Assembly (NCBI GenBank): GCA_020248905.1
Contig: JADCGR010000031.1
Span: forward strand, 1-64,000
DNA: 64,000 nt
Source of the DNA: Curvibacter sp.
Lineage (GTDB): Bacteria; Pseudomonadota; Gammaproteobacteria; Burkholderiales; Burkholderiaceae_C
Direction: 5' to 3'
How positions within the stretch are numbered: position 1 is the first letter of the stretch; the number at the start of each line of letters is the position of its first letter. The notes under the pieces are model-generated. The model made no database searches and had not been told where the DNA came from. It saw only the letters and a list, made by a program, of their open reading frames with translations. Of the stretch, positions 1 to 64,000 are shown one piece after another. The position numbers and the translations under genes were made by a program.

Positions 1-128
1 CTCGCGATTACGCTCCACGCTTCCTTCCCACGCTCGGTCACCCTCACGCAGTTGCGCTTCGCTTTGCTCACTGTGACCAGTTCGCAGCGGGACTTGCACC
101 CGCAAGAGTGCGCCCATGCTGGGCGCAC
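1..128 (-). mobile_element. Group II intron (class C type), 5' end only
   Basis: Read on the minus strand from position 128 the sequence begins GTGCGCCCAGCATGGGCGCA, the form of a group II intron 5' end (GUGYGCC). Domain I-like helices follow: a perfect 9-bp hairpin (128-120 with 116-108), a GCGGG/CCCGC hairpin holding the GGGTGCAAGTCCC block (103-87), and a longer pairing GGTCAC (78-73) with GTGACC (41-36). The order and several blocks resemble what I remember of the Oceanobacillus iheyensis IIC intron. The rest, including any reverse transcriptase and domain V, would lie beyond position 1. Class C introns are known to insert just after rho-independent terminators, and this one starts directly after the T-tract of the rpmA terminator. 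I infer an intron with its 5' splice site between 129 and 128. Confidence 0.82.
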
Positions 129-162
129 AAAACAAAAACCCTGCGCGGGCGGCGCAGGGTTT
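129..162 (-). terminator. Rho-independent terminator of rplU-rpmA
   Basis: An 11-bp perfect inverted repeat (136-146 with 152-162, loop of five) is followed on the minus strand by TTTTTGTTTT (138-129). It lies 22 bases after the rpmA stop, the classical structure and place for the operon terminator. The T-tract runs straight into the 5' end of the group II intron. Confidence 0.9.
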
Positions 163-183
163 CGCGGTTGGGCCGGGCGACGA

Positions 184-441
184 TCAGGCAGCGGTTACGT
201 TCACCGTCTGCTTGTTCAGCGCGCCCTTGGTGGCGAAGGAGACCTCGCCATCAACCAGGGCGAAAAGGGTGTGGTCCTTGCCCACCCCGACGTTGGAACC
301 GGGGTGAAACTTGGTGCCGCGCTGGCGAACGATGATGGAGCCCGCGCTAATCTGCTGGCCGCCAAACACCTTCACACCGAGCATCTTGGGCTGCGAATCG
401 CGCCCGTTACGCGTAGAGCCGCCGCCTTTTTTCTGTGCCAT
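184..441 (-). CDS. rpmA: 50S ribosomal protein L27
   Basis: Eighty-five residues, the normal length. The N-terminus [16 protein letters not shown] is the conserved L27 tail that reaches towards the peptidyl-transferase centre; there is no extra N-terminal propeptide of the Firmicutes kind. It belongs to the large ribosomal subunit. It follows rplU by 12 bases on the same strand, the usual rplU-rpmA pair, and ends just before a strong terminator. The usual next gene, obgE, is not in view: the intron occupies the downstream side. Confidence 0.98.
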
Positions 442-453
442 TTTTGTTGCCCC

Positions 454-765
454 TTATGCGGCGATGGCGCCGATTTGCAGCTCGGTGAACTGCTGGCGGT
501 GCCCTTGACGTTTCTGATAGTGTTTGCGACGGCGCATTTTGAAGATGCGAACCTTGTCGTGCAAGCCATGGGCCACGACAGTGGCTTTGACAGTGGCGCC
601 GGACACCAGGGGCGTACCGACCTTGAGTTCAGCGCCGTTTCCGACAGCCAACACCTGGTCGATCACGATCTCCTGGCCTACGTCCGCAGCAATCTGTTCT
701 ACTTTGATTTTCTCGCCAGCAGCAACACGATACTGTTTGCCGCCGGTTTTTATGACCGCGTACAT
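454..765 (-). CDS. rplU: 50S ribosomal protein L21
   Basis: One hundred and three residues beginning [23 protein letters not shown], the conserved L21 N-terminus, and containing the basic stretch [16 protein letters not shown] that contacts 23S rRNA. I take the ATG at 763-765, preceded by AGAGG at a proper distance, rather than an upstream in-frame start that would add 17 non-conserved residues. It is the first gene of the rplU-rpmA operon and is divergent from ispB. Confidence 0.98.
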
Positions 766-816
766 GAATGACCTCTTGGATTGATCCTCTGTGGACGGAT
801 TTCCACGGAGCCTCAA

Positions 817-845
817 ATTCTATCACTGTTTGCGCTCACTGACAC
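817..845 (-). promoter_or_regulatory. Probable sigma-70 promoter of rplU-rpmA
   Basis: On the minus strand GTGTCA (845-840) and TAGAAT (822-817) are separated by 17 bases, about 50 bases upstream of the rplU start. The match is moderate, but the place in the rplU/ispB divergent region fits. Read by eye only. Confidence 0.5.
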
Positions 846-861
846 AATCTCCTGGCTCCCC

Positions 862-890
862 ACGGACGTCGGCCACGGTCTTCCTATAAT
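862..890 (+). promoter_or_regulatory. Probable ispB promoter
   Basis: A perfect TATAAT stands at 885-890, about 33 bases before the GTG start of ispB. The corresponding -35 position (around 862-867) is poorly conserved, so only the -10 box is convincing. Confidence 0.5.
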
Positions 891-922
891 CGCGACTCTC
901 TCGCGGATTCTGCCCTGTTGAC

Positions 923-1900
923 GTGAATATCCCCCCAACCGCCAACCCACTAACCCTGATCGCCGACGAGATGCGGGAGGTGGACCGCGTGATCGGGGCC
1001 AGGCTGGACTCCGGCGTTCCACTGGTGGGCCAGGTGGCGCGCTACATCATCGATGCTGGCGGCAAGCGACTGCGTCCGGCCCTGCTGCTGCTGACCTGCG
1101 GAGCCCTGGGTTACTGCGGTCCGCAGCGGCACAACCTGGCCGCCATCGTAGAGTTCATCCACACTGCCACCCTGCTGCACGACGACGTCGTCGACGACTC
1201 GACCATGCGACGCGGCAACGCGACGGCCAACGAGGCTTTCGGCAATCCGGCAAGCGTGCTGGTTGGCGACTTCCTCTACTCGCGCGCCTTCCAGATGATG
1301 GTGGACGCAGGCAGCATGCGCATCATGCAGGTACTGGCCGATGCCACGAACGTGATCGCCGAGGGCGAAGTGCAGCAGCTGGTGAACATGCACAACGCCG
1401 ACCTCGACGAGACCGGCTACCTGCAGGTCATCCGGTCAAAGACTGCCAAGCTCTTCGAAGCCAGCGCACGCTGCGGAGCCATACTGGCCGGAGCCGACAA
1501 CCGGCTGGAAGATGCGTGCGCCGAGTATGGACAGGCCTTGGGCACCGCCTTTCAGGTCATTGACGATGTGCTGGACTATGCCGGCGACGCTGCCGTCATG
1601 GGCAAGAGTCTCGGCGACGATCTGCGTGAAGGCAAGGCCACGCTGCCTCTCATCGCCGCCATGCAACGGGGCAGCGATGCCGAACGCCACCTGGTGCGCG
1701 AGGCCGTTGAGCACGGCTCGGTCACACATCTGGAACAGGTCATCGAAATCGTTCGGCGCACGGGCGCACTGGAGGTGGCACGCGCGGCTGCAGCGAGAGA
1801 GGCGCAACGAGCCGTTCAGGCCGCAGAGCAACTGCCCGTCGGGGCGCATTCATCGACTTTGATACAATTAGCGGCTCAGTTGTTGCAGCGGCAGGCCTGA
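923..1900 (+). CDS. ispB: Octaprenyl diphosphate synthase
   Basis: A trans-prenyltransferase of 325 residues that extends farnesyl diphosphate with isopentenyl diphosphate to make the ubiquinone side chain. The first Asp-rich motif is HDDVVDD (residues 86-92), the second is IDDVLD (213-218), and GGKRLRP (47-52) is the family substrate-binding motif. The start is GTG; an ATG at 971 would remove 16 weakly conserved residues and cannot be excluded. The gene is divergent from rplU, as in many proteobacteria, and ends 23 bases before a tRNA-Pro gene on the same strand, so the two may be co-transcribed. The exact chain length (C40 in most Burkholderiales) cannot be read from the sequence. Confidence 0.93.
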
Positions 1901-1923
1901 GTCGCTGGCGGCAACCCGGGAAT

Positions 1924-2000
<77 letters not shown>

Positions 2001-2144
2001 AACCCCCCCCTCGCTGCCGAGGCCTGGCGCTCCTGTTGCGCAGCAACGTCTGCCTGCAGGTCACGCCCCCGCTTTCGTTTACATCACACGGTCAATCGGC
2101 GATGATTCGTGCGTTTCTCCCCGGAAATCCGATTCACATTGCAC

Positions 2145-3881
2145 ATGGCCGCTGTTGACACCGTCATCCAACGCGAAAATGCGCCCGTCGCGCTGCCCGG
2201 ACTTGGGCGCGCCCTGATACTCGCAGGCAAACTGGAGCAGAAATCGGCGGAGGACATATTCCGCCAGGCCACGAGCAAGAAATCCAGCTTCATTGCCGAA
2301 CTTACCGGCTCGGGCGTGGTCTCGGCTTCCGATCTGGCCCACACGATGTCGGCGGCTTTCGCTGCTCCGCTCATTGACCTGGACGCTGTCGACGTCAACC
2401 GGCTACCCAAGGACCTGCTGGATAACCGCATCTGTCACGACTACCGCGTGGTCGTGCTGAGCAAGCGAAACAACCGTCTGGTTGTGGCGACTGCCGATCC
2501 GTCGGACCAGGGGGCGGCCGAGAAAATCAAGTTCGCCAGCCAGATGGGGGTGGACTGGGTCATTGCGGAGTACGACAAGTTGCTCAAGCTCGTCGAGGCC
2601 CACGCCATGACGGCATCGGAGGCGATCGACAACATCGTCGGCGGCGACATCGAGTTCGATGATCTCAACACGGAAACGGTGTCCGACAGCACCGAACCCT
2701 CAACTTCCGAGGTCGACGATGCACCGGTGGTCAGATTCCTCCACAAGATGCTGATCGACGCCATTGGCATGCGGGCCTCGGACCTGCACTTCGAGCCCTA
2801 CGAGCACAACTACCGCGTACGCTTTCGCATTGACGGCGAGTTGCGCGAAATCGCCTCGCCACCAGTCGCCATCAAGGACAAGCTCGCATCGCGGATCAAG
2901 GTGATCTCCAAGATGGATATCTCGGAGAAGCGCGTACCACAGGACGGCAAGATGAAGCTCAAGGTCGGCCCCGACAGGGTGATCGACTTCCGGGTCAGCA
3001 CCCTTCCGACCCTGTTCGGCGAGAAGATCGTGATCCGTATCCTCGACCCGAGCAGTGCCAAGCTGGGCATCGACGCCCTTGGCTACGACCCCGAGGAAAA
3101 AGCGCGCCTGCTCGACGCCATCAGCCGCCCTTACGGGATGATCCTGGTCACCGGCCCGACCGGTTCGGGCAAGACGGTGTCGCTGTACACGTGCCTGAAC
3201 CTGCTGAACAAGCCGGGCGTGAACATCGCGACTGCAGAAGACCCGTCCGAAATCAATCTGCCTGGCATCAACCAGGTCAACGTGAACGACAAGGCGGGTC
3301 TGACTTTCGCGGCCGCGCTCAAGTCCTTCCTTCGACAGGATCCCGACATCATCATGGTCGGCGAAATACGAGACCTCGAAACCGCAGACATCGCAATCAA
3401 GGCTGCCCAGACCGGCCACCTGGTGATGTCCACCCTGCACACCAATGACGCACCGACGACGCTCACGCGTATGCGCAACATGGGCATCGCGCCTTTCAAC
3501 ATCGCGTCCAGCGTGGTCCTGATCACCGCGCAGCGCCTGGCGCGCCGTCTCTGCGCGAATTGCAAGGCACCGGTGGACATGCCCAGTAAAGCGCTCCTTG
3601 ACGCCGGCTTCAAACCGGATGAACTGGACGGGTCATGGGTCAGTTACCGTCCAGTCGGCTGCTCCGCCTGCAATAACGGCTACAAGGGCCGCGTCGGTAT
3701 CTATCAGGTCATGCCGATCAGCGAGGAGATCCAGCGCATCATCCTGCGCGATGGCTCGGCACTCGACATCGCACGGCAGGCTCAGGCCGAGGGCGTTCGT
3801 TCGCTGCGCCAGTCTGGCTTATACAAGGTCAAGCAAGGCCTGACTTCGCTCGAGGAAGTCCTGGCCGTCACCAACGAATAA
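2145..3881 (+). CDS. pilB: Type IV pilus assembly ATPase PilB
   Basis: A hexameric GspE/PilB-type ATPase that powers pilus extension at the inner membrane. The 578-residue protein has an N-terminal MshEN domain, the Walker A motif GPTGSGKT (near residue 337), a VGEIRD Walker B region, the His box LHTND, and two CxxC pairs near the C-terminus (CANC and CSAC) that bind zinc in PilB but not PilT. I prefer ATG at 2145 (MAAVDTVIQ) because PilB homologues start like this; a GTG at 2109 would add 12 residues. pilC follows after 24 bases and pilD overlaps pilC, giving the usual pilBCD operon. The pilins and pilT are not here. Confidence 0.96.
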
Positions 3882-3905
3882 CAACCCGGAGGTTCAGGGG
3901 ACACC

Positions 3906-5123
3906 ATGGCAACTGCACAACCCAAGGGCGCCAAGGAACTGGTCTTTGAGTGGGAGGGCAAGGATCGCAACGGCAAGATCGTACGCGGTGAAATGCGCGC
4001 CGTAGGCGAAAATCAGGTACTGGCCTCGCTCCGTCGTCAGGGCATTCTTCCGGGCAAGGTCAAGAAGCGCAAGATGAGCTCGGGCAAGAAAATCACGCCC
4101 AAGGACCTCACCATTTTCACCCGACAGCTTGCCACCATGATGAAGGCTGGCGTTCCCCTGTTGCAAGCCTTCGATATTGTTGGACGCGGCAACGCAAACC
4201 CCAGCGTCACACGCCTGCTCAACGACATTCGCAACGATGTCGAAACGGGCACCTCCCTGAGCACGGCCTTTCGCAAATACCCGCTTTACTTCGACAACCT
4301 GTATTGCAACTTGGTCGAGGCCGGCGAGCAGGCCGGCATCCTAGACCAGCTGCTTGACCGCCTCGCGGTCTACATGGAAAAGACGCAGGCCATCAAGCAG
4401 AAGATCAAGTCGGCCCTGATGTACCCAATCGCCGTTATTGTCGTGGCCTTCGTGGTGATTGCTGTGATCATGATCTTCGTGATCCCCGCCTTTAAGCAGG
4501 TGTTCTCGTCCTTTGGTGCCGACCTGCCTGCCCCGACCCTTTTCGTCATTGCCATGAGCGAGTTCTTCGTTGCGTGGTGGTGGCTGATTTTTGGCGGGAT
4601 TGGCGGTGGTCTTTACTTCTTTTTTCAGGCTTGGCAGCGCAATCGCGAGATGCAGCGCTTCATGGACCGACTCCTGCTCAAGATTCCCGTGTTCGGCGCC
4701 CTGATTGACAAGTCCTGTATTGCTCGCTGGACCCGTACGCTGTCGACCATGTTCGCTGCTGGGGTGCCGCTGGTGGAAGCCCTGGATTCGGTGGGCGGTG
4801 CGTCCGGTAATTCGGTCTATGAGGAGGCGACTGTCAAAATCCAGCAAGAGGTCTCTACCGGTACGAGCCTCACGGCCGCGATGAGCAACGTCCATCTTTT
4901 CCCGAGTATGGTGCTGCAGATGTGTGCCATCGGGGAGGAGTCAGGATCGATCGACCACATGTTGGGCAAGGCAGCGGACTTTTACGAGTCCGAGGTCGAC
5001 GACATGGTGGCCGGTCTGTCCAGCCTGATGGAGCCGATCATCATCGTGGTTCTCGGCACAATCGTTGGCGGTATCGTCATCTCGATGTATCTGCCCATCT
5101 TCAAGCTGGGTCAGGTCGTTTGA
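3906..5123 (+). CDS. pilC: Type IV pilus inner-membrane platform protein PilC
   Basis: A GspF-family polytopic protein of 405 residues with two T2SF repeats. Each repeat carries the FTRQLATMMKAGVPL / WTRTLSTMFAAGVPL type motif and is followed by hydrophobic spans, with a final membrane segment near the C-terminus. It is the platform that couples PilB motion to pilin insertion. A strong GGAGG lies upstream of the ATG. Its stop TGA shares one base with the pilD start (TGATG), so pilD is probably translated by coupling. Confidence 0.96.
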   Translation: MATAQPKGAKELVFEWEGKDRNGKIVRGEMRAVGENQVLASLRRQGILPGKVKKRKMSSGKKITPKDLTIFTRQLATMMKAGVPLLQAFDIVGRGNANPSVTRLLNDIRNDVETGTSLSTAFRKYPLYFDNLYCNLVEAGEQAGILDQLLDRLAVYMEKTQAIKQKIKSALMYPIAVIVVAFVVIAVIMIFVIPAFKQVFSSFGADLPAPTLFVIAMSEFFVAWWWLIFGGIGGGLYFFFQAWQRNREMQRFMDRLLLKIPVFGALIDKSCIARWTRTLSTMFAAGVPLVEALDSVGGASGNSVYEEATVKIQQEVSTGTSLTAAMSNVHLFPSMVLQMCAIGEESGSIDHMLGKAADFYESEVDDMVAGLSSLMEPIIIVVLGTIVGGIVISMYLPIFKLGQVV

Positions 5124-5965
5124 TGCTGGTCTCGCCGGACTTTGACGCGACTCTGGCTGGCATGCTGGGTTTGCTGGTGGGCAGCTTTCTGAATGTCGTC
5201 ATCTACCGCCTGCCCAAGATCATGGAGCGGCAATGGGCGGCGGAGTGCGCCGAACTGGCCGGTCGAGAGCCGCCTGTGGCCGAGACCTTCAACCTCCTGC
5301 TTCCCCGCTCACGCTGCCACAAGTGCGGTCACACAATACGCTGGTACGAAAACGTGCCGGTGGTGAGTTACGTCCTGCTTCGAGGCAGATGTTCGGCCTG
5401 CGGCACTGCGATCAGCCCTCGTTATCCACTGGTGGAAATTGCAACGGCAGCGCTGTTTGCCTGGTGCATCTGGCATTGGGGCGTCACACCCACCGGCCTG
5501 GCATGGTGTGGCTTCTCATCAGCGCTGGTCGCTCTGGCACTGATTGACTGGGATACGACACTGCTGCCCGACAGCATTACCCTGCCGCTGCTGTGGGCGG
5601 GCCTGATCATCGCTGCGCTACGCTGGACTAACGTGGCGCTGCCGGACGCTCTGTGGGGAGCAGTAGGCGGCTACCTTTCCCTTTGGCTCATCTACTGGAG
5701 TTTCAAGCTGGTCACAGGCAAGGAGGGCATGGGGTACGGCGATTTCAAGCTTTACGCTGCGCTGGGCGCCTGGTTTGGCTGGGCGGCGCTTGTGCCTATC
5801 ATCCTCATGGCCTCGGTAATCGGCGCCATCGTTGGTATCGCGCTGAAAATCAATAGCCGCTTGCTGGAGGGGGGGTACGTCCCCTTCGGACCTTTTCTCG
5901 CGGCAGCCGGCCTGACTGCCATGGTCTTCGGTCCGCAGAGTATCCTGGGCGCGGTGGGACTTTGA
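5123..5965 (+). CDS. pilD: Prepilin peptidase / N-methyltransferase PilD
   Basis: An aspartic membrane protease of 280 residues that cleaves type IV prepilin leaders and methylates the new N-terminus. The cytoplasmic loop carries four cysteines as CxxC...CxxC (CHKC and CSAC), usual in bifunctional enzymes. The catalytic aspartates are in DWDTTLLPD and in the GYGDFK motif. About eight hydrophobic segments are visible. The start is the ATG overlapping the pilC stop; the longer in-frame extension inside pilC is not conserved. coaE follows after three bases, as in many proteobacteria. Confidence 0.96.
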   Translation: MLVSPDFDATLAGMLGLLVGSFLNVVIYRLPKIMERQWAAECAELAGREPPVAETFNLLLPRSRCHKCGHTIRWYENVPVVSYVLLRGRCSACGTAISPRYPLVEIATAALFAWCIWHWGVTPTGLAWCGFSSALVALALIDWDTTLLPDSITLPLLWAGLIIAALRWTNVALPDALWGAVGGYLSLWLIYWSFKLVTGKEGMGYGDFKLYAALGAWFGWAALVPIILMASVIGAIVGIALKINSRLLEGGYVPFGPFLAAAGLTAMVFGPQSILGAVGL

Positions 5966-5968
5966 TCC

Positions 5969-6577
5969 ATGCCGGAGGGTCTGCGTCTCGGCCTGACCGG
6001 CGGCATAGGCAGCGGCAAAAGCACGGTGGCCTCTCTCCTGGCCGGGCTCGGGGCCAGGGTAATAGATGCCGACGCAATCTCTCGTGAACTGACGGCTGCG
6101 GACGGACAGGCGATCCCCGCCATTCGGGAGGCCTTCGGCACGGAAGTGATATCAACCGAAGGATCGCTGGACCGCGCGCGCATGCGCTCCCTGGTTTTTG
6201 GCGACCCCGCCGCCCGGCGCCGCCTGGAGCAGATCCTGCATCCCCTGATTGGTCTTGAGTCGCGTCGCCAGGCCGAGCATGCCACGCGGACCGGATACCG
6301 CTGCGTTGTGCTAGACATCCCTTTGCTGGTCGAGTCGTCGCACTGGCGCCCCCAGCTGGATCAGGTGCTGGTGCTCGATTGCACACCCCGGACGCAAATC
6401 GACCGCGTGATGCAGCGCAGCGGCCTGACACAAGCTGAAGTCGAGGCCATCCTCGCCCAGCAAGCCAGCCGCCGCCAGCGTCTGCGGGCGGCCGATCACG
6501 TGATCTTCAACGAGGGGCTTTCTCTGGCAGAGCTAGGTCAAGTGGTGCACCTGCTGGCGTCCCGCTTGGGGCTATGA
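5969..6577 (+). CDS. coaE: Dephospho-CoA kinase
   Basis: A P-loop kinase of 202 residues performing the last step of coenzyme A synthesis, phosphorylation of the ribose 3'-OH of dephospho-CoA. GLTGGIGSGKS near the N-terminus is the Walker A motif; VIDADAIS and the DIPLLVES region are typical of CoaE, as is the LID-like segment with RMRSLVFGDPAARRRLE. It is part of the pilD-coaE-zapD-yacG run, three bases after pilD. Length is normal. Confidence 0.96.
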   Translation: MPEGLRLGLTGGIGSGKSTVASLLAGLGARVIDADAISRELTAADGQAIPAIREAFGTEVISTEGSLDRARMRSLVFGDPAARRRLEQILHPLIGLESRRQAEHATRTGYRCVVLDIPLLVESSHWRPQLDQVLVLDCTPRTQIDRVMQRSGLTQAEVEAILAQQASRRQRLRAADHVIFNEGLSLAELGQVVHLLASRLGL

Positions 6578-6601
6578 TCCGGGCATCGGAAGCTGCGCAG
6601 C

Positions 6602-7357
6602 GTGATCACCTACGAATACCCCTTCAACGAGCGCATCCGGACCTATCTCCGGCTTGAGAACCTGTTTCGACGCCTGCTGGAACTGGTAGCGCGCGACGCC
6701 GCTCTTGATCATCACTATGCACTGGCCTGCCTTTTCGAGGTCATGGATGTCGGTGCCCGTGCGGACCTGAAGGCGGACGTGCTGCGCGACCTAGAAAAGC
6801 AGAAGCAAATCCTCAACGGCTACCGTGGAAACCCCAGCATTGCGCAGGGGGTTCTCGATGAGGTCCTGCAGCAAATCGAAGGCTGCTATGCCCATCTCAA
6901 CAGCCTGAGCGGCAAGGCCGGGTACGCCTTGACCGAAAACGACTGGCTCATGAGCATACGCAGCCGCATCGGCATCCCTGGCGGGACCTGCGCATTTGAT
7001 CTGCCGGCCTACTACGCATGGCAGCACGAAGACGCTCCCCGTCGACGTGCAGATCTGCAGGGGTGGATTGCCACCCTCACCCCGCTGGCGGATGCCATCG
7101 GGCTGCTGCTAGGCCTGCTGCGCGACTCAGGCGTGCCACAGAAAGTGCTGGCGCCCGCGGGCCAGTACCAGCAGGCCCTGCCGCAAGGCCGTACGTTCCA
7201 GCTCCTGCGACTGAGCATCGATCCGGGCCTGGGTCTGATTCCGGAGATCAGCGGCAACCGCCTGATCGTTTCGATCCGGCTCATGCGGCTTGGTGAAGAC
7301 GATCGCCTGCACGCCAGCAACCAAGACGCTACGCTGGACCTGACCCTGTGCTCCTGA
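6602..7357 (+). CDS. zapD: Cell division protein ZapD
   Basis: A ZapD (YacF, DUF1342) family protein of 251 residues that cross-links FtsZ filaments in the Z ring. The N-terminus YEYPFNERIRTYLRLE and the central motif DWLMSIRSRIGIPGGTC are family hallmarks. The start is GTG at 6602, directly before the conserved N-terminal block. It lies between coaE and yacG as in E. coli, and its 3' end overlaps the chosen yacG start by 10 bases. Confidence 0.94.
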   Translation: MITYEYPFNERIRTYLRLENLFRRLLELVARDAALDHHYALACLFEVMDVGARADLKADVLRDLEKQKQILNGYRGNPSIAQGVLDEVLQQIEGCYAHLNSLSGKAGYALTENDWLMSIRSRIGIPGGTCAFDLPAYYAWQHEDAPRRRADLQGWIATLTPLADAIGLLLGLLRDSGVPQKVLAPAGQYQQALPQGRTFQLLRLSIDPGLGLIPEISGNRLIVSIRLMRLGEDDRLHASNQDATLDLTLCS

Positions 7358-7608
7358 GTCGCGTGACCCCCGACTGGCTCAAACGAATGACAAGGCCCAG
7401 CGACACACCCGCCGACCGTACCTTACGCCGGGTGCGCTGCCCAAGCTGCGGGGCGCAGACCGTCTACGCACCCACGCAGCCCCATCGTCCTTTTTGCAGC
7501 GAGCGCTGTCGCAAGATGGATCTGGGCGCCTGGGCCAGCGAGAATTTTCGCGTGCCCACCGAGGCGCCACCCGAGGAACAGGGATTCGGCGACCCCAGAC
7601 TTCAGTGA
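7348..7608 (+). CDS. yacG: DNA gyrase inhibitor YacG
   Basis: A small zinc protein of up to 86 residues. RCPSCG and FCSERCRKMDLGAWASE form the four-cysteine zinc finger and the conserved C-terminal block of YacG, which binds GyrB and blocks DNA binding in E. coli. The GTG at 7348 lies inside zapD; GTG 7363 or ATG 7387 are possible alternatives because the N-terminal 14 residues are not conserved. Its stop TGA is separated by one base from the stop of the convergent Nudix gene. Confidence 0.9.
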   Translation: MLLSRVTPDWLKRMTRPSDTPADRTLRRVRCPSCGAQTVYAPTQPHRPFCSERCRKMDLGAWASENFRVPTEAPPEEQGFGDPRLQ

Positions 7609-7609
7609 C

Positions 7610-8089
7610 TCAGGCGCCGCTATCGCAGTGCGTCGCCCCCGCAAAACCTCGCTCCTCGGCCAGCCACTGAAGCACGGGGACCGTTCCCGGCAGGACGGGT
7701 TGCGACAATACCGGCAACTGCTCCCAGGCATGCGACTGGCCCTCCCGCATCTGAAGTCCACCGCGCCAGCTTCGGACCTTGCAGAAATGCAACCGGACCA
7801 GCGCGTGCGGGTAATCAACCAGTTCGATCTTCCAGGGCTCGATATCCAGCGCCTCGATGCCCAGCTCTTCGTGCAGCTCACGCCGCAGCGCCGCAGGCAC
7901 GGTTTCACCCGACTCCAGCTTGCCGCCCGGGAACTCCCAGTAGCCGGCATAGACCTTGCCGGCAGGGCGGGACGTCAGTAGAAAGCGGCCATCGGACTGC
8001 AGCAGGACGCCCACCGCAACCTCGGTGATACTGCGCTGCGCTCCGCCTTCGCGCGGTCGATCGCCATCGGCGATCAGGGGGGGCTTCAT
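7610..8089 (-). CDS. Nudix hydrolase, MutT-like
   Basis: A Nudix protein of 159 residues. The Nudix box is complete: G-GKLES-GE...REL-EELGI, preceded by YWEFPGG. That FPGGK motif is typical of MutT, which hydrolyses 8-oxo-dGTP. The chosen ATG overlaps the stop of the DUF815 ATPase gene by four bases (ATGA); the longer frame runs back inside the ATPase gene and is not Nudix-like. It is the last gene of the M23-secA-argJ-DUF815-Nudix run. The substrate is inferred from motif and context, not proven. Confidence 0.88.
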   Translation of the reverse strand: MKPPLIADGDRPREGGAQRSITEVAVGVLLQSDGRFLLTSRPAGKVYAGYWEFPGGKLESGETVPAALRRELHEELGIEALDIEPWKIELVDYPHALVRLHFCKVRSWRGGLQMREGQSHAWEQLPVLSQPVLPGTVPVLQWLAEERGFAGATHCDSGA

Positions 8090-8964
8090 GGCGCCGCGGC
8101 GTGGCGGCCTGCGTAGTCCTTGGCGAACTGATACGCGACACGCCCGCTGCGCGAGCCGCGCTCCAGCGCCCAGACCAGGGCCTCGGATTGCGCCGCCATG
8201 ATGGCGGCTGCAGGGGTACCGAAGGACTTGAGCCACTGGGCGACGATGCTCAGGTACTCGTCCTGGCTGAAGGGGTAGAAACTCACCCACAGGCCGAAGC
8301 GCTCGGACAGCGAGATCTTCTCCTCCACCACCTCTCCCGGATGGATTTCGCCGCCCTCACTGGGCTGGTAGCTCAGGTTGTCCTTCATGTACTCCGGCAG
8401 CAAATGGCGACGGTTACTGGTCACGTAGATCAGTACATTGGGCGTGGACGCCGAGACGGAACCATCGAGTGTGGACTTCAAGGCCTTGTAGCCGCCGTCG
8501 CCATCCTCAAAGCTCAGGTCGTCGCAGAAGACGATGAACTTTTCGGGCCGCTGCGACACCACCTCGACAATGTCTGGCAGGTCGGTCATGTCGCTTTTGT
8601 CGACCTCGATCAGGCGCAAACCCTGGGCGGCATACGTGTGCAGGCAAGCCCGGATCAGCGAGGACTTGCCAGTACCACGCGCGCCCGTCAGCAGGACATT
8701 GTTGGCAGGCAGGCCTCGCACGAACTGTTCCGTGTTTCGCTGGATCTTTTCCTTCTGCGGATCGATCTCCCGAAGCTGCTCCAGCGCCATGGACGCCACA
8801 TGAACCACTGGCTCCAGCACCCCGTGCCCGGAGCCGCGCTTGCGGTAGCGGAAGGCGATGGACGCACCCCACTCGGGTTGGCCCAAGGGTTGCGGCAGGA
8901 TAGCCTCAAGACGTAGCATCAACTGCTCCGCTCGATCGATCAGGCGTTCAAACTTCTCGTTCAT
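8086..8964 (-). CDS. DUF815 family P-loop ATPase
   Basis: An ATP-binding protein of 292 residues of the DUF815 group of AAA-like ATPases. The Walker A motif is GARGTGKSS, the Walker B-like motif is FIVFCDDLSFE, and a sensor-like VTSNRRHL follows. The ERFGLWVSFYPFSQDEYL segment and the C-terminal WALERGSRSGRVAYQFAKDY are typical of this group. No signal peptide or membrane span. The cellular role is unknown to me. Its stop overlaps the start of the Nudix gene, and argJ lies 32 bases upstream. Confidence 0.85.
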   Translation of the reverse strand: MNEKFERLIDRAEQLMLRLEAILPQPLGQPEWGASIAFRYRKRGSGHGVLEPVVHVASMALEQLREIDPQKEKIQRNTEQFVRGLPANNVLLTGARGTGKSSLIRACLHTYAAQGLRLIEVDKSDMTDLPDIVEVVSQRPEKFIVFCDDLSFEDGDGGYKALKSTLDGSVSASTPNVLIYVTSNRRHLLPEYMKDNLSYQPSEGGEIHPGEVVEEKISLSERFGLWVSFYPFSQDEYLSIVAQWLKSFGTPAAAIMAAQSEALVWALERGSRSGRVAYQFAKDYAGRHAAAP

Positions 8965-8996
8965 GCTGGTTCATGCGGGCGGTCCGGCCCGATGCA

Positions 8997-10226
8997 TCAG
9001 GATCTGTAGTCGGCGTTGATCGACACGTAATCGTGGCTGAAATCACAGGTCCAGACCACGTCTTCGGCCATGCCACGCCCCAACGCGACCCGTACCGTGA
9101 TCTCGCTTTGCCTCATCACGCGCTGGCCGTCGTCCTCCCGGTAGGACGGGTTGCGCCCGCCCTGTACGGCAACGTGCACATCGTCCAGATAAAGATCGAT
9201 CTTGCTCTGGTCTAGGTCCGCAATGCCGGCATAGCCCACCGCCGCCAGGATACGTCCAAGGTTCGGGTCACTGGCGTAGAACGCTGTCTTGACCAGGGGA
9301 GAGTGGGCGATTGCATAAGCAACAAGACGACATTCCTCGGCTGTCCTGCCGCCCTGCACACGCACGGTGATGAATTTGGTGGCACCCTCGCCGTCGCGAA
9401 CAATCGCCTGGGCCAGCTTGCGTGCAACCTCCAGCATGGCGGCTTTGAGCTTCTGTCCATCCACGCTGTCCAGCGCGTCGATCGCGGCGTGCGCGGCCTT
9501 GTTGCTCGCGATCACCACGAACGAGTCGTTGGTTGAGGTGTCGCCGTCTACCGTCACGCGGTTGAATGAGCCCTCGGCCAACTCGTGCGCCAACTGTTGC
9601 ATCACGGCCTGGCTCACGCGCGCATCGGTGGCCATGTATCCGAGCATGGTCGCCATATTGGGACGGATCATGCCCGCGCCCTTGCTGATTCCAGTCACGC
9701 TGACAGTGACACCGCCGATAACCACCTGGGTACCAAAGGCCTTGGGTACGGTGTCGGTGGTCATGATGCCCTCGGCAGCGCGGCTCCAGTTGTCCTCCCG
9801 CGCATCACCCAATGCTGCCGGCAAGCCTGCCTCTATGCGATCATGCGGCAACGGCTCCATGATCACACCCGTCGAGAAGGGCAGCACCTGCTCTGGTGCC
9901 AGACCGAGCTGCCGTGCCAGCGCAGCACAGGTGCTGCGCGCACGGGCGAGCCCCTCGTGACCGGTCCCGGCATTCGCGTTACCTGTGTTGACCACCATGG
10001 CGCGAATGCCCCGACCGGCGGCCAGATGCTCGCGGCACACTTGCACCGGAGCGGCGCAGAAACGGTTCTGCGTAAAGACGCCTGCCACCGAGGCCCCCTC
10101 GTCGAGCAGCACGACGGTCAGGTCCTTTCGATTGGCCTTGCGGATTCCAGCTTCCGCAACGCCGATGCGCACGCCCGCGATAGGAAAAAGCTCTGATGGG
10201 TTGGGAAGGGGGAGATTGACGGGCAT
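8997..10226 (-). CDS. argJ: Bifunctional ornithine acetyltransferase / N-acetylglutamate synthase
   Basis: An autocleaving enzyme of 409 residues that moves acetyl from N-acetylornithine to glutamate in the cyclic arginine pathway. The autoproteolytic site is visible as [21 protein letters not shown], where cleavage before the Thr of MAT-ML makes the alpha and beta chains and exposes the nucleophile. I choose the ATG at 10224-10226 (MPVNLPLP); the longer frame begins inside the secA end. It follows secA by 17 bases, a common Burkholderiales order. Whether it also makes acetylglutamate de novo cannot be decided from the sequence. Confidence 0.95.
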
Positions 10227-10243
10227 CGTGCAACTCGCGATCT

Positions 10244-12988
10244 TCAGCTGAGCTTGCCATGGCAATGCTTGTATTTCTTGCCGCTGCCACAGGGACAGGG
10301 TTCGTTGCGTCCTACGCGCGGCACAGCCTCGACCGCAGTCGCGGCATCCACCGTTGTCTCTACTTCACCCGTCTCGGTCGGCGCGGTGTAGGTGACATTG
10401 GCGATCTGCTCGGCCCTGGTCTCCATGGCCTCAGCGGCCTGTTCGATTTGCTCGCCGGACTGCACGCGAACCGTCAGCAGAACCTTGGTCACCTCGTTCT
10501 TGACCGAATCCAGTAACTGACCGAAAAGCTCAAATGCCTCGCGCTTGTACTCCTGCTTGGGTTGCTTTTGAGCGTAGCCGCGAAGGTGAATGCCCTGACG
10601 CAGGTAATCCAGCGCGCTCAGGTGCTCGCGCCAGTGCGTGTCGATGCTCTGCAGCAGCACCATGCGTTCAAACTGCATGAAGTTGGCCGCGCCGGCCTGC
10701 TCCACTTTGGCGGCATAAGTCGCGTGGGCGGCCTCGACGACTTTCTCGACGATGTCTTGATCACCGATGGCAGCCGCCTGCTCTACGGTTGCCTGCACTG
10801 GCAGGGAGATCTGCCATTCATCGTGCAGCACCTTCTCGAGGGCTGCGACATCCCATTGTTCCTCGACAGACTCCGCAGGCACGTACTGTCTCACCAGGTC
10901 GGTAAAGCAGCCTTCGCGCAGGGAATGAATCTGGGTCGATAGGTCCTTCGCGTCCAGGATGGCATTGCGCTGCTGGTAGATCACCTTGCGCTGGTCGTTG
11001 GCGACGTCGTCGTACTCCAGCAACTGCTTGCGGATGTCAAAGTTACGCGCCTCGACTTTGCGCTGGGCACCCTCGATGCTGCGGGTCACGATGCCCGCCT
11101 CGATGGCCTCGCCCTCCGGCATCTTCAGACGATCCATGATGGCGCGAACGCGGTCACCCGCGAAGATGCGCATCAAGGCATCATCCAGACTCAGGTAAAA
11201 GCGCGACGATCCAGGATCGCCCTGTCGGCCGGAGCGACCCCGCAGCTGGTTGTCAATCCGGCGCGACTCATGACGTTCGGTGGCGATGATTCTCAGACCA
11301 CCCAGCGCCACGACGGTCTCGTGCTCCTGATTCCACTGCACACGCAGAGCGTCGATCTGTTTGCGCTTGCTGGTTTCGTCGAGCGCGGCGTCGGCCTCGA
11401 TGGCGCTGATCGCCTTCTCGACATTGCCGCCAAGCACGATGTCGGTTCCACGACCCGCCATATTGGTGGCTATCGTGATCATCCTCGTTCGTCCAGCCTG
11501 GGCGATGATCTCGGCTTCACGCGCATGCTGCTTGGCGTTGAGCACCTGATGCGGCAGCTTTTCCTTCTCGAGCAGCTGGGCAATGATCTCGGAGTTTTCG
11601 ATTGAGGTCGTACCCACCAGAACCGGCTGGCCGCGCTCGTAGCACTCGCGGATATCCGCGATCGCGGCCGCGTACTTCTCTCGGGTGCTCTTGTACACGC
11701 GATCAAGCTGGTCGTCTCGGCGACTCGGACGGTTCGGCGGAATGACGACCGTCTCCAGACCGTAAATTTCCTGGAACTCGTAGGCCTCGGTGTCAGCGGT
11801 GCCCGTCATGCCGGCCAGCTTGCCATAGAGGCGGAAGTAGTTCTGGAAGGTGATGGACGCGAGTGTCTGGTTTTCGGCCTGGATGGCCACGCCCTCCTTG
11901 GCTTCAACGGCCTGGTGCAGACCATCGCTCCAGCGCCGGCCAGTCATGAGGCGGCCCGTGAATTCGTCCACGATGATGATTTCGCCGCCCTGCACCACGT
12001 AATGCTGGTCACGATGGTACAGATGCCGGGCGCGCAGGCCGGCATATAGGTGATGCATCAGGGTGATGTTGGCGGGATCGTAGAGGCTTGCTCCCTCAGG
12101 CAGCAGCCCCGCCTGGGCCAGCAGGGCTTCGGCCTTTTCATGACCGGCCTCAGTCAGGAAGACCTGATGGCTCTTCTCGTCCAACGTAAAGTCCCCGGGC
12201 TTGATGACGCCCTCGCCGGTACGCGGGTCGGCCTCCCCTTCTTGGCGAGACAGATTGGGAACCAGCTTGTTGATGGCAATGTATAGGGCAGTGTGGTCCT
12301 CTGCCTGGCCACTGATGATGAGCGGCGTGCGCGCCTCGTCAATCAGGATGGAGTCCACCTCGTCCACGATGGCGTAGTTCAGCCCGCGCTGGACCCGGTC
12401 TGCTACTTCATAGACCATGTTGTCGCGAAGGTAGTCGAAGCCGTACTCGTTGTTGGTACCATAGGTGATGTCTGCTGCGTAGGCCGCCTGCTTGTCCTGG
12501 CGCGACATCTGCGGCAGGTTCACGCCCACCGTTAGACCAAGGAAGTTGTAAAGGCGCCCCATCCACTGCGCGTCCCGATTGGCCAGGTAGTCATTCACCG
12601 TGACCACGTGCACGCCCTTGCCTGCGAGTGCATTCAGGTACACGGGAAGCGTTGCCGTCAGGGTCTTGCCCTCGCCAGTGCGCATCTCGGAGATCTTGCC
12701 CTGGTGCAACGAAATGCCTCCCATGAGCTGCACGTCAAAGTGGCGCATTCTCATTACACGCTTCGAACCTTCGCGAACGACGGCGAAAGCCTCAGGCAGG
12801 AGGTCGTCCAAGGCTGCTCCGCCAGCGATGCGCTCGCGGAACTCCGTGGTCTTGGCCCTCAGCGCCGCGTCGTCCAGCTTTTCGAATTGCGCCTCCAGCG
12901 CATTGATGCGGGCCACCACGCCCCGGTACTGCCTGAGCAACCGGTCATTACGGCTGCCGAAAATTTTGGTGAGGATATTGATGCCCAT
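10244..12988 (-). CDS. secA: Preprotein translocase ATPase SecA
   Basis: The motor of the Sec export pathway, 914 residues. Nucleotide-binding fold 1 has MRTGEGKT (about 102-109) and the DEAD-like [14 protein letters not shown]; helicase motifs [10 protein letters not shown] and [13 protein letters not shown] mark the second fold. The C-terminus ends in the zinc and SecB-binding motif [14 protein letters not shown]. The start [16 protein letters not shown] is the conserved one; the track-like extension of 16 residues is not. The gene follows an M23 peptidase gene and precedes argJ, as is usual in Burkholderiales. No SecM-like leader is evident upstream. Confidence 0.98.
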
Positions 12989-13125
12989 GAACGCCGCGCC
13001 GCGCCGCCGGTTCGTTAACGTGGCAGCGCCGTGCAATCCTTCTCAGTCTAGGTCGATGAGTGTGGCCGACAGAGGCGGCCACCCTTCCCGACGCTGCAGG
13101 CATCGGGAACGCAAAGCAATTGATT

Positions 13126-14235
13126 CTACCTTTGCGGCGCGGTGCCGGTCGCGTTTGGCAGTGAGGGCGCGCGTCCGGCCACAGGCAAGGCTGCAGCCGC
13201 ACTACCGGCGGCAGCCGTTGCTGGTGGTTCCGCAACCGCCCTGGGCCCTGCTGGCGTAGCGGGTTCTGCGGGGCGCACAGCCGAGACCACCAACGCAGGC
13301 CGCTGCATAGCCGCAGCCGGCGCGGGCTGTGTGCGGTTGGCCGCCATGAACTTGTGCGGGTCTTGGGGCACCCCTCGGACGAGAACCTCGAAATGCAGGT
13401 GTGGCCCGGTTGAACGACCCGTATTGCCAACTTCCGCGATCTTCTGTCCACGCTTGACGAGATCGCCCTTCTTGACGAGGACCCGGGAGGCATGAGCGTA
13501 CCGGGTAACCAAATCCTTGCCGTGGTCAATCTCGACCATGTGCCCGTAATCTGGCCGGAACTCCTGGGTGACGATCACGCCGCCAGCAGCAGCCAGGATG
13601 GCTGTGCCGACCGGCGACTGGTAATCAACCCCGGTGTGCAAGGCAGAGCGTCCGGTGAATGGATCGATGCGCCAGCCGAACCCCGAGCCAGCGCCCCCGA
13701 ACTCCACAGGATGCTGAGTTGGGATCATCATGCTCTTGACCTTCTGCTCAAAAAGCCGCGACTCGACTACCGACATGAGGTCTGTACGCTGCTCGGTGAC
13801 ACGATCCAGGTCCGCCAGGGTCTTCTCAAGCTCCTCTAGGGTCAAGGGGCGCCCGGAAATCAGGGCGCCGCCCTGCCCGGGTTTTGCCCGGATGTCGGCT
13901 GGATTGATACCCGCGAGTCCCGAGACACGCTCGCCCAGGGACTCAAGCTGGTAAAGCTTGGCCTGCATTTCGCCAATGCGGCGAGCCATCACATCGAGGT
14001 TCTCCCGCATGAAACGATCTCGCAGGGCGAACTCGTCCTTCACCACCAGCCGGACCAGTGAGCCGATGACGGGCCAGCCTTCGCGCGCGCCCTTGAGGAA
14101 GACCCAGTGGTAAAGACCAGCTGCCACCATCATGAGGGCAAAAGACATGACAAGCCCCGCCAGCAGCAGCTTGGTGCCGCTCAGGTGTATCGCGCGGCTT
14201 CGGGCCAGCCACGCATCCGTGATAATCAAATGCAT
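13126..14235 (-). CDS. M23 family metallopeptidase, membrane anchored
   Basis: A LytM-domain protein of 369 residues. An N-terminal basic stretch and one membrane span (about residues 22-45) are followed by a helical, probably coiled-coil region, then the peptidase domain with HTGVDY (first zinc His and Asp) and HLHFE (second zinc ligand pair). The last 70 residues are rich in Pro and Ala and end in the periplasm. Both zinc motifs are intact, so it may be an active murein endopeptidase rather than an EnvC-type activator. The ATG at 14233-14235 has GAGGAG in front of it. It lies upstream of secA on the same strand and starts 30 bases from the divergent DciA-like gene. Confidence 0.9.
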   Translation of the reverse strand: MHLIITDAWLARSRAIHLSGTKLLLAGLVMSFALMMVAAGLYHWVFLKGAREGWPVIGSLVRLVVKDEFALRDRFMRENLDVMARRIGEMQAKLYQLESLGERVSGLAGINPADIRAKPGQGGALISGRPLTLEELEKTLADLDRVTEQRTDLMSVVESRLFEQKVKSMMIPTQHPVEFGGAGSGFGWRIDPFTGRSALHTGVDYQSPVGTAILAAAGGVIVTQEFRPDYGHMVEIDHGKDLVTRYAHASRVLVKKGDLVKRGQKIAEVGNTGRSTGPHLHFEVLVRGVPQDPHKFMAANRTQPAPAAAMQRPALVVSAVRPAEPATPAGPRAVAEPPATAAAGSAAAALPVAGRAPSLPNATGTAPQR

Positions 14236-14265
14236 CTTTTCTCCTCGACCCCGCGCTCCTCGACC

Positions 14266-14580
14266 ATGATCCGTCGCCCACCAGCTGTAACGCTTCAACA
14301 GGCAACGCAGGATTCACCCGTACTGGCACGGTTGACAGACCTCAACAACGATTCTCAGGCACGACTCAGGGCTGTTGAATCGATGATACCGGCAGTGCTC
14401 CGCGCCACGATCACCGCCGGGCCAATCGACGGTGCGATTTGGTGTCTGATTGTTAACAACAATGCTGCGGCCGCAAAACTGCGTCAGATGCTGCCGTCCC
14501 TGACGACGCATCTGCAAGCCAAGGGCTGGGAGGTTAACGCAATCCGGCTCAAAGTCCAAGTGCCCGGTGTACGCCGATAA
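14266..14580 (+). CDS. DciA-like (DUF721) protein
   Basis: One hundred and four residues of the DUF721 family. DciA members of this family load the replicative helicase in bacteria lacking DnaC. The core WCLIVNNNAAAAKLRQMLPSLTTHLQAKGWEVNAIRLKVQ matches the family fold; split here for brevity, the key part is NNNAAAAKLRQMLP. I use ATG at 14266; in-frame ATG at 14230 would give a 12-residue longer form overlapping the M23 start. It is divergent from the M23-secA operon, where the gene usually sits between lpxC and secA in Burkholderiales. Function is inferred from family and place. Confidence 0.8.
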   Translation: MIRRPPAVTLQQATQDSPVLARLTDLNNDSQARLRAVESMIPAVLRATITAGPIDGAIWCLIVNNNAAAAKLRQMLPSLTTHLQAKGWEVNAIRLKVQVPGVRR

Positions 14581-14614
14581 CAAGATAAGCGCCCGAAAAA
14601 GGCTATCACCAAGA

Positions 14615-14690
14615 TGGTGCCGATTGTCGGATTCGAACTGACGACCTACCGCTTACAAGGCGGGTGCTCTACCAACTGAGCTAAATCGGC
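14615..14690 (-). tRNA. thrT: tRNA-Thr(TGT)
   Basis: A 76-nt cloverleaf on the minus strand: acceptor GCCGATT pairs with AATCGGC, and CCA is encoded (14615-14617). The anticodon loop CTTGTAA gives TGT, with the first base pair of the anticodon stem mismatched (C-T). D arm and TTCGAAT T loop are standard. It lies alone between the DciA-like gene and sspB. Confidence 0.95.
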
Positions 14691-14751
14691 ACGACGCAGA
14701 TTCTAGCGGACAGCGCCTTAGGGCGCTGCCGCGATATCTCAGGTGCGCTGC

Positions 14752-15267
14752 CTACTTGACCCGCTTGAGCGCAGGCCGACCGGGGTTGGTCGAGCCAGGG
14801 CGCGGCGGCTCCGGCTCATCAGCCCCGGCATCGCTGCCAGCCAGCAGGCCCTCAGAACGGTGGGGCTGCAGTTCATTGCGACTCGGCGCTTGCGCATCCG
14901 CAGACGTTCCTGGCGCGGGCACGGGTGCCGACTCCGCCTCTTCTGGCGGGAAAGCCATGCCCTGACCGTTTTCCCTGGCGTAGATAGCCATGACCCGGCC
15001 CAGGGGAATCATGATGTCGCGGGCCACCCCTGCAAAGCGCGCCTTGAACTCAATGTACTCGTTGCCCAGTTTGAGCGCACTGGTGGCATCCATGCTGATG
15101 TTGAGGACGATTTCGCCATCCTTCACGTACTCTCGGGGCACGCGCACGGTTTCGTCCACCCGGACCGCTACATACGGCGTCAGGCCGTTGTCCGTGCACC
15201 ATTCGTAGAGGGCCCGGACCAGATAGGGGCGGGTCGAAGTGGTCCCGCTGGCATTCATGATCGACAA
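14752..15267 (-). CDS. sspB: ClpXP specificity-enhancing factor SspB
   Basis: The adaptor that tethers ssrA-tagged proteins to ClpXP, 171 residues. The folded SspB domain covers about residues 10-105 (TRPYLVRALYEWCTDNGLTPY at its start, IYARENGQGMAFP at its end). A Pro/Ala-rich flexible tail follows and ends in GRPALKRVK, matching the ClpX-binding XB motif of E. coli SspB. It is 12 bases downstream of sspA, the conserved sspAB pair. A second in-frame ATG at residue 4 is an alternative start. Confidence 0.95.
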   Translation of the reverse strand: MSIMNASGTTSTRPYLVRALYEWCTDNGLTPYVAVRVDETVRVPREYVKDGEIVLNISMDATSALKLGNEYIEFKARFAGVARDIMIPLGRVMAIYARENGQGMAFPPEEAESAPVPAPGTSADAQAPSRNELQPHRSEGLLAGSDAGADEPEPPRPGSTNPGRPALKRVK

Positions 15268-15279
15268 GGTGAGTGGGCC

Positions 15280-15891
15280 TTATTTGCGCATGACCTTTTC
15301 CGAAGGGGTCAGCGCCTCGATGTAAGCGGGGCGCGAGAAGATGCGCTCGGCGTACTTGAGCAGCGGCGCCGCATTTTTGCTCAACTCGATGCCGTAGTAA
15401 TCCAGGCGCCACAGCAAAGGCGCAATCGCCACGTCCAGCATGGAGAAGTTCTCACCCAGCATGAACTTGTTCTTGAGGAACACGGGCGCAAGCTGGGTCA
15501 GGCGATCACGGATGTGGGCACGGGCCTTCTCCAGGGCCTTCTCGTTGCTCTTGGCTGCACGCGACTCCAAGGTGGAAACATGAAAAAAAAGCTCCTTCTC
15601 AAAGTTGAGCAGGAATAGACGCACCCGAGCCCGATCCACCGGATCCCCGGGCATAAGCTGAGGATGTGGAAACCGCTCGTCGATGTACTCGTTGATGATG
15701 TTGGACTCGTACAGGATCAGATCCCGTTCGACCAGGATGGGCACCTGGCCGTAGGGGTTCATCACACTGATGTCCTCGGGCTTGTTGTACAGGTCGACAT
15801 CGCGGATCTCGAAATCCATGCCCTTCTCGAACAAAACAAAGCGGCAACGATGGGAGAAGGGGCAGGTCGTGCCCGAGTAAAGCACCATCAT
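15280..15891 (-). CDS. sspA: Stringent starvation protein A
   Basis: A glutathione-S-transferase fold protein of 203 residues that binds RNA polymerase in E. coli. The thioredoxin-like N-terminal half starts MMVLYSGTTCPFSHRCRFVL and contains YGQVPILVERDLILYES; the helical C-terminal half has the GENFSMLDVAIAPLLWRL motif. The double ATG at 15886-15891 is the start; a longer in-frame version begins in the terminator region and is unlikely. It lies between petABC and sspB, a typical betaproteobacterial order. Confidence 0.95.
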   Translation of the reverse strand: MMVLYSGTTCPFSHRCRFVLFEKGMDFEIRDVDLYNKPEDISVMNPYGQVPILVERDLILYESNIINEYIDERFPHPQLMPGDPVDRARVRLFLLNFEKELFFHVSTLESRAAKSNEKALEKARAHIRDRLTQLAPVFLKNKFMLGENFSMLDVAIAPLLWRLDYYGIELSKNAAPLLKYAERIFSRPAYIEALTPSEKVMRK

Positions 15892-15946
15892 TTTGAAAAC
15901 TCCTGGGAGACGGTTGACGAGAACGCTGATCCCAATAGGGTCAACG

Positions 15947-15987
15947 GAAAATGAAAAGAGTGGGCTGCATTGTCGCAAACCCACTCT
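15947..15987 (-). terminator. Terminator downstream of petABC
   Basis: AGAGTGGG (15957-15964) pairs with CCCACTCT (15980-15987) and on the minus strand is followed by TTTTCATTTTCC. It lies about 48 bases after the petC stop and before sspA, so it separates petABC from sspAB transcription, perhaps not completely. Confidence 0.75.
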
Positions 15988-16034
15988 GCAAAAAGCAAGT
16001 TTTACACCACAACGGTGCGAGACCTCACCTCGTT

Positions 16035-16793
16035 TTACTTGACGTCTTTCCAGTACGCAGCGTTAAGACGCCAGGCAATCAGGGTGAAGCCCATCAGGAA
16101 GATGAGGACCCAAACGCCGATCTGCACCCGGGTGTTCTGAGCCGGCTCACCCATCCACTGAAGGAAATTCACCAGGTCACCCACAGCCTGCTCGTACTGC
16201 AGCGACGTCATGGTTCCCGGAGTCAACTGTTGCCAGCCTTTGAAGACCTCGACCCTGTGGCCGTGCTCTTCCTTCACCTCGATGACCGGACGACGCTGGC
16301 CCTGCAACTCCCACAGCACGTGCGGCATGCCCACGTTGGGAAAGGCCAGGTTGTTCCAGCCCGTTGCCTTCGTGTCGTCAGGATAGTAGGTGCGCAGCAT
16401 GGTGTAGACGTAATCCGCACCGGAGCCCTTGCCAACCGCAGAGCGCGAACGCGCAATCAACGTGAGGTCGGGGGGATTGGCACCGAACCATTCCTTGGCC
16501 TGCTTCGGATCAATGGCCGCCCTCATCGTCTCTCCGACCTTGTCGGTCGCGAACAGCAGGTTGTCTTTGATCTGCTGTTCGGTGAAGCCGATGTCCTGCA
16601 GACGGTTGTAGCGCATGAAAGCCGCAGAGTGGCAATTCAGGCAGTAATTGACAAAAAGCTTGGCGCCGTTCTGCAACGACGCATGATCACTCGTCTTCAC
16701 GGGTGCCTTGTCCCAGGCAATGCCGCCGCCTGCGGCCAGCGCGCCAGTGCTCATCGCGAGGAGGGTGGTGAGGGCAAGAATGATTTTTTTCAT
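16035..16793 (-). CDS. petC: Cytochrome c1 of the bc1 complex
   Basis: The haem-c subunit of ubiquinol-cytochrome c reductase, 252 residues. A signal peptide ending near ALA-A (residue 20) leads to the periplasm. CLNCH is the single CxxCH haem site in the context FVNYCLNCHSAAFMRYNRL. One membrane anchor near the C-terminus (VWVLIFLMGFTLIAWRL) is followed by a short cytoplasmic tail. It is the last gene of petABC and is followed by a terminator. Confidence 0.96.
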   Translation of the reverse strand: MKKIILALTTLLAMSTGALAAGGGIAWDKAPVKTSDHASLQNGAKLFVNYCLNCHSAAFMRYNRLQDIGFTEQQIKDNLLFATDKVGETMRAAIDPKQAKEWFGANPPDLTLIARSRSAVGKGSGADYVYTMLRTYYPDDTKATGWNNLAFPNVGMPHVLWELQGQRRPVIEVKEEHGHRVEVFKGWQQLTPGTMTSLQYEQAVGDLVNFLQWMGEPAQNTRVQIGVWVLIFLMGFTLIAWRLNAAYWKDVK

Positions 16794-16807
16794 TGTGTTT
16801 CTCCAGC

Positions 16808-18220
16808 TCAGTGCGCCCCAAAGGTTACACGGCTGGGCACAGGCTTGGGCTCACCCAAACGGCTCCACCAAGGCATCAAGAGGAAGAAGCCGAAGTAGAA
16901 CACGGTACCCACCTGCGACACACGCTCGCCGATGGGCGAGGGGGGCAACACACCCAGATAGCCGAGGATGAAGAAGTTGAGCACGAAAATGCCGTAAAGG
17001 TACTTGTGCCAATCCGGACGGTAACGGATGGACCGGACAGGGCTGTGGTCCAGCCAGGGCAGGAAGAAGAGGATGATCACTGCGCCGCCCATGACGACCA
17101 CCCCCCAGAATTTCGCGTCAATCGCCAGCATCAGCGCGATAAGCACGACGGCGCCACCCGCCACGACACCCTTGAACAAGGTGTTGAGCTGTCCCTTGAT
17201 GAGAGCGAGCGCAGCAGCGGCGACGACGCAGAGAATGAGGGCGTACATCATCTCGGTCGTGATGGCACGCAGCATCGAGTAATAGGGCGTGAAGTACCAG
17301 ACCGGGGCGATGTGGGCCGGCGTTTTGAGCGGATCGGCGGGAATGAAGTTGTTGTACTCCAGGAAATACCCGCCGAACTCTGGCGCGAAAAACACAATCG
17401 CCGAGAACACCATCAGGAACACGCTGACGCCCAGAATATCGTGCACGGTGTAGTAGGGATGGAAGGGGATGCCGTCCAGCGGCTTTCCTTTGGCGTCCCT
17501 CGGGGCATTCGGGCCCTTGATCTCCACGCCATCCGGGTTGTTGGAGCCCACGTCATGAAGCGCAAGCAGGTGAGCCACGACCAAGCCTAGCAGCACCAGG
17601 GGCACGGCGATCACGTGAAAGCTGAAGAAACGGTTGAGCGTAGCGTCACCCACCACGTAGTCACCACGGATCAACAGGGCCAGGTCAGGGCCAATGAAAG
17701 GGATGGCCGAGAACAGGTTCACGATCACCTGCGCGCCCCAGTAGGACATCTGGCCCCACGGTAGCAAATAGCCCATGAAGGCCTCGGCCATCAAGACGAG
17801 GAAAATCGCGCAGCCGAAGATCCATACCAGTTCACGCGGCTTACGGTAGGAACCATAGATCAGGCCACGGAACATGTGCAGATAGACCACAACGAAGAAC
17901 GCCGACGCGCCAGTGGAGTGCATGTAGCGCACAAGCCAGCCCCAGGGCACATCGCGCATGATGTACTCAACCGAGCCGAAGGCCAGGGCCGCATCGGGCT
18001 TGTAGTGCATGACCAGGAAAATGCCGGTCACGATCTGGATCACCAGCACCAGCAAGGCCAGCGAGCCGAAGAAGTACCAGAAGTTGAAATTCTTCGGGGC
18101 GTAATACTCCGCGAGGTGGACGCGATACGCTTCAAAGGCAGTCGGAAAACGGTTTTCGAACCAGTTGACCACCTTAGCGCCAGCGGGTGCGTCGGCGGGA
18201 AGTTCCTTGAATTCAGCCAT
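16808..18220 (-). CDS. petB: Cytochrome b of the bc1 complex
   Basis: The quinol-oxidising membrane subunit, 470 residues with at least eight hydrophobic segments, somewhat longer than mitochondrial cytochrome b. Histidines in the second and fourth helices (HSTGASAFFVVVYLHMFRG and FFSFHVIAVPLVLLGLVVAH) are the haem bL and bH ligands. The Qo-site motif reads PVWY (IAPVWYFTPYY) in place of the mitochondrial PEWY. The start is ATG at 18218-18220; the five residues upstream of it are not conserved. It lies 11 bases after petA and 14 before petC. Confidence 0.97.
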   Translation of the reverse strand: MAEFKELPADAPAGAKVVNWFENRFPTAFEAYRVHLAEYYAPKNFNFWYFFGSLALLVLVIQIVTGIFLVMHYKPDAALAFGSVEYIMRDVPWGWLVRYMHSTGASAFFVVVYLHMFRGLIYGSYRKPRELVWIFGCAIFLVLMAEAFMGYLLPWGQMSYWGAQVIVNLFSAIPFIGPDLALLIRGDYVVGDATLNRFFSFHVIAVPLVLLGLVVAHLLALHDVGSNNPDGVEIKGPNAPRDAKGKPLDGIPFHPYYTVHDILGVSVFLMVFSAIVFFAPEFGGYFLEYNNFIPADPLKTPAHIAPVWYFTPYYSMLRAITTEMMYALILCVVAAAALALIKGQLNTLFKGVVAGGAVVLIALMLAIDAKFWGVVVMGGAVIILFFLPWLDHSPVRSIRYRPDWHKYLYGIFVLNFFILGYLGVLPPSPIGERVSQVGTVFYFGFFLLMPWWSRLGEPKPVPSRVTFGAH

Positions 18221-18231
18221 GTTCTTGATCC

Positions 18232-18852
18232 TCAAGCCTTCTTGTCTTCGCCGATCAGCAGCTTGCTGTCGGACAGGTACATGTGCGGCGGCACTTCCAG
18301 GTTGTCGGGTGCCGGCTTGTTCTTGAACACGCGACCGGCCACATCAAAGGTCGAACCGTGGCAGGGGCAGAGAAAACCGCCAGTCCAGTCGTCGGGCAGG
18401 GAGGGCTGGGGCCCGGCCTGGAGCTTGTCGATCGGCGAGCAACCCAGGTGCGAGCAGATGCCCACGCCAACGAACACCTCGGGCTTAATGGAGCGATGGC
18501 GGTTCTTGGCGTACTCAGGCGTAGGATAGGCCTTGCGATCGGAGTTCGGGTCGGCAAGCTGCCCCTCGATCTTTGAGAGGCTTTCGAGTTGCTCGGGGGT
18601 GCGACGCATGATCCAGACCGGCTTGCCACGCCATTCAACGACGACCTTCTCGCCGGGTTTGAGGCCGGAGACATCCACCTCAACCGCAGCGCCGGCAGCT
18701 TTGGCACGCTCAGAGGGCTGAAAGGTGCTGATGAAAGGGATGGCAGTTGCCACACCACCCACGGCACCCGCACAACCTGTGGCGATCAGCCACGTCCTTT
18801 TGCTGGGGTCCAACTGATCCAACTGACTCTGATCGGCAAGCGTATCGCTCAT
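18232..18852 (-). CDS. petA: Rieske iron-sulfur subunit of the bc1 complex
   Basis: The [2Fe-2S] subunit, 206 residues. The cluster ligands are in CSHLGC and CPCHGS, both complete. The N-terminal anchor reads SKRTWLIATGCAGAVGGVATA: Rieske proteins are commonly Tat substrates, but this twin-basic site is Lys-Arg rather than Arg-Arg. I use ATG at 18850-18852, with GAGG upstream; a TTG four codons earlier is also in frame. It is the first gene of petABC. The Tat genes lie 4.5 kb away. Confidence 0.96.
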   Translation of the reverse strand: MSDTLADQSQLDQLDPSKRTWLIATGCAGAVGGVATAIPFISTFQPSERAKAAGAAVEVDVSGLKPGEKVVVEWRGKPVWIMRRTPEQLESLSKIEGQLADPNSDRKAYPTPEYAKNRHRSIKPEVFVGVGICSHLGCSPIDKLQAGPQPSLPDDWTGGFLCPCHGSTFDVAGRVFKNKPAPDNLEVPPHMYLSDSKLLIGEDKKA

Positions 18853-18867
18853 GGGATTCCTCAATCA

Positions 18868-18895
18868 AATCTACCGGGTTCTCGAAGCTTGTCGC
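18868..18895 (-). promoter_or_regulatory. Possible petABC promoter
   Basis: On the minus strand GCGACA (18895-18890) and TAGATT (18873-18868) are spaced by 16 bases, ending 15 bases before the petA start. Both boxes are partial matches to sigma-70 sites, so this is tentative. Confidence 0.35.
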
Positions 18896-18929
18896 GCACG
18901 GCTCTCGCCCGCGCGAGCCACCGCGTATT

Positions 18930-19979
18930 CTAGCCGACTCGGGGGTCGGGACGGGCCCCGGCGACGAGGCGACGGGCCATACGCACCGCCTGAATCAGGC
19001 TGGACGCATCCGCGCTACCTGTGCCGGCAATATCGAATGCCGTTCCGTGGTCAGGACTGGTCCGTATGAACGGCAGACCCAGAGTGACGTTGACGCCTTG
19101 CTCGACGCCCAGGTACTTCACGGGGATCAGCCCCTGGTCGTGGTACATCGCCACCACCACATCGAACGCACCACCCCGCGCGCGCATGAAGACGGTGTCA
19201 GGTGGCAGGGGGCCAATCACGTCCATTCCCTCGTCACGGGCCCGCCGCACGGCAGGCTCGATGACCTCAAGCTCCTCCCGGCCGAACCGTCCACCCTCGC
19301 CGGCATGCGGGTTGAGCCCGGCGACCGCCATACGGGGACGACGCCCCAGCAGGGATTGGAGGGCTGCATGGGCGATCCGCAGTGTTTGCAGCACATTGCC
19401 ACGCGTCACCGCCTCGATCGCCTGGCGCAAGGACAGGTGGATGCTCACGAGAACTGTTCGCAGCTCGTCATTGGCAAGCATCATGCGCACCGGCACCTCC
19501 GAAGGGCCGCGACCCAGATGTGCAGCGGCCTCCGCCTGTAGCAGTTCGGTGTGGCCAGGATAGGAATCCCAGGGCGCGCCGGCGGCCGCCAGCGCCTCCT
19601 TGTGCAGCGGTGCCGTGATCAGCGCGCTCAGCTCACCGCGCAGCGCAGCCTGCGCAGCCCAGCGCACACAAAACCCGGCCAGTCGCCCTGCGGCGGCACT
19701 CACGCGCCCGGGGGGAACGTCCGCTTCAAGGCGGGCCACTTCCAGCACAGGCAGACAGCGGGGTGGCACCTGCGACAGCTCGTGGATGCCATCGATGCGC
19801 GCCACCGGCAGGATGGGCGTACCTTCGCGCTGGACCCAACGGGCCGCGCGGCGCTGTGCCGCAACATCGCCCACGACGAAGCAGCCAGCGAGGTCTGATG
19901 GCGCATCGCGAAAGGCCTTTGCGATGATCTCAGGCCCGATGCCTGCGACATCCCCCTGGGTGACAGCCAGCGGTTTCAT
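18930..19979 (-). CDS. pdxA: 4-hydroxythreonine-4-phosphate dehydrogenase family protein
   Basis: A PdxA-family metal- and NAD-dependent dehydrogenase of 349 residues. The start VTQGDVAGIGPEI, the metal ligand region SYPGHTELLQ, the GLNPHAGEGGRFGREE motif and YHDQGLIPVK are all family features. PdxA proper oxidises 4-phosphohydroxy-threonine in pyridoxal-phosphate synthesis; PdxA2-type paralogues act on other hydroxyacids, and sequence by eye does not separate them. Length is close to PdxA (about 330). Its start overlaps the stop of the NIF3 gene (ATGA), and petA is 77 bases downstream. The usual partner ksgA is not adjacent. Confidence 0.85.
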   Translation of the reverse strand: MKPLAVTQGDVAGIGPEIIAKAFRDAPSDLAGCFVVGDVAAQRRAARWVQREGTPILPVARIDGIHELSQVPPRCLPVLEVARLEADVPPGRVSAAAGRLAGFCVRWAAQAALRGELSALITAPLHKEALAAAGAPWDSYPGHTELLQAEAAAHLGRGPSEVPVRMMLANDELRTVLVSIHLSLRQAIEAVTRGNVLQTLRIAHAALQSLLGRRPRMAVAGLNPHAGEGGRFGREELEVIEPAVRRARDEGMDVIGPLPPDTVFMRARGGAFDVVVAMYHDQGLIPVKYLGVEQGVNVTLGLPFIRTSPDHGTAFDIAGTGSADASSLIQAVRMARRLVAGARPDPRVG

Positions 19980-20734
19980 GCCGGGTTGTCGATCTCGATA
20001 AACTCATGATCCAGGCCCAGCTGGACCGCGACGTGCGCGGCGACCGCCGGTGCGCCGTAACGCTCGGTCGCGTGGTGCCCACAGGCCAGATAGGCCACAC
20101 CACATTCCCTCGCGTAATGCGCCTGCGGTTCGGAAATCTCTCCGGTAATGTAGGCATCAGCACCTGCAGCAATCGCCGCCTCGAAATAGGCTTGCGCGCC
20201 GCCTGTGCACCAGGCGATCCTGCGGATGACACCGGCAGCGCCTGAGACCAGCGTCGCCGGGCGCCCGAGGGCCTGCTCCACATGCCGTGCGAGGGCACCC
20301 GCGTCCTGAAACGGTGCTCCACCGGACGGCTCTCCAAGCCAGCCCAGGTCCTGCTCACCGAAGCGCGAGAGTCCGCGCAGGCCCAGATGCGATCCGAAAC
20401 AGGCGTTGTTGCCCAGCTCCGGATGCGCATCAAGCGGCAGGTGATAGGCAAAGAGGTTGATGTCGTAAGCCAGAAGAAGGCGTAAGCGCTCCTTCAGCCA
20501 GCCCGTCACGCGCCCATCGTGGCCTCGCCAAAACAAGCCGTGGTGTACGAAGATGGCGTCGGCCCGGGCTTCGATGGCGGCCTCAATCAGCGCGCGGCTG
20601 GCGGTGACACCGGAAACGAGCTTGCGCACGCCGATCTTGCCTTCCACCTGCAGGCCGTTGGGGCCATAGTCGCGGAAGCGTTCGGGTTGCAGCAGGTCGT
20701 CAAAGGCCGTCAGAAGCTGTATGCGATCGGTCAT
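19976..20734 (-). CDS. Nif3-like dinuclear metal-binding protein
   Basis: A NIF3/YbgI family protein of 252 residues. VHHGLFW, YHLPLDAHPELGNN, a later TGEISEPQAHY and CGHHATERYG supply the histidines, aspartate and glutamates that form the dinuclear metal site. The fold matches GTP cyclohydrolase I type 2, but enzymatic function in this family is unsettled. I take ATG at 20732-20734; five upstream residues are not conserved. It precedes the pdxA family gene with a four-base overlap and follows a cysteine-cluster protein gene by 11 bases, so the three are likely one transcript. Confidence 0.9.
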   Translation of the reverse strand: MTDRIQLLTAFDDLLQPERFRDYGPNGLQVEGKIGVRKLVSGVTASRALIEAAIEARADAIFVHHGLFWRGHDGRVTGWLKERLRLLLAYDINLFAYHLPLDAHPELGNNACFGSHLGLRGLSRFGEQDLGWLGEPSGGAPFQDAGALARHVEQALGRPATLVSGAAGVIRRIAWCTGGAQAYFEAAIAAGADAYITGEISEPQAHYARECGVAYLACGHHATERYGAPAVAAHVAVQLGLDHEFIEIDNPA

Positions 20735-20745
20735 GGACCGGATTG

Positions 20746-21105
20746 TCAATCAGATTGCGGCGGTCGTCCTACCTCCAGGCTGCAGTCGCAGCCCCGGCCG
20801 GCTGCAATCCAGCGTTTCGCCATCAGACGCAAAAGTGGCAGCATGGAAACGCGCAGCAGCGATCCGCCCGGACCCGGCATGGCCGCGCGCAAGACCTCGT
20901 TCGTCATGGTGACGGCGCCGCAGACATAGCGTCCGCCACCCTCGTCCCAGCGCAAGGCCGCACAGGTACCGTGACGACGCCCAGACAGCAAACCGCCCAG
21001 CGGGCAAGGCTCGACCAGGCAGCAGACGCCGCAGCCGTTGCAAGGCTGGCCTGCAGCAGGCTTGCGCGGTGCTGCCGGTTCAACATGGATGATTTGCGCT
21101 GCCAT
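20746..21105 (-). CDS. YkgJ-like cysteine-cluster protein
   Basis: A protein of 119 residues with cysteines as PCNGCGVCCLVEPCPLG, then TCAAL, VCGAV and CDCSL. The CxxCxxCC block is that of the YkgJ/UPF0153 zinc- or iron-chelating family; the metal is not known from sequence. The true start MAAQIIHVEP is the ATG at 21103-21105; the longer open frame upstream runs antisense through the protease gene. It is divergent from the DegS-like gene, with only 27 bases between starts. Function unknown. Confidence 0.82.
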   Translation of the reverse strand: MAAQIIHVEPAAPRKPAAGQPCNGCGVCCLVEPCPLGGLLSGRRHGTCAALRWDEGGGRYVCGAVTMTNEVLRAAMPGPGGSLLRVSMLPLLRLMAKRWIAAGRGCDCSLEVGRPPQSD

Positions 21106-21132
21106 TGACAGCCACACTCTACAATTTCCAGC

Positions 21133-22272
21133 ATGAAACGCTACTGGCTGCTGTTCTCGCAAGCTGTCACGGTCCTCTTGGCAGCTTACTTCATCTTGGT
21201 CACCCTCAAGCCGGCCTGGGTGATGCAGCCCGGCGAGACACCCACGGTCGCTCTCTTCCAGGCGCCCGCAGAGCGCCAAGCAGCCCAGCCACCCGGCAGC
21301 TTCCGCGTGGCTGCCCAGAGGGCCTCGGCTGCCGTGGTCAGCATCAATACCAGCAAGTCGGCCCGACGCAATCCTCACGCCAATGACCCTTGGTTCCGCT
21401 TCTTCTTTGGTGATCAGGACAACGAGCCCCAGGTCGGTCTGGGCAGCGGCGTCATCGTCAGCCCCGGCGGCTACATTCTGACTAACAACCATGTCATTGA
21501 AGGCGCAGACGAAATCGAGGTCATCCTCAACGACAGCCGACGCGGCCGCGCCCGCGTGATCGGCACCGATCCTGACAGCGACCTGGCGGTACTGAAGATC
21601 GAGCTCGACAAGCTGCCGGTGATCGTGCTTGGCAACTCCGACGCACTGCAGGTGGGCGACCCGGTGCTGGCCATCGGCAACCCCTTCGGCGTGGGTCAGA
21701 CCGTGACCGGCGGCATCGTCAGCGCGCTGGGACGCAACCAGCTGGGCATCAACACTTTCGAGAATTTCATCCAGACTGATGCGGCCATCAACCCGGGCAA
21801 TTCGGGAGGAGCACTGGTTGATGCCAACGGTAATCTGTTGGGCATCAACACCGCCATCTATTCACGCTCGGGCGGCAATATGGGGATCGGGTTTGCCATC
21901 CCCGTGAGTACGGCCCAGCAAGTGCTCGAAAGTATCGTCAAGGAAGGCCAGGTCACGCGCGGCTGGATCGGGGTCGAGCCTAGCGACCTTTCACCCGAGC
22001 TTGCCGAGACCTTTGGCGTGAAGGGGGGCGAGGGCGTGATCATCACCGGCGTGCTGCAGAACGGGCCGGCAGCGCAAGCCGGCATCCGGCCCGGCGACGT
22101 CATCATGCGCGTGAGCGGTGAACCGGTGCTCAACGTCTCGGAATTGCTCAGCCGGGTCGCGGCTCTCAAGCCCGGCAATGCTGCGGTGTTCGTCATCCGG
22201 CGGCAGGATCGCACGCTGGAGGTCAGCATCACGCCGGGCGTTCGACCCAAGCCGCGACGCAACCAACAGTAA
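21133..22272 (+). CDS. DegS-like periplasmic serine protease, one PDZ domain
   Basis: An HtrA-family protease of 379 residues. An uncleaved-looking N-terminal membrane segment (about residues 5-25) anchors it; the trypsin-like domain has His120 (TNNH), Asp150 (DSDLAVL) and Ser224 (GNSGG). One PDZ domain (about 270-365) follows, so the layout is that of DegS rather than DegP/DegQ, which have two. DegS triggers the envelope sigma-E response by cutting anti-sigma factor RseA; that role here is inference. A TACAAT lies seven bases before the ATG and no clear Shine-Dalgarno sequence is present. It converges on tatC, with 25 bases between stops. Confidence 0.9.
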   Translation: MKRYWLLFSQAVTVLLAAYFILVTLKPAWVMQPGETPTVALFQAPAERQAAQPPGSFRVAAQRASAAVVSINTSKSARRNPHANDPWFRFFFGDQDNEPQVGLGSGVIVSPGGYILTNNHVIEGADEIEVILNDSRRGRARVIGTDPDSDLAVLKIELDKLPVIVLGNSDALQVGDPVLAIGNPFGVGQTVTGGIVSALGRNQLGINTFENFIQTDAAINPGNSGGALVDANGNLLGINTAIYSRSGGNMGIGFAIPVSTAQQVLESIVKEGQVTRGWIGVEPSDLSPELAETFGVKGGEGVIITGVLQNGPAAQAGIRPGDVIMRVSGEPVLNVSELLSRVAALKPGNAAVFVIRRQDRTLEVSITPGVRPKPRRNQQ

Positions 22273-22297
22273 CCGGGCTTCGCAGCAACTGTAGGCC

Positions 22298-23083
22298 TTA
22301 GTTGTCGGCGGGCTCCGCGTCGGGCGCGCGCGTGTGGCGGATGAAGATCTGCGCCGCCCAGATGCCAAACTCGTAGAGCAGGCACATCGGAATGGCCAGA
22401 GCGAGCTGCGATACGACGTCGGGCGGCGTCACGATGGCCGCGATGATGAAGGCCAGCACGATGAAATAGCCCCGGAAATCCTTGAGTCTCTGGATGCTCA
22501 CGATGCCCATGCGGGCCAGCACGATGACGACGATGGGTACCTCGAACGCCAGTCCGAAGGCTATGAACATGGTCAGCACAAAACTCAGGTAGGCCTCGAT
22601 GTCGGGCGCCGCCGTGATGCTCTTGGGCGCAAAGCCCTGGATGAATGCGAAGACCTGGCCAAAGACAAAAAAGTAGCAGAACGCCACGCCGATGAAGAAC
22701 AGCACAGTGCTCGACACAACAAGCGGCAGGACGAGCTTCTTCTCATGGCTGTAAAGACCGGGCGCGACAAAGGCCCACACCTGGTAGAGGACGACCGGCA
22801 GCGCCAACAGGAAGGCCGCCATCAGCAGGATCTTGAGCGGAACCATGAACGGCGATATGACCGAGGTGGCAATCAGCGTGGTGCCCTTGGGCAGGTGGGC
22901 GACCAGGGGCGCGGCCAGGAGATCGTAGAGTTCCCCCGGCCCCGGGTAGAGGGCCAGAATCGCCGCCATCACCGCCATGGCAATCACGCTCTTGAGCAGG
23001 CGGTCACGCAGTTCGATCAGGTGCTGGACAAAGGGCTGCTCCGTGCCGGCCAGCTCGTCGTCTTTTGATTGGGGGTCAGCCAT
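22298..23083 (-). CDS. tatC: Sec-independent translocase subunit TatC
   Basis: The receptor subunit of the twin-arginine translocase, 261 residues with six hydrophobic segments. The N-terminal HLIELRDRLLKS, the first periplasmic-loop region with LAAPLVAHLPKG, and PPDVVSQLALAIPM are conserved TatC motifs. It is the third gene of tatABC, 52 bases after tatB, and ends the long his-HIT-tat run. Confidence 0.97.
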   Translation of the reverse strand: MADPQSKDDELAGTEQPFVQHLIELRDRLLKSVIAMAVMAAILALYPGPGELYDLLAAPLVAHLPKGTTLIATSVISPFMVPLKILLMAAFLLALPVVLYQVWAFVAPGLYSHEKKLVLPLVVSSTVLFFIGVAFCYFFVFGQVFAFIQGFAPKSITAAPDIEAYLSFVLTMFIAFGLAFEVPIVVIVLARMGIVSIQRLKDFRGYFIVLAFIIAAIVTPPDVVSQLALAIPMCLLYEFGIWAAQIFIRHTRAPDAEPADN

Positions 23084-23135
23084 CGATCATTCCGTTTACG
23101 GCACCCGGTTTTGCCGGGGCAACCGGCACGGGAAC

Positions 23136-23603
23136 TCAGTTCAGTGGTTTGGGCCGGTAACGTGCCACACGGGCGGCACCCGACAAAGCGCGCGTCCTCA
23201 CCCCCTGACGCGCCTTGTACCAAGCTGGCATGGCACCGCGCTTGAGACGCCAGTTCTTGCCCGGGTGCTTGTAGGCGGGAACCGACGTCAGGCTGGCCGA
23301 CAGGTCGGGGGAAGATTCGAGGCCCGAGGTGGCCGAGGACCATTCCTTCTCGAAGTCCGAGGTGGTGGACTGGATTGAAGTTTCGACCGACTGGGCCGCC
23401 CCCTCAACGGTGCTCTTCATCTTCTTGAGCTCTTCCAGCTCAATGGAGCGGTTCACCTCGGCTTTGACGTCAGACACGTAGCGCTGGGCCTTGCCCAGCA
23501 AGGCGCCGATGGTGCGGGCCACGCGCGGCAGCTTCTCCGGCCCGATGACGACCAAGGCCACCGCGCCAATCAGCGCAATCTTGGATAGACCGAGGTCGAT
23601 CAT
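23136..23603 (-). CDS. tatB: Sec-independent translocase subunit TatB
   Basis: A single-span membrane protein of 155 residues starting [27 protein letters not shown], the conserved TatB hairpin of membrane segment, Gly-Pro-Glu hinge and amphipathic helix. The C-terminal two thirds is a variable charged tail. With TatC it binds the twin-arginine signal. It lies 20 bases after tatA. Confidence 0.96.
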
Positions 23604-23623
23604 GCCGCAGGTTCAGCGATCAC

Positions 23624-23875
23624 TCAGGACTTGGGCTTGGCTTCCACGTCGATCGTGTTCTTGTCAGCGGGAGCCGCCGCCGTGCTGGCCACCTGCTGGG
23701 GAGCCGGCGCAGCAGCGGCCTTGTCCTCCGACGCCGACCCATCTTTCATCCCGTCCTTGAAGCCCTTGACGGCGCCACCCAGGTCACTGCCCAGATTCTT
23801 GAGCTTCTTTGTGCCGAACACCATGACGACAATCAGCAGAACGATCAGCCAATGCCAGATGGAAAAGGTTCCCAT
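23624..23875 (-). CDS. tatA: Sec-independent translocase subunit TatA
   Basis: The pore-forming subunit, 83 residues: [21 protein letters not shown] is the membrane segment, followed by the [21 protein letters not shown] amphipathic helix and an acidic, Ala/Pro-rich tail. A good AGGAGATAAAC sequence precedes the ATG. First of tatABC, downstream of the HIT gene by 65 bases that hold a hairpin. Confidence 0.97.
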
Positions 23876-23911
23876 GTTTATCTCCTAGTGAGTTTACGGT
23901 TTTAATCCGCT

Positions 23912-23932
23912 CGCCTGCCCGGGCGGCAGGCG
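23912..23932. repeat. Hairpin between HIT gene and tatA
   Basis: CGCCTGCC (23912-23919) pairs perfectly with GGCAGGCG (23925-23932) around a five-base loop, nine bases after the HIT stop. There is no T-tract on either strand, so it is at most a weak terminator or an RNA processing or stability site within the his-tat transcript. Confidence 0.5.
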
Positions 23933-23940
23933 AAGGCAAA

Positions 23941-24312
23941 TCAGCCCTTGAGCCACGGACGCGGGCCGCCGATCAGATGCATATGCAGGTGGTGCACTTC
24001 CTGTCCGCCGTCAGCACCAGTATTGCAGACCAGGCGAAATCCTCCCTCGGGGTAGGGCCGACAGCCGTGCTGCTCGGCCAGACCTGGTACCAGCGCCATC
24101 ATGCGGCCCAGCAGACCCGCGTGTTCCGGACCGACCTGGGCCATGGAGGGGATGTGCAGCTTGGGGATCAGCAGCAGATGCACGGGGGCCCAGGGATGGA
24201 TGTCGTGGAAGACGTAGATATGCTCGTCCTCATAAGCCTTTTTGGAAGGGATTTGGCCGGCCACGATCCTGCAAAAGATGCAGTTCGGCTGGCTTTGTTG
24301 GACCTGGGTCAT
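23941..24312 (-). CDS. HIT family nucleotide-binding protein
   Basis: A histidine-triad protein of 123 residues. The triad is HHLHMHLIGG near the C-terminus, and CIFCRIVAGQIPSKKAYEDE opens the domain as in HinT-type purine nucleoside phosphoramidases. I start at ATG 24310-24312 (MTQVQQSQ), preceded by AAGGAG; upstream in-frame sequence is not HIT-like. The gene follows hisE and precedes tatABC, a common order in Burkholderiales, but the 109 bases between hisE and this gene hold nothing I recognise. Confidence 0.92.
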   Translation of the reverse strand: MTQVQQSQPNCIFCRIVAGQIPSKKAYEDEHIYVFHDIHPWAPVHLLLIPKLHIPSMAQVGPEHAGLLGRMMALVPGLAEQHGCRPYPEGGFRLVCNTGADGGQEVHHLHMHLIGGPRPWLKG

Positions 24313-24421
24313 GACGCAAGCTCCTTGGAACAGCGTCGCCCAGCGTGCATCAGGCCGAGGGGCGCGCAGCTCAGCAAAGCCCGGGCGATCAGGCACCTGC
24401 AAAGAAGTGTGCCCGCGACCG

Positions 24422-24811
24422 TCATGCCTTGCCGCCCTCACGGGCCAGTGCCTTGCGCAGGGCCTTTTCCTCAATGCCGCTGGTGCCTTCGCGACGCTCC
24501 AGCTCGGTAATCACGTCAGCGGGCTTGAGGCCGTAGTGCGCCAGGGTGATCAGGGTGTGGAACCAGAGATCAGCCACCTCGCCAACGATCTTGCTGCGGT
24601 CGCCCCCGTGGTCGGCATCTTTGGCGGCCATCACGACCTCGGTGGCCTCCTCGCCGACCTTCTTCAGGAAGGCATCGGGGCCCTTGCGCAGCAGGCGGGC
24701 GACATAGCTCTTTTCGGGGTCCCCGCCCTGCGCGGGCAGGCGGCTTTCAATGACGGCCGCCATTCGGGCCAGGACATCAGCAGAATTCGTCGAGTCGGCC
24801 ATGTTCTTCAT
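24422..24811 (-). CDS. hisE: Phosphoribosyl-ATP pyrophosphatase
   Basis: A MazG-like helical protein of 129 residues catalysing the second step of histidine synthesis, PR-ATP to PR-AMP. The motif [15 protein letters not shown] followed by [12 protein letters not shown] supplies the acidic residues for magnesium. Separate hisE and hisI genes are usual in betaproteobacteria, unlike the fused hisIE of E. coli. Its ATG overlaps the hisI stop by four bases; an ATG at residue 4 is an alternative. Confidence 0.96.
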
Positions 24812-25281
24812 TTGTAGATGGTTGCGGGGTCCTTGAGCACCGGCTCCACCGCAGTCCAGACGCCGTCACGCAGCACACTGAAAAAGCAGCTGTGACGGCC
24901 GGTGTGGCAGGCGATGCCGGGTTCGTGCCCGCACTGGGTGACGGTGAGCAGCAGGACGTCGTTGTCACAATCGAGGCGTATCTCGTGTACCGTCTGCACG
25001 TGGCCCGACTCCTCGCCCTTGAACCAGAGCTTGCCGCGCGAGCGGCTGTAGTAGACCGCCCGACCCAGCATGGCCGTCTGCTGCAGGGCCTCACGGTTCA
25101 TCCAGGCGAACATCAGCACGTCCTTGCTGCCCCGCTCCTGGGCGATGACCGGCACCAAGCCCTGAGCATCCCATTTCACCTCGTCGAGCCATGAATCGGG
25201 CACACCCACGCCTGCCGCTATGTTTGCGACGCTTTCCAACACGGGGGCGTTCGCGCCCGGGGTCGGCCTGGCGGCGCTCAT
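24808..25281 (-). CDS. hisI: Phosphoribosyl-AMP cyclohydrolase
   Basis: The third step of histidine synthesis, opening the purine ring of PR-AMP; 157 residues. [15 protein letters not shown] is the conserved core, DCDND carries the magnesium aspartates, and the zinc cysteines are in [18 protein letters not shown]. The N-terminal 25 residues are longer than in most HisI and low in conservation. Start overlaps the hisF stop, stop overlaps hisE start. Confidence 0.96.
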
Positions 25282-26069
25282 GCCACCTCCTCGACGCGCA
25301 CCGGAATGCCGGCCTGCGCCATGCGCGCCTTGGCCTGGGCAATCGTGTACTCGCCGTAATGGAAGATGCTGGCCGCCAGCACCGCGTCGGCCCCGCCCTT
25401 TTTCACGCCTTCCACAAGGTGGTCCAGACTCCCAACGCCGCCCGATGCAATCACCGGCACGCCTACCGCGTCACTGACCGCGCGCGTCAGCGCCAGGTCA
25501 AAGCCGGATCTTGTACCATCGCGGTCCATACTGGTGAGCAGGATCTCTCCAGCGCCGAAGTCGGCCATCTGGCGAGCCCAGGCAACGGCATCCAGGCCGG
25601 TGTTCTTTCGACCCCCAAGGCTATAGACATCCCAGCCCTCGCCGCGCGCCAGCATATCGTCACCAAACCTGCGCTTCGCGTCGATGGCCACCACGATGCA
25701 CTGCGCGCCGTACTTGTCCGACGCGTCGCGGATGACCTGCGGATTGGCGATGGCTGCGGAATTGAAGCTTGTCTTGTCAGCCCCGGCATTGAGCAGGCGT
25801 CGCACGTCCTCCACCGTGCGCACGCCACCACCCACCGTCAGGGGTATGAAAACCTGCGAAGCGACAGCTTCGATGATGTGAAGGATCAGGTCACGGCCGT
25901 CACTGGTGGCGGTGATGTCGAGAAAGGTCAGTTCGTCGGCGCCCTGCTCGTTGTATCGCGCGGCGATCTCGACCGGATCGCCTGCGTCGCGCAGTTCGAC
26001 AAAGTTCACGCCTTTCACGACGCGACCGCCCGTCACGTCCAGGCAGGGAATGATGCGTTTGGCCAGCAT
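25278..26069 (-). CDS. hisF: Imidazole glycerol phosphate synthase, cyclase subunit
   Basis: A (beta/alpha)8 barrel of 263 residues that takes ammonia from HisH to form imidazole glycerol phosphate and [25 protein letters not shown] carries the first catalytic Asp; the second is in [12 protein letters not shown]; phosphate-binding loops are VGGGVRT and ASGGVGS. It ends overlapping hisI. The upstream gap holds a duplicated 14-base sequence. Confidence 0.98.
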
Positions 26070-26093
26070 GGCTGCGATTGTAGGTGGCGTGGA

Positions 26094-26121
26094 CTTCAGG
26101 CCACGCTCTTCAGGCCACGCT
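26094..26121. repeat. Perfect 14-bp tandem duplication
   Basis: CTTCAGGCCACGCT occurs twice back to back (26094-26107 and 26108-26121) in the gap between hisF and the epimerase gene. It looks like a simple slippage duplication. No regulatory role is evident. Confidence 0.85.
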
Positions 26122-26127
26122 CAGGCG

Positions 26128-26949
26128 CTACCATCCTTCCCACATCGCACCTGGCGCCAGCGGCACCGGATGCATCACCTGAGCCGCTTCCACGCAAAGC
26201 ATGCGGGCATGGCCTCCCGCCGGCAGGTCCGACAGAATCTTGTCTCGCCCCGGATTCCAGACCACGGTCTGGGCCCAGCTCGGGCTTTGCGCTATGGTTA
26301 GCGCCTGCCCTGCTTCGCGCAGACGCAAGGGCTCGCGGGCGGCGTGATACACACGGTCAAACTCGGCCTCAAAGCGCAAGGGATTGGTGCCAGTGGCATG
26401 GCGGTCCGCTACGGCGTCCCACTCGGGCTGCCCCTGCAGTCCTTCGAGCCGAACTTGGGCGATTTCGTCCACGGCGAAATAGGTGTGCAAGGCGCCTGTG
26501 AAGGACCAGGGCCGCGTATCGATGTTGCGCAGGGCCAAGGTCAGTTGCAGGACGCCAGGGCTCATGTCCACCACCAGGCGGGCTTCAAAGGCCCGGGGCC
26601 AGAAGACGCGCGTTGCGGGGCCATCGACCAGGCGCAGCGCGAGGCGCCCCAAGTGATCATCCAGCACCCGCTGGTCAAGCTCCCAGGACAGGTTGCGTAC
26701 AAAGCCGTGCTTGGGCAGACTGCCACGCATATTGAACTGGGGAAAGCAGACCGGCACACCGCCACGGATGGCGCTGCGACCATCGAAGACACTGGCGGGG
26801 CTCAGGTACAGCCGCTCGCGACCACCTGCCACCCAGGAGACCACATGCGCCCCATGCAGCAGCACACGCAGGCTGTCGCCGTTGGCAAGGGTGTGGACGA
26901 TGGAAGGCTGGCCACGAAAAGCCTCGTGACGCAGGACCGCTTCAGCCAT
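26128..26949 (-). CDS. D-hexose-6-phosphate mutarotase-like protein
   Basis: An aldose 1-epimerase fold protein of 273 residues of the YeaD group. [23 protein letters not shown] and the [10 protein letters not shown] segment are the sugar-phosphate binding and catalytic His regions; [10 protein letters not shown] and VVWNPGRDK continue the match. YeaD interconverts anomers of glucose-6-phosphate-type sugars. I start at ATG 26947-26949, eight bases inside the end of hisA, so it is translated within the his run. It has no step in histidine synthesis; its place between hisA and hisF is odd and may be simply positional. Confidence 0.87.
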
Positions 26950-27682
26950 TAAGCTCGTCGGCTCGGATCTGTGCGGCCTCGAAGTCAAGGTCACCGGTAT
27001 AGATGGCGCGACCGCAGATCACGCCTTCGACCCCCTCGCCCTCAACGGCGCAAAGGGCTTCGATGTCCGACAGTTTGCTCAGGCCACCGGATGCAATGAC
27101 CGGAATGGTCAGGGCCTGGGCCAACTTGACCGTAGCTTCGATATTGATACCCGAGAGCATGCCATCGCGGCCGATATCGGTGTAGATGATGGATTCGACA
27201 CCGTAATCCTGGAACTTCTTGCCCAAGTCCACGACTTCGTGCCGGGTCAGCTTGCTCCAGCCATCGGTGGCCACTTTACCGTCCTTGGCATCTAGACCCA
27301 CGATGATGTGACCGCCAAAACCAGTGCAGGCGTCCTGCAGAAACCCTGGGTTCTTAACAGCAGCGGTGCCGATGATGACGTAGCGCAGGCCGGCGTCCAG
27401 ATAGCGCTCGATGGTGTCCAAATCGCGTATGCCGCCGCCGAGCTGGACATCAATTTCGCCACCGACTTCCTTGAGGATGCTGCGGATCGCCTGCTCGTTC
27501 TTGGGATGCCCGGCAAACGCACCGTTGAGGTCTACCAGATGCAGGCGGCGCGCGCCCAGGTCCACCCACCTGCGGGCCATGAGGGCCGGGTCCTCGCCAA
27601 AGGTGGTGGACTGGTGCATGTCGCCCTGCTTGAGGCGCACGCAATGTCCGTCTTTCAGGTCAATGGCGGGTATGAGAAGCAT
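26942..27682 (-). CDS. hisA: HisA, phosphoribosylformimino-AICAR-P isomerase
   Basis: The fourth enzyme of histidine synthesis, 246 residues, an Amadori rearrangement in a (beta/alpha)8 barrel. [17 protein letters not shown] carries the catalytic Asp8; the second Asp is in [21 protein letters not shown] and ASGGLSK are the phosphate-binding loops. It follows hisH by 48 bases and is overlapped by the epimerase gene. Confidence 0.98.
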
Positions 27683-27730
27683 GATGCTTGGGCGAGGCAG
27701 AGCCGGCGTGACCGGTTTGTGTAGGCGTGG

Positions 27731-28396
27731 TCAGGGATTCCAGCGTAGGAAGTTGCGGTAAAGCTCAAGGCCGTGGGCAGCACTTTTCTCTGGGTGAAAC
27801 TGTGTGGCAAAAATATTATCGCGTGTCAGCGCCGCTGTGAAGCGGACCCCGTAATCCGTCTCTCCAGCGCTGTGGCGCGTATCGGACGGTCGGGCGTAGA
27901 AGCTGTGCACGAAATAAAAGTAACTGCCATCGGGCACGCCCGCCCAGACCGGATGCGGGCCAGCAGCACCATGCGCTATCTGGCGCACGCGGTTCCAGCC
28001 CATCTGCGGCACCTTGTAGCGACTGCCGTCAGGCTGGGTACGACCCGCGAGATCGAACTTGATCACCTGCCCCGGAATGAGCCCCAGGCCCAGCGTATCG
28101 CCCTCGGCGCTGTGGTCCAGCATCATCTGCATGCCCACGCAGACGCCGAACAGCGGTTTGCTGGCGGCAGCCTCCCGCACGGCGTCCTGCATGCCGGAAT
28201 CACGCAGCTCGCGCATGCAGTCGGGCATGGCTCCCTGGCCTGGAAGGACCACACGTGCCGCCGCACGCACTTCTTCAGGGCGCTGCGTGATGATCACATG
28301 CCAGCCGCTGCCGGCAGCGGCAGCCTGCACGGCCTGCGAGACGGAGCGTAGATTGCCCATGCCGTAATCAACGACGGCCACGACCCGCTCGCTCAT
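27731..28396 (-). CDS. hisH: Imidazole glycerol phosphate synthase, glutaminase subunit
   Basis: A class I glutamine amidotransferase of 221 residues giving ammonia to HisF. The nucleophile is Cys86 in GVCVGMQ, and the His-Glu pair is in FHPEKS near the C-terminus. YGMGNLRSV is the conserved N-terminal block. The CTGGAG sequence precedes the ATG. It is separated from hisB by 94 bases that contain a REP-like palindrome. Confidence 0.97.
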
Positions 28397-28423
28397 CGAA
28401 ACAACTCCAGGACCACCGCAAAA

Positions 28424-28490
28424 CCGGCTTTGCCGGGCTGCTGGCGGCGCCCCCTGGAGGGGGAGGCGCCGCAGGCGCTTCGGGGGGAAG
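28424..28490. repeat. REP-like palindromic element between hisB and hisH
   Basis: A small hairpin CCGGC-TTT-GCCGG (28424-28436) is followed by a larger one: GCGGCGCC (28444-28451) pairs with GGCGCCGC (28465-28472), and CCCCCT/AGGGGG repeats lie inside the loop. A G-run (28482-28487) follows. Such GC-rich palindromes with a 3' GGCGCTTCGGGGGG tail are, as I remember, scattered in intergenic regions of Comamonadaceae. It could modulate the transcript inside the his run. Confidence 0.65.
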
Positions 28491-29087
28491 TCATAGACTG
28501 CCCTTGGTCGAAGGGATCACCCCTACCGAGCGCGGATCGATCTCCAGCGCGGCGCGCAGCGCGCGGCCGAAGGCCTTGAACACGGTCTCGGCCTGATGGT
28601 GCGCGTTCTCGCCCTTGAGGTTGTCGATGTGCAAGGTGACGAAAGCGTGGTTCACGAAACCCTGGAAGAACTCGTACGCGAGCTGGCTGTCAAAAGTGCC
28701 GATCATGCCGCTCTTGAAGGGCACGTGCATGTCCAGCCCCGGGCGGCCGGAGAAGTCGATCACCACGCGCGACAGGGCCTCGTCCAGCGGCACATAGGCG
28801 TGGCCGTAACGACGGATGCCCTTCTTGTCGCCCACCGCAGTGGCAACAGCCTGACCCAGTGTTATGCCAACGTCTTCCACGGTGTGGTGGCCGTCGATGT
28901 GCAGGTCGCCTTTCGCCTCGATGTCCAGATCGATCAAGCCGTGGCGGGCAATCTGGTCCAGCATGTGGTCAAAGAAACCGATGCCGGTGGATAGCTTGGA
29001 CTTGCCCGTCCCGTCCAGATTGACCTTGATGACGATCTGGGTCTCGGCTGTATTGCGGGCCACTTCGGCCGTGCGTGCGGTGCTCAT
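28491..29087 (-). CDS. hisB: Imidazoleglycerol-phosphate dehydratase
   Basis: A monofunctional dehydratase of 198 residues; the histidinol-phosphate phosphatase half found in E. coli HisB is absent, so that activity must be encoded elsewhere. Metal-binding repeats [11 protein letters not shown] and the later [21 protein letters not shown] are intact, as is [13 protein letters not shown]. Its start overlaps the hisC stop by ATGA. Confidence 0.97.
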
Positions 29088-30181
29088 AGCGATTCTTTCA
29101 GTGCGTTCAGCATCAACCGGTTTTCGTGCGGGGTGCCCACGGTCAGGCGCAGACAGCTGGCCAGCAGGGGATGCAACTTGGACACATTCTTGACCAGGAC
29201 CTTGCGCGCCTTCATGCCTTCGAAGGTCTTCGCCGCATCGGGCACCCGGATCAGGATCATGTTGGCCTCGCTATCCCAGACCTTGAGTTCCGGAAAACTC
29301 TTCAGCGCTTCCAAAAGCATAGCACGCTGGGTTTTGATTTCGGAAGCCTGGCTGGCAAAAACGTCAGTGTGCTCAAGTGCAAACAGAGCACATTCGTAAT
29401 TCAGCACGCTGACGTTATAGGGCGGGCGCACCTTGTCCACCTCGGCAATCAAGCTCGCCGGGCCCATCAGGTAACCCAGCCTGACCCCAGCCAGACCGAA
29501 CTTAGACATGGTGCGCATCAACAGCACATGTCGGTGGGCCGACGGATTGGCGCGGATGCGCCCGATCCAGCTGCGCGCGGCGAAAGGCTGGTAGGCCTCG
29601 TCCATCACCACCAGACCGCCTTGCTCGCCGACCGCAGCGATGATCTTCTCGATCGCGATGTCGTTCCAGAGGTTGGCCGTGGGATTGTTCGGGTAGGCCA
29701 TGTAGGTGATCGTGGGCTTGTGCCTCGCGACGGCGTCCAGCATGGCCGTGACGTCAAGCTCGAACTCGGGCGTGAGCGGCACGCTGTGAAAGGCCAGGCC
29801 TTGCAACTGCGCGCTCACCGCATACATCACGAACCCGGGTACAGGCGCTAGAACGGAGGCACCGGGCACATCGCAGGCCATGGCCAGCAGAGAGATCAGT
29901 TCGTCGGAACCATTTCCCAGCATCAGGGCGTAACCCTGGGGCATGCCCGCATAAGCTGCCAGCGCAGCGCGGAGATCTTCGACACGGCTGTCGGGGTAGC
30001 GGTTGAGTTCCAGCTTGGCGAGGCGCTCACCCAATGCGGTTTTCAATGAAGGGGGGAGGCCATAGGGATTCTCCATGGCATCCAGCTTGACCATGCCGGC
30101 TGATGCCTGCACGGTATAGGCGGACATGTCCCGGACGTCCTGCCGGATCAGGCTCTGGAGCCTGGGGTCAAGTGCTGTCAT
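29084..30181 (-). CDS. hisC: Histidinol-phosphate aminotransferase
   Basis: A class I/II PLP aminotransferase of 365 residues converting imidazole acetol phosphate to histidinol phosphate. [37 protein letters not shown] and the PLP-lysine region [16 protein letters not shown] are in order. The start MTALDPRLQ at 30179-30181 overlaps the hisD stop (ATGA); the much longer open frame upstream lies inside hisD in another frame and is not real. Stop overlaps hisB. Confidence 0.96.
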
Positions 30182-31554
30182 GGCTGAGTATCTTTCAGGC
30201 GCATCTCGGCGGCGCGTGCATGCGCCTGAAGGCCCTCGCCATGGGCAAGCACGGAGGCGATCCGCCCCAGCGTCTTCGCACCGTCCTCGCTGACCTCGAT
30301 CAGGCTGCTGCGCTTTTGGAAGTCGTAAACGCCCAACGGCGACGAGAAGCGGGCTGTGCCCGAGGTGGGGAGCACGTGATTGGGGCCGGCGCAATAGTCG
30401 CCCAGCGACTCGCTGGTGTAGGCACCCAGGAAGATGGCGCCGGCGTGCTTGAGCAGGGGCTCCCAACGATGCGGGTTACGGCTCGATACCTCTAGGTGCT
30501 CGGGCGCAATGCGGTTGCTGATGGCGCACGCCTCTTCCATGCTGCGGGTATGGATCAGCGCGCCACGCCCCGTGAGGCTCCTGGCGATGATTTTTGCGCG
30601 GGGCATCTGCGGCAAAAGGCGTTCGATTTCACGCTGAACGGTGTCAAGGTAGGCTGCGTCCGAGCACAGCAGAATGCTCTGCGCCAGTTCATCGTGCTCG
30701 GCCTGGCTGAAAAGGTCCATGGCCACCCAGTCCGCGGGCGTGCTGCCATCGGCCAGCACCAGAATCTCGCTCGGGCCGGCGATCATGTCGATACCCACCT
30801 TGCCGAACACGTGCTTCTTGGCACTGGCCACATAGGCATTCCCCGGGCCCGTGATCTTGTCCACGCCAGGCACGGTGGCTGTGCCGTAAGCCAGAGCCGC
30901 TACGGCTTGCGCACCGCCAATGGTAAATGCCCGAGTCACGCCGGCCACGTAAGCAGCAGCGAGTACAAGTTCATTGCGTTCCCCACGCGTGGACGTGGCC
31001 GCACCGCTGCCGCCGGTAGCCACGCTGCCACGGACAGGTGTCGGCACAACCATGATGATCTCGGAAACACCAGCCACATGTGCGGGCACCGCGTTCATGA
31101 TGAGGCTGGAAGGATAGGCCGCCTTGCCGCCAGGCACGTAGATGCCTACCCGGTCCAGGGGCATGACCTTCTGGCCCAGCAAGGTGCCTTCGGCGTCACG
31201 GTAGCTCCAACTCTCACCGGAAGCCTTCTTTTGCGCTTCGTGGTAGCTACGCACACGCTGAGCGGCGGCCAGCAAGGCCTCGCGCTGCGCGCCGGGCACG
31301 CCCTCAAACGCGGCCTTGAAGTCGTATTGCGTCAGCTCCAGCTCGGCCATGGAAGCCGCCTGAAGGCCGTCGAAGCGCGCGGTGTACTCCAGCACCGCCG
31401 CGTCGCCACGTTGCTGCACATCGGCAATGATCTCGGAAACGCGCCGCTCGATGGCGGCATCGGTCTCACCCGACCAGTGCAGACGCTCCTTGAAGCGCTG
31501 CTCGAAATCGGCCTGGGTCGTGGACAGTCGCAGCGGCTTCGCCTTCAAGCTCAT
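30178..31554 (-). CDS. hisD: Histidinol dehydrogenase
   Basis: A zinc enzyme of 458 residues performing the two oxidations to histidine. [55 protein letters not shown] and the C-terminal GPNHVLPT carry the conserved zinc, NAD and catalytic His residues. An extra Gly/Ala/Ser/Thr-rich stretch occurs at about residues 174-190 (around 30985-31035) between VVPTP and GERNELVL, where homologues I remember have only one or two residues; it adds 16-17 residues without disturbing the frame or flanking motifs. Start overlaps hisG stop, stop overlaps hisC start. Confidence 0.97.
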
Positions 31555-32195
31555 GCCGTGGCCTCCAGGGCTTTGCCGAAGGCCTCGATGATCTGGCGTA
31601 TCGGCTCGCGCTTGAGCTTGATCGCGGCCTGGTTCACCACGAGGCGCGAGGAGATGTCCATGATGCGCTCGACCTCGACGAGGTGGTTGGCCTTGAGGGT
31701 GTTGCCAGTGGACACCAGGTCCACGATGGCATCGGCCAGGCCGGTCAACGGGGCCAGCTCCATGCTGCCGTAGAGCTTGATGAGGTCCACATGCACACCC
31801 TTGGCGGCGAAGAAGTCGCGCGCGATCGCCACATACTTGGTCGCCACGCGCAGGCGCGCGCCCTGGCGCACAGCAGCGGCGTAGTCAAAGCCCTCGCGCA
31901 CGGCCACGCTCACGCGGCACCTGGCGATACGCAGGTCCAGCGGCTGGTACAGGCCATCGTTGCCGTGCTCGATCAGGGTATCCAGGCCCGTGATGCCCAG
32001 ATCGGCTCCACCGTATTGCACGTAGGTGGGTACGTCGGTCGCGCGCACCAGCACCACGCGCACGTCTTGCTGGTTGGTGGCCAGGATGAGCTTGCGGGTC
32101 CTCTCGGGGTCGTCCAGCACATCAATGCCGGCCCCCCGGAGCAGGGGCAGGGTCTCGTCGAAGATGCGGCCTTTGGAAAGGGCGAGAGTGATCAT
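31551..32195 (-). CDS. hisG: ATP phosphoribosyltransferase, short form
   Basis: The first and feedback-regulated step of histidine synthesis, 214 residues. The short-form enzyme lacks the C-terminal regulatory domain and works with HisZ, a histidyl-tRNA synthetase paralogue; no hisZ is in this window. [13 protein letters not shown] and the PRPP loop [17 protein letters not shown] are clear. It is the first gene of the his run and starts 106 bases after the murA stop, behind a terminator. I see no his leader peptide. Confidence 0.97.
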
Positions 32196-32255
32196 GGCGG
32201 GGCTTTCAGGGCATTAATTTTCTCATGCTGGACCGCTTGGCCCAGCTCAGGCCAA

Positions 32256-32292
32256 GCAAAAGCCCCGCGACGGACACCGCACGACGCGGGCT
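32256..32292 (-). terminator. Terminator of the murA operon
   Basis: On the minus strand AGCCCGCG (32292-32285) pairs with CGCGGGGCT (about 32269-32261, one bulge) and is followed by TTTTG (32260-32256). A second perfect hairpin CTTGGCC/GGCCAAG (32236-32242 with 32250-32256) follows at once, before hisG. The arrangement separates murA transcription from the his run. Confidence 0.7.
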
Positions 32293-32301
32293 GGCCGGTC
32301 T

Positions 32302-33567
<1,266 letters not shown>

Positions 33568-33573
33568 TGGTCT

Positions 33574-33816
33574 CTATTTCGCTTGCGCCGCCCATTCGGC
33601 CGGCGTGTAGGTTTTCATGGAAAGGGCGTGCACCTCGTCTGTGTGCATCTTGCGGCCCAGGGTGGCATAAACGCGCTGATGGCGCTGGATCGCTCGCTGG
33701 CCTTCGAAATCCGCAGAGACGATGGTCGCGTACCAGTGCCGGCCGTCACCGGTAAGTTCAATGTGCTCGCAGCGCAGACCCGCGGCGATGATGGATTGCA
33801 GTTCCTGGGCAGTCAT
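33574..33816 (-). CDS. ibaG: BolA family protein IbaG
   Basis: An 80-residue BolA-like protein. GDGRHWYATIVSADFEGQRAIQRHQRVYATLGRKM holds the conserved BolA helix-turn-helix-like core (shown by key blocks GDGRHW, RHQRVYATLG) and a histidine pair used with monothiol glutaredoxins to bind an iron-sulfur cluster. Its place just before murA identifies the IbaG/YrbA branch rather than BolA itself. It is preceded by an ABC exporter with a three-base gap. Confidence 0.9.
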   Translation of the reverse strand: MTAQELQSIIAAGLRCEHIELTGDGRHWYATIVSADFEGQRAIQRHQRVYATLGRKMHTDEVHALSMKTYTPAEWAAQAK

Positions 33817-33819
33817 GCA

Positions 33820-34575
33820 TCAGCCTCTTATCTTGTAGCCCACACGCAGCAGGTTGACGGCCAGCCCCCCGACCAACGTCAGCGCGGTGCAGACGATGCT
33901 CAGGCTCAGCCACGGCGAGACGTCGCTAACGCCGAAGAAACCATAACGGAAGCCGTCAATCATGTAGAAGAAGGGGTTGAGATGGCTCACACCCTGCCAG
34001 AAGGACGGCAGCGAGTGGATGGAATAGAACACGCCGCTGAGGAACGTCATGGGCATGATGAGGAAGTTCTGGAAGGCGGCAAGCTGGTCAAACTTTTCGG
34101 CCCAGAGTCCGGCGATAAGTCCCAGCGTTCCCAGCAGCGCAGCACCGAGGATGGCAAACATAAGCACCCACAGGGGGGATACCACGGTCAGTTCCGTGAA
34201 CCAGACGGTGACCAGCAGCACACCCGAGCCAACCACCAGGCCGCGCAGCACCGAGGAACCGACATAGGCGCAAAACCAGGCCCAGTGCGAGAGAGGCGTG
34301 AGGAGCAGGAAGACCAAGTTGCCCATGATCTTGCTCTGGATGAGCGAAGACGAGCTATTGGCAAACGCGTTCTGCAGCACACTCATCATCACCAGCCCGG
34401 GAATCAGGAACGCGGTGTAGCTGATGCGGTCGTAGACCTTGACGTGGTCTTCGAGCACATGGCCGAAAATCAACAGGTAAAGGACCGCCGTCAGGACGGG
34501 CGCGGCGATGGTCTGGAAACTAACCTTCCAGAAACGCAGCACCTCCTTGTAGAGCAGGGTCTGCCAGCCGCTCAT
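33820..34575 (-). CDS. ABC-2 type transporter permease (YadH-like)
   Basis: A permease of 251 residues with six hydrophobic segments of the ABC-2 family. The signature region LSGVFYSIHSLPSFWQGVSHLNPFFYMIDGFRYGFFG is typical of YadH/NodJ-like permeases (key blocks SGVFY, NPFFYMIDG). The substrate is not known. Its ATG overlaps the stop of the ATPase gene by four bases, so the two form one exporter. In Burkholderiales this pair sits between mla genes and ibaG-murA. Confidence 0.9.
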   Translation of the reverse strand: MSGWQTLLYKEVLRFWKVSFQTIAAPVLTAVLYLLIFGHVLEDHVKVYDRISYTAFLIPGLVMMSVLQNAFANSSSSLIQSKIMGNLVFLLLTPLSHWAWFCAYVGSSVLRGLVVGSGVLLVTVWFTELTVVSPLWVLMFAILGAALLGTLGLIAGLWAEKFDQLAAFQNFLIMPMTFLSGVFYSIHSLPSFWQGVSHLNPFFYMIDGFRYGFFGVSDVSPWLSLSIVCTALTLVGGLAVNLLRVGYKIRG

Positions 34576-35489
34576 CGCTGCGCTCCCATCACGTCGAGGA
34601 AGACGTCTTCGAGATCAGCCTTGGTGATCTCGACATCGTCCACTTTTACCCCCGACTCACGCACCGACGCCAGATAACGCTCAATCTCACTTGCATCGTG
34701 TGCGGGGAACTGCACCACACGCCCGGTCACGCGCGCCCGCGCTAGGAGATGGGCCGGCAATTCGCCCTCGACCTTTAGCCGCAGCACATGGCTGGAGGCA
34801 GCCTTGAGCAGTTCGCTGGTCCGCTCCAGGGCTACGACCTTGCCACTCTTGAGCATCGCGATCCGCCCGCACAAGGCTTCGGCCTCTTCGAGGTAATGTG
34901 TCGTCAATAGAACCGTGTGGCCCTGCTTGTTGAGCCGGGAGACAAAAGCCCAAAGGGTCTGACGCAATTCGACGTCAACCCCGGCGGTCGGTTCGTCCAG
35001 CACGATGACCGGCGGCTTGTGCACAAGGGCCTGGGCCACCAGCACGCGTCGCTTCATGCCGCCGGAGAGCTGGCGCATGTTGGCGCTGGCCTTGTCCGTC
35101 AGCCCCAGGCTCTCCAGCAGCTCGTCAATCCAGGCATCGTTGTTCTTCACGCCGAAGTAGCCGGACTGTATGCGCAAGGTCTCGCGCACATTGAAGAAAG
35201 GGTCGAACACCAGCTCCTGCGGCACCACGCCGAGCTTGCGGCGCGCAAGGGCGTAGTCGGCCTGCACGTCGTACCCCAGAACGGATACCCGGCCGCTGCT
35301 CGCACGCACCAGACCGGCCAGGATGCTGATCAGAGTGGTCTTGCCTGCGCCGTTGGGACCGAGCAGGCCGAAGAACTCGCCTTCCTCAATGTCCAGGCTG
35401 ACATCATCCAAAGCGGCGAAAGTAGTGCCGCGGGGACCACGGGCCAAGGGATATCGCCGGCAAACGGACTTGAAGGAGATGGCGGACAT
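34572..35489 (-). CDS. ABC transporter ATP-binding protein (YadG-like)
   Basis: The ATPase partner of the preceding exporter, 305 residues. Walker A is GPNGAGKTT, signature is LSGGMKRR, Walker B is VIVLDEPTAGVD and the switch histidine is in LTTHYLEEAE. A C-terminal domain of about 70 residues follows, as in YadG and related drug or polysaccharide exporters. Substrate unknown. It lies 46 bases after mlaB on the same strand. Confidence 0.92.
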   Translation of the reverse strand: MSAISFKSVCRRYPLARGPRGTTFAALDDVSLDIEEGEFFGLLGPNGAGKTTLISILAGLVRASSGRVSVLGYDVQADYALARRKLGVVPQELVFDPFFNVRETLRIQSGYFGVKNNDAWIDELLESLGLTDKASANMRQLSGGMKRRVLVAQALVHKPPVIVLDEPTAGVDVELRQTLWAFVSRLNKQGHTVLLTTHYLEEAEALCGRIAMLKSGKVVALERTSELLKAASSHVLRLKVEGELPAHLLARARVTGRVVQFPAHDASEIERYLASVRESGVKVDDVEITKADLEDVFLDVMGAQR

Positions 35490-35535
35490 GGCAGGCCGCC
35501 ATTTTAGCGGCGCCCCGACGGCAAGCCGGAGGCGA

Positions 35536-35805
35536 TCAGCCGGGGAGCAGGAGATCGGCGACGCCGTAGACGCGTGCCAGATCGAGCAGGCGAGGCGTCA
35601 GTCCACGAATCTCTAAGCGCTTGTTGGCCGCCCGGCTGGCGCGACGAAACGCCAACAGAACTGCAAGGGCTGAGGAGTCGAAGACCCGCAAAGCGGCCGC
35701 ATCGACCACCACGGCCGGCCCCGCCTGGGAGGGCAGGCCCTGGACCAGCATGCGCAGGCATACCGTCGCCTGTTTGTGGGTCAGCTCGGACGGCAGGACC
35801 AGCAT
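35536..35805 (-). CDS. mlaB: STAS-domain protein MlaB
   Basis: An 89-residue STAS domain protein, the cytoplasmic partner that stabilises the MlaFE ATPase complex. VVVDAAALRVFDSSALAVLLAFRR is the STAS core with the DSSAL motif. It follows mlaC by one base and ends the mlaFEDACB operon. Identification rests on context as well as fold. Confidence 0.88.
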   Translation of the reverse strand: MLVLPSELTHKQATVCLRMLVQGLPSQAGPAVVVDAAALRVFDSSALAVLLAFRRASRAANKRLEIRGLTPRLLDLARVYGVADLLLPG

Positions 35806-35806
35806 C

Positions 35807-36457
35807 TCAGGCTTTCTTGGCGTTGGTCTTGTTACGCTCGACTAGGGAAGCGATAAGGCCATCGATGCCCTTGGCATTGACCTCCTGGGCAAACTGTGTG
35901 CGATAGGTTTCAACCAGCCACACGCCCATGACGTTCAGGTTGTAGATCCTCCAGCCGCGCCCTTCGCCAGGAGTCCTCTCCAGACGGTAATCGAGTTGCA
36001 CCGGCTCCGGGTTGCCCTTGCCGCGAACTTCCGTGCGCACGACGACCTCCTTGTCCTCGGGGGCGGCTCGCGTAGGCTTGGCCGTGACGGTCATTTCGTT
36101 GACCTGGGCCAGGGCACCCGCATACGTGCGCACCAGCAGGACCTTGTACTCCTCCTGCAGGCGCTTTTTCTGCTCGGGCGTGGCCTGCCGCCAGCTTGGG
36201 CCGACGGATGAAGCTGTCATGCGCTGAAAGTTGACGTGGGGCATGATCTTGGTGTCGACCAGTGAGATGATGCGGCTGATGTCACCCGCCTTGATCGCCG
36301 GATCGGCCTTGATGCTGTCGAGCACTTCTGTCGACAGCTTGAGGATCATGGCCTCCGCGGCATCGTCCGCCGCCTGCGCGGGAGACAGCGCGGGCAGCGA
36401 GCCAATGAAGCCGACGACGACGGCCGACAACAGACGGTGCAATGTGCGGCGGTGCAT
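35807..36457 (-). CDS. mlaC: Phospholipid-binding periplasmic protein MlaC
   Basis: The periplasmic shuttle of the Mla pathway, 216 residues with a signal peptide (cleavage near AQA-AD, residue 29). MPHVNFQRMTASSVGPSWRQATPEQKKRLQEEYK is the conserved core (key blocks PHVNF, ATPEQK); W-RIYNLNVMGVWLVETYR forms the lipid-binding end. The start is ATG 36455-36457. It carries phospholipid between MlaA at the outer membrane and MlaFEDB at the inner membrane. The 85-base gap to mlaA holds a perfect 7-bp GC-rich palindrome (36481-36495) without a T-tract. Confidence 0.95.
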   Translation of the reverse strand: MHRRTLHRLLSAVVVGFIGSLPALSPAQAADDAAEAMILKLSTEVLDSIKADPAIKAGDISRIISLVDTKIMPHVNFQRMTASSVGPSWRQATPEQKKRLQEEYKVLLVRTYAGALAQVNEMTVTAKPTRAAPEDKEVVVRTEVRGKGNPEPVQLDYRLERTPGEGRGWRIYNLNVMGVWLVETYRTQFAQEVNAKGIDGLIASLVERNKTNAKKA

Positions 36458-36542
36458 GGTGATATCACTCCTGTGGAAGCGCAGCCCGGGGCTGCACTTG
36501 ATCAACGTTACAGACTCATATCCGGTCGGCAGGCATCGCGCA

Positions 36543-37322
36543 CTATTTGGTAGGTGCCGGCTCGTTGTCCGGATTGTCCTCGATCATCGGTTCCTCCGGC
36601 GGGTTCCCATCGAATACCAGATTGCGCCGGTACTGCAGATAGGAATCACGCAAGAAAGAGTACTTGTCCAGTGCAGCCTGGTCCACCAGCTCTTCCTGCT
36701 TGAGCAGACGCGCGCGCCGGTCCACCAGTCGGGTCACGATCAGCGAGGTGCGCGTCGAGCCGGGCTCCAGATGCGTGACGAGGTCGCCGCGCCAGTCGGC
36801 AGGCAAGGCGGCCGTATCGCGCACAGTCGAAGGACCCAGCAGGGGCAAGACCAGGTAGGGGCCAGAGCCGACGCCCCAATGACCGAGCGTCTGTCCGAGG
36901 TCCTCGTTGTGCCTGGGTATCTGCATTTCACTTGCCACGTCCAGCACACCACCCAGGCCGAAAAAGCTGTTGACCCAGAAGCGCGTGAAGCTCTCGCCTG
37001 CGGCCTGGCCCTTGAGCTGCAGGATGCTGTTGACCGTCGTCCAGGCATCGCCCAGATTGCTGAAGAAATTGCTGACACCGCGACGCAGCATTTCGGGTAC
37101 CGACTCCTGATAGGCCGTGGCCACCGGCTTGAGCACGTTGCGATCCAGCACATCATTGAACTGGTAAACGCCGCGATTCCAGGGCTCCAAAGGATCTGCG
37201 GGATTCGCCTTGGGACCGGTCGCACAGCCTGCCAGCAGCACGGCGGCCAGCAGTATCGGCCCATGCGCGAAGAACCTTCGCAACACGTCAGCAAGCCCCA
37301 AAGACTGCGTCGCGAGCGTCAT
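36543..37322 (-). CDS. mlaA: Outer-membrane lipoprotein MlaA (VacJ)
   Basis: A VacJ-family lipoprotein of 259 residues. The lipobox LLAGC places the acylated Cys at 33. DPLEPWNRGVYQFND, RRGVSNFFSNLGD and QTLGHWGVGSGPYLVLPLLGPSTVRD are the family motifs (key parts PLEPWNR, GSGPYLVLP). It removes misplaced phospholipid from the outer leaflet and passes it to MlaC. In E. coli mlaA lies apart from mlaFEDCB; here it is in the operon between mlaD and mlaC, and overlaps mlaD by four bases. Confidence 0.95.
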   Translation of the reverse strand: MTLATQSLGLADVLRRFFAHGPILLAAVLLAGCATGPKANPADPLEPWNRGVYQFNDVLDRNVLKPVATAYQESVPEMLRRGVSNFFSNLGDAWTTVNSILQLKGQAAGESFTRFWVNSFFGLGGVLDVASEMQIPRHNEDLGQTLGHWGVGSGPYLVLPLLGPSTVRDTAALPADWRGDLVTHLEPGSTRTSLIVTRLVDRRARLLKQEELVDQAALDKYSFLRDSYLQYRRNLVFDGNPPEEPMIEDNPDNEPAPTK

Positions 37323-37801
37323 TTCTTTTCGGTGCCGGGCGATGCACCCTCGGCCGACTTGTTATAGATGAACTGCCCGATCAGGTTCTCGAGAACGATC
37401 GCCGACTGGGTCGTGGTGATCAGGTCGCCAGCGGCCAGGTTCTTGTCGTCAGCCCCGGCCTCGATGCCGATGTACTGGTCACCGAGCAGACCGCTCGTGA
37501 GGATCTTGACGGAGCTGTCTTTGGGAAATCGGTAGCGGCTTTCCATGGCGAGGCTCACGCGCGCCTGGAAAGTCTTGTCATCGAACGTGATGGATTCGAC
37601 ACGGCCCACGACCACGCCACTGCTCTTGACCGCCGCCTTGGGCTTGAGGCCGCCAATGTTGTCGAAACGCGCCTCGATCCGGTAAGTGGACTGGAAACTG
37701 AGGTTAAGAAGGTTGGCCGCCTGCATAGCCAGGAACAGGATGGAGGCTCCGCCAAGCAGAACAAACAGACCAACCCATACATCGTTAGTTGAGCGTTGCA
37801 C
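37319..37801 (-). CDS. mlaD: MCE-domain protein MlaD
   Basis: A 160-residue protein with one N-terminal membrane segment and one MCE domain; it forms the hexameric lipid tunnel on top of MlaE. VWVGLFVLLGGASILFLAM is the anchor, and YRIEARFDNIGGLKPKAAVKSSGVVVGRVESI is the MCE core (key blocks FDNIGGL, GVVVGRV). LGDQYIGIEAGA continues. Ten bases after mlaE. Confidence 0.96.
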   Translation of the reverse strand: MQRSTNDVWVGLFVLLGGASILFLAMQAANLLNLSFQSTYRIEARFDNIGGLKPKAAVKSSGVVVGRVESITFDDKTFQARVSLAMESRYRFPKDSSVKILTSGLLGDQYIGIEAGADDKNLAAGDLITTTQSAIVLENLIGQFIYNKSAEGASPGTEKK

Positions 37802-37811
37802 CTCAATCTCC

Positions 37812-38594
37812 TCAAGTCGTGAACATCAGGGCGGTCAGAACGAAATCGAGCCCGAGCACCGTCAGCGAGGCCATCACCACCGTCCGCGTCGTGGCTGCGG
37901 ACACCCCTTCCGGAGTGGCTTGCGCCTCATATCCTTGCAACAGGGCAATAAAGGTCACGGCAAGACCGAACACGACGCTCTTGACGACACCGTTGCCCAC
38001 GTCCTTCCAGACGTCGACACCTTGCTGCACCTGGCTCCAGAAGGCACCGCCGTCGACGCCGATCATGACCACCCCGACAACCCAGCTTCCAATGACGCCC
38101 ATGGCGCTGAATACGCCGGCGAGCAGCGGCATCGCGATGACCCCGCCCCAGAAACGCGGCGACAGGACGCGGTTAACAGGATCGACCGCCATCATCTCCA
38201 TAACGCTTAGCTGTTCTCCGGCCTTCATCAGGCCGATCTCGGCGGTTAGTGAGGTCCCCGCACGTCCGGCAAACAACAGGGCCGTAACCACAGGGCCGAG
38301 TTCGCGCACCAGCGTCAGTGTGACCAGCAGTCCCAGCGCCTCAGTGGAGCCGTATCGCTGCAGCGTGTAGTAACCCTGCAGCCCGAACACAAAGCCGACA
38401 AAAAGACCTGACACCGCGATGATGGCCAACGAGTGGTTACCGAGAAAATGAATCTGGTCACGCACCAGGCCGAAACGCTTAAAGCTTGGACCTGCGACCC
38501 ACAGCAATCGCAGAAAAAGCCTCGCGGCGCGACCGATGTCCCCTAGCTTGCGCCGGACGCCGTAGCCCAGGTCCGAGGGTCGCCACCAGCTCAT
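37812..38594 (-). CDS. mlaE: Phospholipid ABC transporter permease MlaE
   Basis: The permease of the Mla complex, 260 residues with about six hydrophobic segments. RELGPVVTALLFAGRAGTSLTAEIGLMK and the MAVDPVNRVLSPRFWG stretch are conserved MlaE motifs (key parts GPVVTALL, AGTS). It overlaps the mlaF stop by four bases. Confidence 0.96.
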   Translation of the reverse strand: MSWWRPSDLGYGVRRKLGDIGRAARLFLRLLWVAGPSFKRFGLVRDQIHFLGNHSLAIIAVSGLFVGFVFGLQGYYTLQRYGSTEALGLLVTLTLVRELGPVVTALLFAGRAGTSLTAEIGLMKAGEQLSVMEMMAVDPVNRVLSPRFWGGVIAMPLLAGVFSAMGVIGSWVVGVVMIGVDGGAFWSQVQQGVDVWKDVGNGVVKSVVFGLAVTFIALLQGYEAQATPEGVSAATTRTVVMASLTVLGLDFVLTALMFTT

Positions 38595-39406
38595 ACGGAC
38601 GCCCCGCCAAGATCCTGCTCCACCGTCGGTCCGGGATAGTGGAAGCGCACGGGCCCATCAGGCAGGGCATTCACATACTGGTAAATGAGGGGGTCCCGAC
38701 TGCCGCGTATCTGCTCCGGCGTCCCTTCCAGCGCCACCTTGCCGTTGGCCAAGATTACGACATGATCGGAGATGCCGAAGGTCTGCTCCAGCTCGTGGGA
38801 CACGAAGATACTGGTCAGACCCATGGAGTCGTTCAGGTGACGGATAAGTCGCGCGGCAGTGCCCAGCGATATCGGGTCCAGGCCCGAAAAGGGCTCATCG
38901 TACATCACCAACTCCGGGTCAAGCACGATCGCGCGGGCAAGCGCCACACGCCGGGCCATGCCGCCCGACACTTCGCTGGGCATGAGGTCGCGCGCCCCGC
39001 GTAGCCCGACTGCGTTGAGCTTCATGAGCACAACATCGCGCAGCAGTTCTTCACTGAGGTCGGTGTGCTCGCGCAAGGGAAAGGCAACGTTCTCGAAGAC
39101 GCTGAGATCGGCAAAGAGGGCTCCGAACTGGAACAGCATGCCCATGCGACGACGAGCCTCATACAACTGGTCATGATCCATCGTTGTCACGTCCTGTCCA
39201 TCGAACATCACCTGCCCGGCCTGTACCCGGTTTTGGCCACCGAGCAATCGCAAAACGGTGGTCTTCCCACCGCCCGAAGCGCCCATGAGCGCGGTGACCT
39301 TTCCGCGCGGAATGCCGAAGCTGACGTCGTCCAGTATGACGCGGTCGCTATAGCCAAACGTGACGTTGCGAAGTTCGACGAGAGATGTGTCCGGAGAGGT
39401 AGCCAT
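38591..39406 (-). CDS. mlaF: Phospholipid ABC transporter ATP-binding protein MlaF
   Basis: The ATPase of the Mla complex, 271 residues. Walker A GASGGGKTT, signature SGGMARR, Walker B LVMYDEPFSGLD and H-loop FVSHELEQ are intact; the C-terminal extension used for contact with the neighbouring subunit is present. It is the first gene of mlaFEDACB. The 146 bases upstream, before the IS relic, carry no convincing promoter; weak candidates such as TATGAT near 39445 can be seen on the minus strand. Confidence 0.96.
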   Translation of the reverse strand: MATSPDTSLVELRNVTFGYSDRVILDDVSFGIPRGKVTALMGASGGGKTTVLRLLGGQNRVQAGQVMFDGQDVTTMDHDQLYEARRRMGMLFQFGALFADLSVFENVAFPLREHTDLSEELLRDVVLMKLNAVGLRGARDLMPSEVSGGMARRVALARAIVLDPELVMYDEPFSGLDPISLGTAARLIRHLNDSMGLTSIFVSHELEQTFGISDHVVILANGKVALEGTPEQIRGSRDPLIYQYVNALPDGPVRFHYPGPTVEQDLGGASV

Positions 39407-39552
39407 GAACGATGCAGAGCAAGAAGTGCTCTAGCGCTTGATCATAAAGCATCAACACGCCCGCCCTATGAGCTGAGGCCTTCCCCCCAAGCACTTCAGG
39501 GCCTATTCGTCTGGGCATTGCGAACTTCGCAGACTTCGGGCGTCCAGCCACC

Positions 39553-39564
39553 CTATTGAGTCGG
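39553..39564 (+). repeat. Left terminal inverted repeat of the IS630 relic
   Basis: CTATTGAGTCGG, matching the right end in inverted form at 10 of 12 bases; includes the presumed TA target at 39554-39555. Confidence 0.65.
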
Positions 39565-39639
39565 CCGCATAAAGATGTAACTTTCTGCGGGCGGTGGAGT
39601 AACGTCAAGGACAAAGAAGGTGCTCGATTTCAGAAGCTG

Positions 39640-40379
39640 GAGCAACTGCACGAGAGGCGCGAGCAGGAAGCCGCTATCCGACGCACCCTCCGCGACAAGC
39701 GGCCTGAGCAGTTGAAGATGGAGTTCGCGCTGTGGACTCGCGGTACGGTCATGCAGTACAGCAGTGGCTCTAACAGGAGTACCGAGACATCCAGCGTGCG
39801 GCTCGCGTCGAGGGTGGGGAGATCCACTGAGGCGAGAAGACCGCACTGGTCAAGACAGATGTACGCGGTCCTAGCTACGCCCCGCGTGGCAAGACTCCGG
39901 TGCCGATGGCCGTCGGCGGCACGCTCGAAAAGCTGTCGATGATCTCCACCATCACCAACCAGGGGCGTGCCAACCGGATGATCATCGATGGAGCGTTTAA
40001 CCACGAGCGCCTCGTCGAATTCATGCAGGCCTTGGCGCGCGATGGAAAACGCCGTGGAAAGAAGGTCTTCCTAATCCTGGGCCACCTGGGCGTGCATCGC
40101 TGCAAGCCAGTAAAGGCTTGGTTGGCCCAGAACAAGAAGGACATCAAGGTCCTTTACCTACCCAGCTACAGCCCCAAGCTCAATCCCGACGAGCGACTCG
40201 ACGCCAACCTCATGCGGGCCATCGGCTCCAAAGTGCCGGTCTGCACGAAAGCCATGCTTCAGGCAGCGGCCAACGGTCACATGCAATTCATCGCTGCCGA
40301 TCGAGACCGGTTCCGCAGTTACTTCCAGGACCCAGCGTCAAGTATGCGGCTTGAAAACTTGATTTTTCCGGATCAATAG
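39640..40379 (+). pseudogene. IS630-family transposase, decayed
   Basis: The upstream part (about 39640-39760, one frame) reads EAAIRRTLRDKRPEQLKMEFALW, and the downstream part (39777-40379, another frame) reads EYRDIQRAARVEGGEIH-stop-GEKTALVKTDVRG, then MAVGGTLEKLSMISTITNQG and SYSPKLNPDERLD; both match the IS630 transposases I remember. Between them about 40 residues and the frame are lost. TGA at 39828-39830 stands where Trp is expected, and the catalytic G-D-E-T has become G-E-K-T. The second catalytic Asp (usual ILDNL) is Gly in ILGHL (codon 40080-40082). The gene cannot make active transposase. The longest remaining frame, from ATG 39900, has 159 codons. Confidence 0.88.
40368..40379 (+). 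repeat. Right terminal inverted repeat of the IS630 relic
   Basis: CCGGATCAATAG, the inverted partner of the left end, with the presumed TA target at 40377-40378. The transposase stop TAG overlaps it. Confidence 0.65.
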
Positions 40380-40418
40380 CGAGCGAGCATCGCCGTGAGA
40401 GCCCAAACCGTCAGTTCA

Positions 40419-41885
40419 CTATCGCGGGAGCGCGCTCGATCCCATCAGGAACTCGTCCACCGCACGGGCCGCCTGGCGGCCTTCCCGGATCGCCCACACC
40501 ACCAGCGACTGGCCACGGCGGATGTCACCGGCCGCAAACACCTTGGCGGCGCTGGTGGCGTAGCCACCGATAAAGTCCGTGCTCGCCTTGGCGTTGCCGC
40601 GGGCATCCTTATCCACCCCAAAGGCCTCGACGATGGTGCCCACCGGGCTCACGAAACCCATGGCAAGGAGCACGAGGTCAGCCTTGTACTCCTTCTCGGT
40701 GCCAGGGATCTCGACGAACTTGCCGTCCTTGAACTCCACGTGCACCGTCTTCAGGCCTGTGACCTTGCCGTCCTTGCCAATGAATTGCTTGGTCGAGATC
40801 GCGAACTCGCGCTGACAACCCTCCTCGTGGCTGGAGCTGGTGCGCAGCTTCAGCGGCCAGTATGGCCAGACGAGTGGCTTGCATTCTTCCTCGGGCGGCT
40901 GCGGCATCACTTCGAACTGGGTCACACTTGCCGCGCCGTGGCGGTTGCTCGTTCCAACACAGTCGGAGCCGGTATCACCACCACCGATCACGATGACGTG
41001 TTTACCCGTCGCCATGATCTGATCCTTAACCTTGCCACCGGCGTTGACGCGGTTCTGCATGGGCAGGAACTCCATGGCGAAGTGAATCCCGTCGAGTTCG
41101 CGGCCGGGAACAGGCAGGTCGCGCGACTGCTCGGCGCCACCAGCCAGCAGCACGGCGTCAAAATCCTTCTTCAGTTGCTCGGGGCTGATCGTTTCCCTGG
41201 CCCAGTTGGTGACCTTGGAGCCCTTGGGAAGCTCACCGACCAAGGTGTTGGTCTTGAACACCACGCCTTCGGCTTGCATCTGCTTAATCCGGCGGTCAAT
41301 GTGCGACTTGTCGAACTTAAAATCAGGGATGCCGAAGCGCAGCAAGCCACCGATGGTGTCGTTCTTCTCGTAGACGGTGACGTCATGGCCTGCGCGCGCA
41401 AGCTGCTGTGCGGCGGCCATGCCCGCTGGTCCGGAGCCGACGATGGCAATCTTCTTGCCCGTCTTCACCGCGGCCGGTTGCGGCTTGACCCAGCCCTGCT
41501 CCCACGCCTTGTCGATGATCGCGTGCTCAATGGACTTGATACCCACCGCATCGTTGTTGATGTTCAACGTGCAAGCCGCCTCGCAAGGCGCCGGACAAAC
41601 GCGGCCCGTAAAGTCGGGGAAGTTGTTGGTGCTGTGCAGGACCTCAATCGCGTTCCTCCAATCGCCTTGATAGACCAGATCGTTGAAGTCCGGAATGATG
41701 TTGTTGACCGGACAGCCGCTGTTGCAGAAGGGCGTGCCGCAATCCATGCAGCGCGCACCTTGGACTTTGGCCTGCTCGTCGGTCAGGCCGATCACGAATT
41801 CCTTGTAGTTCTTGACGCGCTTGGCAACGGGCTCGTAGCCCTCTTCCAGGCGTTCGTACTCCATGAATCCAGTGACTTTACCCAT
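40419..41885 (-). CDS. gltD: Glutamate synthase (NADPH), small subunit
   Basis: The electron-donating subunit of glutamate synthase, 488 residues. The N-terminal region has cysteine clusters [17 protein letters not shown] and [12 protein letters not shown] for [4Fe-4S] centres. Two nucleotide-binding motifs follow: [20 protein letters not shown] (FAD) and [13 protein letters not shown] (NADPH). It passes electrons to GltB. Twenty-three bases after gltB. Its stop is 39 bases from the IS relic, and I see no terminator between them. Confidence 0.97.
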
Positions 41886-41908
41886 GATGTATTCCTTCGT
41901 CCTTTTTC

Positions 41909-44900
41909 TTACTTGGCCAGTGCGGCTTCTTTTCTGGCGGCGGTCTTAGCGGGCGCAGCAGCCGCCTTCTTCGCGTTGATTTCGCCAAGGGCGCGCTTGT
42001 ACTCGTTGGGGAACACCTTCACAAACTTGGGCAGCGAGGCCGTCCAGTGGTCCAGCAGTTCGCGCGCGCGCTTGCTGCCGGTCCATCGGTGGTGATCCTC
42101 CAGCAGCTTTCTGAGCTGGGCCTCATCGGTCTGTTCACGGTGCCAGATGGCACGCGGCAGGCTTTTCTCCTGATCGGCGGCGGGCAGCACCTTTTCCATC
42201 GCCACCATGGCGGTATTACACCGGCTGGCGAACTGACCGTCCTCGTCATAGACATAGGCCACGCCGCCGCTCATCCCGGCGGCGAAGTTGCGCCCTGTCT
42301 TGCCCAGCACGGCCACCGTGCCGCCCGTCATGTACTCGCAACCATGGTCCCCCGTACCCTCGACCACCGCCGTGGCGCCGGAGAGGCGCACGGCAAAGCG
42401 CTCGCCAGCCACACCGCTGAAGAAGGCCTCGCCCGTGGTGGCGCCATACATGACGGTGTTGCCGACGATGATGTTGCGGGTCGCCTCGCCGCGGAAGTCA
42501 ATGCTCGGACGGACCACGATGCGGCCACCCGACAGGCCCTTGCCGGTGTAGTCGTTTGCATCGCCGATCAGATAGAGTGTGATGCCACGCGCCAGGAAGG
42601 CACCGAAGGACTGGCCACCGGTGCCCTCGAGCTGGATGCGCAAGGTATCGTCAGGCAGGCCCTCGGGGTGCACCTTGGTCAGCGCGCCCGAGAGCATCGC
42701 GCCCACGGAGCGGTTGACGTTGCGGGCCACTTCCATGAACTGAACCTTTTCGCCTTTTTCGATCGCAGCCTTCGATTTTTCGATCAGCACGCGGTCCAGG
42801 CTCTTCTCTAAGCCGTGTTCCTGCTCGGCCACGTGGTAGCGCGGCACATCGGCGGGCACGGCCGGCTGGGCAAACAGGCGGCTGAAATCGAGGCCGCGCG
42901 CTTTCCAGTGCTCGATGCCCTTGCGCACATCCAGCAGATCGGCCCTGCCGATCATGTCGTCGAACTTGCGGATGCCCAACTGCGCCATGATCTGGCGAAC
43001 TTCCTCGGCGATGAAGAAGAAGTAGTTCACCACATGCTCTGGCTTGCCCGAAAACTTCTTGCGCAGCGCCGGGTCTTGCGTGGCCACGCCCACCGGGCAG
43101 GTGTTGAGATGGCACTTACGCATCATGATGCAGCCCTCGACGACCAGCGGGGCGGTGGCGAACCCGAACTCGTCTGCGCCCAGCAGGGCGCCAATGGCGA
43201 CGTCGCGGCCGGTCTTCATTTGGCCGTCAGCCTGGACCCGGATGCGGCCGCGCAGGCGGTTGAGCACCAGGGTCTGTTGAGTCTCGGCCAGGCCGATCTC
43301 CCAGGGGCTGCCGGCGTGCTTGATCGAGGACCATGGCGAGGCGCCCGTGCCCCCGTCGTGGCCAGCGATCACGACGTGGTCGCTCTTGCACTTGGCCACG
43401 CCTGCAGCGACTGTGCCTACGCCGATTTCCGACACCAGCTTGACGCTGATGCTGGCATGCGGCGCCACGTTTTTCAAATCATGGATCAGCTGGGCCAGAT
43501 CTTCGATGGAGTAGATGTCGTGATGCGGCGGGGGAGAGATCAGGCCAACGCCGGGCACCGAGTGTCGCAGCTTGCCGATGTAGTCCGACACCTTGCCGCC
43601 GGGCAGTTGGCCGCCTTCCCCCGGCTTGGCGCCCTGAGCCATCTTGATCTGGATCTGATCGGAGCTGGCCAGATACTCGGCAGTGACGCCAAAGCGGCCC
43701 GAGGCCACCTGCTTGATCTTGGAGCGCAGCGAGTCGCCGTCCTGCAAAGGCAGGTCCACTTCCACCTGCTCCGCGCCAATCACGCTCTTGAGCGTTTCAC
43801 CGTTCTTGATCGGGATGCCCTTAAGCTCATTGCGGTAGCGCGCCGGATCTTCACCGCCCTCGCCAGTGTTACTCTTGCCACCGATACGGTTCATGGCCAC
43901 GGCTAGCGTGGCGTGGGCCTCGGTCGAGATGGAGCCCAGCGACATGGCGCCGGTAGCGAAGCGCTTGACGATCTCGCTCGCGGGCTCGACCTGCTCCACG
44001 GGGATGGCTCTGGCGGGGTCGATCTTGAATTCGAACAGGCCGCGCAGCGTGAGGTGGCGGCGGCTCTGGTCGTTGATGATCTGCGCGTATTCCTTGTAGG
44101 TGTTGAAGTTGTTGGCGCGCGTGCTGTGCTGCAGCTTGGCGATGGCATCGGGCGTCCACATATGCTCTTCGCCACGGGTTCGCCATGCGTATTCGCCGCC
44201 GGCATCCAGCATGGTCGCCAGCACCGGATCGGCGCCATACGCGGCCCTGTGCATGCGGATGGCCTCCTCGGCCATCTCGAAGACGCCGATGCCCTGAACC
44301 CGGCTGGGCGTGCCGGTGAAGTACTTGAAGATGGTCTCGTTGTTGATGCCGATGGCCTCGAACAGCTGAGCACCGCAGTAGGACATGTAGGTCGACACGC
44401 CCATCTTGGACATGATCTTGGACAGCCCTTTGCCGATCGCCTTGATGTAGTTGTAGATAGCCTTTTCAGCGCTCAGTTCGCCCGGTAGGTCCCGGTGCAT
44501 GGCGACCAGGGTCTCCATGGCCAGATAGGGATGTACCGCCTCCGCGCCGTAGCCAGCCAGCACCGCAAAGTGATGTACTTCGCGCGCGGTGCCGGTCTCC
44601 ACCACGAGGCCTGCCGACGTGCGCAGGCCCTCACGCACCAGATGCTGGTGGATCGCCGAGAGGGCGAGCAGCGCGGGGATGGCCACTTGCTGGGCGCTGA
44701 TTCTGCGATCGCTGATGATCAGGATGTTCTTGCCACCCTTGATGGCATCCACGGCCTCGGCGCAAAGCGAGGCAAGCTTGGCCTCCACACCCTCTCGGCC
44801 CCAGCCCAGCGGGTAGGTGATGTCCAGGGTGGCGCTGCGGAACTTGCCCTGCGTCGTTGGCTCGATGCTGCGCAGCTTGGCCATGTCCGAGAAATCAAGG

Positions 44901-46630
44901 ATGGGCTGACTCACCTCGAGGCGCATGGGCGGGTTGACCTGGTTGATGTCCAGCAGGTTGGGCTTGGGGCCGATGAAAGACACCAGGGACATCACGATGG
45001 CTTCGCGGATCGGGTCAATCGGCGGGTTGGTCACCTGGGCGAATAGCTGCTTGAAGTAGTTATAAAGCGGCTTGTTCTTGTCTGACAGCACGGCCAGCGG
45101 GCTGTCGTTACCCATGGAACCGATGCCCTCTTCGCCGTTGACGGCCATGGGGGCCATCAGGAACTTGATGTCTTCCTGGGTCATGCCGAAGGCCTGCTGG
45201 CGGTCCAGCAACTGCGCCGCGTCGGCAGCCGGTAGGTCGGCCGCGCCAGTCTCGACGTCATCCAGCTTGATGCGCAGATTTTCGATCCACTGCTTGTAGG
45301 GCTTACTGTTGGCGAGGTTGGCCTTGAGTTCCTCGTCATCGATCATGCGGCCCTGCTCCAGGTCGATCAGGAACATCTTGCCCGGCTGCAGACGCCACTT
45401 GCGCACAATCTTGTTTTCAGGCACGGGCAGGACGCCCGACTCCGAGCCCATGATGACCAGGTCGTCGTCGGTGATGCAATACCGCGAGGGCCGCAGGCCG
45501 TTGCGGTCCAGCGTCGCACCAATCTGGCGGCCATCCGTGAACACGATGGAGGCCGGGCCGTCCCAAGGCTCAAGCATGGCCGCGTGGTACTCATAGAAGG
45601 CCTTGCGGCGCTCGTCCATGGTGGCGTGCTGCTCCCAGGGCTCCGGGATCATCATCATCACGGCCTGGCTGATGGGGTAGCCCGCCATGGTCAGCAGTTC
45701 GAGACAGTTGTCGAAAGTGGCCGTGTCGGACTGGCTTGCGAAGCTGATGGGATAGAGCTTGTGCAGGTCTTCGCCCAGCACGGGCGAGGACATCACGCCT
45801 TCGCGCGCCTTCATCCAGTTGTAGTTGCCCTTGACGGTGTTGATCTCGCCGTTGTGGGCGACATAGCGATAGGGATGGGCCAGCGGCCACTCAGGGAAGG
45901 TGTTGGTGGAGAAACGTTGGTGCACGAGGCCCAGGGCCGAGACACAGCGCCTGTCCTGCAGGTCCAGGAAATAGGTGCCCACCTGGTCCGCCAGCAGCAG
46001 GCCCTTGTAGACCATGGTGCGGCTGGACATGCTGGGCACGTAGTATTCCTTGCTGTGCTTGAGCTGCAGCGCCTGGATGGCGGCGCTGGCAGTCTTGCGG
46101 ATGACATAGAGCTTGCGCTCCAGGGCATCCTGCACGATCACGTCACTGCCGCGGCCCACAAAGACTTGGCGGATCACAGGCTCTTTCTCGCGCACGGCGG
46201 GCGACATCGGCATTTCGCGGTTCACGGGCACATCACGCCAGCCAAGCAGCACCTGGCCCTCGGCCTTGATGGCACGCTCCATCTCCTGCTCGCAGGCCAG
46301 ACGCGAGGCGTGCTCCTTGGGCAGGAAAATCATGCCCACGCCGTATTCGCCCTGAGGCGGCAGCGTGACGCCCTGTTTGGCCATCTCCTCGCGGTAAAGC
46401 GCATCCGGCAACTGGATCAGGATGCCGGCGCCGTCACCCATGAGCTTGTCGGCACCGACAGCGCCCCGGTGATCAAGGTTTTCGAGAATCTTGAGTGCGC
46501 CCTGGACGATCTCGTGGGTCTTGTTGCCCTTGATGTGCGCCACAAAGCCCACACCGCAGGCGTCATGCTCATTGGCGCTGGAATACAAACCGTTTTCTTG
46601 GAGATGCTGAATCTCGGCAGCCGTCGTCAT
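41909..46630 (-). CDS. gltB: Glutamate synthase (NADPH), large subunit
   Basis: A 1573-residue enzyme making two glutamates from glutamine and 2-oxoglutarate. After a 24-residue propeptide the N-terminal nucleophile is Cys25 in DACGVGF (class II glutaminase). The central and FMN-binding synthase domains follow ([28 protein letters not shown]), then the [3Fe-4S] cysteines in [13 protein letters not shown], and the C-terminal right-handed beta-helix (GxxxGRIVVRP, [11 protein letters not shown]). Length and order are normal. AGGAG precedes the ATG and a good promoter lies 33 bases upstream. Confidence 0.98.
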
Positions 46631-46662
46631 GGCGCACTCCTAAATAGTTCCCAGAGTTCGCA

Positions 46663-46691
46663 AGAATAGTGCAGTGCAGCAGGATGTTCAA
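46663..46691 (-). promoter_or_regulatory. Probable sigma-70 promoter of gltBD
   Basis: On the minus strand TTGAAC (46691-46686) and TATTCT (46668-46663) are separated by exactly 17 bases, and the -10 box ends 32 bases before the gltB ATG. This is the best promoter match in the window. Confidence 0.65.
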
Positions 46692-46765
46692 GAAAATTAA
46701 ATAGGGTCAGAGTCCGGTTTACGTTGACTGAAAGTCAGTCGAATTTAATTGGGGACATGTTAATG
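46692..46765. repeat. RAYT-associated repeat sequences
   Basis: AATTAAAT (46695-46702) followed by AGGGTCAGAGTCCGG, and the inverted counterpart ATTTAATT (46743-46750) followed by GGGGACATG, flank a small hairpin GACT-GAA-AGTC (46735-46745 region). Similar AATTAATTCGACTCTGACCCC-type strings are, as I remember, common beside Y1-type transposase genes. Here they lie between gltB and the RAYT gene. Confidence 0.55.
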
Positions 46766-46801
46766 AGCAATATCAAAAGCAGATGCTGGAGACCCTCACC
46801 C

Positions 46802-47503
46802 TCAGCGCCCTGATTTGGCGACGGCGCCGGGACGGCCCACTTTGGCCTTGAGGAGACGGCGGTCCGTGTGCTTCTGTAGCGCTGCCACGAAGTCCGGATC
46901 GCCCAGGGCCCAGCCTTTGAGGGCTGAGTTGGTCAGGGCCAACTGCTCCTGCACCGAAATGCCGTCCTGTACGACACGCGCATAAGCTGCCTCGCGGGCA
47001 AATGGGGTGTTGCCAAGTTGCCAGTAGATCGGATGCGGCGTCAGCAGTCGGTCGTTGCGCAAGCCCGCGTAGTGGCCGTGGCTGGACCAGGTGTATTCAC
47101 GGGCTTGGTCCACCCGGCCTGCACGCACCGGGTTGAGGTCAATGTAGGCCATGCAAGGCAGCAGATATCGCTGCGCCTGGATCAGGGTAGAGCGGTAGCG
47201 CCCTTCCCACAGCGTTCCGCTGCGGCCATGCTGATCGTTGAAGTAGCGAACGTATCGACGTCCAACTGCCTGCATCAGGCGGGACAGGCCCGGCGCAGTC
47301 TGCGGCGTGAGCAGGAGATGGAAATGGTCGTCCATGAGCACATAGGCATGCACGAGCACCTCGCATTCCGGCGCGTGCGACTCCAGCACGTCGAGCATGA
47401 AACGCCGGTCGGTATCCGTGACAAACACCTTCTGCCGGTTGTTGCCGCGCTGGATGATGTGATGCGGATAACCGGTAACGCTCAGGCGGGGCAGGCGGGC
47501 CAT
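46802..47503 (-). CDS. REP-associated tyrosine transposase (RAYT)
   Basis: A Y1 (IS200-like superfamily) transposase of 233 residues. The HUH metal motif is H60-F-H62 in MDDHFHLLL; tyrosines at 84 and 87 in GRRYVRYFND are candidate nucleophiles. SGTLWEGRYRSTLI and YIDLNPVRAG are typical of the RAYT/DUF1568 group. RAYTs are single-copy, domesticated-looking transposases that process REP hairpins. The frame is intact with no stops. No transposon ends in the IS200 sense are obvious, but repeats lie just downstream of the gene. It splits gltB from a lipoprotein gene. Confidence 0.9.
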   Translation of the reverse strand: MARLPRLSVTGYPHHIIQRGNNRQKVFVTDTDRRFMLDVLESHAPECEVLVHAYVLMDDHFHLLLTPQTAPGLSRLMQAVGRRYVRYFNDQHGRSGTLWEGRYRSTLIQAQRYLLPCMAYIDLNPVRAGRVDQAREYTWSSHGHYAGLRNDRLLTPHPIYWQLGNTPFAREAAYARVVQDGISVQEQLALTNSALKGWALGDPDFVAALQKHTDRRLLKAKVGRPGAVAKSGR

Positions 47504-47558
47504 GATGGGCGTCTCGAAGGGACGGCCATGATACGTTCAATCCGCACTCGCGCGGTGG

Positions 47559-48017
47559 CTACTGTCTGGGCGATTTGGTCACGCGCACCTTGCCGCTGGT
47601 GGTGATCACCAAAACCGCGTCACCGGCCTGGAACACTTCGGTGCCCTTGGCCTGCACGATGGCACGCCGATCGCCGTTCTTGAGCTGCACGAGGATCTCG
47701 TAGGCCTCCTCACGGGTGGCATTACGCTCGATCACGTTGCCGGCAACCGCGCCGGCGGCGGCACCGAGAATGCTGATGATCTGGGCCTCGCGCTGGCCAC
47801 CGCCGACCCCACCACCGGCAATGCCACCCACGGCCCCACCGGCGACGGCGCCAGCACCGGACTGGCTGCCTTCCACGGTGACCGTCCGCACCGACAGCAC
47901 CACCGCATCAACGACTGTTGAGAGGCGCTGCGCATCGCCGCGCTGAATCACATCCGGGCTGCTGGTTGCGCAGCCCGCGAGCGCGAGAGCCAAGGCCCAC
48001 ATCAGAAAACGCTTCAT
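47559..48017 (-). CDS. Glycine-zipper lipoprotein (SlyB/Pcp-like)
   Basis: A predicted outer-membrane lipoprotein of 152 residues. The lipobox ALAGC places the acylated Cys at 16. A glycine-zipper segment GAVAGGAVGGIAGGGVGGG and a second AAAGAVAGNV form the double hydrophobic hairpin of the 17-kDa antigen/SlyB family; a C-terminal domain (EEAYEILVQLKNGDRRAIVQ) follows. Function in envelope integrity is inferred from the family. AGGAG lies before the ATG. Its neighbours are unrelated. Confidence 0.82.
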   Translation of the reverse strand: MKRFLMWALALALAGCATSSPDVIQRGDAQRLSTVVDAVVLSVRTVTVEGSQSGAGAVAGGAVGGIAGGGVGGGQREAQIISILGAAAGAVAGNVIERNATREEAYEILVQLKNGDRRAIVQAKGTEVFQAGDAVLVITTSGKVRVTKSPRQ

Positions 48018-48060
48018 CTTTCAACTCCTAGGGGACGCCCCGTGCGTGGGGCCATACCGT

Positions 48061-48990
48061 CTATTCTGTAACGCCTTCGGGCCGCGTTGGTTGACCGATC
48101 TCCAGCTGGAAGCGTGTTTGCAGCAGCTGCGTTAAACCGAACTCCTCCAGGATCGCGATCAGCCGATGGGCTGCCGCACACTTGCGCTGCCCTGTCCATC
48201 GGGCCAGGATAAGTTCATTCTTCAGACTGTGCTCCCAGCCCACGAGTTCCGTAACAGTGACCTGATAGCCCATGGCCTCCAGGTAAAGGCAGCGCAGCAC
48301 GTTGGTGAGCTGGCTTCCCAGCTCGCGGGTGTGCAGCGGATGCCGCCAAAGCTCAGCCAGCGGCGTGCGCGACAGCGACAGCGCCTTGGACGCATTCAAG
48401 GCTCTAGCCACCTCGGCCTGGCAGCACGGCACGAACACCATGCACCGTGCCCGCTTGTGCAGACCGAAGGCGATGGCATCGTCGGTCGCCGTGTCACACG
48501 CGTGCAGAGCCGTGACGACATCAATGCGCGCCGGCAACTGCGGTGACTGCACGGAATCACTCACACTGAGGTTGAGGAAGGTCATACGCTCAAAGCCGAG
48601 ACGCTGCGCTAGGGCACGGGATTTCTCCACCAGCTCGGGGCGGGTCTCGATGCCATACACATGCCCGGCGCAGGCTGAGCGGAAGTACAGGTCATAGATG
48701 ATGAACCCGAGATAGGACTTTCCTGCGCCGTGGTCGGCCAGAGTGATGTCCGGGCCAGGTGCGCCGTCCTGCTTCGTCAGCCCCTGCAGCAGGGTTTCGA
48801 TGAAATGATAGAGGTGACCAACCTGCTTGAGCTTGCGGCGGCTGTCCTGGTTGAGCTTGCCGTCGCGGGTGAGGATGTGCAGTTCCTTGAGCAACTCCAC
48901 GGACTGCCCTGGCCGCAGATCGAGACCACTGGCCGAGGGTCCGGCTCGCCCCCCTGCCCCCTGCACAGAACCGCTTGCCGCGCGCTTCAT
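48061..48990 (-). CDS. SAM-dependent methyltransferase
   Basis: A class I methyltransferase of 309 residues, probably of the Methyltransf_32 type. The SAM motif I is ADHGAGKSYLGF (about 85-96), an acidic loop end lies in YGIETRPELV, and ALHACDTATDDAI then VPCCQAE form the characteristic second half. The substrate is unknown; several relatives act on RNA. The start overlaps the stop of the DUF1415 gene by ATGA, making it the last gene of the pilM-to-methyltransferase run. Confidence 0.82.
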   Translation of the reverse strand: MKRAASGSVQGAGGRAGPSASGLDLRPGQSVELLKELHILTRDGKLNQDSRRKLKQVGHLYHFIETLLQGLTKQDGAPGPDITLADHGAGKSYLGFIIYDLYFRSACAGHVYGIETRPELVEKSRALAQRLGFERMTFLNLSVSDSVQSPQLPARIDVVTALHACDTATDDAIAFGLHKRARCMVFVPCCQAEVARALNASKALSLSRTPLAELWRHPLHTRELGSQLTNVLRCLYLEAMGYQVTVTELVGWEHSLKNELILARWTGQRKCAAAHRLIAILEEFGLTQLLQTRFQLEIGQPTRPEGVTE

Positions 48991-49598
48991 CCCTGCTCCC
49001 GCAGACGATCCGCACGGCCGGTCGGCGCCGTGGCCTGCAGCCCGAGCGCCTGCCAGCCTTTGAGGCCCAGCTGAGCCAGCACCTGGATGTTGCGCTCGTA
49101 GATGGCCTCCGGCTTCGGGTAGGCCTGGACTGCACGGTCGATGCTGGCCTCGCGCAAGAGGTGCAAGGTCGGGTACGGGGCGCGATTGGAGTAGTTGCCG
49201 ATGTCCTCAACCGCCGTCCCGGCAAACTGGAACAGCGGGTGAAAGCTGGCGATCTGCAGCTCACCTTGCAGGCCCAGTTCTTCCAACAGGGTATCGGCCT
49301 CGCCAAGAAAATCATTGAAGTCCAGGAAGTCAGCCAAAAAGCCGGGCACCATCAGCAAGGTGGTGTCTCGCTGATCAGGACTCATAGCGGCCAGCTCCAG
49401 CAATTCAGCGCGTAGCACAGCGAGCAGACCCTGCACGTCTTGTGCGCCCGTGACCACCCAATGGATCTGCTCCTTGACATGGACGCTCTTGGCAAAGGGG
49501 CAAAGGTTAAGGCCGATCACCGCGTGCTCCAGCCATCGTCGCATGTCGTCCAACACTGCGGACCGAAGCTGAGCAGAAACCTGCTGGCCGGATCTCAT
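48987..49598 (-). CDS. DUF1415 family protein
   Basis: A protein of 203 residues. The segment HAVIGLNLCPFAKSV with its Cys-Pro, and FNDFLGEADTLLEELGLQGELQIASFHPLFQF in the middle (key blocks FNDFL, QIASFHP), mark the DUF1415 family, which has no established function. No signal peptide or membrane span. I start at ATG 49596-49598; the longer frame belongs to the overlapping MFS gene region in another frame. Both ends overlap neighbours by ATGA. Confidence 0.85.
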   Translation of the reverse strand: MRSGQQVSAQLRSAVLDDMRRWLEHAVIGLNLCPFAKSVHVKEQIHWVVTGAQDVQGLLAVLRAELLELAAMSPDQRDTTLLMVPGFLADFLDFNDFLGEADTLLEELGLQGELQIASFHPLFQFAGTAVEDIGNYSNRAPYPTLHLLREASIDRAVQAYPKPEAIYERNIQVLAQLGLKGWQALGLQATAPTGRADRLREQG

Positions 49599-50863
49599 GG
49601 CGCGCTCCTGCGACCCAGATGGAACGCCAGGACCAGTCCGACCAGGGAGCAGACACCGGTGACGGCCCACGTCCCGTGCCAACCGCCCGCCCAGCTGGCG
49701 ACCCAGGCCACCACTGGCGGGCCCGCGAACTGGCCGAATGACGCCCATTGCTGCATCCAGCCTACGGTGGTGGATACCGTGCCCTCGCTGGGGGCGAGCC
49801 GAACCGCCATGGAGAAGAGCGTGCCCGGGATGACGCCACCAACCATCGAAAACAGCAGGACCGCAATGAAGCGCAGGCCTGCGGGCAAACCTTCGCCTGC
49901 GGAACTCAAGGGCCAGACAAAGAACGCCAGCAAGGTACCCAGCCCCATGACACTGAAGCCAGTGTAGAGCAACCATTGCGGGCGTAACCCACGGCCCAGC
50001 AAACGGCCTGAGGCAATGTTGCCTACCATGTTCACCGCCGCGACCAGCGCTGTCAGTACGGCGCTGGCACTTCCCGCCACGCCGGCCTGCGCATAGATGG
50101 TGGGAAGAAAACCGATGACGGCAAGCCACTGCCCGGAATACATAGCAAACGTCAGCGCCACAAGCCAGGGACCGGGCGAGCGCAAGGTATGCCGCAGCCG
50201 TCCCCACCAACTGTGCTGCGGCGCTGGAGCAGCGGCGACGGAGCGCGGGTGGTTTCGATCATCGGGCACCCACGCAAGCACCCAGACCGCCATGGCCATC
50301 GTCGCGCCTGCAAGCAGCCACCACCAAGAGGCCCAGCCCGAGATGCCGATGACCCATGGCCCTAGCAGCAGGGCCGAGGCAGTACCGAGAGGCATGTAGG
50401 CACCCCATAGGCCGAGCATCGCGCTCATGCGCTCGCTGGGCACAAGACGGCGGATCAGACTGGGAGCTGGCATGGAAACCAGCAGGAAGCCCAGTCCCTC
50501 AACCGCCCGCAGCGCCAGCAGGGTCTGCACGTCGCGTGCCCAGCCCCCCAGCAGGGAGGCGACCGTGAGGAGCCACAGGCCGGCCAGCAGACTGCGCTTG
50601 AGGCCAAGCGTGTCAGCCGACAAACCAACGAAGAGCCCCAGGGCCATGCCGGCGAATTGAACCAGAGACAGCAGGAAGCCAGCCTGGACCAGCGTTACAC
50701 CCAGCGCTTCGCCGAGCGCAGGCAAGGCCGGTGACAGCTTGCCCACATGCAGCGCAGCCGCGACACCGGCGGCGATCACCACCCAGGCCGCCGCGATGCC
50801 ACCCAGCGCAATCCGGCCAGCGGAACGAGACGGGCCCGGCTGGCCGACGTTGCTCACACCCAT
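49595..50863 (-). CDS. Major facilitator superfamily transporter
   Basis: An inner-membrane carrier of 422 residues with twelve hydrophobic segments. GLFVGLSADTLGLKRSLLAG between helices 2 and 3 is the MFS signature loop. It resembles the CynX/NimT and general drug or nitrate-type antiporter clades but the substrate cannot be named. The start lies 10 bases inside the end of dgt and the stop overlaps the DUF1415 start, so it is part of the same transcript. Confidence 0.85.
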   Translation of the reverse strand: MGVSNVGQPGPSRSAGRIALGGIAAAWVVIAAGVAAALHVGKLSPALPALGEALGVTLVQAGFLLSLVQFAGMALGLFVGLSADTLGLKRSLLAGLWLLTVASLLGGWARDVQTLLALRAVEGLGFLLVSMPAPSLIRRLVPSERMSAMLGLWGAYMPLGTASALLLGPWVIGISGWASWWWLLAGATMAMAVWVLAWVPDDRNHPRSVAAAPAPQHSWWGRLRHTLRSPGPWLVALTFAMYSGQWLAVIGFLPTIYAQAGVAGSASAVLTALVAAVNMVGNIASGRLLGRGLRPQWLLYTGFSVMGLGTLLAFFVWPLSSAGEGLPAGLRFIAVLLFSMVGGVIPGTLFSMAVRLAPSEGTVSTTVGWMQQWASFGQFAGPPVVAWVASWAGGWHGTWAVTGVCSLVGLVLAFHLGRRSAP

Positions 50864-52026
50864 AGCCTCTTGCCCGTGAGTCGCTCGTGCTCGCGGCTTG
50901 CATAGCGGTCCGTCATTCCGGCAATGTAGTCGGCGACCACCCGGGGCAAACTGTCATGCGCTGCGTCACCTGCCAGCGCTGCGCTCGCGCGTGCAGCATG
51001 AACGGCCTGCATTTCGTGCGGGGCGGCACAGTAGCACTGGAATAGTTCAATGATGACCTGCCGGGCATGTCCCATGGTTTGCATGACCTGGGGATGCCGA
51101 TAGAGGTTCTGGAACAGGCATTTCTTGAGCGCCAGCGATCGCTCCTGCATCGCCGCACTGAAGCAGAGTTGAGGAGGCATGCGCCTGGCCGCGTCGGCAG
51201 ACAAGGGTCTGGTCCGCGCCAGCCGCTCAGCCGTCGCGGCGATCACATCGTAGACCTGGGCACTGAGCATCCGACGTATGCTTTCGTAGAGCAGGCGTCG
51301 GCGCGCGAGTGGCTCGGCCAGCCGGGCGTGCTCGCGCAGCGCCTGTTGGCAGTGCTCCTCGAACAGGGGCACGGCAGCAAGTTGATCCAAGCGGATCAGG
51401 CCAGAGCGTACTCCGTCGTCAATATCGTGTGCGTTGTAGGCGATCTCGTCCGCGAGGTTGCATAGCTGGGCTTCCAGCGAAGGTTGCGTCCCCTCCAGAA
51501 AACGATGGCCGACGCCGCCCGGCTCCTGCGCCTCCAGTAAGCGCGCGTTCGTGAGTGAGCAGCGCTTGAGGATGCCTTCGCGCGTTTCAAACGTCAGGTT
51601 CAGGCCGTCAAACGCAGGGTAACGCTCCTCGAGCCGGTCGACAACGCGCAGGCTCTGCAGGTTGTGCTCGAAGCCACCATGGGCTTGCATGCACTCGTTC
51701 AATGCATCCTGGCCGACGTGGCCGTAAGGGGTGTGACCGAGGTCGTGCGCCAGCGCGATGGCTTCGACCAGATCCTCATTGAGCCCGAGAGCGCGGGCAA
51801 TGGAGCGGCCCAGCTGCGCCACTTCGAGAGAGTGCGTCAGGCGGGTGCGGAAAAGGTCCCCCTCGTGGTTGAGAAAGACCTGGGTCTTGTAGACCAGGCG
51901 GCGAAAGGCCGTCGAGTGGACGATGCGATCCCGGTCCCGCTGGTACTCGGTGCGTGTAGGTGCCGCCGCCTCCAGATGCCGTCGACCCCGCGTTTGCGCC
52001 GGATCACTGGCGTAGGCAGCAGGCAT
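50854..52026 (-). CDS. dgt: Deoxyguanosinetriphosphate triphosphohydrolase-like protein
   Basis: An HD-domain dNTPase of 390 residues. [34 protein letters not shown] and [15 protein letters not shown] supply the metal-binding His and His-Asp residues; [10 protein letters not shown] carries the last Asp. The short form (no extra domain) is the dGTPase-like type 2 subfamily, which may act on several dNTPs. I take ATG at 52024-52026; it overlaps the end of aroB by 23 bases. The pilQ-aroKB-dgt order is common in Burkholderiales. Confidence 0.93.
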
Positions 52027-53134
52027 CGATGACCTCGCGCACCAGAGCATCAGGGGCACCACGCACTCCGGCACGCCCGGGCGACTCGATCACGACAAAC
52101 TTGATCTCGCCCGCCTCGGCCTTCTTGTCCAAGCGCATCAGTTCGAGATAACGGCCGGCGTTATCACCTGCGTCCAGCACTGGCGCCATGACGGGCAGGC
52201 CAGCGCGCTCTACCAGCGTGCGCAGCCGTAGCACAAACGCGTCATCCACCAGCCCCAGTCGGTTCGAGAGAGTCGCCGCCATCACCAGGCCACAGCCAAC
52301 GGCCTCGCCGTGCAGCCACGCACCGTAGCCCATGCCCGCCTCAATGGCGTGGCCAAACGTGTGTCCGAAGTTCAGGACGGCGCGCAGGCCTGCTTCACGT
52401 TCGTCCTGACCGACCACTGCCGCCTTGATCTCGCAGCTGCGGCGAACCGCGTGGGCCAGCGCCGCGACGCGGCGGCCGCGCAAGGCATCCACATTGCGCT
52501 CCAGCCAGTCCAGCAAAGCGACATCGGCAATCGGCCCGTACTTGATGACCTCGGCCAGGCCGGCGCTGAGTTCTCGCTCGGGGAGGGTTTGGAGAGTGTC
52601 GAGGTCGCAGACCACGCGCAGGGGCTGGTAGAAGGCGCCGATCATGTTCTTGCCCATGGGGTGGTTGATCGCCGTCTTGCCACCGACCGAGGAATCGACC
52701 TGGGCCAGCAGCGTGGTCGGGATCTGCACAAAGGGGATGCCGCGCATGTAGGAGGCTGCAGCAAACCCGGTCACGTCGCCGACGACGCCGCCGCCGAGAG
52801 CGTAGAGCACCGTCTTGCGGTCGCAAGCCTGAGCCAGCAGCGCGTCAAAGATCTGGTTAAGAGTATGCCAGTCCTTGTGCGCCTCGCCATCGGGCAGGAC
52901 GACGAGGTGGACACGGTTGTACAAGCCTTGCAAGGACGCCTTCAGCCTGTTGGCGTAGAGCGGCGCCACCGTGGCGTTGCTCACAATCATGGCCTGGCTC
53001 GCCCGGGGCAAGCCTGCAAAGGTCGACGCGTTCGTCAGGAGGCCGCTGCCGATGACGATGGGATAACTGCGTTGTCCCAGATCTATATCGATGGACAAGG
53101 GCCTCTTGATCACCTGATTGTCGGATTCCTGCAT
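52004..53134 (-). CDS. aroB: 3-dehydroquinate synthase
   Basis: The second step of the shikimate pathway, cyclising DAHP; 376 residues. [19 protein letters not shown] binds [34 protein letters not shown] and [11 protein letters not shown] supply the zinc and catalytic residues (key parts SVGGKT, GHTFGHA). The start is ATG 53132-53134. It follows aroK by 48 bases. Confidence 0.97.
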
Positions 53135-53182
53135 AGGCCCTAGTTTAGGGCACGGCATCAAGGCATGAGTCAGGTAACCGGT

Positions 53183-53725
53183 TCAGGACGTGCCCGTCAA
53201 ACCCGCCAGCTCTAATTGCATGACGATCATTTTCACCAGCTGTGCGACAGACGGCCGTCCTGTATCGATCACGAAGTGGGCGGCCTCGCGGTACAGAGGA
53301 TCGCGCTGGGCCTGGAGGTCGCGCAGGCGCTGTAAAGGGTCACTTACCTGAAGAAGAGGACGCTGGGTGTCATTTCGCAGCCGGCGCATGAGGTCCTCAG
53401 GAGTGGACTTGAGATAGACCACCTGCCCTCTGGCCCGCAGGCGTTCGCGGTTGATCTTGCGCAGCACCGCGCCGCCGCCCGTGGCAAGCACCCCCGGTTG
53501 CCGCGACAACTCTTCAAGCACCGCCTGCTCGACGTCCCGAAAAGACTGCTCTCCCTCGCGCTCGAAGAACTCACGAATCGGACAGGCGATGCGCTGTTCA
53601 ATGGCTTGATCCGAGTCGACGAAAGACAGACCCAAGCGACGCGCGAGCTGGCGCCCGACCGTGGACTTGCCCGAGCCGGGCAAGCCGATGAGGCTGATCG
53701 CCAGGGCGTTGGAAGCGGCAGCCAA
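53183..53725 (-). CDS. aroK: Shikimate kinase
   Basis: A nucleoside-kinase fold enzyme of about 180 residues phosphorylating shikimate. GLPGSGKST is Walker A; FVDSDQAIE (shikimate Asp), FREVE-like FRDVE, GGGAV and the LID arginine in RNDTQRPLL are present. The start is unusual: the first possible initiation codon is TTG at 53723-53725, which directly follows the pilQ stop TGA (53726-53728) in the same frame, with no visible Shine-Dalgarno sequence. No ATG or GTG lies before the P-loop. Coupled reinitiation or a downstream CTG are alternatives. Confidence 0.94.
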   Translation of the reverse strand: MAAASNALAISLIGLPGSGKSTVGRQLARRLGLSFVDSDQAIEQRIACPIREFFEREGEQSFRDVEQAVLEELSRQPGVLATGGGAVLRKINRERLRARGQVVYLKSTPEDLMRRLRNDTQRPLLQVSDPLQRLRDLQAQRDPLYREAAHFVIDTGRPSVAQLVKMIVMQLELAGLTGTS

Positions 53726-55906
53726 TCAGCGCAGCGTCGTGCTGTCGGTAAGCGCCTTGGGCGTGATGAAGACCAGCAGCTCACGCTTTTCAGAGCGCTT
53801 CGTCTTGTTCCGGAAAAGGACGCCCACGCCGGGAAGATCGCCGAAGAAGGGGACTTTCGCCGTATCTTCCTGCTCGGTTTGGGTAAAGATGCCGCCGATC
53901 ACGACCGTACCTCCATTTTCGACCAGCACTTGGGTCTTGACGTGCTTGGTGTCGATTGCGAAGCCCGCCGGGGTGGACTGCCCCACCGTGTCCTTGTTGA
54001 TATCAAGATCCAGAATGACGCTGCCTTCTGGCGTGATCTGCGGCGTTACCTCCAGCATCAGGTTAGCCTTACGGAAGGCGATCGAAGTCGCCCCGCTGGC
54101 CGAGGCAACCTGGTAGGGAAGCTCGGTACCTTGCTCGATCACCGCCTTGATCTTGTCCGCCGTGACCACACGGGGGCTAGAAACCACCTTACCCTTTCCG
54201 TCAGCCTCCATGGCCGAGATTTCTAGGTTGAGGAAACGTGCCTTGTCTGCATCGAAGATAGAGACGGCGAACTGCGCGGCATTGAAGCCACCCTGCCCTC
54301 CGCCGGGGAGGTTCACAAAGGTCCCGGCCGTCGATCCGATCACCGAGCCGGAATACACCGGTCCGAAATCGACCCCGAGCCCGGAGTTGTTGCTGCGGTT
54401 GAAGGGATTGCCACCCAGCCGCACGCCAAGGGACTTGCCAAAGACATCGGAAGCTTCAACAATCCGCGCCTCGATCAAAACCTGGCGGACCGGAATATCG
54501 ATCTTGGAAATCAAGTCCTGAACCTGCTCCAGACGGCTGGCGATATCGGTGACGAACAACTGGTTCGTCCGGGGCTCAGCGATTGCGCTGCCACGTGGGC
54601 TCAGGATGCGTGCGCTGGCCAACGAGCCGGCGCCACCGCCGACAGCAGCTGTCGGAGTGGGCGTAGGCGTAGCGGGGGCGCCTACCGCGCCAAGACCCAT
54701 GAGCTGCCGTGCAACGTTCGCAGCGACTGCGTAGTTCAGCCGGAAGGACTGGGTACGCACCGGCTCCAGAGTCTCCAGCGCAGCGTTCGCTTCGCGATCG
54801 AGCTTCTCACGAGCCAGGATCTCGTCCCGGGGGGCAATCCAGAGTACGTTGCCATTCTTGCGCAGGCCCAGCCCCTTGGACTGAAGAATGATCTCCAGAG
54901 CCTGGTCCCAGGGAACGTCCTGCAGACGAAGGGTCACATTGCCCGTGACGGAATCCGAGGTCACCACGTTGAAATTGGTGAAATCCGCAATGACCTGCAA
55001 GAGCGCCCGGATCTCGATGTTCTGAAAGTTCAGCGAGAGCTTCTGTCCGCTGAACCCCGGGCCCTGCGTGAGCTTGGCCGGGTCGACGCGCATGGGCTTG
55101 ACCTCGACCACGAACTGCTCGTCATTCTGGTAGGCACTGTGCTCCCAATTGCCCTTCGGTTCGATCACCATCCGCACCCGATCGCCGACCTGGAGGGCCG
55201 TAACGGCTTGAACCGGCGTCCCGAAGTCACTCACATCGAGCTTGCGGCGCAGGCTCTCGGGCAGACTCGATTTCATGAACTCCACCACGAGGTTTTGGCC
55301 GCTCTGGCGAATATCCACACCGACCTGACTATTGGGCAAGGCAACAATCACACGCCCGGAACCATTGACACCCATGCGAAAGTCGACATCCTTGATGGGC
55401 AATGTCTCGCGATTGCGGTTTTCGGCAAAGGTCGAGGCGGCAGGCCCCGAGGGCGCTGTTGATGCGGCCACCGGTTGGAGCGTCACGAGCAAGGATCTCC
55501 CCTGAAGTTCGGCCCGGTAATTTGTCGCCTGCTTGAGGTTCAGTACCACTCGGGTGCGGTCGCCTGCGGGTATGAGGATCACAGACTGCAGATTCCCCTG
55601 ATTGATATCAATCGTCGAGCGTCCGAGGGCGTTTCCAACACCGGCGAAGTCAAGCGCGATCTTGGCCGGAGCCTTGATGGAGAAGCCGTTCGGAACCGCC
55701 GCTAGCGGCTGGGAAAGGTCAATCTTGAGTACCTCAGCACCCGACTGCAATGAGCCGGTGACTGACTGGATGATGGGCTGAGCAGATGCAACGGCAACCG
55801 CCTGCGGCCCCCCCGTTGGTTGCCCGTTCGCCAAGAGCGCGATGGCTGATAACGCGATGCCAGTTATCCAGCGCAGGCCACGTGATTGCGTCATTTGTGT
55901 CCTCAT
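53726..55906 (-). CDS. pilQ: Type IV pilus outer-membrane secretin PilQ
   Basis: The 726-residue channel for the pilus fibre. A signal peptide (to about residue 29) is followed by one or two AMIN domains (LKIDLSQPLAAVPNGFSIKAPAKIALDFAG), STN domain (NFQNIEIRALLQVIADFTNFN), a NolW half with a Thr/Pro-rich linker (ATPTPTPTAAVGGGAG), and the secretin barrel with VPFFGDLPGVGVLFRNK near the end. AMIN domains bind peptidoglycan. The start overlaps the pilP stop by four bases. Confidence 0.97.
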   Translation of the reverse strand: MRTQMTQSRGLRWITGIALSAIALLANGQPTGGPQAVAVASAQPIIQSVTGSLQSGAEVLKIDLSQPLAAVPNGFSIKAPAKIALDFAGVGNALGRSTIDINQGNLQSVILIPAGDRTRVVLNLKQATNYRAELQGRSLLVTLQPVAASTAPSGPAASTFAENRNRETLPIKDVDFRMGVNGSGRVIVALPNSQVGVDIRQSGQNLVVEFMKSSLPESLRRKLDVSDFGTPVQAVTALQVGDRVRMVIEPKGNWEHSAYQNDEQFVVEVKPMRVDPAKLTQGPGFSGQKLSLNFQNIEIRALLQVIADFTNFNVVTSDSVTGNVTLRLQDVPWDQALEIILQSKGLGLRKNGNVLWIAPRDEILAREKLDREANAALETLEPVRTQSFRLNYAVAANVARQLMGLGAVGAPATPTPTPTAAVGGGAGSLASARILSPRGSAIAEPRTNQLFVTDIASRLEQVQDLISKIDIPVRQVLIEARIVEASDVFGKSLGVRLGGNPFNRSNNSGLGVDFGPVYSGSVIGSTAGTFVNLPGGGQGGFNAAQFAVSIFDADKARFLNLEISAMEADGKGKVVSSPRVVTADKIKAVIEQGTELPYQVASASGATSIAFRKANLMLEVTPQITPEGSVILDLDINKDTVGQSTPAGFAIDTKHVKTQVLVENGGTVVIGGIFTQTEQEDTAKVPFFGDLPGVGVLFRNKTKRSEKRELLVFITPKALTDSTTLR

Positions 55907-56448
55907 TTCAGTTTCTCCTGCAGCTGCAGCGTCGCGGGGCGCTCAATCCATTCGCCGACTGCATCTTGCACAATCTCGCGCAAAGTGACTTCGGTCTCGG
56001 TGATCCGGACAACCTTGCCGTAGTTCATCCCCAGATAGCTGCCCAGACGCACTTGGTACAGAAGGTTGTCAACCCGTACCAGTGCAGCAGGCTGCCCCTG
56101 CTGGATCAGACTGCCAACGAGGCTCATGGTGTCCAGGGGGAAAGCCTCGAGGGCCTCCTTACGCCGCGCCAACTCCGGCGCGATCAATGCGCTGGTGAGC
56201 GTCGCGGGCGGAGCCACATCCCGCATGAAGACAGCGGCCAACTTTTCCTTGCTGAAAGGCTCGATCGCAGTTGTTTCTGTGTACTCTTCGGCCTTGTACG
56301 GTTTGGGCTCGGTAATGGGAGCGACACGTGGTCGCATCTGGTTGCGCTGCTCAAGCATCCAAAGCCGCAGTTCGTCTTCACTCGAGGCCCCGCAACCCAC
56401 CAGCAGAGCAACGGCGGCTGCCGTCGGTATTAGTCGCGCCCAAATCAT
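55903..56448 (-). CDS. pilP: Type IV pilus inner-membrane lipoprotein PilP
   Basis: A 181-residue lipoprotein with lipobox LLVGC (Cys19). The periplasmic domain has the short beta-sandwich with YLGMNYGKVVRITETEVTLREIVQD, typical of PilP. It links PilN/PilO to PilQ. Both ends overlap neighbours by four bases. Confidence 0.96.
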   Translation of the reverse strand: MIWARLIPTAAAVALLVGCGASSEDELRLWMLEQRNQMRPRVAPITEPKPYKAEEYTETTAIEPFSKEKLAAVFMRDVAPPATLTSALIAPELARRKEALEAFPLDTMSLVGSLIQQGQPAALVRVDNLLYQVRLGSYLGMNYGKVVRITETEVTLREIVQDAVGEWIERPATLQLQEKLK

Positions 56449-57119
56449 TGCTTGGTCCCTGCAGGCTTGCGCTGCGCGGCGACCTCGTCTTTGTCGAGGT
56501 ACCGGAAAGTCTTGGCTGTGGCGTCCATGGTGAGAACTGCGCCTTCTCTGCCCGGCATGATCGCCAGGTTGTTCAGCGTGACAATCCGCGACAAATGTGC
56601 GACGTCAGACGCGAAAGAGCCAAGGTCATGGAAGCGCCCTGTCACCCTGATGGTGATGGGAAGCTCGGCGTAGTAATCCCGAACCACAACTGCACCGGGG
56701 CGGAACAACTCAAACTGCAAGCTGCGACCCAGCCCCGCCTGGTTGATATCCGAGAGCAGGGCATCCATTTCGGCCTTGCTGGGAAGCTGCTTTTCAAGTT
56801 GCGTCACGTACTGCAACACCTGCTCGCGCTGTTTGCGCAAAGCGTCCAAGTTGATTGCTTTAGCGAGTCTGGTCTTGTACTCCTCGCGTAGCTGGACTTC
56901 CTTCTGCTGCGACTCCTTAAGGATGTCATCCTCTCCGTTTAGCCAAATAAACCACAACAGGATCACGACCGCCACAGCCACAACCAGGAAAAGTCCGTAG
57001 CGCGGCAGAGCGGGCCAAAGAACAGGGTTGCGCGGATCTAGATTGCTGAATTGCGCGCGCAACGAATCCTGCAACGCCAAGATTCTCTGATTGACAGAAG
57101 ATGTTTTGGTGGTGGCCAT
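56445..57119 (-). CDS. pilO: Type IV pilus alignment protein PilO
   Basis: A 224-residue bitopic protein: a short cytoplasmic tail, one membrane segment (about residues 42-64), a coiled coil (KESQQKEVQLREEYKTRLAKA), and a ferredoxin-like periplasmic domain (FRPGAVVVRDYYAELPITI). It dimerises with PilN in the alignment complex. Eleven bases after pilN. Confidence 0.95.
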   Translation of the reverse strand: MATTKTSSVNQRILALQDSLRAQFSNLDPRNPVLWPALPRYGLFLVVAVAVVILLWFIWLNGEDDILKESQQKEVQLREEYKTRLAKAINLDALRKQREQVLQYVTQLEKQLPSKAEMDALLSDINQAGLGRSLQFELFRPGAVVVRDYYAELPITIRVTGRFHDLGSFASDVAHLSRIVTLNNLAIMPGREGAVLTMDATAKTFRYLDKDEVAAQRKPAGTKQ

Positions 57120-57131
57120 CTGGCATCTCCC

Positions 57132-57773
57132 TCAAGGCTTGACCGGGGTTGCAGGCGCAACTGCGGCTGCTTGTCCGGCTGGCGCCACGGTGCCAGCGGG
57201 CCGCTGTTTCACCTCGCTGGCTCGTAGCATGCGCACTCTCATTGTGAAATTAGCGACCCGGCGCTGTTGTTTGCCGAAGGCCACATTGGCCGCAATGATC
57301 TCAATGAGTTCAGGCTTGTTGAACCAGGGCGATTCGTAAGTAAGATTGCGCAGCAACTCCGAGACGCGCTCTTGCGACTGGGCAGTGCCCTGAATGAGGA
57401 TCAGCTGGTTTTCCTGACGCATGCTCGTGACGTAAACCCCCTCGGGAATCTGTCGCGCCAGTTCACTGAGCAGATGAATCGGCATGTTACGGTCTGCCTG
57501 CAGGTTTTCCACCGCCTGCTGACGAGCGCGCAACGCAGCAATCTCAGCCTCCAGTGCAGCAATTTCCTTGATCTGGTTGTCCAGTTTCTGGATTTCCTGG
57601 GTCAGGATCGCATTGAGCGACTGCTGGTTGGAGATCTGCGCCTGCAACCAGAGAAACACAGCCCCGGCAATCAGGCCGCCAGCCAGGGCTGATGCACCCA
57701 GGGACACATTGAAGAGATCCTGACGCTTCTTGCGCGCGGCCTCGCGGTGAGGCAGCAGGTTGATCAATATCAC
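57132..57773 (-). CDS. pilN: Type IV pilus alignment protein PilN
   Basis: A 213-residue bitopic protein. ILINLLPHREAARKKR is the conserved cytoplasmic motif that binds PilM; one membrane segment follows (about 25-46), then a coiled coil (IQKLDNQIKEIAALEAEIAALR) and the periplasmic domain. The C-terminal 25 residues are Ala/Pro-rich. It overlaps the pilM stop by four bases. Confidence 0.95.
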   Translation of the reverse strand: MILINLLPHREAARKKRQDLFNVSLGASALAGGLIAGAVFLWLQAQISNQQSLNAILTQEIQKLDNQIKEIAALEAEIAALRARQQAVENLQADRNMPIHLLSELARQIPEGVYVTSMRQENQLILIQGTAQSQERVSELLRNLTYESPWFNKPELIEIIAANVAFGKQQRRVANFTMRVRMLRASEVKQRPAGTVAPAGQAAAVAPATPVKP

Positions 57774-58849
57774 TGCAAGAACCTCCGCATGGCCAGGCCA
57801 CAGGACGTCAGGTAAGACGGCGCCTCCCGGGTCATCTTATTCAGCCGGACGCCCTTACCAATCTCCATGCCATCGAAAGGATTGACCAGACTGCAAGGCA
57901 AGCTCAGTTGCCGGGTCACTGCATCCGTCATCCCGGAAATCGCGGCTGCACCACCGGCGAGCATGATGTGGTCGACCTTGTGGTACGGCGTGCTGGTAAA
58001 GAAGAACTGCAGGGCGCGGCCAATCTCCTGAACCATGCTCTCGATGTAGGGCTTGAGCACGCTGCTCTCATAGTCCTCGGGCAATTCCCCGTTGCGCTTC
58101 TTCGCCTCGGCCTCCTCGAGCGAGAAGCCATATTGGCGCACGATCAGCTGCGTCAGTTGCGCACCGCCGAAGGCCTGGTCCCGTTCGTACAGCACCTCGT
58201 CGTCACGGATGACCTGCATGCTGGTCGTCATGGCCCCAACCTCAAACAGCGCCACGATCGCCCCCACTCCCTTCCCGGGAAGGTCGGCGATCAGGCGTTT
58301 GGCGGCTAGCCGCGATGCGTAGGACTCCACGTCCACAATCACAGGCTTGAGACCAGCGGACTCCGCCAAGCCCTGGATGTCCTGCACCTTCTCACGCCGG
58401 GACGCCGCAATCAGGACATCAATGTCCCCCGAGGACGTTGCACTCGGCCCGATCACGCAGAAGTCCAGGCTTACTTCATCCAGCGGGAAGGGGATGTACT
58501 GATTGGCCTCGGCCTCAACCTGCATCTCCAGTTCGACGTCATTGAGCCCGCCCGGCAGCGCAATCTTTTTGGTGATCACCGCAGAGGGCGGCAGGGCCAT
58601 GGCGACGTTCTTGGCTTTGGTCCCGCTTTTCTTCACCAGCCGCCGGATAGCCTCAGAGACCTCATCGAATTTTTCGATGTTGCCGTCCGTAATCCAGCCA
58701 CGCTCCAGGGGCTCAATTGCGCAGCGATCCAGCACGTACTTACCCGCCTTGTTTTTGCTCAGCTCGACCAGCTTGACGCTGGACGAGCTAACGTCCAAAC
58801 CCAGCATGGGTTCAGGCTGGCGGCTGAACAAGGATCCCAATGAGATCAA
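57770..58849 (-). CDS. pilM: Type IV pilus actin-like ATPase PilM
   Basis: An actin-fold protein of 359 residues at the cytoplasmic face, binding the PilN tail. LGLDVSSSSVKLVELSK is phosphate loop 1, VALFEVGAMTTSM phosphate loop 2, and IMLAGGAAAISGM the adenosine motif. The start is TTG at 58847-58849, preceded by AGGAGA. It leads a run of eleven minus-strand genes. PilM is divergent from PBP1A, across a 259-base gap. Confidence 0.95.
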   Translation of the reverse strand: MISLGSLFSRQPEPMLGLDVSSSSVKLVELSKNKAGKYVLDRCAIEPLERGWITDGNIEKFDEVSEAIRRLVKKSGTKAKNVAMALPPSAVITKKIALPGGLNDVELEMQVEAEANQYIPFPLDEVSLDFCVIGPSATSSGDIDVLIAASRREKVQDIQGLAESAGLKPVIVDVESYASRLAAKRLIADLPGKGVGAIVALFEVGAMTTSMQVIRDDEVLYERDQAFGGAQLTQLIVRQYGFSLEEAEAKKRNGELPEDYESSVLKPYIESMVQEIGRALQFFFTSTPYHKVDHIMLAGGAAAISGMTDAVTRQLSLPCSLVNPFDGMEIGKGVRLNKMTREAPSYLTSCGLAMRRFLQ

Positions 58850-59077
58850 AAGCGTCTCCTGTTGAAATAATGGCAGCCCAAGGCCGGCGAACCTATGAAC
58901 TTACTTGAATGCTATCAGTTAGGTCCTTGTCCCGCAAAGGATTTTTCCCGTTTTCTCTTCATCAGACGTTGCCAAAAGCAGACGATTTGTATGCGAATGC
59001 AACCTGCGGTAACCCGGCCCGCCGCACCTTGGGATGGCTTGCCCTCGCGCACCGCGAGGCCAGAGCCAAGGGATTTT

Positions 59078-59083
59078 TATAAT
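59078..59083 (+). promoter_or_regulatory. -10 box of the PBP1A promoter
   Basis: A perfect TATAAT stands 25 bases before the chosen ATG of the PBP1A gene. It overlaps an earlier in-frame ATG (59082-59084), so that earlier ATG would lie upstream of the transcript start and is unlikely to be used. The -35 position is weak. Confidence 0.55.
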
Positions 59084-59108
59084 GGCGGCGCGCCCTTACA
59101 CACTCCCC

Positions 59109-61568
59109 ATGCCTGATTCCCCCCCCCAGCCCGAGCGTCGCGGCAGCTTCTTGCGCCGCATGGGCGCGCGTTTCGCAGAACTCCATCCAGTGATCCGCTG
59201 GGCTGTCTTCGGAGGCGCCGTCGGCTTGGCGGGTCTGGCGGCGATTCTGATGGCGGTGGCCATCGCTCTGGCCGTGGCCTACCCGAACCTGCCCGACGTC
59301 TCCGACCTGTCCGAGTACCGCCCCAAGCTTCCCCTGCGGGTTTACTCGGCCGAGGGCGACCTCATCGGAGAGTTCGGCGAGGAGCGCCGCAACTTCACAT
59401 CCATCGCCGAGATCCCCCGGGTACTGACTGATGCGGTGCTGGCCATCGAGGACGCGCGCTTCTTCCAGCACGGGGGAGTGGACTACGTGGGCGTGGTACG
59501 GGCCGGTCTGGCCAACGTGGGCAAGGCCAAAAGCCAGGGCGCTTCGACCATCACCATGCAGGTGGCCCGCAACGTCTACCTGTCTTCGGAAAAGACCTTC
59601 ACGCGCAAGATTTACGAGATATTGCTGACCTTCAAGCTGGAACATCTGCTTACCAAGGATCAGATTCTCGAGATCTACATGAACCAGATCTATCTTGGCA
59701 ACCGCGCCTACGGCTTTGCGGCTGCCGCCGAGACCTACTTTGGCAAGGCCCTGAAGGACATCACCGTTGCAGAGGCGGCCATGCTGGCAGGTCTACCCAA
59801 GGCCCCGTCCGCCTTCAACCCCATCAGCAACCCCAAGCGGGCCCGGAGCCGCCAGCTCTACATCATCGAGCGCATGCTGGACAACGGCTTCATCACCGCC
59901 GAGGAAGCCGACAGCGCCAAGAAGCAGGAGCTGCGCATCAAGTCCGGGCAGCACGCTGGCTCCGGCAGTACGCTGCGCACGCACGCGGAGTTCGTCGCTG
60001 AAATGGCGCGGCAGCTGATCTTCGCCCAGTATGGTGAAGAGACCTACACGCGCGGGCTCAACGTTACCACCACCATACGCGCCAGCGACCAGGAGGTCGC
60101 CTATCAGGCGCTGCGGCAGGGCATTCTGGAGTATGAGCGCCGCCAGCCCTACCGCGGCCCGGAGAAGTTCATCACCTTGCCCGAGAAGGCGCCCGAGCTG
60201 GACGACGCCATCGATGACGCGATCGACGAGCACCCGGATAACGGCGACCTGCTAAGCGCCATCGTGCTCGAGGCCGGCCCGCGCAAGGTGATTGCGGCGC
60301 GCCGCAGCGGCGAAATCCTGGAGATCGAGGGCGATGGTCTTCGTTTCGCACAAGCTGGCCTGCAGCCGCGCGCTGCGCCCAAGCTCAAGCTGCGACGAGG
60401 CGCCGTCATCCGCGTGATCAAGACCTCGCGCAACGGCTGGGAGATTCTGCAGCTGCCCGAAGTGGAGGGCGCATTCGTGTCGCTGGATCCCCAAACCGGC
60501 GCGATCCGGGCTCTGGTGGGTGGCTTCGATTTCGAGAAGAACAAGTTCAACCACGTGACCCAGGCCTGGCGCCAGCCGGGTTCCAGCTTCAAGCCCTTCA
60601 TTTACTCAGCAGCGCTTGAAAAGGGCTTCACGCCGGCCACCGTGGTCAATGATGCGCCACTGTTTTTCGAACCTGAGCTGACCGGCGGCCAGCCGTGGGA
60701 ACCCAAGAACTACGACGGCACCTTCGAGGGCCCCATGTCCCTGAGGCGTGGCATGGCCAAGTCGAAAAACATGATCTCGATCCGCCTGCTCGATGCCATC
60801 GGCGCGCGTTACGCGCAGGAATGGATCACCCAATTCGGCTTCGAGGCGGCCAAGCATCCGCCCTACCTGACCATGGCGCTGGGCGCAGGCTCCGTCACCC
60901 CCATGCAGATGGCCACGGCGTACTCGGCCTTTGCGAATGGCGGCTACCGAATCGACCCATGGCTCATCAGCAAAATTACCGAGCAAAAGGGCAAGGTGCT
61001 GGTGCAGGTCAAACCCGTCGCCCCCGACGAGTCGGCCCGCGCCATCGACCCGCGCAATGCCTTTGTGATCTCCACTCTCCTGCAGGAGGTCATGCGCACG
61101 GGAACGGGATCGCGCGCGATGGCCGCGCTCAAACGCCCGGATATCTATGGCAAGACCGGGACGACCAATGACTCCATGGATGCCTGGTTTGCCGGCTATC
61201 ACCCGAGCGTGACGGCCGTGACCTGGATCGGCTACGACACACCGCGCAAACTCGGTGACCGCGAAACCGGCGGTGGCTTGAGCCTCCCGGTCTGGATCGC
61301 CTACATGGAGCACGCGCTGCGGGACGTGCCGATCCTGGAACTCGATTCGCCCCCAGGCGTCGTGCAGGCTGGCGTCGACTGGATGTACGCTGAACACGCC
61401 CAGGGCGGAGGCGTGCTGTCGCTGGGACTGGATGATCAACCGGCGGCGATGCCGCCACCGGGGGCCATCACGCCGCCCGTCACAGTCACGCCGGCCCCCG
61501 CAACGGCGCCAGCGGGCAATCAGCCGGCCGAGGAAAGGTCGCGGATCCTGGACCTGTTCAGGAACTGA
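59109..61568 (+). CDS. mrcA: Penicillin-binding protein 1A (class A)
   Basis: A bifunctional peptidoglycan synthase of 819 residues. One N-terminal membrane span is followed by the GT51 transglycosylase with EDARFFQHGGVDYVG and KSQGASTITMQVARN, an OB-like insertion, and the transpeptidase with SSFK (PGSSFKPF), SKN (AKSKN) and KTGTT. The C-terminal 40 residues are Pro/Ala-rich. I choose ATG 59109 (MPDSPPQPERRG), because the TATAAT at 59078-59083 excludes the earlier ATGs. It is divergent from pilM, as in many proteobacteria. Its stop TGA joins the cyaY stop in a TGATCA. Confidence 0.95.
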   Translation: MPDSPPQPERRGSFLRRMGARFAELHPVIRWAVFGGAVGLAGLAAILMAVAIALAVAYPNLPDVSDLSEYRPKLPLRVYSAEGDLIGEFGEERRNFTSIAEIPRVLTDAVLAIEDARFFQHGGVDYVGVVRAGLANVGKAKSQGASTITMQVARNVYLSSEKTFTRKIYEILLTFKLEHLLTKDQILEIYMNQIYLGNRAYGFAAAAETYFGKALKDITVAEAAMLAGLPKAPSAFNPISNPKRARSRQLYIIERMLDNGFITAEEADSAKKQELRIKSGQHAGSGSTLRTHAEFVAEMARQLIFAQYGEETYTRGLNVTTTIRASDQEVAYQALRQGILEYERRQPYRGPEKFITLPEKAPELDDAIDDAIDEHPDNGDLLSAIVLEAGPRKVIAARRSGEILEIEGDGLRFAQAGLQPRAAPKLKLRRGAVIRVIKTSRNGWEILQLPEVEGAFVSLDPQTGAIRALVGGFDFEKNKFNHVTQAWRQPGSSFKPFIYSAALEKGFTPATVVNDAPLFFEPELTGGQPWEPKNYDGTFEGPMSLRRGMAKSKNMISIRLLDAIGARYAQEWITQFGFEAAKHPPYLTMALGAGSVTPMQMATAYSAFANGGYRIDPWLISKITEQKGKVLVQVKPVAPDESARAIDPRNAFVISTLLQEVMRTGTGSRAMAALKRPDIYGKTGTTNDSMDAWFAGYHPSVTAVTWIGYDTPRKLGDRETGGGLSLPVWIAYMEHALRDVPILELDSPPGVVQAGVDWMYAEHAQGGGVLSLGLDDQPAAMPPPGAITPPVTVTPAPATAPAGNQPAEERSRILDLFRN

Positions 61569-61898
61569 TCAGGCCTTGAAGCTCAGTGCGGTCCGTGCCT
61601 GCTCGCTCGCATGTCTGGAAAGCGCGGCAAAAAACTCGCCGCTTCCCTTGGTGTCCATCCAGCTGCGACCATCAAACTTGTAGTGGAAGCCACCCGCGCG
61701 CGCCGCCAGCCAGATCTCGTGCAGCGGCTTTTGCAGGTTGACGACGATCTGGCTGCGATCCTGAAACACAAGGGTCACCATGCCCCCCACGCGCTGGTTG
61801 TCGATGTCCGCATCGCTGGTGTCGTTGATGTGATCGCAGCTTGTCTCGATAGCCCGCAACACGGCCTCCGCGCGGTCCATGAACTCGGTGTCGGTCAT
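61569..61898 (-). CDS. cyaY: Frataxin-like iron-binding protein CyaY
   Basis: A 109-residue frataxin, modulating iron-sulfur cluster assembly by IscS/IscU. An acidic first helix ([18 protein letters not shown]) and [11 protein letters not shown]-like acidic stretch are followed by the sheet with [31 protein letters not shown] (key blocks [16 protein letters not shown]). The start is ATG 61896-61898. It lies tail to tail with the PBP1A gene and head to head with lptM. Confidence 0.95.
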
Positions 61899-61910
61899 TA
61901 CAATTCCGTG

Positions 61911-62174
61911 ATGTTGCAAACCTGCCGGATTCTAGTCAGCACCTTCAACCATGGCGGTTTTGCTGTCATTGCCCTGCTCGGGCTGGCGGGCTGCGGCCAG
62001 ACCGGGCCGCTCTACCTTCCCACTGAACCCGCCGCCGCACAGCGTGCCACCCTGCCGCAGGCCCTGTGGCCCGTGATGCCCAAGAAGCCGGCACAAAGCA
62101 GCAGGCCGGCGCCGCCAGCAGCTCCCTCCGCTGCCCCGGCGTCTGCGCCCACGTCCGCCCCCACCCAGCCATGA
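61911..62174 (+). CDS. lptM: LPS translocon maturation lipoprotein LptM
   Basis: A small lipoprotein of 87 residues; formerly YifL. Lipobox LAGC puts the acylated Cys at 28, followed by GQTGPLYLP, the LptM signature; the rest is Pro/Ala-rich. LptM assists LptD disulfide maturation in E. coli. It starts 12 bases from the divergent cyaY, and a TACAAT lies at 61899-61904, only six bases upstream of its ATG. The stop overlaps the lysA start (ATGA), the common cyaY/lptM-lysA order. Confidence 0.88.
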
Positions 62175-63445
62175 ATGCCCAGAACCTGCCCGGCCATCCT
62201 TACGTTGCCTACCGAGACGGCAGTCTGTACATCGAAGACGTACGCCTCGACGCGCTGGCGCGGACGCACGGCACGCCCCTCTTCGTCTATTCCAAGTCTG
62301 CAATGTTGTCTGCGCTGGCAGCTTACCAGCGTGGCTTTGCGGGCCGCAAGGCCCAGATCTGCTATGCGATGAAGGCCAACTCCTCGCTGGCCATCCTGCA
62401 GCTGTTCGCGCATGCCGGTTGCGGTTTTGACATCGTCTCGGGCGGTGAGCTCGACCGCGTGCTGACTGCGGGGGGTGACCCTGCCAAGATCATCTTCTCG
62501 GGCGTCGGCAAGACGCAATCCGAGATGCGTCGTGCGCTCGAATCCGGGATCGGTTGTTTCAACGTCGAGAGCGAGGCCGAGCTGGAGGCGCTCGATGCGG
62601 TTGCCCGTTCCCTGGGCCGGCGGGCCCCGGTCAGTATCCGGGTCAATCCCAACGTCGATGCCAAGACGCATCCCTACATCTCCACGGGCCTCAAGGGCAA
62701 CAAGTTCGGCATCGCCCACGAGCGTACTTTGAGTGCCTACCAACGGGCAGCAGCCTTGCCCGGGCTGCAGGTCGTCGGCATCGATTGCCATATCGGCTCG
62801 CAGATCACACAGGCGGGGCCCTACCTCGACGCGATGGATCGCGTGCTCGACCTTGTCGATGCCATCGAGGCGGCTGGCATCCACTTGCACCACATCGACT
62901 TTGGCGGTGGACTAGGCATCAACTACAACGGCGACGCGCCCCCTGCGGCCGATGCGCTGTGGGAGCAACTCCTGGCCAAGCTGGATGCGCGGGGCTATGG
63001 CGAACGACAGCTGATGATCGAACCGGGCCGCTCACTTGTCGGCAACGCTGGCGTCTGCCTGACCGAGGTGCTCTACCTCAAGCCCGGCGAGAATAAGAAC
63101 TTTTGCATCGTCGACGCGGCCATGAACGACCTGCCTCGTCCGGCCATGTACGAGGCCTACCACCAGATCGTTCCCGTCGCCCTGCGCGCCGGAACGGCCA
63201 GCAACTGGGACGTGGTCGGACCCGTTTGCGAAAGCGGTGACTGGCTCGGCCGTGATCGCTCGCTTGAACTTCAGCCCGGCGACCTTCTGGCGGTGTTGTC
63301 GGCCGGCGCCTACTGCATGAGCATGTCGAGCAACTACAACACCCGTGGCCGTCCGGCAGAGGTTCTGGTAGACGGGGACCAGGCGCACCTCATACGCCGG
63401 CGTGAGAGCCCGGCGGATACCTTCCGGCATGAGTCCCTGTTATGA
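62171..63445 (+). CDS. lysA: Diaminopimelate decarboxylase
   Basis: The last step of lysine synthesis, a PLP enzyme of 424 residues. CYAMKANSS carries the PLP lysine, GIDCHIGSQI and HIDFGGGLGINY are barrel motifs, EPGRSLVGNAG binds phosphate, and CESGDWLG and AYCMSMSSNYN complete the dimer active site. The start ATG overlaps the lptM stop. An ABC exporter gene follows after 106 bases that hold nothing I recognise. Confidence 0.97.
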   Translation: MNAQNLPGHPYVAYRDGSLYIEDVRLDALARTHGTPLFVYSKSAMLSALAAYQRGFAGRKAQICYAMKANSSLAILQLFAHAGCGFDIVSGGELDRVLTAGGDPAKIIFSGVGKTQSEMRRALESGIGCFNVESEAELEALDAVARSLGRRAPVSIRVNPNVDAKTHPYISTGLKGNKFGIAHERTLSAYQRAAALPGLQVVGIDCHIGSQITQAGPYLDAMDRVLDLVDAIEAAGIHLHHIDFGGGLGINYNGDAPPAADALWEQLLAKLDARGYGERQLMIEPGRSLVGNAGVCLTEVLYLKPGENKNFCIVDAAMNDLPRPAMYEAYHQIVPVALRAGTASNWDVVGPVCESGDWLGRDRSLELQPGDLLAVLSAGAYCMSMSSNYNTRGRPAEVLVDGDQAHLIRRRESPADTFRHESLL

Positions 63446-63551
63446 CCGGACGCTTCGCTGAGCGGCCCCTCGGGCGCGGGCGGGCGCCGCGCTGAGCGCA
63501 TCGCTCTGCACCCCGCCGCCAAAGCCGCACGTTCAAGCCCTCCGCTTCCCC

Positions 63552-64000
63552 ATGCCCGCATCGCCCCGCGCCCTGTCCGGTCTCGCCCCTTTCCTGCGGC
63601 CCTACCGCAGGCTGCTCGCGGTGGCCATCGTTTTTCTGCTGCTCGCGGCGGCGACGACCCTGGCCTTCCCCTCGGTGCTGCGCCGGCTGGTCGACCATGG
63701 CTTCGCGAGCGACGCCTCGGCGGACCAGGTCGCACTCAGTTTTCTGTACCTCTTCGGACTCGCCTCGGCACTGGCTGTGTTCTCGGCGGGGCGCTATTTC
63801 ACCGTCAGCTGGCTGGGGGAGCGCATCACGGCCGATCTGCGCAATGCGGTCTACGCCCACGTGCTGCGGCAGAGCCCCGCGTTTTTCGAAACAACCCAGC
63901 CCGGCGAAGTGCTTTCGCGCCTCGGTAATGACACCACGCTGGTCCAGACAGTACTGAGTTCATCGTTCTCGATGGGTTTGCGTAACCTGCTGATGGGCAC
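63552..64000 (+). CDS. ABC exporter, membrane domain, partial (MsbA-like)
   Basis: The open frame begins with ATG 63552 and reads through to the window end, 149 codons without a stop. It shows MPASPRALSGLAPFLRPYRR, a first span (LLAVAIVFLLLAAATTLAF), RLVDHGF, a second span, then YFTVSWLGERITADLRNAVY and SPAFFETTQPGEVLSRLGND. These are the membrane-domain motifs of type IV (subfamily B) ABC exporters such as MsbA/LmrA; ABC motors lie beyond the window. Substrate cannot be named. No ribosome-binding site is clear; the start is likely but not certain. Confidence 0.85.
   Translation, partial: MPASPRALSGLAPFLRPYRRLLAVAIVFLLLAAATTLAFPSVLRRLVDHGFASDASADQVALSFLYLFGLASALAVFSAGRYFTVSWLGERITADLRNAVYAHVLRQSPAFFETTQPGEVLSRLGNDTTLVQTVLSSSFSMGLRNLLMG

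Follow-up and report, generated by a model that had tools for sequence, protein, structure and literature searches.

Behind the terminator of rpmA, the gene for ribosomal protein L27, a genome assembly of Curvibacter sp. (GCA_020248905.1) does not run on into obgE, and the locus therefore raises the question of what occupies that place and how it could have arrived there. The window, that is, the whole stretch of DNA analysed (64,000 nucleotides), is contig JADCGR010000031.1, here called C25, from its first base, and the place in question lies at this very end. An original prediction, made from the sequence letters, had a group IIC-type intron start exactly at position 128 of the minus strand and displace obgE. 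The answer supported here, to which a probability of about 0.96 is given, is that a mobile group II intron of class C (IIC), whose 5' end opens the window, has inserted between rpmA and obgE, into the U-tract with which the rpmA terminator ends, in sense orientation along the transcript. The features concerned are the following.

1..128, minus strand: opening 128 nt of the group IIC intron, which continues past the window; the full copy is at G000:C8 89961-88080 (L013 3962-2081, minus)
108..128, minus strand: perfect 5' terminal hairpin of the intron, GTGCGCCC[A-GCA-T]GGGCGCAC, which folds
129..163, minus strand: rpmA intrinsic terminator, stem 163-152/146-135, T-tract to 129
184..441, minus strand: rpmA (ribosomal protein L27), the gene with the targeted terminator; coordinates from the sequence, name by protein sequence and obgE synteny
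454..765, minus strand: rplU (ribosomal protein L21), the upstream neighbour; coordinates from the sequence, name by inspection

The intron boundary behind rpmA

Positions 1-128 (minus strand) form the 5' end of the intron, directly behind the terminator. The strand reads ...GCGCAGGGTTTTTGTTTT|GTGCGCCCAGCATGGGCGCAC..., so that the switch from terminator to intron falls between 129 and 128. The terminator stem folds and its T-tract reaches the boundary, as had been predicted; over 129-175 the folding energy is -22.3 kcal/mol, against -14.4 (sd 2.6) for shuffled sequences, of which 1 in 200 was equally good. The last terminator bases, GTTTT, are the IBS1 of this intron copy. The 5' end of the intron itself, GTGCGCCCAGCATGG, agrees at every position with the class C 5' boundary consensus, GUNYGCCNRGCAUGG, given in excerpts of PMC4028801.

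Domain I is more weakly marked in the window. In a 1-kb scan, the Rfam model group-II-D1D4-4 was placed at 105-8 with 28.6 bits (E 0.00027), which misses the cut-off of 49, and a scan of the whole window at gathering thresholds returned two tRNAs and no group II intron match. Taken by themselves, these results would allow for hairpins that cluster behind rpmA by coincidence, with no intron at all. Such a coincidence is refuted by the complete copy on contig C8, which belongs to a multicopy element (15 further copies) with a reverse transcriptase (RT), covariance matches over threshold and defined 3' ends, and its probability is negligible. Besides the two tRNA genes, at window positions 1924-1997 (plus strand) and 14618-14690 (minus strand), no Rfam match in the window passes its cut-off.

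The complete element and its copies

The part of the intron cut off by the window is represented at the end of contig C8 (L013 3962-2081, minus), where a complete intron of 1882 nt runs from GTGCGCCC to GCCGAT, and where the contig ends two bases upstream of the intron 5' end. The intron ends coincide with the limits of homology to plasmid-borne relatives: query positions 1-1882 align end to end with plasmid records, e.g. that of Polaromonas sp. JS666 at 80.2%, and in 77 of the 498 records with a match, a single place spans 80% or more of the intron. Ribozyme domains I-IV of the C8 copy are matched by RF02001 (group-II-D1D4-3, 109.3 bits, cut-off 32) and by RF01998 (group-II-D1D4-1, 41.4 bits, cut-off 35), and the domain I proposed for the minus strand, sub-threshold in the window, is thus borne out in the full copy. 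The original prediction had also called for a domain V, for which Rfam gave no match at E <= 1 in the complete C8 copy; two adjacent domain V/VI-like hairpins fold in the stretch from the RT stop codon to the 3' end (-51 kcal/mol, z -5.37). The 3' ends found in this genome, CCUAUGCCGAU or CCUUUGCCGAU, equal the class C 3' boundary consensus CCUACYCGAU (excerpts of PMC4028801) in the last five letters and have one extra base before them.

Window positions 1 to ~140 recur at 15 further places of the genome (16 in all), and the intron 3' end at 14 places. These comprise 14 intact flanked 5' junctions, 13 intact 3' junctions and one decayed older copy. All 14 of the 5' junctions end TT|GTGCGCCC, the exact 5' end at 128 holds as predicted, and all 13 intact 3' junctions read ...T[A/T]TGCCGAT|. 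Identity is 97-100% over most of the 5' matches and likewise over most of the 3' matches, and since the copies differ so little at their ends, the sequences suggest that the intron spread recently. For the same reason, and because no contig spans the join between C25 and C8, the assembled full C8 copy may be a mosaic. Contig C25 stops at window position 1 because the intron is a repeat; the stretches around the other copies also end near the match, contigs being broken in the repeat, with the exception of the decayed copy (L014, G000:C19 ~28.6-30.5 kb). The latter is ~79% identical, has an RT with stops and frame breaks, is devoid of the first two dozen bases and of a terminator, and starts right behind the stop codon of a small ORF.

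The reverse transcriptase and the class of the intron

The C8 copy encodes an RT in an unbroken frame of 467 aa with a YADD motif, its GTG start being the choice of the gene-calling tool. The protein scores 402.6 bits against TIGR04416 (cut-off 300). Among Pfam domains, RVT_1 (123-328) and GIIM (346-418) were both matched over cut-off, and, with the protein ending at 467, these two alone were found at E <= 0.001, without any endonuclease domain. Its best solved relative by PDB sequence match is 6ar1, the GsI-IIC RT (417 bits), followed by 7uim (308 bits) and 5hhj (249 bits), and then by 6me0 (142 bits) and LtrA (135 bits). We take 7uim and 5hhj to be of class IIC, 6me0 of IIB and LtrA of IIA. 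Judged by its sequence, assignment of the RT to the class C lineage is supported. Another contig of the assembly, L028 (G000:C46, 3883 bases), consists entirely of a single 1293-aa open frame that has an RT match; this frame looks to us like a eukaryotic non-LTR retrotransposon and is perhaps an assembly contamination.

The silence of the Rfam domain V model and the additional base at the 3' end might point to an intron of another class, either a IIB-like lineage or the class C-attC subgroup. However, the GsI-IIC RT is the best solved relative by far, the 5' end follows the class C consensus exactly, and inspection shows terminators as targets at 13 of the 14 sites, so that another class is extremely improbable and the group IIC assignment of the original prediction stands. 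Class C introns, according to excerpts of PMC4424553, PMC7161350 and PMC8919778, have no endonuclease domain, recognise a stem-loop together with a short IBS1, insert behind terminators and draw the primer for cDNA synthesis from the replication fork. The anatomy of the Curvibacter intron fits each testable point of this description. As far as the same excerpts go, the terminator introns B.h.I1, Ta.it.I1 and GsI-IIC share with it the endonuclease-less RT, the 5' consensus, the terminator hairpin as target, the short EBS1-IBS1 pairing and the intergenic insertion, and only sequence, copy number and host differ. Class C-attC introns (S.ma.I2 and its kin), as portrayed in the excerpts of PMC4424553, are likewise IIC introns with a DNA stem-loop as target, whereas 13 of the 14 flanks inspected here look like terminators rather than integron attC sites. 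Three introns of Azotobacter vinelandii CA (L089, L111 and L115), a species from which the IIC intron A.v.I2 has been named (excerpts of PMC7161350), have an RT 70% identical and the same 5' hairpin, and all three lie behind a hairpin with a T-rich tail. Their EBS1 loops are CAATAA or CAGTAA, as compared with AAGAAA in Curvibacter, and their sites match, ending in G.

The rpmA-obgE locus and its empty site

The displacement of obgE could be followed on C8, where obgE (GTP1_OBG) lies directly behind the intron copy. It is the sole full-length obgE match in the assembly, next to two weak partial matches on C23 and C3. All 25 congeneric genomes have the order rpmA-terminator-obgE without an intron, the aligned parts of the two genes being 73-147 nt apart; the empty site was counted over 26 of 29 congeneric loci, L152, L157 and L158 being left out as they offer no usable rpmA part. 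The exact half-site GGGTTTTTGTTTT followed by C is kept in 7 of the 26 informative loci, and several congeners share CGGCTTGTCAT...GGGA with the 3' flank on C8.

Since the window breaks off where the contig does and no contig joins C25 and C8, it could be held that the rpmA site carries a 5' intron fragment only and that the complete C8 copy arrived independently. This is very unlikely, because the unique sequence of C8 opens with obgE together with a spacer that matches the one between rpmA and obgE in the congeners, the assembly holds no second full-length obgE, and obgE follows rpmA in 25 of 25 congeners. A single intron between the two genes, through which C25 and C8 join, is very probably the correct arrangement, on the basis of synteny and with no spanning contig. 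What had been proposed to lie beyond position 1 is accordingly present on C8, linked to C25 by synteny: the complete element, its RT, group II covariance matches over cut-off and, past its 3' end, obgE. The predicted spliced product would join ...TTTTGTTTT to CTTCAGCG. Because the intron lies behind a terminator, its transcription would depend chiefly on read-through.

Among the 25 congeners, no close relatives of the RT were found, save for 46 residues (85%) where a contig of G014 ends, and the intron therefore appears to be patchy in the genus. The idea that the rpmA-obgE interval might be a recurrent intron target in other species was rejected, as tblastn (E <= 1e-5) gave no RpmA, RplU or Obg match in 80 relative loci with flanks of up to 4 kb, many of them shorter. 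In the excerpts that a literature search on rpmA or obgE together with group II introns returned, no report of this insertion site was met.

Target recognition

The 14 insertion sites in the Curvibacter genome have much in common. By inspection, 13 lie behind a terminator hairpin with a T-tract, and when no fewer than 7 T among the last 12 bases together with an MFE <= -12 are demanded, 11 of the 14 pass, against 2 of 2000 random stretches of the window. The site on C44 has a weak energy (-10.3), yet its hairpin and T-tract are plain. The site at the C40 end (L021 2100-2170) has no strong terminator hairpin (MFE -11.6, with half of the background equally good) and carries a perfect IBS1, TTCTT. 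Three sites (L016, L022 and L024; 3 of 13 loci scanned) lie behind tRNA genes of the same direction.

A similar preference is seen in relatives. The best 80 of 493 loci were retained, with RTs 64-89% identical in the best segment, and 62 of these were used, after removal of 15 without room at the 5' side, two without a 5' end and L051, a false placement. A terminator-like hairpin lies upstream in 50 of the 62, as against 36 of 3000 random stretches. Among the 12 relatives that fail the terminator criterion, six have by eye a hairpin with a short T-run, L075, L078 and L108 sit at the ends or hairpins of other introns, and L086, L090 and L118 look different.

The EBS1 is the loop that follows GGGC in domain I. 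In Curvibacter it is AAGAA(A), as read from the single assembled copy, and it pairs at 5 of 5 positions with TTCTT sites; the window IBS1, GTTTT, forms three Watson-Crick pairs and one GU pair out of five with AAGAA. When GU is counted, 4 or 5 of the 5 positions pair at 13 of the 14 sites, and 3 of 5 at the site on C10. In relatives the loop could be found by pattern in 55 of 62 (two of the seven failures, L053 and L117, have runs of N there). In these 55, the first four bases of EBS1 form 166 Watson-Crick pairs out of 220 with site positions -1 to -4, against 92.4 +- 6.0 in shuffled pairings, none of 2000 of which reached 166, a statistic that still includes the relatedness among relatives.

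On the model of the family, the intron RNA and its own RT would recognise the terminator hairpin in exposed single-stranded DNA, the EBS1 loop would read the short IBS1 beside it, and the intron would reverse-splice behind the hairpin and be copied into DNA from a replication fork primer. A primer derived from the fork is proposed because the RT has no endonuclease domain.

Introns at the hairpins and ends of other introns

The 5' terminal hairpin of the intron is widely kept: all 9 pairs are standard in 57 of the 62 relatives, with an exchange of A-T to G-C at the loop-closing pair. That the hairpin might serve specially to block the GUGCG end is speculation, since it is conserved across the family.

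In three of the relatives, an intron borders on another intron. One such arrangement is that of L108 3587-5636 (G424, an uncultured Burkholderiales, Umea2p1_bin-0175), in which an outer IIC intron is split after nt 26, directly behind its 5' hairpin plus ACCTG, by a full IIC intron of 1884 nt with an RT relative (466 residues matched), and resumes at nt 27. Once joined, the outer flanks agree with the Curvibacter intron at 157 of 166 positions, and the EBS1 of the inner intron, CAGG, pairs fully with CCTG. The same genome has five outer 5' ends, on C207 and also on C65, C155, C224 and C281, with five different upstream flanks, and all five are interrupted at nt 26. The contigs other than C207 show only 46-92 nt of the inner intron, and the resumption of the outer intron was observed a single time. 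The genome also has three intron 3' ends next to unique flanks, with a 3' domain unlike that of the inner intron; these would belong to the outer intron.

The two other arrangements are in tandem. In L078 1-2856, a first IIC intron ends in CCCGAT and a second, different one starts at the very next base; the two RT parts are 63% and 79% identical to the Curvibacter RT, and the EBS1 of the second intron, ATCG, pairs fully with CGAT. In L075 1-2000, an intron likewise starts directly behind an intron 3' end, and the 115 upstream nt look identical to its own 3' end; whether this is a tandem copy or an assembly artefact is doubtful.

Nesting of IIC introns is rare. A nested pattern of two 5' hairpins 3-11 nt apart was found in 0 of 399 genomes of the family, and a search of 399 genomes from the order for the tandem pattern CCSAT|GTGCGCCC brought up a single match (G046, L169), which proved on inspection not to lie behind an intron 3' end. 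The evidence for nesting thus comes from G424, and that for tandem introns from L078 and L075. Twintrons in general have been described (excerpts of PMC2882425 and PMC4424553). A literature search combining twintrons with group IIC brought up PMC4424553 and PMC8919778, and in the excerpts returned no IIC twintron with its inner intron behind a 5' hairpin was met. The group IIB twintrons of Thermosynechococcus elongatus (excerpts of PMC2882425) resemble L108 in that an intron sits at a fixed place in another intron, in several copies. In T. elongatus, ORF-less introns separate two start codons of the outer ORF, whereas in L108 a full, RT-encoding IIC intron lies behind nt 26 of the outer intron. 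It is tentatively proposed, at slightly less than even odds, that IIC introns land on the 5' hairpin plus 5 nt of other IIC introns, or on the domain VI hairpin plus 3' end, by means of a retargeted EBS1, and that this yields a multicopy IIC twintron (L108) and tandem introns (L078, perhaps L075).

Meaning of the locus

The start of the window is a mobile element, and this accounts both for the end of the contig and for the location of obgE. The intron is clean but ordinary and confirms known class C biology, and the 14 insertion sites of one IIC intron in one genome provide a well-defined set from which target rules could be read. If the proposed landing of IIC introns on one another is true, related introns would find a built-in refuge in the perfect 5' hairpin, and IIC introns would supply their own safe landing sites and offer a natural test of retargeting by short changes in EBS1.
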